In this document: piece after piece, positions 1 to 64,000 of the stretch
Position numbering within the stretch: position 1 is the first letter of the stretch
Layout: each line of letters opens with the position of its first letter
DNA from: Xiphias gladius
Taxonomy: Eukaryota; Chordata; Actinopteri; Istiophoriformes; Xiphiidae
Assembly (NCBI RefSeq): GCF_016859285.1
Contig: NC_053417.1
Location: 23,393,206-23,457,205, forward strand
Length of the DNA: 64,000 bases
Direction of reading: 5' to 3'
The notes under the pieces: model-generated
Seen by the model: only the letters and a program-made list of their open reading frames with translations
The model's database searches: none
Told to the model about the DNA's origin: nothing
Position numbers and translations under genes: made by a program

Positions 1-272
1 GTTGTTTTTACACTAAGCTTTTTGTACAGATTAAACAAAGGACATATAATGTGCTAATTCGTGAGCTTCAGATGTTCTAGTAGGCAGATTTTGTTACATT
101 CGGACAGAGTCGGGCTACCTGTTTCCCCCTGTCTCCAGTATTTATGCTAAGCTAAGCTAATCGGCTGCCGGCTGTAGCTCCATATATTAATGGACAGACA
201 TGAGAGTTTTATCAGTCTTTTCATCTAACTCGACAGCAAAGTGAATAAGCATATTTCCCAAAACACTGTATT
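1..272 (-). repeat. Interspersed repeat, family A (GCTTAGCTTAGCATAAAG core), copy 1
   Basis: Read on the minus strand this is a short element whose core resembles TTAGCTTAGCATAAA followed by a GGAAACAGGGGGAAACAG-like stretch. It opens with a stretch like TTTGGGAAATATGCTTATTC and ends near TGTTTAATCTGTACAAAAAG. The window opens inside or just at the end of the copy. I recognise the family as a very common percomorph short interspersed repeat but cannot name its database entry. It lies in the lime1 intron that follows the last exon visible here. Confidence 0.65.
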
Positions 273-1100
273 CCTCGAACCTTTCCAACCCAACTGATCC
301 CTGGGCAAGTCTACAAGTACAAATTTGGGCAGCCAAGCATCGTTCAAACCCACAACCATTATTTGAAATTCTAGTGAATATTAAAGGTTTTCAAAAATAC
401 AAAATTTATCCAGATGAATCCTATTCCAATTCCACTAAATCCAGATATTTCCATTTGATGTTATACAGCCATTATAAAAACACTGTGACTTGTATTTGAA
501 ATATCTAATCTAGCCTGAGTTTGCTCCTCTCCATAAATAAATGCAATAGATGCATTATTTTTGTATGACAATGTAACATTTTAGAAAATAACATCAATAT
601 AGACAAGTAATAAATGATAAAACTTCTTAATTTGGGTTCACGTCGTACAAATTGAGCAAGGACTTGCCATTGTCAGCTACCATCTTTGTTTGAATTAAGA
701 AATAGAGTTGCAACTAGGAAAATGAGTTTAAAGTGTGTTTTATTATGTAGCAGACATAATATTTCTCCAACCAGATGATTGGAAGAGTCTCCGGGGATTC
801 TCAGAATACCTTCAGGACAACTGTACTTTTGTTGAACAACCTTCTAGGTTTTCTTTTTTTTTAAAAGATGGCCCAGTATTTAATGATCACAAAAATTGAT
901 GTGTAGCCCTGTGACTTGAATGCACTGGCAATGCTGCACCAAAAAAAGGACTCATTAGATGATGCTGGTGTAAAAGTGCTTCGTCTGATGTTAAAACTAT
1001 TTATAGTAAATTCAAAGGGTGACACCGGGTACATGGAGCTTCAACAAAGTAAAGTAACAAAACGACAGACAGGCCGATGCACAGGCTGAAGAGTCCTCAC

Positions 1101-4100
1101 CGCAGCAGCAGACGGTTGTATATTCTCCATCGTGTGAGCCCCCAGCGGGCCCAGGGCTTTATTTTGCAGCATGAGCATGTCATCATCCTCAGGAGGCTTC
1201 CAGATGTACTGCTCTCCGTTGCCCATAAACATCACTTCCTGTCAACAGAACAACAAATTACATCTGGGGCTGAGCTGGTCACGTGTACACGCATGGTGCC
1301 AGACTGACAAATGAGCATTTGGGAATATAAAAACTGCATTTTCAAAACAGACCTAACGGGGCTCATTGAAAACAAATTAACCACTTTACAGAGGCAGCAG
1401 TGGTGCACAGCACAGAGAAGGCATTAAAGGTGCAATGGATGGACTTCATACAGTATTGAATAGATTTTCCCTGGAAGGTGGAGCTTGTAACGTGAGGAAC
1501 CATGTGCTTATATTCCGGATGACTCAATTTCAACATGTTGCGTCATCCATAAGAGAGTCAGCGGCGAACAGCCCTGCGAGCAGACTGCATACACGTAAGC
1601 CTGTGAACTGTGCATGTTGCTCAGCTCGGGTCACGTCAGATAGCGCGACCTCGCTGACCTCACGCAGGGCAGCAAATGGTCTCCCACTGTCACCTGGAGG
1701 GGAGCGCGGAGCCCTATGCGCAGGGTACACGCAGACAGTCCGCCCACAGTCATGCTGCTGCGCACATATGGAGGAGCTGACACAGCAGAGAGCAGAAATA
1801 CGCCACTATCGCCGAGAACTCTTCGACAAATAAACAACAGCCACTGCCCGGGCTTCAAAGAAATGTCTACAGAAGCGCTAACAAATCACAACACCATGCA
1901 TGATGTGGGCGAGTGCAAGGAAAACTGCAACACTGGCACAAATACAACTGCAGACTCTCTGCAGCATCAACAGGAAATCTGACAGAAATACTCTCCAGAT
2001 CCTGCTCACTGTACCTTTGTATTAATATACCGTACTATTGCCAACAGAGCACTAAAGATTTTTTTTTTACACGTCCTGAGAAACCTGGAGCATAACAATC
2101 AGAGCAGAGCGACCATTCACACCCGTTGGGTCAACCAAACTCTCACATTATGTATCTTCAAAAAACACTACTAGTGATGCCAGTGCAAAAAACATCGACT
2201 CAGTCTTCTTCCGCTTTGTATCTTGTCATCTAATGCTCCAGTCAGACCTCTGGAGAACCACTAGCAACCCGACTTAGCTGTTAACTTCCTCTGCTCCTTC
2301 AGCTACCATTCCTGAATTCCTTCCGCAAATAAAACCGACCATTAAGGTGTTGCTGTTGCTGGCATTATGTGATAAAGGTTAGGTGTACCTCTTTTTCCAC
2401 AACGGTGTTTCAAATCAGGTCACATTTTTTGCTAACATGTTAATTACATGTTTTTTGGGGGCATCCTGATGGTCCCGGTGTTTAGGACACCTACCATGTG
2501 GCTGCAAAATCCCCAGTTCAGTTGCATTAGAAAGTGCTGGTGGGAGAATTTTGTTACCTTTGCACCAGCCAGGCTAATTCTTTCCCCCTGCTCCCAGTCT
2601 TTATGCTAAGCTAAGTTAAACACCTGCTGGCTCTCGCTTCATATTTATCATACAGACACGACAGTGGTATCAATCTTCTCATCTGACTCGTAGCAAGAAA
2701 GCATTAAATCTATTTCCCAGATTGTCAAACTATTCCTTTACACCATCAATCAAGATTCCTCTGTATGCGAAACATTTAACCCCACCAACCTTTGGGAATG
2801 ATGGGACGTTAAAGGCCTCCATGTTTCTACGGGGCAACTTTGTGCTATGAGGGTGTGGCGGAGGAGGGGCTGGATGCGACGGTGGTGCGTGTCGTGGAGG
2901 CGGCGCCGGCGGCTCCCCCATATCCGTCCCGCTATCCCTCTTTTGGGGCGCCTTGTCGGCCTTCCTCAGCTTCCTGACGCAGGCGTACTCGGCCGTCTCC
3001 GGAGGGTGAGGGGGGGACAAGACCTGGGCCTCGGGTTCAGGCAGCCCTCCTTCCACGTCCCCGTCTGGGTCTGGGGGCGCCGGGGTGTTGGCAGGGACAG
3101 CCGGAGGGGCTGGAGTGTCCGTCTGCCCGGCCCTGCCTACCATGGCGTAGAGGGCATCGTCAGTGCGTGTGGTGGAGGAGCGTCGGCCCACTTCAGAGTA
3201 AGTGTGCTCTCCATCCTCTCCAGTCCCAGAAGGGATCTGGGGAAGCTGCCTGCCTTGAGAACGAAGGTCAGAGTTAGACCGGCAGCTGGGCAGCAGCAGA
3301 AGGTCCATGCTGGCTGGACGTTTCTTTTTAGATGCCTCTGCAAGCCACATACAGGCTGCTATTACTGTCCGAACAGCCAATGCCCACCATAAAGCAGGAT
3401 TCACATACATTTACCCCTCTTGGACTGGACAGTTCCACGACCATTTGTGAACATGAATAAATCTCTCAGTGCTAAGAGAAAATCTGGAGCTGACAGTAAA
3501 CTGGGAACTGATGCAGATAGTTGAGGATATGCATCAAAACTGGCTTCATTCCACTGCAGTGGAAGCAGGACATATGCTTATATTTCTTCAAATCCTCTCA
3601 GGCAACTGTCAGTGCCCACAAACGCAGTTCCCTGTTGACTGTCATTGATGGAGCTCCAGGATTTGTCTTGGCTCTGTGATTTCTGTCAAGATTGAACAGT
3701 CCAGAGGAATAGGGCTGAGTTGTAAATGTAATGTGAATCCAGTTTTAGGGTAAATTTCTCCTCTAAAATGCCCGCGGATTTCATTACAGATAGGTTTTTT
3801 GTGTAAATTTAGGGTCAGATCAGAAACTGATAACATGGAGAAAATGTGCGCAGTGGCGCTTATTTGGATTTTCGGGGGTCGGTAATGGGGGGTTTTTTTG
3901 GACTCCAAGCCTGGCTTTAATTAATGAGGATGAAGCTAAATCAGAACATTCTACACCTACATTTATTCGTGGATAATTGTCCCGTTTATGCATTTACTTG
4001 TCATGCTATTGATGTGCTGCAAAAAATTCAAATTGATTTTCCATTTTTCCCCATTTCATGGACCATATTGATGTTGTTGATTTTCATGCTTCCAAATAAG

Positions 4101-4419
4101 CTGAAATATGACCCCCTCCTAAATCTGGCTGAGAAAAATTTTGAACCCCTTGTGGCTCAGAAAATTCCCCAAATATCCTCCTCATTGATGGCAAAATTGC
4201 TTTGTCATGCAGCTAAAATAGGACCAGGCTAAGACTGAGCTGTTGTTAAGGAGACACGAGGTTTTCACCTCACAACAGCTAGGTACTGTACACAGAGAAC
4301 ACGAGTCAGGATTTGTATGTGAAAGATGGACTCACTTTTGCCATTGCAATTCATCTTGTTCATCTCGGTGTCTGATTTACTGATGGACCGCAGCTTCGAC
4401 TGCCTGAGTATACCCTGAC

Positions 4420-4455
<36 letters not shown>

Positions 4456-5855
4456 GCCAGTTAAACACTAATTAAGACTGAAGAGGTGTCCTCTGAATGA
4501 TATTGTTCCCTGGTGAATTCAGTTGCTTCAGCTACCTCTGCTGCAGTACAAACAAAACACTGAGGAGTGTGTTGCCTGATACCTACCATGTCCATGAGAC
4601 GATGTTTTCCACCTTCGCCGGGGACATTGTGTGTCTTCCCCTTCCTGTGATAGAAAACAACCGCTCTGTCATACAGACTGACACTTACTACACTGATGCG
4701 CTTCAGTGTGTGTGTGCAGGGTTTGTGTCTGAGTCATTGTCCATGTGTGGCTGACTCATTTTATGACTGCGCACATGTGAGACAGACGTTAAGAGGACAT
4801 CTGCGTATGTGCGTGCCACTGGTGTGTAACTAAGTACATTTGCATAATAACAATTTTAAGGTACTTGTACTTTACTTGACTGTTTCAATTTTCTGCTACT
4901 TGATACTTGTACTCCAGTACATTTCAGAGGGGAAATATGGTACTTTTTACTCCACTACATTTATTTGACAGCTACAGTTACTGGTTACTGTTCAGATTTA
5001 ATATTTTACATAAAAATAGTATGATATGCTTCTAAAATAAAACACATAGGTTAAGATTAAGATAGCTGATCCAACCTTCTTGGCTGATGACCTCTGAAAA
5101 ATCAGTATCTAGTTGAGGCAGTTGTTGTCGTGTTTCATATGTTCTGAGTTGTTTGCACAAGATTTCAGATGGTTAAACTTCAGAAGAGGTAAAATTACCC
5201 AATATCTCACAAAAAGTAGAAATTAATGAAAAGTCCAGAAAAGAAATACAAGTCTGTGTAGCAGGACTTTGTTTTTTCTTCTTTCCTTTTCCATTAATCA
5301 TCGCATGACCCCTCAGGTTTATCTTGTGACACTGTGGAGGAGGCCCCACCGATGCGTCAGGATTAACAATCTAATAATTTAATTTATAACAATATATCCG
5401 TCACGGAGGACATTTTACTGCAGAACAAGTACTTTTACTTTAGATACTTTAAGTACATTTTGCTGATAATACCTTTGTACTTTTACTGAAGTAAGATTTT
5501 GAATGCAGGACTTGTACATGTAGGGGAGTATTTTTACATTCATGTATTTGTACCTTTAATTAAGTAAAGGTTCTGAGTTGTTCTTCCATCAGTGGTGTGT
5601 GCATCTGTAAATACTCTTAAGTGTCCTGTAAGCACAAATGAGAATCCTTGGACTCTATATGTGTGTATCTGCGTGTGTGTGTGTTTGTGGTCATACATGC
5701 TTGCACCGTGTCTGCTCTCACCTCTGGCAGCCCACGCAGAGCACCACGATGAGGATGGTAACGACGAAGGCTGAGGCAGCAGCGATAGCACCCAGCAGCA
5801 GGACCTTGCCGTAGGGAGGAGCCGTGAAGTTCAGCCCGTCCTGCATGGAGGCCAT
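1101..5855 (-). CDS. lime1: LIME1: Lck-interacting transmembrane adaptor 1 (partial, 3' end off window)
   Basis: Palmitoylated membrane adaptor that in mammals carries phosphotyrosines for Lck, Csk and other SH2 proteins in lymphocyte signalling. Coding exons on the minus strand are 5855-5722, 4403-4336, 3337-2790 and 1238-1101, which keep frame for 296 residues; the rest lies left of the window. Residues 1-16 form a short extracellular tail with an N-F-T glycosylation site. Residues about 17-39 are one membrane helix, followed by a CVGC palmitoylation motif (C40, C43). Exon 2 has SISKSDT and exon 3 RPASMDLL, both matching human LIME1 (SLSKSDT, RPASMDLL). Tyrosine motifs are YSEV (114), YAMV (131), YACV (185) and YIWK (261), with a proline-rich stretch between about 140 and 240. 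Two ATGs lie three codons apart and I took the first. The minus strand has an acceptor at 5947, so a 5' UTR exon probably lies further right. PAG1 was considered, but the SKSDT and RPASMDLL blocks favour LIME1. Confidence 0.85.
2456..2742. repeat. Composite repeat: possible tRNA-derived SINE head plus family A copy 2
   Basis: Positions 2530-2742 are a second family A copy in the same orientation as copy 1 (TATGCTAAGCTAAG core, tail with AACTATTCCTTTA). The 70 bases before it read like the box region of a tRNA-derived SINE (GTTTAGGACACCTACCATGTG and a CCCAGTTCAGTTGC-like stretch), which I support only weakly. It sits just downstream of lime1 exon 3 in the intron. Confidence 0.5.
4419..4454. 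repeat. (CA)n microsatellite
   Basis: About 17 uninterrupted AC units lie immediately upstream (in minus-strand terms) of the acceptor of lime1 exon 2. Only about 15 bases separate the repeat from the acceptor, so it occupies the polypyrimidine-tract position as a TG tract on the transcribed sense strand. Confidence 0.95.
4825..5575. repeat. Interspersed repeat, family C (TACTTGTACTCCAGTACATTTCAGAGGG), intronic
   Basis: This stretch carries blocks such as TACTCCACTACATTTATTTG and CAGTACATTTCAGAGG that recur at 17560-18240, 58030-58510, 59030-59100, 59500-59620 and 60205-60540. It is a common fish repeat with characteristic AAGTAC / GTACTT words. It fills most of lime1 intron 1; nothing coding is seen. 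Confidence 0.6.
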
Positions 5856-7954
5856 GTGGGAGCGCTGGCGCTCACTTGCTCTCACACACTCACACTCACA
5901 CCCTTACACTCATGCACGCTGGGAAGTGCCACAGTCTCACTGGGATCTGCAGCGAGAAGGCACAGAGTGGTGCTTCGTTAAAAAAAATTATCCGACCTTT
6001 ACAAAACATTAAGTAGTTTAACAAAGCAGAATATAAGCAAAATATTCACAGTGCAAATAGCAGAAGGAAAGTAGCAGTTTAATAAGAGAAGTGAGAATTC
6101 CCGTCCAGCGCTGAAGCTGTGAAGTAAACAGACACTATGCCCCAGGCATGTGCTTCTGCTTTACCTTGTTGAGCTTTGTGTGTCACACTTATATGGACAT
6201 CAACAGCATACCTGCACACAGGCAAAGATTTTTTTTTTTTTTTCTACATCTCATAAACGTGAGCTAAAGCAATCCAACAATTCAACATTGAGGAACTGCT
6301 TAATAACTGAAATAACCCGGCAAAAAATTAAATACGTAGTGCTGATCTGTTTGTCAGGAAGCTCCGACCCTTACATATTGATAAATACAAATTTTCATAT
6401 GGTTCTCAACCATTCCAACAAGAACAAACATAAATATGGAGAAGGTAGAATGATTCACAGCAAAGCTGAACATGCCAGCAGGCAGAGTAACCTGAAACTC
6501 AGAGGGAGACAAGTGTGAAAGCAGAGTGAGCAGACAAAAACATCTTTCTTGCTACTTCTCCTTGATGCTTGTAAGGACAGTTTCCCATTGGGCAGCGTAA
6601 TATGTTTCAAATAAGCAATGAAAACACAGAGCTATGACTAAAACACCAAAGAAGCCTGTTCTAATCTCTGTCAAATCACGCCATCTGTCCACTGAGACAG
6701 TGTGTTTTCATGTGTTTTTATGTGTGTTTGTCGCCTGTCCATCAGCAAACGGCAAGACTGCAGGAAACACAGCGCCTCATTTTGTCCAAAGTTTCGGGAT
6801 GATGGTGCTTTAGTGTGTGTGTACGTCTGTCCAGATGTCTCTCATTTATTTGTTTCGGTGTATAAGTGCAGATTAGCTTCCACACAGAACACTCAATGGT
6901 GGATCTTTCTGTAAGTTTTATGTAGCTGCATCCTTCTCGCTCATGATCCAATCTGACACTTTAAACAACACGTTTTAGTATTGGATTCCACGTAGATGCT
7001 TTCCATCCAGACAAAATTGAATCTTCACAGTCCAAATTACTTTAGCAATTTGTCCGTAGTCTAGTCTGTGTCTGAAGCCAACATGTGAGTCTGGAGCAGC
7101 CAAAATAATTTAGCGATAATTTAGTGATCTGCAATGTCGGTGAGGCTTAATGAGGATTCAAGCAAGCCAAGCATGAATCGCTGGCACACTCTTCTTCACT
7201 CATCCCTCTTCATCTTCCTTAAAATGATCTGTCCAGGACCTTGAGTTCTGGTCTAATGATGCTTTAATACAAAACCCCTGACACTCACCAAGGTTTGTAA
7301 TAAAATTATACTAACCATCCAGACAGTGGCACATTGTCCAGCTTGATCTCCTGACGCAGACCACACCCATCCCCGCTTGGATATTGGTTTTTTTGACAGT
7401 GAACCCTTTTTCTTTCAGTCACCGTGTTGATCATATCATAAAACACTCCGCGGAGTCTGAAAGTCAGTCATTATTGAAAAAAGGAGCCGGCGGTAAATGC
7501 ACCACAGCCGAGTGCTCAGGCCTACGGTTTGTAGAAAACAATTAACTAAACTCCATCTGTCGTGCCAGTGTACTCTCCAAATCTCACCCAGCTTGGCCCG
7601 TGCATTCACCGTGGCTATCAGATTTACCACGCTAAACGTAGCACTAGTTTTTATGTATTTTGAATAGAGCGAAAAACTCCGTGTTGGAAGGAGGTCAACA
7701 TTCAACGCCGTTTAATCATGAGCACCTTAACCAAGTGGTTATTATTGGAAACATGACGACAAAACTCGCCTAACTTTAACTAAGTACTTATTTTTACTCA
7801 ACATTTGATCTTTCCCTAAACCTAATAGAGTTGTTTGTGGCTAAACCCAACCAAACCTTTACCACAGCACTGTCACATCATAAAAGAGCTCGTTATTCCT
7901 TTTTCAACCGTGATTTTTAAGTTTACCCGCGGCGTAAATTTTGTGCCAATTCAT

Positions 7955-8115
7955 CTGGTAGATGTTGATGTAAAACTCCGACCTGCTGCTGGTGGCATTA
8001 GATGGAAAAGCCGGGTGATCACCAAAATCATTAGCACTCATCCTCTGGGGACCGTGAAAAGAGTAAAAACAAAAATTCCATGACAGTCCATCCAGTAATA
8101 GTCAGGACATTTCAG
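7955..8115 (+). repeat. Interspersed repeat, family D (ATCACCAAAGTCATTGGGATTCATCCTCTGG-like)
   Basis: Shares GATCACCAAAATCATTAGCA, CATCCTCTGGGGACC and CAGTCCATCCAGTAATAGTC-like blocks with 40975-41195, and more weakly with 42875-43035. It is a non-coding interspersed fish repeat; I cannot name its class. Confidence 0.55.
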
Positions 8116-9969
8116 TGGAGCGACCGACTGACCGACATTGCCATCCTACAGCTAAAGCTTCCAGTATGCTCTGTAGCTGCTCCGCAATAAAAGTCTTACA
8201 GTTATTCACTGGTTGAAATCTTTTACTGTGAAGCAGCTGAAGGAAAGGTCTAGTTAGCGGTAACAGTAGTTAACCCTTGAAAAGTAAGAGGATCACAAAA
8301 CAGCAAAGACGTGAATAATACATTTCACAGAAGCTACAAAACTACTGACAGCTGAGCCCGGTGAGTCTTTTACAAATGCTGACTTTTCTCGAGTCCCCTG
8401 CAGTGACATTAACACAGCTCTTCTCTTCTCGTCCTTTTGAATGTTCCGTCTTCTCTGTAAAAGCATCCACAACACATTACGTGACTGATTTTACCATAGT
8501 AGGCATCTGATTTTCTATTAAAACAGACAGTGAAGCCCGGACAGAAGCTTATTGGGCTCCGCACTGTATGAGTTTTTGCAAACTCAGGGGCGATTTGCAT
8601 TTCTTTTAGTTGATCCAGCCATGAACCCAACTGTTCTCTGTGTGAAACCCAGTTTGCACCAAATTTCATACACGGACTTCAGCGAGTTCTGACCAGAGAA
8701 CAACTGCTTTGCTTGCTAATTCAAATTAACCCCACATGTATTAATATTAATGTTTTCTATAAATAAGTCATATTTTCTAATAGTGGATGACCAACATACA
8801 GTAATTACCGACTCGAGAAAGTGATTGCAGCAGCGAGTGTGTTTGCCCAGCATGTCCGTCAAAGCTATTTTGTGTATTTTAACAGCAGGCGGCAAACGCG
8901 TCAAACACGATATACAGTGACTTGCTTTTAATGCCACTGAGTCATCCACCAGTGCTTCACCTTAACCACTTCCTGATCAATCTGGAGTATTATACTGGAT
9001 TCAAAGAACCATATGCACCTATGAAGCCATGGTAATTTAATTCGCAGTTGCAACAGTGTCAGTGTAATTACAGTATATCTGTGCCGATTTGACAACAGAG
9101 AGAGCCGAGGAGCGGAGATGGAGAGGGTAATGAGCGAGAAGAAAGGGGAAAGGTGTAGGTGTGGAGGAAAAGACAGGAGAGAGAGTCGGGGAGGAAGACA
9201 TGCGTGGGAGTCCTGTGGCAGGTGTTTGAAGACGCTGAAAGCAGATGATGAGAGGAGGCTGTCACATTTCCCAACGAGGTTTCCCGGCCCTCCTTCCCTG
9301 TGTCACTGAGTGTGTCCATGCCTCCCCACCCATTCTTCTCTCCCTCTATCCCCCTGCCTCCGCCTGCGGTGTTCAGCCAGAGTGACGCCTCAGCACTGCA
9401 GTGTAATCTCTGGCCCTAGAGCTGCCTCATCCGAGCCAACCAATTGCACGTAGTGCTCAGAGCAAGAGCAAGAAATGGCCCACCACCGGCTGCTTTCCTG
9501 CTAAACAAAGCCCCCCTCTCCCTCAGCCGCAGAAAGCCCCCCAGCCCCCCGGCCCCCACCCCTCGGCTCTCAGTTTGCTTGTTACAAACTACCGGCGCTT
9601 CCCTCGAATACCTGCAGGTGCAGATTTGCCCAGTGTTGCCCTGACTGCGCGTCACAGACCAGCAGGGTACGTACGCTGAGAGTGTGGCAAAGAAAATTGG
9701 CGCACCCTTCGATCACTACCATCTGGTTTCTTACCTGCCTCGATACTGTTCTTTGGAAATTTAAACTATTACACGGAAGTTCATTCTTGATCTTTGGGAG
9801 AAGTGTATGTAACAAAATATCACCGTATGAAGACTGTAAGGTGTGACTGAAAGTTCAAAAGGCTAGTAAGTGGACCATTGAGCCTCAATTATTTTGCTAC
9901 ATTAAAAAAATATAGATATCACTTTAGTCCTTGTATATTCTTTCTCGAGTCAGCGGACACACAGGAGAC

Positions 9970-10480
9970 TAGGGTTGCAACAAACGATTATTTTTCATTA
10001 TCAATTAATCTACTGGTTATTTTCTAGATTAATCAATTAATCGTTTGGTCTACAAAGTACCGGAGACCAGTTAAAAATGTCCCTCACAGTTTCCTAAAGC
10101 TGCAGCTAGTGTCATAAAATTCCCTGCTTTGTTTGACCAACTGACCAAACTATATACTGTATTTATTGTCACATGAGACAAAGAAAAGCAGTACATCCCC
10201 ACAAAACGACAAGCTGGACCTGGGGAAGGTTTCGCATTTTTTACTTTAAAAACAACTTAAACGATTAATCAACCATGAAATAGTTGCCAAGTTTCATTTT
10301 TCGGTTTGGCGACTGATGGATTCATCGGCTAAGTGTTGCAGATGTGTTAGGTACAGGTGAACGAATGATCGGACGGCTGACAGTTCGCTTCACAGCTGGC
10401 GGTTGTTCCGTAGAGCTGCAACGATAAGTCGAGTAACTGATTAGTCGATGGGATTGTCATTTACATTTTTCAGGCAAACT
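9970..10480. repeat. Interspersed repeat, family B (GGTTGCAAC...CGATTAATC), with adjacent fragment
   Basis: Begins AGGGTTGCAACAAACGATTA and carries AATCAATTAATCGTTTGGTC, a hallmark shared with 43082-43432. A second truncated piece starts at about 10411 (AGAGCTGCAACGATAAGTCG). Ends of the family carry complementary GCAGCTCT / AGAGCTGC words, suggesting a short inverted-repeat, non-autonomous element. Confidence 0.6.
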
Positions 10481-11025
10481 TGCCCGAAGATTTTGAAGGT
10501 TCCAGGCTCTCGAATGTGAGAACTTGCTTCGTTTCCTTGTCTTGTATTTAGGTAAATTAACTCTCATTGGACTTTGCTACTAAACTAGTACTAGATGACA
10601 GTGCGAAAGACGGCAGCAGATCACCTGTTGACTTGGTTCTAATTTCCACAATGAAACGCTTTAAGAGGAAAATTGTGAAACGTGCTGCCCGACACGTTTG
10701 GCCAATCACAATGAAATCCTCATCAGATCATATTTTATAGGCAACGCTTGACATTAAATGTACAGAACTATACAAAACAAACGCACATATTCCAACCCCA
10801 TCAAACAACAATGAAAATGTGCATGTTCTCTGCTTATGGCACCTGACAGGGCAATAAAGTCAGAGAAGGAACTATGGTGTAATGCTCATGAAAATCCATT
10901 TTAAGGCACACATTTACCCTGGAAGTCAATACCAGCAGTAGGCTTTTAATTTTCTAGGAACATAACATGCACTGCATTTACATGTGTGTTCATTATTAAT
11001 AATACTGGAGCTCCTCTCGAACAAG

Positions 11026-11052
11026 CCCAGCCAGCCAGCCAGCCAGCCAGCA
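11026..11052. repeat. (CCAG)n microsatellite
   Basis: Six or more CCAG units in a row; no gene is recognised here. Confidence 0.9.
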
Positions 11053-11150
11053 GTGGCCTCTCTGCCAATCTGCTCAGGTTTTGATAAACCACCTGGGAGT
11101 TCATGTGGAGCAAAAAACCTCACCCTCTGTGTGACACAAATAACAGCGAT

Positions 11151-11220
11151 GTGTGTGTGTGTGTGTGTGTGTGTTAGGGAGAGGGGGAGAGAGCGATGGG
11201 GGTGGGGGTGGGGGGGGCTG
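11151..11220. repeat. (GT)n microsatellite followed by G-rich purine tract
   Basis: Twelve GT units are followed by a purine-rich stretch ending in runs of 4, 5 and 8 G separated by T (11198-11218). The G-runs fit a G-quadruplex pattern on the plus strand. Confidence 0.85.
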
Positions 11221-12106
11221 CTATTGTGTGAGAATGTGAATTAGGTCAAATGTTTGCTTGCAACAACGATTAACCATGCCCCTGTGAGGAAGAAAGCTGA
11301 AGCCTGTGTGGAAGAGGCTCTGTCTTTATCTGTGCAACGCTGCCCCTGATACACACACACACACACACGGTCTGGCATTATTTAACTAAAGCAAATTAAG
11401 GGATAATTAAAAATTTCTCGTGATGCCATGATTCACATCCTTTCCAGCGGCCGTGACAAAGTCAAGGGAGCTTAGGAAAGGGATTCGTCAGCATCACGTT
11501 TTTGGTTTTTTTGTTTTCTTTTGTTTTTTATTTTTTGCTAACACGAAGAAATCCTCCGTTAACGGCTCCGGGGAGGTTGTGTACGTACGTACGTGGCTCA
11601 TGATAGCGCCCAGTCAGCGGGCATCGATCCCACGCCGGGTGGCGGCTCGGCCGCTGGCTGCCCGGCTCGCCGCGCCTCTGGGCTCTCGGACTGCAGCGTT
11701 GCCGGTGACAACAGGTTACGGAGCAAAGCAGGGCTCCAACGATGCCGGCTGACCGAGGAGACCCGGGTGCAGGGTGTGAACTGGGATTTGTCTTGTTTTT
11801 TTTTTGGGGGGGGGGGGTTTGTGGGTTTTTTTTTTGGGAGGGGGGGTAAATTGCCCGTGCAGGTAGAGGCTATAGGCGGTCACAGAAAATGAAAAAATTC
11901 CGGCTGATGCAGTGTGGTGCTTTTATCAAGGTTGTGTTTCATTAAAGCCTGTAGCGCCAGGGAGATTCTTTTTTTCTTCTTCCTCCCTTCTCTTCTCCTC
12001 TAATCATCAAAGCGTTTCCGATTCATTTCCAGATCAAAGTGAGGATGGTAAAGGATGTTGTGTCCCTGAGGTCAGCTGGCAACTTACACGACAAAGCCAG
12101 CCCCCC

Positions 12107-12107
<1 letters not shown>

Positions 12108-12147
<40 letters not shown>
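12108..12147. repeat. (CA)n microsatellite
   Basis: About 19 uninterrupted CA units in the lime1-nkain4 intergenic region. Confidence 0.95.
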
Positions 12148-12150
<3 letters not shown>

Positions 12151-12924
12151 ATTTATGAGTGAGGAAAGGAAGGCAGTGTGGGGGGGGGCTGCAAATGTTA
12201 ACGGAAGGTCTAACGTTAATTATCTTTATGCTTCGCAGTCGGCAGGGGTATTACACCGGAGAAACGCGTGACCGGAGGCTTCCTGCGCCTTCCTCCCATC
12301 TGATCACAATCAAGTTCTCTCATGAACCCGTTCGTTCGGGGCTCGAAATCACAAAAGGCGACGCAGTAACGCCGAGGTGGGTGCACACGTGTCTGTGTGT
12401 TAAATGCATGACCAGTGGAACTGGAGCGAAGGCAGGGCGAGCACAAAGAAAAACGGGCACAAGAAAAAAAAAAAAAAGAGCAGGTGAGCGACATTTCCTG
12501 GATGAATAAAAGGACAGCGAGTGCGTGTGCAGCTGATCGAGCCGAATCTATGGGCACATATGAATGACTCCCCCCTTCCCTCCCTCCCTCCAGCCTGTCA
12601 CATAGCCACGGGCACAGAGCACTGCGCTATAGCATCCCCGTACTCACTCAGCTCAGAGGTTTGGGGAGGCGCAGCATCGCCCCTTGGTCGCTTCCTTCAG
12701 CTTCTGCTTCCTCTCGGACCAGGCGCTCCCCGGGAGCATAATCAGTCAAAGGCGGTAGCTGGGCTTTCTCCTTGGGCTTCACCGAGCAGGAATGCAGCAT
12801 ATTGCATGTGGCATTCCTCTGAGCGCCCGCTGACCCTCTTGCGCGCCCTGTCCGCGCTCCTCCTGCTCCCCGGCCAGCCAGAGGGGAGGCTGGGAAGTGT
12901 CTGACCTGCCTGTCGTCGTCTTCT

Positions 12925-12948
12925 GCCGCCGCCGCCGCCGCCGCCGCT
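12925..12948. repeat. (CCG)n trinucleotide repeat in a GC-rich patch
   Basis: Eight GCC/CCG units inside a GC-rich patch (about 12600-13100). On the minus strand it would read as (CGG)n. It may mark an unannotated promoter or 5' UTR, possibly of lime1, but no splice-supported exon can be assigned. Confidence 0.85.
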
Positions 12949-14195
12949 GTATCTCCACTGTTAATCTCCAAGTGCCAGGTTTCTCCTCCACGGTCCCTCA
13001 AGCCCCCTCCATCTCCGCTCGCATCCCCTCGGCTCAGCTACTGTGCTTCCATGTGACACAGGCAGCGCCGGAGACCCCCCAGTTATGAATTCGTCTTTTG
13101 ATTCTAGCGCCATCCCTCGGAAGGGCTGGGAGGTGCGGGCCTGTGGCCTGATGAATGGACTGACTTCGGCAGACAAGGGCCATTTAGACTCGGTAGTTTG
13201 CTGTAAATTGAAGACTCAAGGAGTCCGAATTGCGCCTGGATTGTGCTGCAAAAGATGAGCATTTAAACAGTTGAAACCACTGTCACCAAGTCTTTAAAAT
13301 AACTGTATAACCTGGAGAGATTTTTTGAAACACACGGTTGATGTGTGAGAGCAGCGTCTGATGTATTAAAAGTGACTTTTTGTTTGTTTGTTTGTTTGTT
13401 TTGGGGGGAGGAGGGGTGTCCTGACCCTTTAAAAGCTGCCAGAAGAGTCAGTCAAAGCAACAGAACAGCAGGTCAAACTGTTGATGTGAGCCTTTATCAA
13501 TCTCCCAAGGAAGGAACAGGCTTCACAACAAAATCATGACTCCTCTTAAAAAAATAAAAATTAAAAATAAAAAGCCTTTGCCACCAGTAACCCAGTCTGA
13601 TTCCCCATTACATGCTTCCCACTTAAATAAAGGTTGGTTGGACCAGGTGAATTGAGAAAAACTAATCATTTCACACAGGTCGTCTTATTCACAAACTAGT
13701 ACTAAATTATTAAACCATATTTCTGATTTCTGCCAAATGTAGCTCAAGTCTCACTGTTACTATATGTTTTTTATTTTATTTTATATATAAACTTTTTTTT
13801 TTTTTTTTTAACCAGTCCAGTAATGCATTTTTCTTTGGCGTTTCTTTTTTTAACCTTGCCTCTGTCACACACCTCTGAAGCCCTGTACCTCTACCACTAC
13901 CACCACCTACTGGATCAGTGGTGGGGGAGAAAAAAAAAAAAACAACAACAACCACCACCACCACCTATCAGGGTGCAGGCGACGGTGTTGCCGTATGAGG
14001 GTCAATCACTGCCGCAGTGAAAGCGACACAGAGGAATCGTGTGGCACACGATTGGTCTTTTGGGTCTTTGGCTCTCCGCCCAAAGAAGGACGAAGGCGTC
14101 GGTCCTTTCGCCAAATGCCCAGAATGACATACTGCCTAACACCACAAATTATGACCCCTGACCATCGGGAGCGAAGGGGGGGGTGATGCTCTGCA

Positions 14196-14242
14196 GATCG
14201 GATCGGATCGGGTCGGTTCGGGTCGGGTCGGGTCGGGTTGGG
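14196..14242. repeat. (GGGTC)n pentanucleotide minisatellite
   Basis: About nine tandem units that drift from GGATC at the left to GGGTC and GGTTG at the right. The gradient suggests expansion by slippage with point changes. Non-coding. Confidence 0.9.
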
Positions 14243-15850
14243 AGGAAGTAGCTATTTTAAACCAAACCATGATTTTTTCTGTTTCACTAACCCAGTTGTT
14301 TTCTTGCCTAAACCCGTCCGAACTTTTACCATGCCGTTAGTACTGTTTACCAGAATATGCTTTTTATTCTTGTGACAGTGATGTGACATATATTAGTTTT
14401 AGTCAAATTTTAGTCATTTGATTTTTCTGAGTTTCAACACAAACTAAAGTCTCTCTAGTTTCCGTCAGTTAAATTTAGTCTAATTTTTGTCCTGCATTTT
14501 CTATTTTCATTGTCATGTTTTTTTTTTGTTGTTGTTGTTTTTTAATGTGCCGCTGATGGCGCCTTTGTTGTGTACAGATGCTGCGTTTACTTGTTCGCAC
14601 ACACGGTGTCGGCGTCGCTCCGCTCCTCAGTGAATCCGGCTGGCATTTCCAAGCTCCGGCTGTTTGGAGGCAACCGCTCTCTCTAATCCACTCCAGTACA
14701 GTCGTCCCTGCTCGCCCAGCCTCACCGCAGCTCCCTGTGCTGTTCACTGCAGCAGCACGACGGAAGTTCAAAATAAAATTGCTAGCATAAAATTGCAGCC
14801 CAAATCCTCCCCTGGTTACCTCAAATGCCAGACCATTCCTAACCTTAAAGGCCTGCAGAAGAGGGGCCCCTATTTCATTTTCAACCCTCAGGTAGTTTGT
14901 GTGCACCACTGGTAACATAATGTGGTGTTGAAGAAAGACAGCTCATTCCTTCATGTAGGAAATAACCATCATGGCAGACTACCGGGATTATAAATATGCT
15001 TAAAACTAAGGCAACTGTTTCTATCATGTTTTTTTTATTATAATTTGGCCCTTTGACAGGAGGGGACGGACGCCCTGTCTTAAAGCTTTGTTGATTTTCT
15101 TTTTGGCCACTTGGGGGCAGTGAAACAAGCTGAAACCGCAACATTTAACAGGATCACCACAGGGACGTTATGTTAGCAAACAGTTATCAGTCCTTCTGGG
15201 GAGAGTAGTAAGTCCTGGACTATACTGAACCACTTAAATAACCTTAGCAAACTTGGCAGGCTAGGGCAAAGTGGGAAAACCTATCCCAGCAATCAATTAG
15301 CGCATTTGAATCCACCTGTTTTCTTTTTTCTATTTTTCTTTTTTTTTCAGTCTTCTGAGAAATCTGAATGGCAACGCTGGATATTTGAAAAACATTCACT
15401 TTACATTTGCATTTGCACATTACAAAGTTTCAGTATCCTAACGACAAAATGCGACAAAGTGCAATGAAAAACAGACTATAAATCACATATAAATATAAAT
15501 CACGACGCACACGAATCCTGTGAGGAAATGAAAAACCAAACGTATGCGGAGCAATGAGGTAATGTTCCTCGAATCAATACATGAAACAAACAGAAATATC
15601 ATATCGCTCCCTCCTCCTCTGTTTGACTAGAGAATTAGTGCCACCAGATGTTTATCTTATGTTTATCTCGATGCGCTGAACTCCCAATATTCGCATCACA
15701 GTAGTGGATGGAAATGCACATTCATTTGCATTTTCCTTTGCAGATTTTCTAGAAATTTGGTTAAATTTTGCACCAAATTTGGATGGGAACGTGACTAAAG
15801 TTTTAATGGCCCCTGGCGCCCCCGCCTGCTTTGTGGCATTAATAGCTCCT

Positions 15851-16093
15851 CATACAGTCCAACTCCCCCCTTTCTCCGTAGTTTTCTCACGGGCACAACC
15901 TACGCGTTTTGCTCACGAGGTAAATTGCACCGTGCGTTCCCTCGCACGTCCGGCGATGGATCTGACGCTCCGCGGGTTCGCTCCTCGCGTCTGAGCAAAG
16001 ACAAAATTTAAAAATTTAAAATCCGGTCACCTATTCGCATCATCATCATCGCCATCGTCAGATCCAGCGGGGGCAAGAGAGGAGAGGAGGAAG
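15851..16093 (+). promoter_or_regulatory. Likely nkain4 proximal promoter / 5' UTR
   Basis: The stretch before the nkain4 start is richer in CpG than its surroundings (for example 15895-15990) and ends in a purine-rich leader (AGAGAGGAGAGGAGGAAG) that abuts the ATG. The transcription start cannot be placed from sequence alone. Confidence 0.45.
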
Positions 16094-21632
<5,539 letters not shown>

Positions 21633-22011
21633 TGTAAAGACTTGATGGGTAGGTATCACTGCCAATCCCTCTTGTTTGCCCCCCAGTCTACACCATCTAT
21701 GACAGTTTCACCATCCTTTTTCTGTCCAACATCTTATATATTTCTATAATTTTGTTCAGATTATAAATAACCACAAAAAGAAAGTGGTTGGGAAAAGCTG
21801 AGAAGGAACCAGGCAACCAAACAACTCTGAAGACTGTCATCGTGTATCAACTTATAAAACATCTGTCGCAGATGCTGAACCTCACTGTGCTGTACACACT
21901 GTCCAGAGTCAAGAGGGGATTTTCCAGTATATCACTGTAGAAAAGGCATAGACTTATTTATAATGTGTTTTTACTCAAGCTTCAAGTGCCATAAATCTAA
22001 AATAAAAGTCT

Positions 22012-22014
<3 letters not shown>

Positions 22015-22073
<59 letters not shown>
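22015..22073. repeat. (TG)n(GA)n compound microsatellite in nkain4 3' UTR
   Basis: About 24 TG units followed by five GA units. It lies between the nkain4 stop codon and its adenylation signals at 22230-22252, so it is likely transcribed within the 3' UTR. Confidence 0.9.
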
Positions 22074-22074
<1 letters not shown>

Positions 22075-22229
22075 TGTGTAAATCACTGGATATTAAGCAC
22101 TCAAGTACACCTATTTTAAAGAAAATTTGTGATTTTAAATTTGAAAATAAGTAGCTGTTTAAATGTATAAATTATTCATACGTGTCATTTCAGTTCTGAA
22201 GTTCTGTAGTGTATGATATAATTCAGTGA

Positions 22230-22252
22230 AATAAAACCACATCCACAATAAA
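22230..22252 (+). terminator. Polyadenylation signals of nkain4
   Basis: Two AATAAA hexamers (22230-22235 and 22247-22252) lie about 600 bases after the nkain4 stop. They are the first canonical signals after the stop in the sense strand that look credible. Confidence 0.55.
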
Positions 22253-22269
22253 GCTCGTATTCGAGTGCT

Positions 22270-24100
22270 GCACACATTTCTTTGTCATTAAAGGATGAGT
22301 CTGCTGATATTCTATATTTTTCTTACTGTCAACAAATCCCATGAAAAGATAAAAAAAAACAACTGATCCGTAACAAATATTGTCTACGTAGCCAAAGTCA
22401 GATATATGTCATATTCCACTCTGCTGTAGAGCTCCATTGTTGTTGCGTTAAAAACACGTAATTAAGCCACACTGTTGCACTGGCTGGCACGTTCCTGCAT
22501 TACAATGCAGGTGGGCAATCCCACATACGCCGTCCTGCTGCTGTGAATATTCACAAAATCTGTATTAGTCCGCCACTGAAAATAGTTCCTAACAAATACA
22601 CAATTCTCTGCTGTTGGAGTGGCATTGGCTAAAAAACTACAGTGCCCATCTATTTTAGGAAATTAGTTAGCCTTTAAAGAAAAAAAAAAAGAAAAGACAC
22701 TGTATATTTATGGGCCAATTTTAAACATTTGTGTCTTCAGTAGGAACCAGTGGGTTTACGGGAGGGTAGGGAAGTCAGAAAGTACTGAGACGGACTAATA
22801 CCTTGTTGGTTTTGGCCTTTTGATGAGATTTGTGACAATAATAAAAATATAAAATAACACCAAACGTATCCTTTAAACATTCATAAGACATTTGTAAGAC
22901 TAGGAAATACTGCTTCATATATACTCTCTGCTCTAATTGGCTCTCTAAAATCCCTTTTGTTCGTCTTCTTTTTTTAGTATAGGCAAAAAAGTAGCTACTA
23001 CACACACAGCAGTAGGCTACAAATGAAAGAGGTTTCACTCTTTACCTATCAACAGATTAATAAACTTTTTTTTTTTACTCTTTATTAACAACAAAGAGGT
23101 ACAACAATGGCCGTACAAAAACATGTGCAAACTTTGTACAAGCCAGGGGAGTCCATAAAGTTCACTGAAGTTCATTCACTGACGTTCACTTTAAAGTTCA
23201 AATTAAGTTATTTTGATTTAAAATGTTGAAAGTCCTCATTTTAATTTAAGGCGCCGTACTGCTTGAGTTCAACAGTAAAAGTGAAAGTAGCATGTGGAGC
23301 CGGTCCATTTAGAATGTGAAATTTACCAAGAATGATCAGCAGCTGAATTCAGTAGGAAACATCCCACTAACTAACCAACGCTTCGTTTACACTGTAAATT
23401 TGATGTAAAACCTGGAAGAACACTTATTTAAGTTTATTACTAATACAGTAGTTATGTTGGATGCGGAAAGCTTTGGGGGTTTTTTTTTTTCACAGCATAA
23501 CACCCAGAAGTGTTGTGCTGTTCAAAACCTTTCTGATGCGTCTCACTCTGAATATCAATATTTCCAATAAAAATGTGCATAGAGCTTAAAATGTTGTGAG
23601 ATTACAAAATCGAGGAGAACCAGTGGGAACTGCACCAAAAATAATATTCCACATATTCTTTGGTTATGACAGGTACGTCAAATTTTTGAAGGAATTCTGG
23701 ACATGACAGTTGTGCAGCATTTTGGTTTAACAACAAAATTCCACTGTCAATCACCATGAGTGATTTCAGTATAACTTATCTTATTGGGCCTATTCCAGAT
23801 ATGTCCGTGTGGACTTAGATCGTGTTTATATACTATCCATTTGTTTTTATATTAGGGATGCCACTAGCAAGTACTATTATTAAAATGACTTAAACGATTA
23901 ATCAACTAAGTTTGTAATTTTATTAATCGATTAATGGGCTGTTAGTTGCAGCTCTACTTTAAATACTAGTAACCAGGCTACAAGAGCTTAAATTTATCGT
24001 TGTTCATCTTGGGAAATTTGATTACATCTCAGTAGATTAATAAATTAGAAAACTGTGTATTTTAATTGTAAATTTAAGGCAAACACAGCACAACGCAACC
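22270..24100. other. nkain4-ythdf1 intergenic region
   Basis: No recognisable exon. In human this interval carries BIRC7, but no BIR or RING-like cysteine pattern is visible here. A truncated family B piece lies at about 23865-23957 (ATTAATCGATTAATGGGCTG then a GCAGCTCT end). The rest is AT-rich unique-looking DNA. Confidence 0.55.
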
Positions 24101-24494
24101 TACCGAACTGCTGCTGCTGCTGCTGCTGCTAGGTAGCGACGGACGCGTCGTTTACGTCCCCGACGTCATTTCCGCCCCTAAGACCCCGGATGAAGCTGCC
24201 ATTGGGGCAAGCGAGCAGAGCCACCGAGGCTGGTCGGATTTTAATGTAACAGTGAGGGGGGGTCGGAGCGGATTGAAGCCCCGCTGGATTAATGTCGACA
24301 GGACAGCGCCGAGTGCCAGCAGGGCTACGACAAGCAAACTGTCCGCCTCGAGCAGAGACACCGGCCAACGGCGGCTGCTAACTGTGTTTAACTGTTAGCA
24401 AAGTAACGCGGAGCAGCTTCTCCGGCTATTAGCCTCACACACGGCGGACACACTGAACGTCTTGTCAGGGCTTAACACAACACCTGGTGGATGA
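24101..24494 (+). promoter_or_regulatory. ythdf1 promoter and 5' leader (CpG-rich), with (CTG)n
   Basis: A (CTG)7-8 tract (24108-24130) marks the left edge of a GC- and CpG-rich stretch (GGACGCGTCG, GACGTC) that runs to the ythdf1 start. GACGTC at 24160 contains a CRE-like half. The stretch has the look of a housekeeping TATA-less promoter. Exact initiation sites cannot be assigned. Confidence 0.55.
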
Positions 24495-24511
24495 ATGATG
24501 TCTGCCGCTAG
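24491..24511 (+). promoter_or_regulatory. Overlapping upstream ORF at the ythdf1 start
   Basis: ATG at 24491 opens a six-codon frame (MNDVCR) that ends with TAG at 24509-24511, overlapping the ythdf1 start at 24498 in another frame. Three ATGs thus cluster in ten bases (24491, 24495, 24498). It could lower or tune initiation on the main frame. Confidence 0.6.
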
Positions 24512-27500
24512 TATCGACCCCCAGGTAAGCAGCGAGGGCACACGCTCAGCTTCAGGTCTTTATTGGCCACAGCGAGGCGAGATGTGCGGCGTGAGCACAC
24601 TGCTCCGCGGATGATGCCACCGCTGCCAGCTAGTCAGCTAGTTAGCCAGCTGAGAGGGGAGGTTAGCTGGAAAACTGGTAAATAACGAAGGCCCGGACCA
24701 CATCTTCCAGTGGGTATCCGACTGGCCGACGTTGCCATGGCATGAAACACCGCTCGGCGCTGATGGCTTTTTTTGTGTGTCAGTCTGGTTTTCGGGTGAC
24801 TTGTCTGAATACATCTCAGGATATTGTATGATGCTTTGAATAACATCCGTGTCCCATGCAAGGCTTATTTGTTTTTCCTCCTTCCACATGCATTCCTCCT
24901 TTCAATATGACCACTAAGACATCGAAAGGGCAAGATGCAAGCAAAGGTAAGAGAAAAATGGTTAGTGCACATCCAGATCTTCCTGTATCTAAAGATGTTA
25001 CACACAAACCAGTTTAGCACCATGTTTAGCATAGTACATACCTGTCAAGTAATACCTCATACAGTACTGTGCAAAAGTTCAAGCACTAAAAGTAAAGAGA
25101 GGATGCTTTTGGAAATAATGCCACAAAAGTGCAGTTTAGAGAAAAAATCTAAATCTCATCGGTTCACTTGTACACAGTTTTCTCAAGATACTCTGCAGGT
25201 AAGTCATTTCAAGCATTTTGGAGAACGTGCCTCCGTTGTACTGTTCATTTAGGCTGTCTCAGTGTCTTCTGTCTCTTTATGTGATCCCAGATTGACTCCA
25301 TGGTGTTGAGATCAGGGCTCCATGGGAGCCAGACTATCTGTTAGAGGACTCTTTGTTCTTCTTGTCTCTGGAGATGTTTTTTTTTAATTATTATTTAATT
25401 AATCCGGCTGTATGTTTGGGGTCGTTCTCTCATGCTGAAAAATGAATATCACATCAATCAGACGCCTCCCTGATTGTTTAGAGTGATAGATATGACTCTA
25501 AACATATAAATCTTTTGCACGGTACTGATTTGTGTATTGTTAGGACAACAAAAAAACTCAAAAAATACATACAGTGCGTCTACATCATTACATATTGTGA
25601 TCCATGTTTGTTTTGTAACTGTATGCAGTAATGAAACATACACCATTGTAAGAGCAAGCGGCTTATCAATTGAGAAGACCTTGCACATTTCAAAAGGTCA
25701 ACCCTTCTGAAGGTTACATTTATCCGGCAGACCACCACTCTGCGTCAGACAGGACAATCTATTTGAAATTTCTATGCAACACTTTACATCATTCATGTTG
25801 ACCACCCCCCACTATAGGTTTAGTCTTGCTATATAAGTGTTGATGGTGCACACTGCACAGTTGCTGAAATGTCATAAACTAGGCATTAGTAGTAGTGCAG
25901 TTGACATGTTATTTGCATATTTCCAGTGGGCACATCCTGGTGTTCAGTTTGCATCAATGATAACTGCATTCAGGTGATTTCATGAGAATTCTCGGCCGTT
26001 GTAGTAACATTATTTACTGTCCATTGCAGGTATTTTGTGCTTCATAATACACTTTGCATCACTGGGTTGTTTGGAACTATTTTTAAATTCTGATGTGCAG
26101 CTTTGACTTGAGTTTAATTTTGTTGCAGTGTTTCCAGTTTCAGTGCAAAATGGCTCCCTTCACCAGAAGGATACAGTCCATGACAATGACTTTGAGCCCT
26201 ATCTCACCGGCCAGTCAAATCAGGTGGGAAACACTTTTGAATTTGAATTTTAGTCATTCAAAACTATTTTTCTGCATTCTGTTGCCATAACAAATTATCT
26301 TTATTCTATTTCTGATTGTAGAATAACAGCTATCAGTCCATGACAGACCCTTACCTGTCCAGTTACTATGCCCCCTCCATCGGATTTCCTTACCCTCTCA
26401 GTGAGGCTCCTTGGTCTACAGGAGGTGACCCACCAATTCCCTACCTGACGCCCTATGCCCCGCTCAGCAATGGAGACCATCACTTCATGCACGACACAGT
26501 GTTTGGGCAGCCGGGTGGGCTCAGTAGCAGCATCTATCCTCACAGGTTTAACTTTTTCCCAGAGAACCCAGCCTTCTCTGCCTGGGGCACCAGTGGTTCT
26601 CAGGGCCAGCAGACTCAGAGCTCAGCCTATGGGGGGAGTTACAGCTACCCACCTAGCTCTCTAGGAGGCACCTTAGTCCCCGATGGCCAGACAGGTTTCC
26701 ATAGTGACACCCTGAGCAAGGCTCCAGGTATGAACAGCCTGGAACAGGGCATGCTGGGCCTAAAAATAGGTGGGGATGTGACAGGAAGTGGCTCGGGTGT
26801 GAAGAGTGCAGGCTCTATGCTCGGTGGAGGTGGCAGCGTAGCCGCAGCTGTTGCCACGGGCAACAGTGGCACACCAATCGGAATGCCCCCTCCAAAACCT
26901 ACATCGTGGGCTGCTATTGCAAGTAAACCTGCCAAGCTGCAGCAACAAAAGACCAAGAACAAGCCTGGCACACCCATAGCTGGAGGAGCTCTGCCTCCAC
27001 CCCCCATTAAACACAACATGGACATTGATACATGGGATAATAAAGGGACAATTACAAAGATGGCCCCTCCTTTGACCCCCCACCATCACCACCACCAACA
27101 GCACCAGCCACAGATTCACTCCCATGCTCCTAGTCTCCTACCTCCCCTTCAACAGTCCCTACAGTCTGCCCAGTCCCTCTTGCAGCAGATGACCATGCAG
27201 GGTCCTCCACCTCCTCCGCAGTCTTACCAGAACCACAACTCCGCTCCAACACCTCAGACCCGCTGGGTTGCCCCACGCAACCGCAACTTGTGCTACGGTG
27301 GCGGAAGCTTGGACAGCAGCGGCTCTTCTAATGGTGGCGGTGTTGGTAACGGAGGTGGAGGGGTTGGGGGTTTGCCTCCAGAGCCGGGATCAGAGTCCCA
27401 CCCTGTGCTGGAGAAGCTGCGAGCGGCCCACAGCTACAACCCTAAGGAGTTTGACTGGAACCTGAAGAACGGCCGCGTGTTCATCATCAAGAGTTACTCT

Positions 27501-29589
27501 GAGGATGACATCCACCGCTCCATCAAGTACTCCATCTGGTGCAGCACGGAGCACGGCAACAAGCGTTTGGACTCAGCCTACAGAGCGATGAACTCTAAAG
27601 GTCCCGTCTACTTGTTGTTCAGTGTCAACGGCAGTGGCCATTTCTGCGGCGTGGCGGAGATGCGCTCACCTGTGGACTATGGCACCAGCGCTGGTGTTTG
27701 GGCGCAGGACAAGTGGAAGGGCAAGTTTGATGTGAACTGGTTGTTTGTTAAAGACGTGCCTAATAGCCAGCTTCGCCACATTCGCCTGGAAAACAATGAC
27801 AACAAGCCAGTCACCAACTCACGTGACACTCAAGAGGTTCCTCTGGAGAAGGCAAAGCAGGTGCTCAAGATTATTGCCCAATACAAACACACCACCTCTA
27901 TCTTTGATGACTTTTCCCACTATGAGAAGAAGCAGGAGGAGGAGGAGGTGGTGAAAAAGGTAGTAACTTCTTTGAGACTTAACACATGGCATTTTTGAGT
28001 CAGAGAAAAATAAGAGATTTAGGGACTGTACGAAAATTATTGGGGTGGGGAGAAACCTTATGTTTCATCTGTTAAAAAATAAAATGGGCCCCCCCCCCTC
28101 ATTTTAATACTTTCTTCGTAAACCTCCTCAAGATAATATAATAGTAGTGAACTGGTACAATTCCTTTTATTATTTAAGATTATATAGCCCAATTTAAACA
28201 TCTAATATCTTAATAGAACATTAATTTTCACAGTCTGCACCACTGCAAATGAATTGCTAATTATAAGTAAAATGAGCAACTGCAAAATTTTAGTGTAAAC
28301 TTTTATGATAAATGAGGCAACTTAGGGTCTTCAGCAATGTAATGTTCTCACGTGACCTCCAGATTTCAGAAAGTTAAAGATAAATGTGAATTAGACCTGG
28401 TGGTGTTTCCTAATGTGCAATTAGTTGCCTCTCAGACTGTCACAATTAAACCGCTTACATAATTCTGAGCCACATAACCTGGTGTGGTTTGGAGCTCTTC
28501 TCCCGGCCTGTCTGAATGTGACGAGCTCTGCTGCTGTCAAACGTACCGTAACGACCCATAGCGCACATGAAAGCCATCTTGTTGATGTAACCATTTGATC
28601 TTTTTTATGTAATAAATCTCAGAAGGTGAGGTGGAAATAAAATATAAATATATAAAAAAGATAAATAAAAGACCCTTCCCTGCTGTCCCAAAAACTCAGA
28701 CTACCCTCCCATCAAGAAAAATAAAAATGACAATACCCTCCCCCCTGTCTGCCTCGCCTGCATACCTAATAATATTCATGCAGTCCCTTATTTGTGAGCT
28801 GGTTTTCATTCTTTTGACTTTTATGTATGTATTAGTAATTGATTTTTATTGAGTCAGAAGTTTGCTGATAAAATATTTAAATGTTATTGTATGAAAAGTG
28901 ATGAAATTTCTATTCTTAATCTGACTTCAGTAAGGCTTTGTGTATGTTTTTTTTTTTTTTTTTTTTTTTAAACAGGGCTATGAGCCTGCCTCAATACAGA
29001 GCCGCTCCCGAATCGATCAGGTAAAGTCTGTTATCTTAATTATCTCTCTCCCTGGTAGGGTAGGGCTGGGTGATACAGCTGAGATAAGAGTATTTATATG
29101 AATATTTTAATGATACTGGTAAGGCAGTATGAGATATATGTTTTTTATATATATATATTATATATATATCACATGGTATGGCAAATGTGTACAAAATCCC
29201 ACATATAAAATCATGAAATTGATGTTTCTGGCAATGAACTGTGTTCCACTGTTTTGCGTTACACCAGACAAAACGTTTCATATGTGTTAAAGAACTTTAG
29301 GATCTCATTTAGTTTGTCTATGGGGGTCTGGAAAACAGAATTTTGTAAAATGACAATGTAATATTGTCAAATTATAACAACATAATTCCACTAAAAGTCA
29401 GTTAATGATAACATTGAATCAACCATCTCTACTTTGGGTCTCCTTTTGAGAATTATGACTTATGTCATTTACGGCTATAAAAATCAGTGTTGCCCTGTAA
29501 TATTGCAGGTGTCCTATGTGATATTGATTGATCATATCTGATGATTTCTCGGTTTTTATCCCCTCTCCATTTAGGATCGTCAGAAGTAA
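24498..29589 (+). CDS. ythdf1: YTHDF1: cytoplasmic m6A mRNA reader
   Basis: Binds N6-methyladenosine in mRNA through its C-terminal YTH domain and affects translation and decay in the cytoplasm. Exons are 24498-24524, 24919-24946, 26129-26223, 26322-27959, 28976-29020 and 29575-29589, in frame for 615 aa (human 559). The N-terminus MSAASIDPQ and the block [20 protein letters not shown] identify YTHDF1 rather than YTHDF2 or YTHDF3. Residues 51-430 are a low-complexity Pro/Gly/Gln/Ser-rich region with a His-rich patch near 302-318. The YTH domain spans about 434-568; its aromatic-cage tryptophans are W456, W510 and W515, spaced 54 and 5 apart exactly as in human W411, W465 and W470. A 45-nt exon (597-611) sits just before the end and may be skipped. 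An alternative in-frame Met lies one codon upstream, and an overlapping uORF covers the start. A candidate ATTAAA signal lies at 31148. Confidence 0.95.
25062..25527 (-). mobile_element. Deleted Tc1-like transposon in ythdf1 intron 2
   Basis: Terminal inverted repeats read CAGTACTGTGCAAAAG at the left and CAGTACCGTGCAAAAG on the complementary strand at the right, and a TA precedes the left end. The minus strand encodes [18 protein letters not shown], matching the Tc1 transposase block around the third catalytic acid (SPDLNPIE..W). At 466 bp it keeps only ends and part of the transposase, so it cannot be autonomous. A related copy lies at 49270-50086. Confidence 0.75.
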
Positions 29590-31147
29590 ACAGAGGAAGA
29601 TGGCTTCTAAAAGCTCGATCAACGATTGTGCTCGGATGGACATACTGAAATTTAGATTTAAAAAGAAAACACACGGACATAAAGAAATTGAAAACTAATA
29701 TTTTTTTCTATTTAATTTTCTTGACTTTGGCCCATGTCAAACTTTTGAGCCACATTGCTCCTGGTTCCCAGTCTTTAAGATGAGTGCAGGGATGAAGCTA
29801 GTTCCACCAGTTGAATCGCTTCAACAATATATATTTTTCTTGTTTTTTCTGTATTTTTTAGCCTTATAAATCTCTACCGCTATCCCAGAACTTGCATTCT
29901 TAACTAAATATAAATATCTGCACGTCTGTTTTGAAAATCTCTTGACAACATGCTGCTGATATTCAGTGACTGTTCACTTTGTGGTTTGTGTGTTGGAGAA
30001 ATGTTAAGTGCTTGTATTGGTTAATCTTTATGAGTGAACTACACTTTATTGACAAATGTCTGCTATCTGTGTGTGGCCAGTTGTATTTTATATTATCAGA
30101 AGAAAAAAAAACCTTCTATGATGCCCCTTTTTTCATGTTAGGGGTGTTTTACTTTCGTGGAGGAATGTGTACACTGAAAGTTCCCGTATGCATAGACATA
30201 ATCGTGCAAGGCTGTGACATTAGAAAGCATAAATGTTAGACAAATATTTGGAATAATGTATCACCTGGCTTACAACTGATTTAAATTTAACTTTAAGGTG
30301 GAGAAAATTTGGAATTTTCTTTCTCTCCAGAGTGGAGCCTTAACATTTCTTTTGAACAGTAGTGTAAATGAGAAAAAATAATTTTTTTTTGGTTATTTTT
30401 TTCCCAGTACTGTACCTCAGAATTTTCAGCTAGAGATTCAGGGAAAAGATGTCTAGAGAACAAACGCTCTTAAAGGTGGTCCCTCTCTTTCTTATTTGAA
30501 GGATGGAAATACAAATATACTGTATGGGTTCAGGTTTTTATGAAAACAAAATTTTCTTTCTGTCTCTTTCCCTGTTACAGTGACTTTTATTTCCCGCCGT
30601 TCCCTGCTGTTCCAACAGGGGTATCTGTCAATGAAATTCTGAAGGAAATGTAGCATGTACTGCTTTTAAAACTCAAAGCCAGGCCTGTCACTATAATTTT
30701 TTTTTGTTTGTTTCTTGTTCTTTCTTAACATCATTATAATCTTGACATTTTCATCATTTTCATTGCTATAACCTATCCACATCATCCTCAGAAAATGTAA
30801 GCTTTAATGTACTGGCATTTCTAACAGAGATCGCCTCGAAATGTTTAACTGTAGCATTATACTTAACTGATTTATTGTCAAGTGTATGAACACCCAGAGA
30901 CTAGCCTATATGGTATATGTTTGTGACTTTTTTTTTAAATTGCTTGCTGTATTGTGTGTATGTGTGTGTATGCTGGAGTGTGAGAAAAGAGAGGGAGTAT
31001 GACTGTGGAGCAATCAGAGTTCTATAACGGTATTGGAATATAGAAAATTTATGAAAAAAAAAAAAAAAAAGTTTTAAGTCACCCCTGAATTAAATATCCA
31101 TTGTATCAGAGGTCACTATCACATTCTTAGATTTGATCATGTTCATT

Positions 31148-31153
31148 ATTAAA
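31148..31153 (+). terminator. Candidate polyadenylation signal of ythdf1
   Basis: ATTAAA followed within 20 bases by a GT-rich stretch (CTGTTGTTTGTG). It would give a 3' UTR of about 1.6 kb. Earlier signals cannot be excluded. Confidence 0.4.
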
Positions 31154-31598
31154 GATATACTTATCTGTTGTTTGTGTTTATTATTATCTATGTTATGACT
31201 AGGATTTTGTTTACATGATCAAGTCGGTTTTATTTATATGGTCCAAAATCACGATTTTGCGACAAAGGGCTCTATGTCCTGTACCCGTAGACCCTGGATT
31301 TAGATATATCGTGGCACCTCTTATACATAAAGACCGTTTCTGATTCTTTCGTGAAAGAGGTTATGAGAATATTGTTTGGGTCTCAACCTAAAACTTTTGG
31401 GGGTTTTAAACACTGTTATCCAAAAGGTTTGAATTCTGTTTGCCAGTTTCCTTAATTAATTTGCCATTTAAACTAATAATTATAAGATTATAAGTCAAAT
31501 TTAGAGTTAAATTCTATAGTTTTTCTTACCTTCACCAAATCCCATTAAAAGACCACAACCAACAATGTTGGTCTCTCAAGACTTCCCTACCCACTCTC

Positions 31599-31640
31599 AT
31601 ATATATATATAGTTTAATTTTTTAAACTATATATATATAT
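31599..31640. repeat. AT-rich perfect palindrome
   Basis: The arm 31599-31617 (alternating AT then AGTTTAA) is perfectly complementary to 31622-31640 around a four-T loop, giving a stem of about 19 bp. A second AGTTTAATTTTTT copy follows at 31649. Such sites can extrude cruciforms and are unstable. Confidence 0.85.
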
Positions 31641-32034
31641 ATATATATAGTTTAATTTTTTTTAAAGGCTACAATATTTACTTAAACAGTAGTTAACGGA
31701 GGTTTTTAGCAAACATTACTCAAACAGGAGTAATAGCACATTTGTTCCGGACTATTTTCAGTGGCGGAATGACACACACATGCTGTTCATAGCTCTTGAT
31801 TGCTCTGAGGCCTACTTATTACCTGTATCAGACACGTGACATCAAATCTTTTTTTCACTGGGCAGACTGCAAGAAAATTTCGCTGATCGGAAATGTAATG
31901 TGTCCGTACCTTGTGTCTGGCGGCGGGATAGTGCATGTGGGCTCGACTGGAAAGAAACTACGGTTCTCATGTTCCTCATAATGAAGTCGCGTGTCAGCCT
32001 GTGCAATGGTGCTCTCTGACAGAGAAATAAGATA

Positions 32035-33044
32035 CGCTCACTGAGCACTTTATTAGGAACACCATGCTAATACTGGGCAGAGCTTCCCTTTGCTCTCAAA
32101 ACAGCCTCACTTCTTCGTTGATTCCACAAGATGCTGGAAACTTTCCTTTGAGGTTCTGCTCCATGTTGACGTTATTGCATCACATCACTTCTGCAGATTT
32201 GTCTGCTGCACATTCACGCTGCCAATCTCCCGATCTACCACATTCCAAAGCTGTGAAGTACACTGAACTCGTCATTTTCATGAAACCAGTTTGAGACGAC
32301 TTTTGCTTTGTGACAAGGTGCATTATAATGGTGGAAGTAGACATTAGAAGATGGTAAATTGTGGCCACAAAGGGATGCATTCAAACCATGATTGATTGGT
32401 ATTTAGGGACCCAAAGTGTGCCAAAAAAACATTCCCCACACCAATACACCACCACCACCACCGGCCTGGACTGTTGTCACAAGGTAGATGGCTCCATGGA
32501 TTCATGATATTGATGCCAAACTCTGACCCTACCATCTGCATGCCTCAGCGGAAATCCAGATTCATCAGACCAGGCTTCTGGTTTTTTCCACTCTTCAACT
32601 GTTCCGTTTTGGTGAGCCTGTGCCCGCTGCAGCCTCAGGTTTCTGTTTGTGGCTGACAGGGGTGGAGCCTGACAAGGTCTTCTGCTGTTGTAGCTCATCC
32701 GCCTCGAGGTTCAACACGTTGTGCATTCGAGATGCTTTTCTGCTCACCACAGTAAATGTCGGTTACCTGAGTTACCGTAGCCTTTCTGTCAGCTCGAACC
32801 AGTCTGGCCTTTCTCCACTGACCTCTCTCATCAACAAGTGGTTTCCGTCTGCAGAAATACTCAAACACCAACAATCATGCCAAGGTCAAAGTCACTGAGA
32901 TCACATTTTTCCTCCACTCTGATGTTTGATGTGAACATTAACTGAAGCTCCTGACCTGTATCTGCATGATCGTATGCATTGCAATGCTGCTGATGCATGA
33001 ATAAGCAGGTTTACAGGTGTTCCTAATAAAGTGCTCAGTGAGTG
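32035..33044 (-). mobile_element. Degenerate Tc1-like DNA transposon (about 1.0 kb)
   Basis: Flanked by TA dinucleotides (32033-32034 and 33045-33046), the element has 29-bp terminal inverted repeats (32035-32063 and 33016-33044) beginning with CNCTCACTGAGCACTTTATT. The minus strand encodes a broken transposase: AWSDESGF then RHADGRVRVWHQYHESMEP, followed in another frame by GRWWWWCIGVGNVFLAHFG. These match the Tc1/mariner segment around the second catalytic Asp (SDES.F) and the GGG...WG block. Frameshifts and stops break the frame, so it is inactive. It lies between ythdf1 and mir-124. Confidence 0.88.
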
Positions 33045-33859
33045 TATATCAGGCTTTGGCTACACACACAAAACTCGTTAGCAGGATCAATTCATTGTCG
33101 GTTTTGTTTTGTTTTTTCATGCAATTTGTTGACAATAAGAAAAACAGAGTACCACTAAACTTTTACTTTTAATTCCCTTTGTGCGGCACCAACACACACT
33201 TCATAAACAGAAAAGCAAGACTCAGTCAAGGAATGAAGGTGCACATATGCAGCTTACTTTAACCCTGCCAGAACGAAAGTGTAAACTGACATTGGGAGGA
33301 AATTCTTCACCTACTGTAGTTCATAGGAGATCACTTACAAGCAGATATAGAACTAATGATTACTTAATTTATGTTAGTGGTCCCCAACCTGTCAGATAAG
33401 ACAAGATGAGAAGTACCACCAGTCATGTTCCAAATGTGTTCATTTGAATTGATTTTAAAAAAACAACAACAATATAAATTACATAAAATTGGATTTTATT
33501 ACATAATTTTTTCATACAAGGCACAGTAATCCCAAAATTGTTAATGTTTCCCCTTGGACTGGTTAAATGTGTAGTCATACTACTACCACCTGGAGTGTCA
33601 GAGGCCGAACATTTGCTTTGGAGGCACATTCACACATCGATTTCAACTTCACTGCTTGCTGGCTAATTAGGTTTCCCTTCTCTAAGCAGCATCAAGTTGA
33701 GCACAGGTGATACAGCTGCCTGTCCTGTGCAACTGGCCTGTCCCTAGTTGGTTATTAGTTTGGTTATTGTGACATTAGACACACTAAAGATCAACCCCCA
33801 AAAGCCCCAAGTCCACTCCTTATCATGTGGGTCTGCACAAACTGGTAAAATTGCCAGAT

Positions 33860-34178
33860 TGCCAATTTCCCAGAAATTTGCAGCACTTTTAATCAATTGA
33901 TTGTTTAGTCCATAATATGTCACAAAGTAGTGACAAATTCCCACCCTAATTCCCTGAAACCAAGGCAACATATTCTAATTGCTTTTTTCCCCCTGATCAA
34001 CAATCAAAGCTACAAAGATTTTGAGTTTACTGTCATAGAAAACTATGGAAACTAGTAAATACTCACATTTGAGAAGCTGATTCCAGTAAATTGCTTTGAC
34101 CCAAAGGATTAATCAATTATCAAAATTTGCCGGTGAATTTTCTGTCAGTCGCCTATATGATTGATCAACCAGTCATTT
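33860..34178. repeat. Interspersed repeat, family B, near mir-124
   Basis: Carries CAATTGATTGTTTAGTCC, TTACTGTCATAGAAAACTA, CACATTTGAGAAGCTG and AGGATTAATCAATTATCAAA, all in the same order as the reference-like copy at 43082-43432. The left end is degraded. Confidence 0.6.
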
Positions 34179-34266
34179 GAGTAGTGGGTGGTTTGTGGTT
34201 GCCAGGAGAAATAATGAAACTGCCATGTATAATGCGGGTCAGTAGGGGCCCAACAACAATTTCTTG

Positions 34267-34337
34267 CCCCCCCCCCCCGGAGGTTAATCTGGCCATGCAA
34301 ATTACCCACTCTAGTCATACCCCCCCCCCCCCCCCCG
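34267..34337. repeat. Paired poly(C) tracts
   Basis: Runs of about 12 C (34267-34278) and about 16-17 C (34321-34336) separated by about 40 bases. Slippage-prone and difficult to sequence, so the lengths may not be exact. Confidence 0.8.
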
Positions 34338-34582
34338 GAAAATACAGATGTAGTCCTGGTTGGGAATCACTGATTTTCAGCCTGTATGGAAAACAGTACA
34401 CTATGACATTGCAAAATCTGTAGAAAAAAACAATGTAGTTTGGTTAAATTTGGTCGAGCAGGCAGTCTTTGTTCCTGTGAGCACAGGCAGGTGTTTTCTC
34501 TCTCTCTCTCTCTCTCGCTCTCTGCAGATGTTTCCCAGTGAACCTCTCCACCTTCATGAATGATGCAGCATGTGGAGAGTGC

Positions 34583-34665
34583 GATTCCTCTCTTGGCATT
34601 CACCGCGTGCCTTAATTGTATGGCTAATAAATCAAGGTCCGCCGTGAACACGAGGAGCGGCAATC
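34583..34665 (-). ncRNA. mir124: mir-124 microRNA hairpin
   Basis: The minus strand at 34614-34595 reads TAAGGCACGCGGTGAATGCC, identical to mature miR-124-3p. The opposite arm at 34652-34631 reads CGTGTTCACGGCGGACCTTG and continues AT; it differs by one base from human miR-124-5p (CGTGTTCACAGCGGACCTTG...). The arms are joined by a loop (TTATTAGCCATACAA) and extended by GATT/AATC pairing at the base. miR-124 is a brain-enriched microRNA that represses non-neuronal transcripts. Human MIR124-3 lies in the same place relative to YTHDF1 and SLC17A9 with the same relative strand, so this is its orthologue. It lies in no predicted protein-coding gene; the CpG-rich stretch at 34940-35760 is its likely promoter. 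Confidence 0.97.
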
Positions 34666-34909
34666 CCGTTCCCTCGTCGGGGAAAAGTTGGAGGTGTTTT
34701 TTTTTCAAATTTGAGACACAAAGGACAAAATAAATAATTAAATAAATAAATAAATAAACAATCTCCACATAAATGACTTCATAGGCCTGGGTGCCATTGC
34801 AGTGCAAGGCTTTTTTTTTTTCTAAATTCCATTAAAGTATGATCTGTAGCCTTTTTTACATCAATGATAAGACTCTGATTTAAACATCTGCACCAGACAA
34901 TGATAGGGT

Positions 34910-34934
34910 TCTTCTTCCTCTTCTTCTTCTTCTT
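34910..34934. repeat. (TTC)n imperfect repeat
   Basis: CTTCTTCCTCTTCTTCTTCTTCTTG lies between the mir-124 hairpin and its presumed CpG-rich promoter; on the transcribed minus strand it is a (GAA) tract. Confidence 0.8.
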
Positions 34935-34939
34935 GTCCT

Positions 34940-35760
34940 TGTTGGCAGTCACCTCCCGGAGCTCCTCTCGCGCGGCCTTAAATCAACGCCACCGCTGGCC
35001 GTCCGGTGTCTCCAGTCCGGAGCAGCTGCACGCCGTCGTTCCGCAGCGCGGCGGCCGGCTCTCGGGCCTGCGGCTGACACCCGTCTAAGTGCGAGCATCC
35101 CTGCCTCGCGTCACCTAAACAGAGAGATGGATCCGTGGAGGTGGAGCGGGGCCAAAACGACGCCGTCCGCTGTGCTGGCATCGGTATGTGCCGGGGCGGG
35201 CGGGCGGCCCCCACTGATGCTGTCCGCGCTGGTGTTGTGCTTCAGTCCAAGTCCGACCTTCTGGTTAAAAAAACAAAAAAAAAAAACCTCACCGGCTACT
35301 CCCTGGTCTTTTCTGGATATTATGGGTGTTAGACATTTCCCTACATCAAACCTACCCCGTCCTGATTTGCGTGTGGGCTTTTTCATGCCCCGGTCCTCAT
35401 AGGCTGAAGCAATGACGTCGTGACGTGGACCCGCTCCTCGCTACCGGACGCCGAATCGTGCCCCCGTCACAGCGTTTGGCAAAAGCCGGCTTCATGACAA
35501 TCGGGCAGGATCTCCGTGGACGGGGAAAGCAGTGCGGGCCGCGGGGGATGCGCTGACCGGGGTGCTGAAACCGGACCCGCGGTGAATCGACGGAGAACTC
35601 GCACACGGCTCTTTCCCACCCCGCACGGGAGCTTTTCCTCCTCCAGCCTCCTGCTGTGAATGTAGCCCAGTTCCGGGGGTTTATTGAGCGGCGCCCCCCC
35701 CCCTCCCCGATGCAACTGCGTTATCTCTGCGCAAAAACCATAACAGTGCAACACTGGGGA
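34940..35760 (-). promoter_or_regulatory. CpG-rich region, probable pri-mir-124 promoter and first exon
   Basis: About 800 bases with abundant CpG (CTCGCGCGGCC, CGCAGCGCGGCGGCC, GACGTCGTGACGTGG) in an otherwise AT-rich intergenic interval. No frame here resembles a protein. Its position 0.3-1.1 kb upstream of mir-124 in minus-strand terms makes it the natural start region for the primary transcript. An opposing transcript on the plus strand cannot be excluded. Confidence 0.55.
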
Positions 35761-35769
35761 AGATGGCCT

Positions 35770-38180
35770 CCTTAAAGGGTAACTCCGCCGGTTTTACACG
35801 TCAGAGTCCGTTTACAGGTCTTGGGGAGTGCGACTACACCGTAAAACATAATGCAGGAATGCGGTAAAATCATGAACCTATCATGCATATACAAGTTCCC
35901 GTTCATTTCAATTTAATTCCACCAAAAAATGTCCAGTTTTTTTTAATCTTCAGACCGTCACCTGTACACAGGAGTTCCTCTGAAGTCTTTTAGCAGAGTT
36001 GTTGGGGCGTTAAACTCCACAGGGATCCCTACTCTTTTTTATTCTTTTATTTTGCAGTTGAAGGAAAACGTACAGCTCATGAAGGAAACTGGCTGTTCTG
36101 TCCTTAACACACGTTTAGACGAGTCACGGTTGTTCTCTCCTCTTTGCCAAACCACCAGGTCGGTACCGAATCCAGTCTCGACCACCACACATTTACCGAT
36201 CGCGCGTTGTTTCCCGGAGCAGACTCACACGTCGTCTTTCTACAAAATACTGGTACCAAGTGGCCCCAACAGTAGCAGCTGCTGCTGCAAGTTCTTCAGG
36301 TCGAATGAAGGCATTGTGGGTAATGTAGGCGCCAGTTTTGTTGTTGTTTTTTTTTGACAAGGGGGAAATTTATAGAATAAGCAGAGATGTAGTTTTCTTT
36401 TTTGAAAAAAAAAATTTTTTTTTGTTTAATTTCCATTTTCACTGTGTAAAATAAAATATTTTTGAGGAATTATTTTGATTTATTCAGCTACTTCATTGAC
36501 GTTTAGCTTTAAAGGAGCCACAAATAAAACAAAAATAATAAAATAATAAACAAGATTTCAATTCTGTCATCATTTTTAGATGTTAAGAGAAGTCCAGGCC
36601 TAAATTATGGTTTATTTGTCATGAATCTTTTTTCATCTGAATGGTAGCTTTAGTTAGCAGGATAGAGTACATTTAATGACCTTTCATTGAAATTATTTTT
36701 GTTTGTTTTTTTAAAGAGAGATAATGTTATCTGTGTCTTTTTTTATTATTATTCATCAACAAAAATCAAACATAGACATACATAGAAATTTAGGTGTATT
36801 GGGGCCGATACCACAGTAGCATTTTGCTTCAAACCACTAGGGGGCGTCCTGGCCCAGATGTGAAGTTTTTACATTTTTATAATTATTAGAAAAAGTAATG
36901 AACTATTCCTCACATGAAATTCCTCATTGGGTTTTTTTTTTCTTTAATATTTAACCGTTTTGTGTCATCTTGGAAAAGCAAACATTAAACTGAAAAAAAA
37001 AAATTTGTGACAATGTAAGCAAACTCAAAGATGAACCTTTTATGAAAACACAAGTAATGAGTTTCCATTAGCTTTACTGATGGGCACAGGCCGAGTCGGG
37101 CTTTCATATGGGTGGGCATCATTTCCCCCATCTTATCCCTCTATTGCCCAGCAGAGGAACCCATTTTAATTACAGGCTTACTTACACGTTGGATTTCTTC
37201 ATCATGAATATGTTTAAAGTGAGTTCTCCACCATACGCCTCCTTCATCAGTTGAAAAGTAGATTTTAGTTTTACTGTATTATCCAGGGCTGTGTGCCAGT
37301 GATCCGTATGAAAGCTAATAACATTGCACTGACCGACACTAAAGCTGTATAGCGGTCAGCTCAGCTAGAGAATAAATTATTCTGAATTAAGAATGTCTTA
37401 TGAATGTGTCCTCAGACCCTGATAATGACTCTACAGTTTCAGCGGTGCAGCCTTAAGTTGTCAAATCTTCCTCATCACATTTGTTAGCATTTACTTGTAT
37501 AGGACTGACAGTTATTGCATGCTGGAAATAATGGACTGAGGTGTGAGGTTAATTGTTATTCCCTTTGAATCAATGGAAGAACACTGCCACATTAAATTAC
37601 ATTTATTTTACAGTGAACCAGCCCTCTCATGTTTGGGTGTCAGGTGGAAGACAATATTTACATTTTAAATAATGAATAATTATTTTGTCAGTATTGTAAT
37701 TCAAAGTATTTAAATATTTTTGCCCTGTTCGCAGCTTACATTTTAAATTAAGTCATTGTTAATGTAAACATTTCTAAGCAGAAATCAAATATTCATACAG
37801 TCATAAACATTTGTAGAATTCGGTTCCCATTTAGCAGACAGGGTTATCCAGAATGATGTACAGTAAACGCAACAGAAAGAAAACAATCCTGCAATATTCA
37901 GGTTCCTTCATTTTCGAGAGAGGAAGTCTATTTCCACGTTGTTTTATGCAGCAGCAAAATGTGACTCCCCTGTCAAAACAATGATAAAGATAGCATACAA
38001 CTCTCAGGTGACTCCTGATACACACTTTACTGTGCTGTATTCGTATCTCTCTGCGAAATTCACAGCCAGTTTCAGCACAGCATAACAGGTTTTCGACAAA
38101 ATTTGTGACTGACCATGGATGGAGATTTAAATGTACTGTCCAGTCTCACAAATCAGTCACAGGCTGGTATTTGCAGCAAA
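35770..38180. other. Intergenic region between the mir-124 CpG stretch and slc17a9
   Basis: AT-rich, with poly(T) runs and no recognisable exon. The slc17a9 3' UTR must occupy its right part; a minus-strand AATAAA lies at 37607-37602 and is one candidate end. Confidence 0.45.
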
Positions 38181-38189
38181 AGGTCTGGG

Positions 38190-40100
38190 TCAAATCACGA
38201 AAGCCTGCCTATAATTTTCCAGGTCAACACGACAAGCATCTCCAAATATGAGGAAGATCCCAAGACCCGTGGCATTTACTAAAATGACGAGGGCAAACAC
38301 TGTGGCCCACGACAGGGTGACCTCAATCAGGTAGCCTGACAAGGAGACCAACACCAGTCCTGTGCAACACAAAAGGACAAAAGACACGTGAGATCACCGC
38401 TTGGGTTCAACCGATACAATAATTAGTTAGTATAGACATTTCCAATACATCCAAAAACTATAGTAAACATCTACAATACATACCCATAAAAGAACCCAGC
38501 ATATTCATAAAACCTGTTGCAGAAAAGAAATACTAATTAAATGATTAAAGGACCAAAAACTGATTTTTAAAAAAATGATAAAACACTAAGATTAGCACAA
38601 TTTTTATGAAACTGAAATGTAGGCTGCTGGAAACTCACCATAGAGGGCACCAGCACATGATGGCGTGAGATCCTGTACATTCACAGACACACCACTGAAA
38701 CACATTGAAACTCGTCAAGTTAACATGAAACTGCTAAATTTACAGCACAATGAACGAGGATAACTCTAATTTACTGATTTATACTTTAAAATGTGACTGG
38801 ATTTGAAGGTAAAGTCTGGAGATATTACATATTTTCTTATTGTCAAAAGGAAAATAAAAAGACTCAAAAAGATCAAAACCAACAAAGTACTGATCCTACA
38901 CTGTCTGTGATTCCAAAGCCTGATAAACGAGGCTTATTCCTCTGTGCAACAGAGTTTCATTGTTCTTCAAAAACTATTAAAAACACATACTTGAGCCACT
39001 GTTGCACTGGGTGACATGTTACTTCATTACAGTGAGCATGAGCATTGTAGTTCACTTCGAGTCAATCCCAGATTCACTGTTCTGCTGTCATAAATACACT
39101 ATTACACCAAATGTGTATTGATCCGCCGCTGAAAATCGTCCCCAATAAATGCACAATTTACTCATGTGTGAGTAACGTTTTCTAAAAATGACATTGCCCA
39201 GATTTTTTAGGAACTTATATAGTCTTTTTTCTAAAAAAAAACCGAAACTATCTCTCTGTGAACTCTTTTTTACAAGATTGAAAATCCAATCCAAAAACAC
39301 AACCTCTCTTCTTCTTTAATGCTAACAAATGTTATGTTATGCTTATTTTAACTTCCAAATATCCATATCAGTATCAGCTTCAAAATCCAGTATCACTGTG
39401 GCTATATTTCAGTCCTGTAAGAGTTACTTGAGATTGTAACAGTTCATTAAACACACGAAAGGATTTTTTTTTTTTTTCTCAATCTAACATACCTGCTGGT
39501 GAAGGTGGACACACCCAAAGCAGCAGAAACAAAAACAACTGCAGAGGTAAATGAGGTAAACACCCCTCCAGACAGGAGCATAATAAACATACTTGATACA
39601 CCCATGGCAAAGAACTGGGGAGGGAGACAATAAAAGACACACAGGTTAGGTATTTAAAGGCACAGTGCACTTTGAATGAAAACAAAAGTGCAACCACGAA
39701 ACCAAAGTTCAAAACACAGGAAAAACCTGCTATTTCTTACAACAAGGCCAAGATCAGTATTTGTTCAGATTAACAGGAGATAAAAACTTAGTCCAAGTTT
39801 CTGATTCAGTTTGTTTTTTTTTTTAAATCTATAAGTCAGGCTTTTCAGTTTTAGAATATATACTTTACCTGTACCTTGTATGGTCAGAACAGTTACCAAT
39901 TACGTGGTTTTTAAAGAGTATGAGTGTTGAATTTTTTTGTAGATTTTACAAAGACATAACCCTACATAGCTCATAGTGTTAAAAGCGATTCACAAAATAT
40001 GTATGTGTTTTGCCCTAAGGAAGCTTTAAGGCTTGTAATTACTTGTTTGAGTGCAAACATTCCAACAGGAACACCTAAATAGCCAGGCAGGACAAACCCT

Positions 40101-40133
<33 letters not shown>

Positions 40134-43100
40134 TTTTTCCTGTATCCCCTCAGGCAACAACAGGTTTTCCATACTTACTTGCATTATCTTTCTCACAGAC
40201 GCTATACCATATCCTACAGAAAAAAAACAACATAAGTGCTAAAGATTCTTTCGATTGAAGATTACTGTAACTTACCGTGCTAAAAAAAATAAAAATAATA
40301 ATGACACATTTAATACCATGGTTGATGAGAAAATCCGAAACATATCCTCCACCAAGTGCCGATGGAATTGCAGCTAGCCATGGAATTACATTATACACCT
40401 GTTCCTGCAAGAACAGAGAAGTTGGGGGAAAAAAAATAACCAATTTTCAAATGGAATTTAAACAATACATTTAACTTGAGGCTGTCTAAAGACTAGACTG
40501 TCACGGTGGGACAATCTCGGGTACATTTCAGCGTGTTTATCGGCAAAAAAACAACATATGGTGGAGAAAACAAATACCGGTGCATGTGGAAATGATTCTT
40601 TGAAGTATGTTGGCAACCATGACAATAAAGTGTAGGATGTGCCGCACATGCACATGTGAGCAAAGACCATGGCCCTTAGAGTGACAACGACAAAGAAACA
40701 GAGAGAGAGATGGGGTTAGACTGACACACTCACATAATCACGTGTTGGTAAATGGTGAAGGATTAAAGAACATAAGCGGTACCAGACAGGCGTCTTCTTC
40801 AAAAGACTCAGCCAGCGTGTGCTTGACAGACTCCATCGTGAGTCTTTACTGGTCTCCAGCAGCTTGCAGGTGACTTCCCCTGAGCCACAGATTGCACATT
40901 ACAGAGTTACTGTGACACTGTTGGTATCATTTAGCAACACAGTAAAAATAAGAGTTCACATTAGTTCCAGGAATGTGTACCAAATTTCATGACAATCCAT
41001 CTAGTAGTTGTCAAGACATTTTACGCAAACCAAAAAAGTCAACCTCATGGTGGAGCTGGAGGAAAAGTCAGGGATCACCAAAGTCATTGGGATTCATCCT
41101 CTGGGGATCATGAATGTCTGTAAAAAATTTCTCACCAATCTATGTAATAGTTGTCAAGATAAAGTGACGACCTATGGTCACTTTGAAATTCAGGGGTACA
41201 TCACTGACTAGTGTAGTCACTGTACCCTTTAAAAAATACTGCCAAACAATGAGTGCCCAAATTGCGGACAGGAAACCAATGCCGTAGAACATGCTTTCCC
41301 AGCCGTACCAGTCCAGTGTAACGGATCCCATCACACCTGCAAGCAGTGTTCTGAAAGACCAACAAAGAGCAAAAAAAAAAAGTGTCACCAGAGACAGGTA
41401 GTGTGTTTGTAAGTGGATTGGTGTTTGTGTGTGTGTACAATATACCCAAGATGACTACCGCTGTGCATGGCGCTCATTAAGAAGCCTCGCTCCCCTTCCG
41501 CTACACGCTGAGAGCAAAGGCTGGCCAAAGACGGAAAAAATACACCTGTAAGACATTACGGGACACTCTGAATTCATGTAATATATATGAGCTTGGACAG
41601 TTCATTCAACAGTTGTGAACGAACAAAACAAAAAAAAACTGCCAAGAGACTGATAACGGATTAATCACAGTAAAAATGACAACCGTTTTCTACCTGGAAC
41701 CTAGGAAATATGCATACTCACTTTTGGCAAGAGCGACTGATACCGTGCCCTCTCACGTGTGTATGGTATGTAAAATATATGGGACTATAAGGAACATAAA
41801 TCCATCAGATGGTTAGCTTAGCTTAGCATTAAGACTGGAAACAGGAGGAAACAGCTAGACTTCCTTCGTTGAAAGGTCAAAAAAAATCTGCCTGCTGGCA
41901 ACCCTGGCCGGGAACTGTTACTTTTGGACAGAGCTAGGCTAGCTGTCTCCCCGTTTCCAGTCTCTATGCTAAGCTAAGCTAAGCTAGGCCACTGCTGGCC
42001 GTAGTTTGACATTTAGCGCGCAGACGTGAGAGTGGTATCAACCTTCTCATCTAACTCTTGCAACAAAGTGAACACAAACGTTTCCCAAAGATGTTGAACT
42101 ACTACTTTAAGTGCTTCTCTCCGTACTGTAAGTGGTACAGCACTCACCCTGCAGTAGTCCCATAAGGAATCTGGCCATGGACATGAGAGCGACGGAGTGA
42201 GAGCCGAGCTGGGCCAGAACAGGAGTACCAGCTGTGATCAGGGCCCACGAGGCCGCAGAGATGAATAGGACACGCTCTCCTCCCACTCTAGTATAACAAC
42301 AACCTGTTACAGACGTAAACCTGAATCTCTAAACCCAATTCAACTGTAAAATATACAGTACCATGAAGATGATTGTTACCATGATTATTACCTCATTGTT
42401 TAAGATGTTAGGTCATGTATGTTTTACCAGCTTAATTACTTACTTGTCACTGGCATGTCCTCCCAGGATCTGTGTCAAACAGTAACCCCAGAAGAATCCA
42501 CCCAGAACCAGCCCGGAATCGATCTTACTCCACTGAAAAGTGGCCGCCATTGAGACGGCACAGATCGGCATGGCCATCCTGGCACAGTAGAGGAGGCAGG
42601 TGCCTATAAACAGCATCAGGATCCATTTTCGAGCCAGAGGTCTACAAGCATGAAGGGGAACAGTTTCTGCTTAATGGCATGGATCATAATGTGCGTCCGG
42701 TGAGAACTGTAACCACAGTAACTGTAACTAAAGAAGAGTGGTTCTCAGTACACTCACAAGAGTCTACAGCCACGCTAACAGCGCTGTGAGGCTGCATTGA
42801 GCCGCAGCACTGATCTGAGCTAAATGCTAACACCAGGTATCTGGTCATAAACCAAAATAGGCTATTGGATGAGGATTTAAGGGATCACTAGTTATTACAA
42901 TTGACCCTCTAGGGACTTTGAATATCTGTGCAAAATGTAAAGTCAAGCCATTTCACCAGAGTCAGTAGGATTCATCCTATTCATACAGGAACCATGAATG
43001 TTTCTACAAAATTTCTCTTGCTTCCCGATAAGCCAGAGTGTGCAACAATATTTGACTGTGCAATTAGAGTAGGTCCAGAAAGGGCTGCGAGTAACGATTA

Positions 43101-43882
43101 TTTTCATTATCAATTAATCTGTAAATTATTTTTCTGAATGACTCAATTAATCGTTTGGTCTATAAAATGTCAGAAAATGTTAAAAAAAAAAAATGCCCAT
43201 CACAATTTCTCACAGCCCAAGATGAAATCTTTAAATGTATAGATGAACAATGCAAAACCCAAATATATTCAGTTTACTGTCATAAAAGACTAAGGAAAAC
43301 AAAATATTCACGTTTGAGAAGCTGGAACCAGTTAACTTTTTCTTAGAGAATTACTCAAAATGTTTAATCGAACATCAAAATAGGTGCAGATTAATTTCCT
43401 GTGTATTAACTAATCAAATAATCTTTGCAGCTTTATATGCGAGAACAGCACATATCGAGGTAAGCCGCTAGATTTTAGTCAATGAACATGGTTTAAATTC
43501 TGCTTATATCATGGTACGTGACTCGTGTACCATGTGATGTAGACTGTGACGATATGAAGGCAACATGTTGTTACACATTTTTAAATCTTAAAAATGTCAT
43601 TTAGCTCAGAGATGAAGACTACAACTTGTAAGAAGCTTAAAAAACAAAAAAGACAAAACAAAAAAAAAAACGCTTATAAAACAGCTAAACAGGGTGTAAA
43701 TTAAATATTGGCATGGTATTCTTAGTCTGATCTACATTACGTGTTCTGCAGTCTCACCTGGGCCACAGGTTTTGGCTTTCTGTCACCTCCTCAGAAGATT
43801 CACTGGTTGTGTAAACCTTAGGATCCAACAGAAAACTACTGAAGCCATTCCTGCCATCTTCTGATATGTGCTTGTCAGCCAT
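38190..43882 (-). CDS. slc17a9: SLC17A9 / VNUT: vesicular nucleotide transporter
   Basis: Major-facilitator transporter of the SLC17 anion family that loads ATP into secretory and synaptic vesicles using membrane potential. Minus-strand coding exons are 43882-43758, 42641-42444, 42287-42148, 41545-41446, 41350-41226, 40879-40783, 40674-40578, 40404-40317, 40213-40179, 39614-39493, 38694-38639, 38513-38484 and 38359-38190. All thirteen join in frame to 460 aa (human 436). The first exon is a hydrophilic N-terminal tail. Then come the TM1 block LLYCARMAMPICAVSM (human LLYCARSSMPICTVSM), FFWGYCLTQILGGH, ARFLMGLLQGVFFPSL, LDWYGWESMFY, LLSWLPTYFKESFP, VSVNVQDLTPSCAG and a C-terminal FGDACRVDLENY (human FGQAQRVDL). 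About twelve membrane helices are expected. The start is the first Met of exon 1; a non-coding first exon is possible. No frame damage is seen. Confidence 0.95.
40102..40130. repeat. (CA)n microsatellite in slc17a9
   Basis: About 14 CA units in intron 9, roughly 50 bases beyond the donor of the 35-nt exon 9 (40213-40179). Confidence 0.9.
40975..41195 (+). repeat. Interspersed repeat, family D, in slc17a9 intron 5
   Basis: ACCAAATTTCATGACAATCC, GGATCACCAAAGTCATTGGG and TCATCCTCTGGGGATCATG are the best preserved words of this family in the window. It is intronic and ends about 30 bases from the exon 5 donor. Confidence 0.6.
41808..42112. repeat. Head-to-head pair of family A elements in slc17a9 intron 3
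   Basis: A plus-strand fragment (GGTTAGCTTAGCTTAGCATT, 41811-41870) is followed by a longer minus-strand copy (TATGCTAAGCTAAGCTAAGC and GTAGTTTGACATTTAG, 41890-42112). The inverted arrangement can fold as a hairpin in the pre-mRNA between exons 3 and 4. Confidence 0.6.
43082..43432. repeat. Interspersed repeat, family B, best-preserved copy
   Basis: Reads GGCTGCGAGTAACGATTATT, AATTAATCGTTTGGTCTATA, CACAATTTCTCACAGCCC, ATTCAGTTTACTGTCATAAA and CACGTTTGAGAAGCTGG, ending with ATCTTTGCAGCTTTAT. It sits in slc17a9 intron 1 and serves as the reference for the other copies. Confidence 0.7.
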
Positions 43883-44303
43883 TCAAAGAGCAGCAGTCTC
43901 TTCTCGGTTACCTGTTATCCCCCAAACTGAGCGTTGTGCTTCAGCCATACCTCATTTCCTCAGGCAGACATGCCAAACAAGAAAAACTTGTTGGGACATA
44001 ACTCAAAAGAGCAGGGGGATGTGATTTCGCGATAATGTTTGGAGGTTTTACAGGATATAGCATTTGAATATTGGCCACACAAAGAGACAGGTTTATTTGT
44101 TGTGTCTAGCATTCGATTTCACTTTAAAACCTCGATCAAGTCTTTACAGTAAAATCGAGAGCTTGAAACAACCTTTTCTGGAGTAACACTTCTCTTGTAT
44201 ATACTAAAAACCGGTGGATTTTCCCTTCAAATTTGCCTAAATGCACACTCACAACTCAGAAAATGAATGAAAAACAGCTCTTTTATGGTTCACAAAAGTT
44301 TTG

Positions 44304-44309
44304 TTTATT
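44304..44309 (-). terminator. Candidate polyadenylation signal of gid8
   Basis: TTTATT on the plus strand is AATAAA on the minus strand, about 1.4 kb after the gid8 stop and about 420 bases before the slc17a9 start. The two genes are head-to-tail on the same strand, so gid8 must end before the slc17a9 promoter. Confidence 0.4.
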
Positions 44310-45715
44310 TCAATAATTGCAAATCTGATCTTAAAAATGTTGAATAATAAAAGGGATGTGAGCTCTCTGCATCTCAGTGTTTGTCAAAGCCAATATCCAT
44401 ATAGACAATAAAACCTTAAAAGAAGTTAAGGATGGACAGCTAGCAGCAAGTTCATTTTTTCTTATAGAAAAGTAAACCAACCAAGACAAAATAAAAAAGC
44501 ACAAGTGCCTTTCCCCATTGTAAAAAAAAAAAAATACACTTACATGCAGTTAAAGTGAAAATACTAACGGTGTTAAAAGTGGCAAAATGGACAGCAAGTT
44601 TCTGTGACCCTCAGTTCAGATTCAAAATTTCAATGCTTTTGATCATTGCTATCAATTATCAAAACAAAGCCAACGAACAAAATCATTTCTGGTCGGACTG
44701 GATTTTAAATATCAGATTTTAAACTATAAAGCAGCCATATCATCCCCCCTCATTCCTTAGCATTTCTCGATTGGAGCAGCCCTTTCTCTCATATACATCC
44801 TGGCTCCATCACTGAGACTGGCAGAGCGTTATTGCAACCTCAGCCCCTTAGAGCATAAAACCAAACATAACAATTTGTAGCATGCTGGGGGAATCGAAAG
44901 GGCCCAGGGGGGCGCAACTCGGCAAGAAAGCCATCTCTGATTTCAACCTCGTCAGTCAGGACCTATTTCACCTTCTCAAACACAAATGTGAAATGATAAT
45001 TCTACAAGGCAGTTCATCCCATAGACATACTGTAAAGGTACAAATAAATTTCAAGGTGTAGAAATCAAGTGGTTGATTTTATAGCAAATTGCCAAACATC
45101 ATACTAAATAAAATCGTAAAATATTATATTAATTAAAATTATATTACATTAATAAAGTGTATCTTTCCGTTTAATTTAAAAATATTCACATTTTGTGTAA
45201 GAAATTTAGATTTTAATTTCAGTTAAGATTAAGTGTGTCATCTCAATCTTAACATAACTTCACTAAAAATGGTAACCGTGTATCTGCTGTTTCAAAGTTT
45301 GGACCATTACGGTCGAGCCTTGATTTTGGCTCCTCAAACACCACAGTATTAACATTGCCCTTCTGTACCATCAACTCTCTTTCTGAAAAAATAACATCTT
45401 GGTGGGGAAAAAGAGGTCACAATAAATAAAGCTTAGGCTTTAGAAAGACAAAATATAAAACAGCAATTTGAATTTTGTTGTCTCCAAGATCTTTCTGAAA
45501 ATCCAGGATCAGTATTTAAACTAAATAATTTCTGTCACTTTGCAAATACAGCAATTTACAGTCTGCACAATGAGTTAAGTCTTACTTCTCATGAATGAAA
45601 CATGAAAAAACAACGTAGAATTTGTTTATACATATATGTTACCTGGTTGTCACACAGTCACTGACTGATCATAAATTAAGGAGACGTGGAAGGTGGTTGT
45701 TCTTTTCTGTTATGT

Positions 45716-48492
<2,777 letters not shown>

Positions 48493-48797
48493 CATTGGGA
48501 TGCTGAAAAGTATTAAATCCATGGGTAATACAGCAAAACGTGAGCAAGGCTGACACAGCTCGGTCACAGTTTGTACCTACACGAACAGAAACGTATTAAC
48601 AATTTAAACACAAATAGAGAATACATACGCTAGTGACAACAATTAATAACAAAACAAGAGACACGAAATGTCCGCACTTAAATAGCGTTTGAACGCTTTT
48701 TAGCGTCACTAAATATTATTTAGAAATTCTCCGACGCCTCCAAAACAAACCCATTTCCTCCTGGCTAGTGAGGAGACTGTGCGTTTTCACAACTTAC

Positions 48798-49060
48798 CGT
48801 GCAAACACACGGTCCGGCGATTATCCTTTCTTGCAGGCGCGAGAAGACAGTGATCAAACAGCAATGCGCGGCCCCTCTCGGTGTTTTAAGAAGAATTAAA
48901 AAAACAACAACTGTAAACTGTGGGTACACAGTCAAGCTTTTCGCGGCTAGCTAGCCAACCAAGCTAACGTGATAACCTCGCGATAGGAACGTCGGTCCTG
49001 CGAGCTCTCCGATTGGTGGGCACAGCGACGTCACGGTTGCCGAGGAACAGTCCGAGTCAG
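48798..49060 (-). promoter_or_regulatory. gid8 promoter and non-coding exon 1
   Basis: A donor (CACG then GTAAGT on the minus strand) at 48797 and the acceptor just before the coding exon define a 5' UTR intron. Sequence to about 49060 is CpG-rich (GCGATAGGAACGTCGG, GCGACGTCACGG), with a CRE-like GACGTCAC at 49029. It resembles a housekeeping CpG promoter. Confidence 0.55.
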
Positions 49061-49269
49061 CGAAGTGAGATGTTAAAGTCTGAAATATGTATGTTACGCG
49101 TGTTTATTCATCTGCGACTCCACCGGGAAATGAAAGGAAAAAAACAAAACAAAAAAACGGGATAACATGGCGCGAAACGCTGCCACACAGGACACGAGGG
49201 TTCACTGAATTGTCAAATCTCATCGGTTGTGAGAATGTGCTGCGTGATTTGATGAACACAGTCGGCCTA

Positions 49270-50086
49270 CCGTGCAAAGGTTTTAGGCAGTGAAAGGAAA
49301 GTGAGTATGCTAAAAAAAAAAAAAATAATGCCCTGAATAGTTTTTATTTATCAATGAACTTTATACAAAGCGCAGTAAACAGAAAAAAAAACTCTGAATC
49401 GAATCAATATTTGGCGTGCCCACCCTTTGTCTTAAAAAAACAGCACCAGTTCTTCTCAGCTCACTTGTGCACTGTTTTTCACGCTACTTGACAGGTAAGT
49501 TGTTGCAAGCTTCGCGGTGAACCTGCCGCGGTTCTTCTGTGTATGTAGTCAGTCTCGGTGTCTTCTGTTTCTTCATGTAATCCCAGACCGACTCCATGAT
49601 GTTGAGATCACGGCTTTGCGGGGGCCGGACCATATGTTGCAGAACTGTAGATGGGTGTACCCCAGAGATAGAGTGGCCCGAGAGGCCTCTGTATGAAGGG
49701 ATTGTTAATGTTTCTTGTTTTCTTTTTTTTTTGTTTTTGTTTTTTGAAAATCAGAGAGCGCCGATAAAAGACACAAAATGACGACAAAGTGATGCAAAAC
49801 AATTCCAAAGTGAAGCGAAACGACCATCAAGAGATGCAGAACGACCATAAAGTGATTGCAGACAACTAGATATTCCTTAATTTTTTTTATCTGGAAAGTG
49901 GTCTGTTATATTGTCACTTTCTTTAACAGCACACATCTCACTGGAATATTTCACTATTTGCAAAAGGAAGGTTTTGAAAATCTAAAACAACCATTTACTA
50001 TTGACACGCTGATGCAGAGGATATTAAATAACTGTCTAAGACAAACATTTCTGTGAGAGATCCAAAGTGCCGAAACTTTTGCACGG
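49270..50086 (-). mobile_element. Decayed Tc1-like transposon upstream of gid8
   Basis: Ends read CCGTGCAAAGGTTTTAGG at the left and CCGTGCAAAAGTTTCGG on the complementary strand at the right, with TA on both sides (49268-49269, 50087-50088). The minus strand encodes RDLNIMESVWDYMKKQK, the DLNPIE-like block of Tc1 transposase. At 817 bp it is internally deleted and contains stops. It shares this block with the 25062-25527 element. Confidence 0.75.
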
Positions 50087-50099
50087 TACGTATAGATCT

Positions 50100-51645
50100 A
50101 TATTGTCTATCTATCTGTCTTTCAACAAATTAAAGGAAACAACTGAATACAATAGGTAGAGAAATATAACAAATGCAGATGCTTCCAGACAGGACACGAG
50201 GATGAATGGTTTGATGAGGGGGAGGAATGAGTAGCCCCAAACCCTTGGTTCACTGGATGCCAGTGGTTTTTGGGAAGGTGACTACTTTTAAATTTGTTTG
50301 GGAATTTCCGCCATTAAAATACAATATACCGGGGAGCATCCTACATTGTTAGCTAGGGCAGGGCGATAGCACGAAATGTGGTTTCGATCCAATACAAAGT
50401 CATACCAGGGCCAGGGTCATCGATATCAGCACTGATATTCTTAAAAGCAAATACTGTTCTGTCATGTAAGAGAGAGATCCTAATATTTCAAGATCTCCGA
50501 GGCTACTTCTGAATATATTTTAATAACCACCAAAAAATTTACCAAACATTGACACAAAAACTACATTAATGTTCTCATGTAAGAGGAACTCTTCTTCCCA
50601 ACCCTACTGCCAGACTAGAAGGTCGTTTTTTGACAATTCTACAAAACCCTCCGATTAATCTTAATTTTTTTTTTTTAAGTCGAATGCCACCGTTTTTAAA
50701 GTTCTCATTGTCTGCAGTATCAGTGCATGGCAACTACGGTATGGTTAAGATTAGAAAACGTGGTTACAATTAATCTACGGTTTATAATTGTGTACGGCTA
50801 ATTTTAGAGCACGGAAGCTGTAATATATAGAATTAATAATTAATTAATCAATGAATGAATTTTTTTTTTTACTTTTCACGAACACCACGGTGAAAAGTAA
50901 AGTTACAAGCATCAGAGAACTGTGCAAAAAGCCATTAAGAACAAGAACAATGTTTTTTTTTAAACAAATGGAGGGCATAGACAAAGGGGTAATCAATGTG
51001 CAATCAAGGAGAATGGGCTATATTGCAACCAATCCCTGACTATAATGTCACTTAAATATACAGTTAAATAAAATTTAGTGATCTTAAAGAATGCAAAAGG
51101 ATAAGTTAGATAAATACTATGTACAGTATGTTCACTCAGTGTGAATTTGAGGGAGTAGGAGAATTATGACATGAAGGTTTCTTAGCTATGGCTTAGTGGT
51201 GCACTATTATTTGTAAGGGAGCATCTAAGTGCCCTTTGATTTATATTACATGATCAGGATTTTTTTCATGGCAGACACTTGATATAGCAGGAAAACCACA
51301 GGTGGAACTAATAACATTAATAATGGCTGCAAAGGGCTGTGGCGTCGTTATATGCAGTGTCATATTAATACTTCTCTGTATGTATCCGGAACCTGGGCAT
51401 GTGTTTGGGTTTGGGGAACAAAATCTGAATAAAATTGGAAAGATGTTGCTCGAGACAAGACAGTATCTTTCAGGGGCCCCGTGGATGGTTCATGGGCCCG
51501 AGGCATCTGTGCCTGTGGATTAGCCAGACATGACAACCCAGTTGGTAGAAAAAGGAAAGGTTGGCAGGAAAGTCAGATGTTTGACAACAGCTGAAAGATG
51601 GTCATGGTTTTAGGGTTGAATCGCCTGCCCGGTAATAAAGCCTAC
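50100..51645. other. Intergenic region left of the tandem duplication
   Basis: AT-rich DNA without recognisable exons; short open frames here show no familiar protein motif. A brief CTAT-rich tract occurs near 50105. Confidence 0.5.
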
Positions 51646-52980
51646 ACAAAAAGTAAAAAAAAAAAAAAAAAATGTTAATCATGGGACCATTTCTATTTAT
51701 AACAATTGCTTCAAACTCAATGTGAGTTTAGTTTCCAGGGATATACAATATACGGGACACATACAAGCATAAAATCCCAGTATCCTTTTAGTGTGAATAA
51801 CTCATTTCTAACTGCAGAAATTAGTTCCTTCCACTTCTCAAACTAACACATCCTCTGCACGACAGACGACATTTAAATTTTGACCAGTGGACTAATGTGG
51901 TTCCCGCTGATGTTGGTCCTCGTCGATCCCGTGCGGCAGTTCCTACATTCTGGACCTATGAGCCCTGAGAAGATGTGGCACTACTAGATACCACACTGTC
52001 ATCTTGCCTGTCATGGGATCCACCAAATCCCTTGATCCTTAAAAAAAAAAAATAAATAAAACCCTCATCCTAAAGACCCAATGCAGAATTCACCTTTCAA
52101 ATCTGGATGGTCATGCACCTGTTCTCTGTAGTCAGATCCAGAATAAAGTAAAGGACCTAAGCAGACTGGGCTCATTTAAAGGAGTAGTTTGACATTTTGC
52201 TAAATTGCTTCTCTCTGGCGGAGAGTTACATAAGAAGATCGATACCATTCTCAGCAGCCTGTTAGCCTAGCTTAGCATAAACCCCGGAGACAGAGGGAAA
52301 CCGCTAGCCTGGACAAAAAGTAAAAAAAAAAAAAAAAAATGTTAATCATGGGACCATTTCTATTTATAACAATTGCTTCAAACTCAATGTGAGTTTAGTT
52401 TCCAGGGATATACAATATACGGGACACATACAAGCATAAAATCCCAGTATCCTTTTAGTGTGAATAACTCATTTCTAACTGCAGAAATTAGTTCCTTCCA
52501 CTTCTCAAACTAACACATCCTCTGCACGACAGACGACATTTAAATTTTGACCAGTGGACTAATGTGGTTCCCGCTGATGTTGGTCCTCGTCGATCCCGTG
52601 CGGCAGTTCCTACATTCTGGACCTATGAGCCCTGAGAAGATGTGGCACTACTAGATACCACACTGTCATCTTGCCTGTCATGGGATCCACCAAGTCCCTT
52701 GATCCTTTAAAAAAAAAAAAAAAAAAACCCTCATCCTCAAGACCCAATGCAGAATTCACCTGTCAAATCTGGATGGTCATGCACTTGTTCTCTGTAGTCA
52801 GATCCAGAATAAAGTAAAGGACCTAAGCAGACTGGGCTCATTTAAAGGAGCAGTTTGACATTTTGGTAAATTGCTTCTCTCTGGCGGAGAGTTACATAAG
52901 AAGATCGATACCATTCTCAGCAGCCTGTTAGCCTAGCTTAGCATAAACCCCGGAGACAGAGGGAAACCGCTAGCCTGGAC
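51646..52980 (+). repeat. Tandem direct duplication, two copies of about 667 bp
   Basis: Copy 1 (51646-52312) and copy 2 (52313-52980) are nearly identical along their whole length; I note only a handful of differences, mainly in the internal poly(A) (near 52039 and 52707) and single bases such as AAATCCCT/AAGTCCCT. Each unit opens with an 18-A run and closes with a family A fragment (TAGCCTAGCTTAGCATAAAC). No coding frame crosses it. A third short GGACAAAAA start follows at 52977. Confidence 0.95.
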
Positions 52981-53159
52981 AAAAAAAAATAAAAAAAAAA
53001 AATCCGCCCAGTCCTGGTCCAGATGGAAAAACTGCGTGGGCACCGCTTTTGGCCCGGGTCTGTTTTACGGATCCGGACCAGGACTTTTGCCTCAAGTCTG
53101 TTTAATAACCGCTGAGTGGTCTTAAAATTAGACCCGTGCTTCGATATTACAGTTATCTA

Positions 53160-53355
53160 TGACTGTTACGCGGGTGGGGGGGACGGGGGACGGGGGGGCG
53201 GAGTCACTGTACTGCTGCAGCTGTCCATGGTTGTGTAGTGGGAGACAGAGAGGGTCCGGTTACGTGCGAGATGCGGCCATAGTCACGCCACACTCTCCGA
53301 AATCGCAACCTGCTGGGATCGCTAGTTTTTGCGGAGCGCCGGAGCCGACTGAAAG
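53160..53355 (+). promoter_or_regulatory. dnajc5 promoter and probable non-coding exon 1
   Basis: A GC-rich stretch with long G-runs (53172-53200) is followed by CpG-bearing sequence that ends in a good donor (GACTGAAAG then GTGAGCCC) after 53355. A later acceptor (TGTGCCCAG at 54337) begins the exon with the dnajc5 start, so 53355 is a plausible first-exon end. No TATA box is evident. Confidence 0.55.
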
Positions 53356-53495
53356 GTGAGCCCTGCGTTGCTTTTTCCCAGCGTTCGTTCGAGACGCTGG
53401 CCCCTTGCCCTTGAAATTTACCCGCCGGCGGTCCATCCCCGTCTCGCATCAAGAGCAGGCCGGGAAGCAAACCAACATGGATGCTGTGCGGTATA

Positions 53496-53524
53496 GCCGC
53501 GCTGCTGCCGCCGCCGCCGCCGCC

Positions 53525-53555
<31 letters not shown>

Positions 53556-53562
53556 ATGCTTG
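53496..53562. repeat. Compound trinucleotide repeat (CCG)n(CTG)n(ATG)n
   Basis: Runs of GCC, GCT and GAT units follow each other in dnajc5 intron 1. The plus frame would read as poly-Ala then poly-Asp, but that frame has no other protein character and lies in an intron. Confidence 0.9.
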
Positions 53563-54357
53563 CACAGAGATTACGATCCTAGCATCGCACTCACGGAGTC
53601 TAATCCTCCTTGTAGACGGTTTACAACGGGACGCGATTCGTAACAAAGAGAAATGTGACGCCCACTTGTCAGAACAGGTAGTTCGCGGTGAAAATGTTGA
53701 AATGCGCGATACAGGGCTTCAGATAGACCAGTGGCTACTCGTTTGTGTCAAGATGACACCCATTTGGAGGCAGCTACATTCTCAGGAATGGCTTTTCTTT
53801 TTTTCTTTCTTTTTACTTGCAGCATCAATTCAGTAAATCTTGCTCCCTTGCAGCACCCCTTGACTATGTGGATGTCAGTTACTGATTTGCTCACAGCAGC
53901 AGAGGCACTCAGTGGTCCTGCCAAGATGCCACAGTTACAGTATGATCGTGTAGGGCCATTCATATCATTTGTTCAGTTACGCTGAAAATCTGGAAAAATT
54001 AGATTAGCGCAGGAAAATGAAATAAATCCAGTTCTTTGCATCTCTTTGAATTCTGCTTCCCCACATTTAACACAGAGCCGGGCCTTTCCGTACGTAACAC
54101 ATACAGGACAGTTGTGTCTAATCGAAACGGCACAGGACCTGCTGTTGCCTGCAGTCAGGAGGATTCAATCACACAGGCCTCTCTTCAGTTAAAGGCCTGA
54201 TATTATCCTTTTTTGAACAGATGTATATCGTGATAAACCGGCTCTCTTAAGAAAGTAGGTCCGGTCTTTCAGGTTTTCTTGTGGAGCATGACATGCAGCC
54301 CAAGCAGTGCTTTTAGTTTTTTCTGTTTCTGTGCCCAGCCTGTGGACGTAAGGCATC

Positions 54358-55326
<969 letters not shown>

Positions 55327-56906
55327 CGCTCCGCTCCCGTCGATCCTGGCCTGCGGTCCTGCCTGCTTCCCTGCTCCACCTCAGCGAGACGAAAGAAAAG
55401 GGGCAATCCATCTTTCCTTCAGAAAGGGAGCTATGTGGAGGAGAGGGACTAGTAAGCACGGCCCATGAAAGGAACTAATGAAGTCACATCCCGTACACCC
55501 CTCCCTGATTGGTCCACCTACTTATTTCCCCCAGTACGAGAAGAAAATAGAAACAACCAAATTGTTTCCTTTTTAGTTCTTCTTTTGTATTTCTTGGCCT
55601 TCAAGCACACAGGTCGCCTACCCCACTTTCCCTCTCCCACATTTTGCATCATGGTGTAGCATGCACTGTTGATTAAAACATGGTCTCCAAATTTTCTTTT
55701 ATCTTTTGCAACATCTCTACTTTGCAAGACTCATAATGTAGGTGCGTACGTACGTGCAATATGTTCATATGAGTACGGTTCAATGGGAGGAGGAGGTAGG
55801 TAAAGTTTACGTGATATTTAATGCTAAAGGAAAAGGAGAGCCATGGCTCAGGGAGGTGCTGGTTAGAGAGATGCGATTGTCGGGTTAGGTGGTGCCATCA
55901 TTAAAACCTTGAAGAACAGAGCTGTCATATATTAGTGCAATTTTCGACTCCGATTTGCAATCAATAATGTTTTAGTTGAAAATAACACGAGCCATCGTCA
56001 GACCTCCAGTATGTGTTTGGCAATGTTCGTTTGTCTTTCGTCTGCTCCCCTGAGTGTTTTTCATGTGAATCACGAGGTTGTTAAGGCACAGAGCTTAATT
56101 TGCAGACAGTTTTTCACAAATGCTTGCTGACTTAACACTTCTGCTTTCGTTATTAATTAGTATTGGCTTTTCCTTTCTTTCTTTTGCCACAGCTTCATGC
56201 ATTGCATCTCATCCTTACAGGATACTGACTACTTTCCCTCTTTCCTGCAGCACTGAACAGGTCGTAATGACAATTATCATCAAGGTAACTTTTTATATTG
56301 AATCATAATATATTTCATATTGTTTCCAGCCAAACCAAACAATTAATCATTGTTCATTTTTTTCAACATATTAGCTGTTACATGGAATTTTTTATAAATG
56401 ATGACATTGGATTCATAAAGTTGAAGCATACGCTTTTAAATGAATCTTATACAAAACATTGATAATCATCATTTTAATAATGCAGCTATTCATAAGTGGA
56501 TGAAATTTTATTTCTTCATTTTTCCCAGTTTCCTAATTTGGTAAAGCATCTAGGTTATTGGAATCATATGCTGAGTTGTGTCTGTCTTTTCTTTTTCTTT
56601 GTTTTTTTTGTTAATACTAATGGCAAAAACTATTTTTAGAGACATCACATCTCCCCGAGACTGATAGTCGTTCATTTCATCTAATTGTGGCAGTTATTTT
56701 TGCTTACTCATTGATTTTGTGCTATGTGAAGCCAAGGAGCTCCAGGTAATCCAGCGGACTCTGATCAGAGCTGATAAAAGGGAGAAATAACAGATCTCTG
56801 GGTCAGAAGTTGACATGGTTTAACTCTGAGCTGTCTTGAAAATATTAAGTAGTTAATGTGATGTGAAAAAAAAAAAAACCCAACATGTTGCAGAGTTATT
56901 TTGGGA

Positions 56907-57787
56907 AATAAAGCTGACTACATAATATCCACCTGGGGATATTGTAGGTACAGGAGGAATATTAAACTCATCATGTTTTTGGTCCTTGTGTTTTGAACTG
57001 AAGTCTGATCACTCTGTCATTTTGTTCAATGCTGTGATCATTTATCATTTTTGAATCCGTGTAGAGTAAGGAGCTTGTAAGGCATATCATCTGTGAGCCA
57101 TTGCTACAGGCAGCTCTGAGTACAATGGCTCTAGATTTTTCATACTACTGAATCTGCATATATTGCGACACATTTGCAAATTGCCATAAATTGCCATAAA
57201 CATCTTTGCCATTTCGACAGTTTCATAACTGCTAATAATGTGTTTCAATGGTTTACAAATGGTGAGCTCCTGTTGCCCACCCTCTGCTATTAACGGTATG
57301 GATGTTGACCTCTGTGGCCCTTGTATGATGTTTCCTGTAACCCTTGATGAAACATAGATGTTCCTGTCATGGCTTTTTCATTGAGATACTGAAAAATGCT
57401 ACTGTAAATGCTCTAAGTTGAATGCACTGTGTGTTTAAAAAAAAAAAAAAAAAACTATAATGGATCAGTGATCAGGAAATGACTCCATAAAAAGACAACA
57501 TATTATATAGTGTAACTATAGTGAAATGGTTATATGATGCATTTTTGGAATTTTATTTATTTCATACTTTGTCATGTTCCAAATGATGATTGGCTTTAAT
57601 TTTAACTGGTATGGTGTCGTACTGTAATCATTACATTTTGCAAGGATTGGTTTAATGGTTAAGGCCGCTTGTACATACACTTGGCCCATATAAAGTATAA
57701 ACATTAAGGTTTATGTTGTAGCATGGTAATTGTGTGTCTGGAAGAAAACAAGTAGATCGTCGATCTGATTTGCTGTCGTTGAATAAA
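56907..57787 (+). terminator. Candidate polyadenylation signals of dnajc5
   Basis: AATAAA occurs at 56907-56912 and 57782-57787. Either would give the 1.6-2.5 kb 3' UTR expected for this gene; the second is followed by T-rich sequence (TTTTGACTTCTGTCC). Confidence 0.4.
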
Positions 57788-57819
57788 TGTTCATGAACAT
57801 TTTGACTTCTGTCCTTATC

Positions 57820-60800
57820 AGACTGTATGGATAATGGCAGCATGGAGTTAGTCTTTGCAACACTCAGTTCGTGTATTCTGGAGAGGTTCACAAGTCACCG
57901 ACTGGATATATGAAGGCAACGGTTACTTATGTTAAACACAAAAACGCACACTGAATACGGTAACGTACATGCGCATTGGTGGTAATAAGCCGGGAGAATC
58001 TGCACATAAACATGCAACCCAATACCAGGTCTCCAGTGGTGGAAGAAGTACTCAGATGTTTTACCTAAGTAGAAGTAGCAATACCGCAGTGTAAAAATAC
58101 TCAATTTCCAGTAAATGTCCTGCATTTAAAATTTGACTTAGATAAGAGTAAGTGTTAGCATCAAATATACTTATACCAAAAGTACTCATTATGCAGAATG
58201 AACCATTTTAGAATAATGTATATTATATTATATCATATTATATTATATTATAGGATTATAATTATTGACTTTAATGTTGCAACTGGTAAATGTGTCACTA
58301 ATTTTAATTACTTTATATACTGCTGGGCATCTCAATAACAATACATCATTTATTTGTTAACTATATTTTGCATTAATAATCTGAATCTGAAAATTAACTA
58401 GTAACTAAAGCTTTCATATACATGCAATGGAGTAAAAAGTACATTTCCATCTGAAATACCGTGGAACAGAAGTATAAAGTACAAGTACAAGTGTACTTAA
58501 CTACAGTGCTTGAGTTAATGCGATAAGTTATTTTCCATCTCTGCGGACCTGCCCACTGAGGAATATTGAAAACATTCTCGTACACAAATATTCTAGTTGG
58601 GTAATGATGAATAAGGCTTGTATTAGTCAAAACGTGGCAGTTTTCCTGATTAAAAAATATTTGGCATATTAATTAAACTGCATAATTCATAACCTACATT
58701 TTTTGGGCACGGTATAACTAGATTTAGGGTTAGATATACAGTAATGTAAGTAAACATCACACTTTCTCCACTTGGAGGAGACATAACAATCTGAGGTGTG
58801 GTGTCCTGTTTTACCAGCAGATGGAGACAAGTTGTTTATTTTGCCAGTTTATTGTGGGATGGTTACTAAAATTAAAGTTAGAAGGAGAGACTGTATTACC
58901 TTCATCACAGATTTGAACTACTCTTTATATAACATATCCTGTTAATAACATATTATCTCAAAATGAAAGGGTGATTAACTAAATGTTGGAATAAACTTTA
59001 AATAAAACTTTAAACTTTAAATAAAATTTTAGGAGTATTTTCATCTTATGCTACGTTATACTTCTACTTCACTACATTTCAGAGGCAAATATTTCTCTTT
59101 TTACTTCATGCTTAATACTCTTACACACAAACTATCATCTTATAAAATATGATATATTGTTGTGGATTAAACTACCCAACAGTTTATACAGTACAGTAAA
59201 ATAGTTAAAATTAAATAGTTGAATTTGGTTCCTTGACCAGTTCCAGCAGGGAAGTGCGACTTACATTAATGCAGAAGTAATAATAATACATTAATATAAC
59301 ATATAATACTGCAAGAGTGACAGGAGCCATTCTGCCTATATAATACAGCATATTATTTATGGTAGGAAAATTATGTATTTTTACATAATTGAGAAATCTG
59401 AATGCATATTTTTACACCGAGGTATTATTATTATCACTAGTTTGGTAAAAGGAGCTGGACACTTCTTCCACGTGTGTGAGTCTTTGTGTGTGCACAGCGG
59501 TGGACGAAGTATTCAGACCCTTTACTTATGTAAAAGTAATGATAGTTTATATACAGTTTGGTATTTGAGTCCAGTGGTTCCCAACCTAGGAGTCGGCCCC
59601 GACCCCTTTTTTAAAAAATTTAGAAAATTTATATGAACCGAATACACCATATATTACCTGTGATGATGGTTTTACACTTGCCTGTTTGACGCTTTTCTTT
59701 TATATTCAACAACTTACCTTATTACAGTGATTTGTTGTGGTTGCTCTTGGCTGATCCACCTCTTTCGATCAATCCTAAAATGTGTCTAAAGCGGCTTAGT
59801 ATTAGATGAAGCCAGCAAAAGACAAATCTAGTCTCACTCCAGTTTAGAACAGTGCTATTCTACGGTACCACCGGGTGGCACTACAAAGTTCAACATGACC
59901 ATCACTTCCAGGATTACATAGCACATATTGCCTAGCACTTCAGGCTTTTCAGTAACATGCATTAGGGGTTGTTGAATATTTTTCATTTCATGAAGATTTA
60001 CCTTCATGGAAGAAGAGAGTCCTGTAAAGGGTCAGAAGCCACACAGACTGGTGAAAATAGTAGGGGGACCACTTTATTGATTAAAGTCATAATTTACAAG
60101 CTAATGTGCAGGTGTCATAACCCTCCACCCTTGAACTCACATCACAGCACTGGGAATATGGAACGGCTGATACTTATGTCAAAGGACTTCATGCACAAAT
60201 TTAGTGGTGGAAAGGGACTAAGTACATTTAATCAAGTACTGTAATTGAGTACAGTGTTGAGATATTTGTCTCCACTACATTTCAGAGGGAAATATTGTAA
60301 TTTCTACTCCATTCCACATATATGACAGCTATAGTTATTAATTAATTTGCAGGTTAACATTTTACACAAAAAAACACATGATCTGCTTATAAATTACAAT
60401 ACATCGCTACAGATTAAAACCCAAACCTTTTGGCCTGTGACCCTTCACTCAAAAGAAATATATAGTTGGGGCCTCTCGTCTCACATCTCAGATCTCAGAT
60501 CAGTTGTTAGCAGTTACACTAAAGACATTTCAAATTGTTTCATTTAAATATACGCAGTGCTATATATTAAAGCAGGAACTAACATGAAATTTGAATGGCT
60601 GTATGTTCTGACAGGGATGAACTGCACTCCTCGGTGGACTCTTCATCAGCTGAGCTCCAGGGTGGCCCGATGATAGTGAGGTGATTTCACTGCACTGACT
60701 GTCTCCCATGGAGGGGCTTGTTGGTTGGCTGGCTGGCTAGGAGTGCCAGTCAGGAGAAGTTTCGTGATACTCACTATAGATCGAAGTCCACTAATCTTCT

Positions 60801-60924
60801 TTGATTTGAATTTAGTTTCTGAGCTTTGGCCTATTCCAAATCTCCTCCTCCTATTATTCCCAATGGATCTTTAGTAGTTTTTTTCATATGACTGTATTTA
60901 TACTGCACTGCAATCACTCCGGGG

Positions 60925-60995
<71 letters not shown>

Positions 60996-61100
60996 CAGAG
61001 AGAGGACATATTGAAGCGACTTCTCTTGGCCAAGGGCAACTGCGTGCGCTATAGAAGTACAAAGTAGCTTTCAATGGAAATACTCAAGTAAAGTACAAAT
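57820..61100. other. dnajc5-tpd52l2 intergenic region, rich in family C repeats
   Basis: No recognisable exon. Family C words occur at 58032-58510 (GTGGAAGAAGTACTCAGATG, TCCTGCATTTAAAATTTG), 59030-59110, 59500-59620 (TGGTTCCCAACCTAGGAGTC) and 60205-60540 (AAGTACATTTAATCAAGTAC). The clustering suggests repeated insertion or local duplication of this family. Confidence 0.6.
60925..60991. repeat. Poly(A) followed by (TA)n
   Basis: About 28 A then about 19 TA units. It has the form of a retroposon-like A-tail that has expanded into a dinucleotide repeat. Confidence 0.9.
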
Positions 61101-61110
61101 ACCTCACCCC

Positions 61111-61112
<2 letters not shown>

Positions 61113-61152
<40 letters not shown>
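61113..61152. repeat. (TG)n microsatellite upstream of tpd52l2
   Basis: About 20 GT units followed by GCGCATGCG and more TG-rich sequence, ending about 110 bases before the proposed tpd52l2 start codon. Confidence 0.95.
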
Positions 61153-61155
<3 letters not shown>

Positions 61156-61259
61156 ATGCGTGAGTGTGTGAGTGTGTGTAGACAGCACCAGTCCCAATAA
61201 TAGCCTCGGTGATCCTGACTGCACCTGCCTGCTCTCAGTTTCTGACTTGAGCTGACTGG

Positions 61260-63716
61260 ATGGAGACGGGCAGCAGCTGGCCAGTCAAAACATTCAGAGT
61301 GGCGGCAATGAACCGACAAGGTAAGACCACCTCACGTCGCCTGTATAGCACCGTGCAGCTCATCTGCACCGATACCGGGCACCTGACGCGCTTTACAGTG
61401 TGTTTATGCCGCGGTCGACGGTGGCCAACGTTAGCTCCGCGTGCAACAGGTAACCCTGGCCATTAGCTGGCTAGCCTCGGCTAGCTAGGCAGAGAGAGTG
61501 AAGTTCAGCACCGAGGACAGCTCCGGATGCCTGCGTTTGTTATAAAATACATAAAACCCACGGTACTAACATCTGTTACTGCTATAACTGCTCTAGTTTT
61601 TAACTTACTAAACTCCTTAGCCAATAACATGTCTTTAAAAAAGTATGCAACAGCTCTATCTATCTATCTAGCTATCTGGAAGGTTTCTGTAGGACTTCTT
61701 CATCCACGAAAGAATTTAATATTATATTTGTATTGGTAACATTTTACTTCAAATCCTCTTATTTAACACATATAAGCACTTTATAAGCATTCAATGATTT
61801 TTTAATAAGATATTATAATTTAGTTTCAAGCAGATGTAAGGACATTTTTAAAGGGGCAATATGTAAGTCTTTTAGTTTTAAACATTCAAAAATTAAGATT
61901 ATCAACAGTATGTGGAGGAATAGCAGTTTTGACGTTATGTCAAAGACCTCTATGTTGTGTGTTTTCAGAGATATCTACTGAAGCTAGCATGCTAATCAGC
62001 TAGACCCGGCCTGTCCCGTCTCGTAATACCACTTTGTACCTCAGGAGGCGATAGCGAGTCAATGTAGCGTCCAGTCTGCCCTCAGACGGACATGAGGGGA
62101 AGAAGAAGCAGTAACCGTGATTGGGGTGTAAACCGGCGTCGTAGCCGTCATCGCTCGGCTACATCCCTCCACTTTTTCCTCGGGCTCAGCTGTTGATGCC
62201 GCGGCCCCAGCTGCTCTCCCTCACCCCTGCCACCACCACGTCTTTCCTGTCTCTCTGACCGGACAGACTGGGAGTGAAACCGTCGCCGTCGGTCTTAACG
62301 ACAACCAAGAAAAAAAAAAAAAAAGCCTAGCAGTTACATAATCAGATTGCAAGGTAAACGTGTCTGGAAATCCATGCAGGTTTGGCAGCATGTCAACAAC
62401 TGCCCTATGCTCAGGTTAGATTTATTCAAGCCAACATTAGCGCAGTTTGAGGATGAGGGTTGTAGGGCTGTAGTCGACCAAAGAAAATCTTGGTCGACTG
62501 AAATCGTACCCACTCTTCAACCAATCAATTGGTCGCAGAAAAAAAAAAAAAAATCTGCATATTATCTCTAGATTAACTGAATCGGCATCAATGCACTCTA
62601 CCTTCCAGCTTTATTACCCTAAATGAATTATAAACAAGCATACAGACCTAGTATTTTTCGCATATTAAATCAGTTTAACCTAATTATTTTATACTGAAGT
62701 GATAACAACAGACTCAGAGCCGACCAGCGTGCACCTCCCCATATCCGTATGATTTCTGAAAATAAACTTATATCAGCTGGTGATCCCAGCACAAGAGCTA
62801 TTGAGGAATATACATTCAAAGCCTCGTGTTAAAAAGCAAAGTTGACGGAGCATCCTAATGCAGACAAATTAGCTGACCAAATAGTGTATTTCCTTGTTTC
62901 TTACGATAGGGTCGGACAAACCAACTTTCTGGTACCATGCTGCCCCCCTATATGTTTGGATTATGAATTGTACATTTGGTCATTTCTGACACGTTGCCCC
63001 TTTAAGTGTTCACTGATGTACAGTATTTATCAACAGTTACAAATTCTCCCATGAAGACATAGTTCTTATTATTGCAACTATGTTTTATCATATTGTCATT
63101 TATAATCTGTTTATACACCAGCCTCCATTTATTGGTGCCCACAGGAGGAGTTATAGTTGTTAAGAAATTAATTAATAAACACTTGCTTACAACTACATTA
63201 TAGTCTGTTATAAATCATTCGTCAAGTGCTATTATCGCTTATAAAGGCTAAATTGGGGGACTTTAAGTAAAGTCTTTTTTTAAAAAATATATTTCCCCAT
63301 GCTTCTTTCTAAGGCTTTAGTGGAGTTCCATCATCCATGAACTTCTCTACGAGGATACCAGAAACATCCATCAATGGATCCTCACCCTCAGATCTAACAG
63401 AGGAGGACTTGGACAGTCTACGGTTTGAACTCGCAAAGGTGATGCAGCTCTTTTGGGCTAGTCATCATAATGTGTGACAAAAACAGGCAGTAAGAAAGTA
63501 AATATGTCTAACGTCATTTGGTAGCTTTTGTCTCTCTTAAACCATTTTGCTTTTTTCCCTCACATAGACGGAGGATGAAATTCAGACCTTGCGGCAGGTG
63601 CTTTTGGCCAAAGAAAAATATGCAGCAGACATCAGGAGGCAGCTGGGTATGAGTCCTCTCAGTAACATCAAACAGAACCTGTCCAAAGGCTGGCAAGAAG
63701 TCCAAACCTCAGCCCC
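61260..63716 (+). CDS. tpd52l2: TPD52L2-like tumor protein D54 family member (partial, 5' part)
   Basis: Coiled-coil adaptor family linked to vesicle trafficking. Exons 61260-61320, 63314-63438 and 63568-63716 join in frame for 111 codons plus two bases, and the gene continues past the right edge. Exon 3 reads TLRQVLLAKEKYAADIRRQL then NIKQNLSKGWQEVQTSA, matching the family core (TLRQVLAAKE..., LKQNLS.SW.DVQ). Exon 2 holds LTEEDLDSLRFELAK, aligning with LTEAEEEELRAELTK. A long coiled coil covers about 50-85. Assignment to TPD52L2 rests on synteny, because TPD52L2 adjoins DNAJC5 in human; TPD52 or TPD52L1 cannot be excluded on sequence. The first exon (METGSSWPVKTF...MNRQ) does not resemble the usual MDSAGQDINLNSPNK start, so it may be an alternative first exon, or translation may start at MNRQ. 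Confidence 0.8.
61848..62310. repeat. Probable interspersed repeat in tpd52l2 intron 1
   Basis: The stretch opens AAAGGGGCAATATGTAAGTC and continues through GAGATATCTACTGAAGCTAG and ACCTCAGGAGGCGATAGCG to a poly(A) run at 62310. I recognise this as a widespread fish repeat but find no second copy in the window to compare. Confidence 0.4.
62465..62575. repeat. Short repeat fragment (TAGTCGACCAAAGAAAATCT)
   Basis: GGGCTGTAGTCGACCAAAG and CTTGGTCGACTG are complementary around a short spacer, followed by CAATTGGTCGCAG. It has the form of a fragment of a fish inverted-repeat element, in tpd52l2 intron 1. Confidence 0.4.
62580..63300 (+). other. tpd52l2 intron 1, right part
   Basis: AT-rich intronic sequence up to the exon 2 acceptor (TTCTTTCTAAG). 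No additional exon is recognisable. Confidence 0.5.
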
Positions 63717-64000
63717 GTAAGTGCACTTGCATCCTCATAAACACTTCACGTTTTCACTGGCACTATGTGGGACACAAATACAGTAGTAAGGTCTGCAGGA
63801 GGCTTAAACACTTCACTGTGCACCTCCCTAGGCTTAACTGATTTAAGACACCCAACCCCTGCACTGGCAGAACATTTGCCACGCATTGTCTTAGTGTGAC
63901 TTGGTTACATAACCATGCAAATCACGTTATTGGGTAATGAGTGCTGTGGTCTCACTCTTAAGTCGGGGTAATGATCTACTAACTTCTGCATGTTCTTTTC

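Follow-up and report, generated by a model that had tools for sequence, protein, structure and literature searches.

A mir-124 gene between YTHDF1 and SLC17-family exons in Xiphias gladius, and a second mir-124 block on the same contig

Background

In the excerpt of a review, human miR-124-3 is called intergenic (PMC8269442). The excerpted hg19 gene list of a 20q13.33 deletion runs through BHLHE23, LOC63930, NCRNA00029, LOC100144597, HAR1B, HAR1A and MIR124-3 and then through YTHDF1, BIRC7, MIR3196 and NKAIN4, on to LIME1 and DNAJC5 (PMC5024517), and an extract on the dog region names GID8, SLC17A9, YTHDF1, BIRC7, NKAIN4 and MIR124-3 together, not strictly in positional order (PMC7774950). For human mir-124a-3, a predicted NRSE at -2,437 bp and CRE at -968 bp are given in one partial text (PMC1794552), and another describes targeting of miR-124-3 by REST in every cell type tested except neurons (PMC4055426). 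In fish, miR-124-3p is enriched in the brain of stickleback and zebrafish according to the excerpt of a further report (PMC6408482). No description of mir-124/YTHDF synteny in fish was found in the partial texts that literature searches returned. We take the zebrafish mir-124 genes to be mir-124-1 to -6, and human SLC17A9 and GID8 presumably lie beyond BHLHE23, on the BHLHE23 side of MIR124-3. Here we analyse a mir-124 hairpin (the window copy) in a 64,000-nucleotide stretch of the Xiphias gladius genome (the window, on contig C18), its neighbours, and the other mir-124 copies of the same genome.

The hairpin and its arms

The following features were located at the hairpin:
34572..34577, minus strand: CNNC motifs that begin 16 and 18 nt beyond the 3' Drosha end assumed here
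34588..34659, minus strand: mir-124 precursor hairpin (Rfam RF00239 over its full length; fold z -4.38 and -4.39)
34593..34614, minus strand: predicted miR-124-3p (exact 20-mer at 34595-34614 plus AA; the 22-nt 3' end is assumed)
34631..34652, minus strand: predicted miR-124-5p arm, sequence CGTGTTCACGGCGGACCTTGAT

The minus strand at 34588-34659 matches the Rfam family RF00239 (mir-124) with 79.5 bits against a gathering score of 49 (E 7.8e-17), over model positions 1-72 of 72, and this is the sole Rfam match at the gathering threshold in the 64-kb window. The sequence TAAGGCACGCGGTGAATGCC, which we take to be the miR-124-3p 20-mer, is present without mismatch at 34595-34614 on the same strand, including the 3p seed AAGGCAC; it is the single match at three or fewer mismatches across the window, and none of 100 shuffles gave any. 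The mir-124 identity and the exact mature 20-mer, both proposed earlier in a reading made from the sequence only, are thus borne out by the full-length family match and the pattern search. The stable minus-strand hairpin that it had anticipated is also predicted: an 88-nt stretch reaches -36.5 kcal/mol when folded, whereas its shuffles average -22.58 (z -4.39; 0/200 shuffles as stable), a 111-nt stretch around it gives z -4.38, and both arms fall within the stem of one stable hairpin.

The window copy has a G at position 10 of the 5p arm (34643), unpaired in the predicted stem, where the Rfam consensus and the five other genomic copies have A. This A to G is also the single difference from what we take to be the human star strand, in line with the one-base difference counted by the sequence-only reading. 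CNNC motifs are tied to microRNA processing, and they are retained beyond the 3' end of this hairpin.

Gene order around the window copy

The protein-coding neighbours in the window are:
17197..19834, plus strand: NKAIN-family exons, NKAIN4 by position (Pfam NKAIN at 17197-17433 and 19547-19834)
26322..27998, plus strand: YTHDF1 main coding frame (Pfam YTH 167.7 bits; best PDB match YTHDF1)
38193..42670, minus strand: SLC17-family exons (340-aa exon concatenation, edges by eye, best E 5.7e-21)
45719..48576, minus strand: GID8 exons (PDB GID8 E 1.7e-37 for the 47512-47865 frame; remaining exons by eye)

The order is therefore NKAIN(+), YTHDF1(+), mir-124(-), SLC17-family exons(-) and GID8(-), and the hairpin is intergenic, as claimed before, between YTHDF1 and the SLC17-family exons. 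YTHDF1 (PDB match over 190 residues) lies to the left of the hairpin and is convergent with it; together with the NKAIN gene it occupies the 3' side, as at MIR124-3, and the SLC17 gene and GID8 occupy the 5' side, as we assume for the human region. The strands agree with those that we take the human genes to have. The best PDB matches of the SLC17 exon concatenation are sialin and then vesicular glutamate transporters (VGLUT), with weak family matches for single exons, and the gene is presumably SLC17A9, as judged from its position. Within the GID8 exons, a CTLH match at 45719-45949 is under its cut-off. On the YTHDF1 strand between 27 and 36 kb, the sole occurrence of the miR-124 target sites GTGCCTTA or TGCCTTA is the hairpin itself.

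Neither BHLHE23 nor BIRC7 appeared in the window, where tblastn with the BIR-gene frames of the second block described below and with the bHLH protein beside the mir-124 copy on contig C5 gave nothing better than E 3.7; a genome-wide search with the same bHLH protein listed no window match. We read this as the loss of both genes from one member of a co-orthologous pair of blocks. The window is consequently collinear with the human region by omission: the claim of collinearity since the fish-mammal split stands for the order of the genes kept, but not for BHLHE23 and BIRC7, absent by tblastn. Likewise, the placement of MIR124-3 between SLC17A9 and YTHDF1 is right as to the set of neighbours, but in human SLC17A9 does not directly adjoin MIR124-3, and neither it nor GID8 is among the entries of the excerpted list (PMC5024517).

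Two further observations concern the edges of the window. Beside GID8 there is a DnaJ gene at 54317-54927(+), DNAJC5-like by eye; if it is DNAJC5, it lies on the opposite side from the human gene, and collinearity would end there. A weak match to LIME1, which is in the same excerpted 20q13.33 list as MIR124-3 (PMC5024517), was seen at 2730-3410(-) with 31.4 bits (cut-off 27), a shorter piece being under the cut-off.

A second block on the same contig

A second mir-124 (the sister copy) is located at C18:18.52 Mb, approximately 4.9 Mb from the window copy on the same contig and in the same orientation. Its block has the order NKAIN(+), BIR gene(-), YTHDF1(+), mir-124(-), BHLHE22/23-like bHLH(+) and SLC17 exon(-). 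In 80 kb around the sister copy, tblastn of the window frames found a YTHDF1 relative and NKAIN exons, and Pfam confirmed the BIR domain and one NKAIN exon, the RING piece of the BIR gene being under its cut-off. In whole-genome searches, the BHLHE22/23-like protein encoded next to the C5 copy had its best other match in the bHLH gene at C18:18575117(+) (65% over query residues 99-280, E 3.5e-53), and the only other genomic match of the window SLC17 exon was at C18:18611835(-), 53% identical.

The human protein genes NKAIN4, BIRC7, YTHDF1 and BHLHE23 all have counterparts in place in the sister block, which follows the human order as well as the window block does, or better. A one-to-one orthology with MIR124-3 does not hold, given the block at 18.52 Mb: contig C18 carries two co-orthologues of MIR124-3 that stem from an old duplication. 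The window copy is accordingly a mir-124 orthologue with MIR124-3-type neighbours, as had been proposed, but not "the" orthologue. The short interval noted in the sequence-only reading is also real but specific to the window copy, as the YTH domain end and the same SLC17 exon are 14.1 kb apart in the window versus 94.1 kb in the sister block.

mir-124 copies and YTHDF genes across the genome

The exact 20-mer occurs six times in the 690.8-Mb genome, on contigs C4, C5, C10 and C14 and twice on C18, as counted by an exact pattern search that detects copies with an intact 20-mer only. All six loci exceed the Rfam threshold (79.4-85.8 bits, the window copy with 79.5 being near the low end), their fold z ranges from -3.47 to -6.86, and shuffles folding as well were one of 200 for the sister copy and none of 200 for the other five. 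When the six copies are aligned, none of the 19 pairs predicted for columns 26-47 is broken in any copy; 18 of them are invariant, and the remaining one is U-G instead of C-G in C10 and C14. Of the more-basal pairs, four have changes at both partners, and several basal ones fail to pair in one or two of the copies. As the covariation term is only -0.08, the case for the structure rests on stability and the family match, not on covariation. A CNNC motif is found at +16, +17 or +18 beyond the assumed 3' cut in all six. The window copy is unlike the other five in the 5p arm (the G at position 10), and also in the loop and basal stem. The sorting of the six copies into lineages failed, since a 5p change that C10 and C14 have in common conflicts with a 33-bp element in common to C5 and C14 (see below). 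Beside the C4 copy, a candidate IFT172 picked by eye was set aside, one frame being without a PDB match and neither of two frames passing the Pfam cut-off.

A YTH-domain search of the genome returned four YTHDF genes (seven candidates scored, four matches), and each has a mir-124 copy within 66 kb: the two C18 copies have one YTHDF gene apiece nearby, and the genes on C5 and C10 lie 66 kb and 8 kb from their mir-124 copies. No YTHDF gene was found near the C4 copy (80 kb read) or the C14 copy (20 kb read), nor anywhere on C4 or C14 in the genome-wide search. Six regions of 140 kb make up about 0.12% of the genome, so that this placement of four out of four is not due to chance, although the four genes are related by duplication and are not independent cases. 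It is likely that the YTHDF-mir-124 linkage is older than the vertebrate genome duplications. At the C5 copy, the YTHDF gene is accompanied by a BHLHE22/23-like gene on the strand of the hairpin. The gene beside the C10 copy (L032:8147-9808, minus strand) is YTHDF2/3-like and convergent with its mir-124, 8 kb apart; its protein scores 361.6 bits with the YTHDF2 chain, 360.8 with YTHDF3 and 354.7 with YTHDF1, which are too close to choose between. We know of no mir-124 beside human YTHDF2, and the C10 pair could be a lineage lost in mammals.

Candidate control elements

One candidate site lies upstream of the window copy:
35549..35569, minus strand: predicted REST/NRSE-like site TTCAGCACCCCGGTCAGCGCA, 955 bp upstream of miR-124-3p, 2 mismatches of 19

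At three or fewer mismatches, 0.01 such sites are expected per window, and the 21-mer lies in a stretch with a CpG observed/expected ratio of about 1.04. The DNA at about 34.6-35.6 kb is CpG-rich and is a candidate location for a minus-strand transcription start. With the same consensus, spacing and mismatch limit, REST-like sites were seen in three of the six loci sets: two in the window (the other 27 kb away), two at C5 (both downstream of the hairpin) and one in the sister block, 2.4 kb downstream of the hairpin. None was seen at C4, C10 or C14, the latter two read over 20 kb. The second REST-site-like sequence of the window, with 1 mismatch of 19, occurs at 61504-61524(+) downstream of the DnaJ gene start, and C5 has a REST-like variant with a 9-base spacer.

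The sequence TGACGTCA is found 1.1-1.8 kb upstream of the hairpin in three of the six copies (C5, sister block and C14) and is not present in the upstream region of the window copy. A 33-bp element with CATCTG and TGACGTCA, 28/33 identical, is found at approximately -1.16 kb in C5 (L019) and -1.78 kb in C14 (L033), and is a candidate ancient mir-124 control element; the surroundings of TGACGTCA at the sister copy gave no alignment to either element above shuffles. In blastn at E 0.05, the window flanks have no collinear upstream block with the other copies outside the hairpin; the matches returned were two short ones to the sister copy near +5.6 kb and three short ones to C10 that are not collinear, among them one on the upstream side of the window copy at -2.3 kb. 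All of these putative control elements are sequence matches and not proof of binding.

A more elaborate reading, which we consider rather unlikely, combines a linkage of YTHDF and mir-124 predating the vertebrate genome duplications with a division of the ancestral controls between the two C18 co-orthologues, the same microRNA being used in different cells or at different times. On the window side it would draw on the REST-like site 955 bp upstream and the compacted locus without BHLHE23, and on the sister side on a CRE palindrome 1.3 kb upstream, the bHLH neighbour and the weaker REST-like site 2.4 kb downstream.

Discussion

The best explanation of these results, with a probability of roughly 0.92, is a functional mir-124 gene that lies between genes, is transcribed on its own and is one of two co-orthologues of mammalian MIR124-3 to have survived since an old duplication; the window copy is a genuine, ordinary and probably working member of its family. 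By analogy with established miR-124 biology, a minus-strand primary transcript would fold into the mir-124 hairpin, Drosha and Dicer would cut it, the 3p arm (UAAGGCAC...) would guide Argonaute to 3'UTRs in neurons, and REST may keep the gene off outside neurons.

It is improbable that the window copy is instead decaying, its hairpin persisting while the gene is little transcribed or unused, even though five other copies hold the same mature sequence, including that of the sister block on the same contig, and the window copy could thus be dispensable. The 5p G seen in one of six copies, the missing upstream TGACGTCA that three of six copies have and the score near the low end of the six would fit decay, but the changed 5p base is unpaired in the predicted stem, and the 19 pairs of columns 26-47, the exact 20-mer and the CNNC are all kept, whereas an unused hairpin should have decayed since a duplication for which the YTHDF1 pair gives a dS of 0.8-1.4.

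That duplication is old by the divergence of its YTHDF1 genes. Compared as stop-to-stop frames, whose final few codons could be intronic, the C18 pair has 81.1% amino-acid identity and a dS of 1.43 over 551 codons, with differences at 118 of 215 fourfold sites; within the YTH domain it has 96% identity and a dS of 0.82 over 175 codons. Against the C10 paralogue, dS over the frames is 1.40 for the sister gene (1.10 in the YTH domain) and 2.54 for the window gene (1.96 in the YTH domain). These values are near saturation, and the sister-C10 dS of 1.40 is no more than that of the C18 pair, so that dS cannot date the duplication. The teleost genome duplication is the most likely and natural source of the two C18 blocks. 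Two blocks in the same orientation 4.9 Mb apart on one contig might suggest that a segment was duplicated recently or misassembled, but this is very improbable, and dS and identity led us to reject it: near-identity would be expected in either case, yet the YTHDF1 pair is diverged to the extent given above, the SLC17 exon is 53% identical and the gene content differs between the blocks.

Finally, a chance hairpin within a coding frame or repeat can be dismissed as practically impossible, since the 154-aa stop-to-stop minus-strand frame that runs over it begins with TTG (34807), lacks an ATG and gave no Pfam match at E 0.01, being rejected as coding and as spurious as had been supposed, and since the Rfam E of 7.8e-17 and the absence of the 20-mer at three or fewer mismatches from 100 shuffles already refute it.

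As a conserved brain microRNA gene, the window copy would escape protein-based gene finding. Two MIR124-3-type blocks of different gene content lie on one contig, and the presence of all four YTHDF genes found near mir-124 provides landmarks by which the six copies might be assigned to ancestral lineages. The G at 34643, peculiar to the window copy, would make its 5p reads identifiable and its expression separately readable.

In comparison with the teleost mir-124 genes, as we take the zebrafish set to be, there are likewise six copies in one genome, each with the exact 20-mer, whereas two of the six are on one contig here. The arrangement that we assume for human MIR124-2, with YTHDF3 and BHLHE22 at 8q12.3, has its likeness in the C5 copy with its YTHDF and BHLHE22/23-like genes, and not in the window copy. 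From human MIR124-3 the window copy presumably differs in one base of the 5p arm, and the region differs in having two co-orthologous blocks, of which the window block is without BIRC7 and BHLHE23. To judge from the excerpted sources, the window copy is like human MIR124-3 (20q13.33) in family, intergenic position and its YTHDF1 and NKAIN4 neighbours (PMC5024517), and SLC17A9 and GID8 are found in the MIR124-3 region of the dog as around the window copy (PMC7774950). A predicted REST site lies upstream of both human mir-124a-3 and the window copy, at -2437 bp in the excerpt of the human report (PMC1794552) and at approximately -955 bp here.
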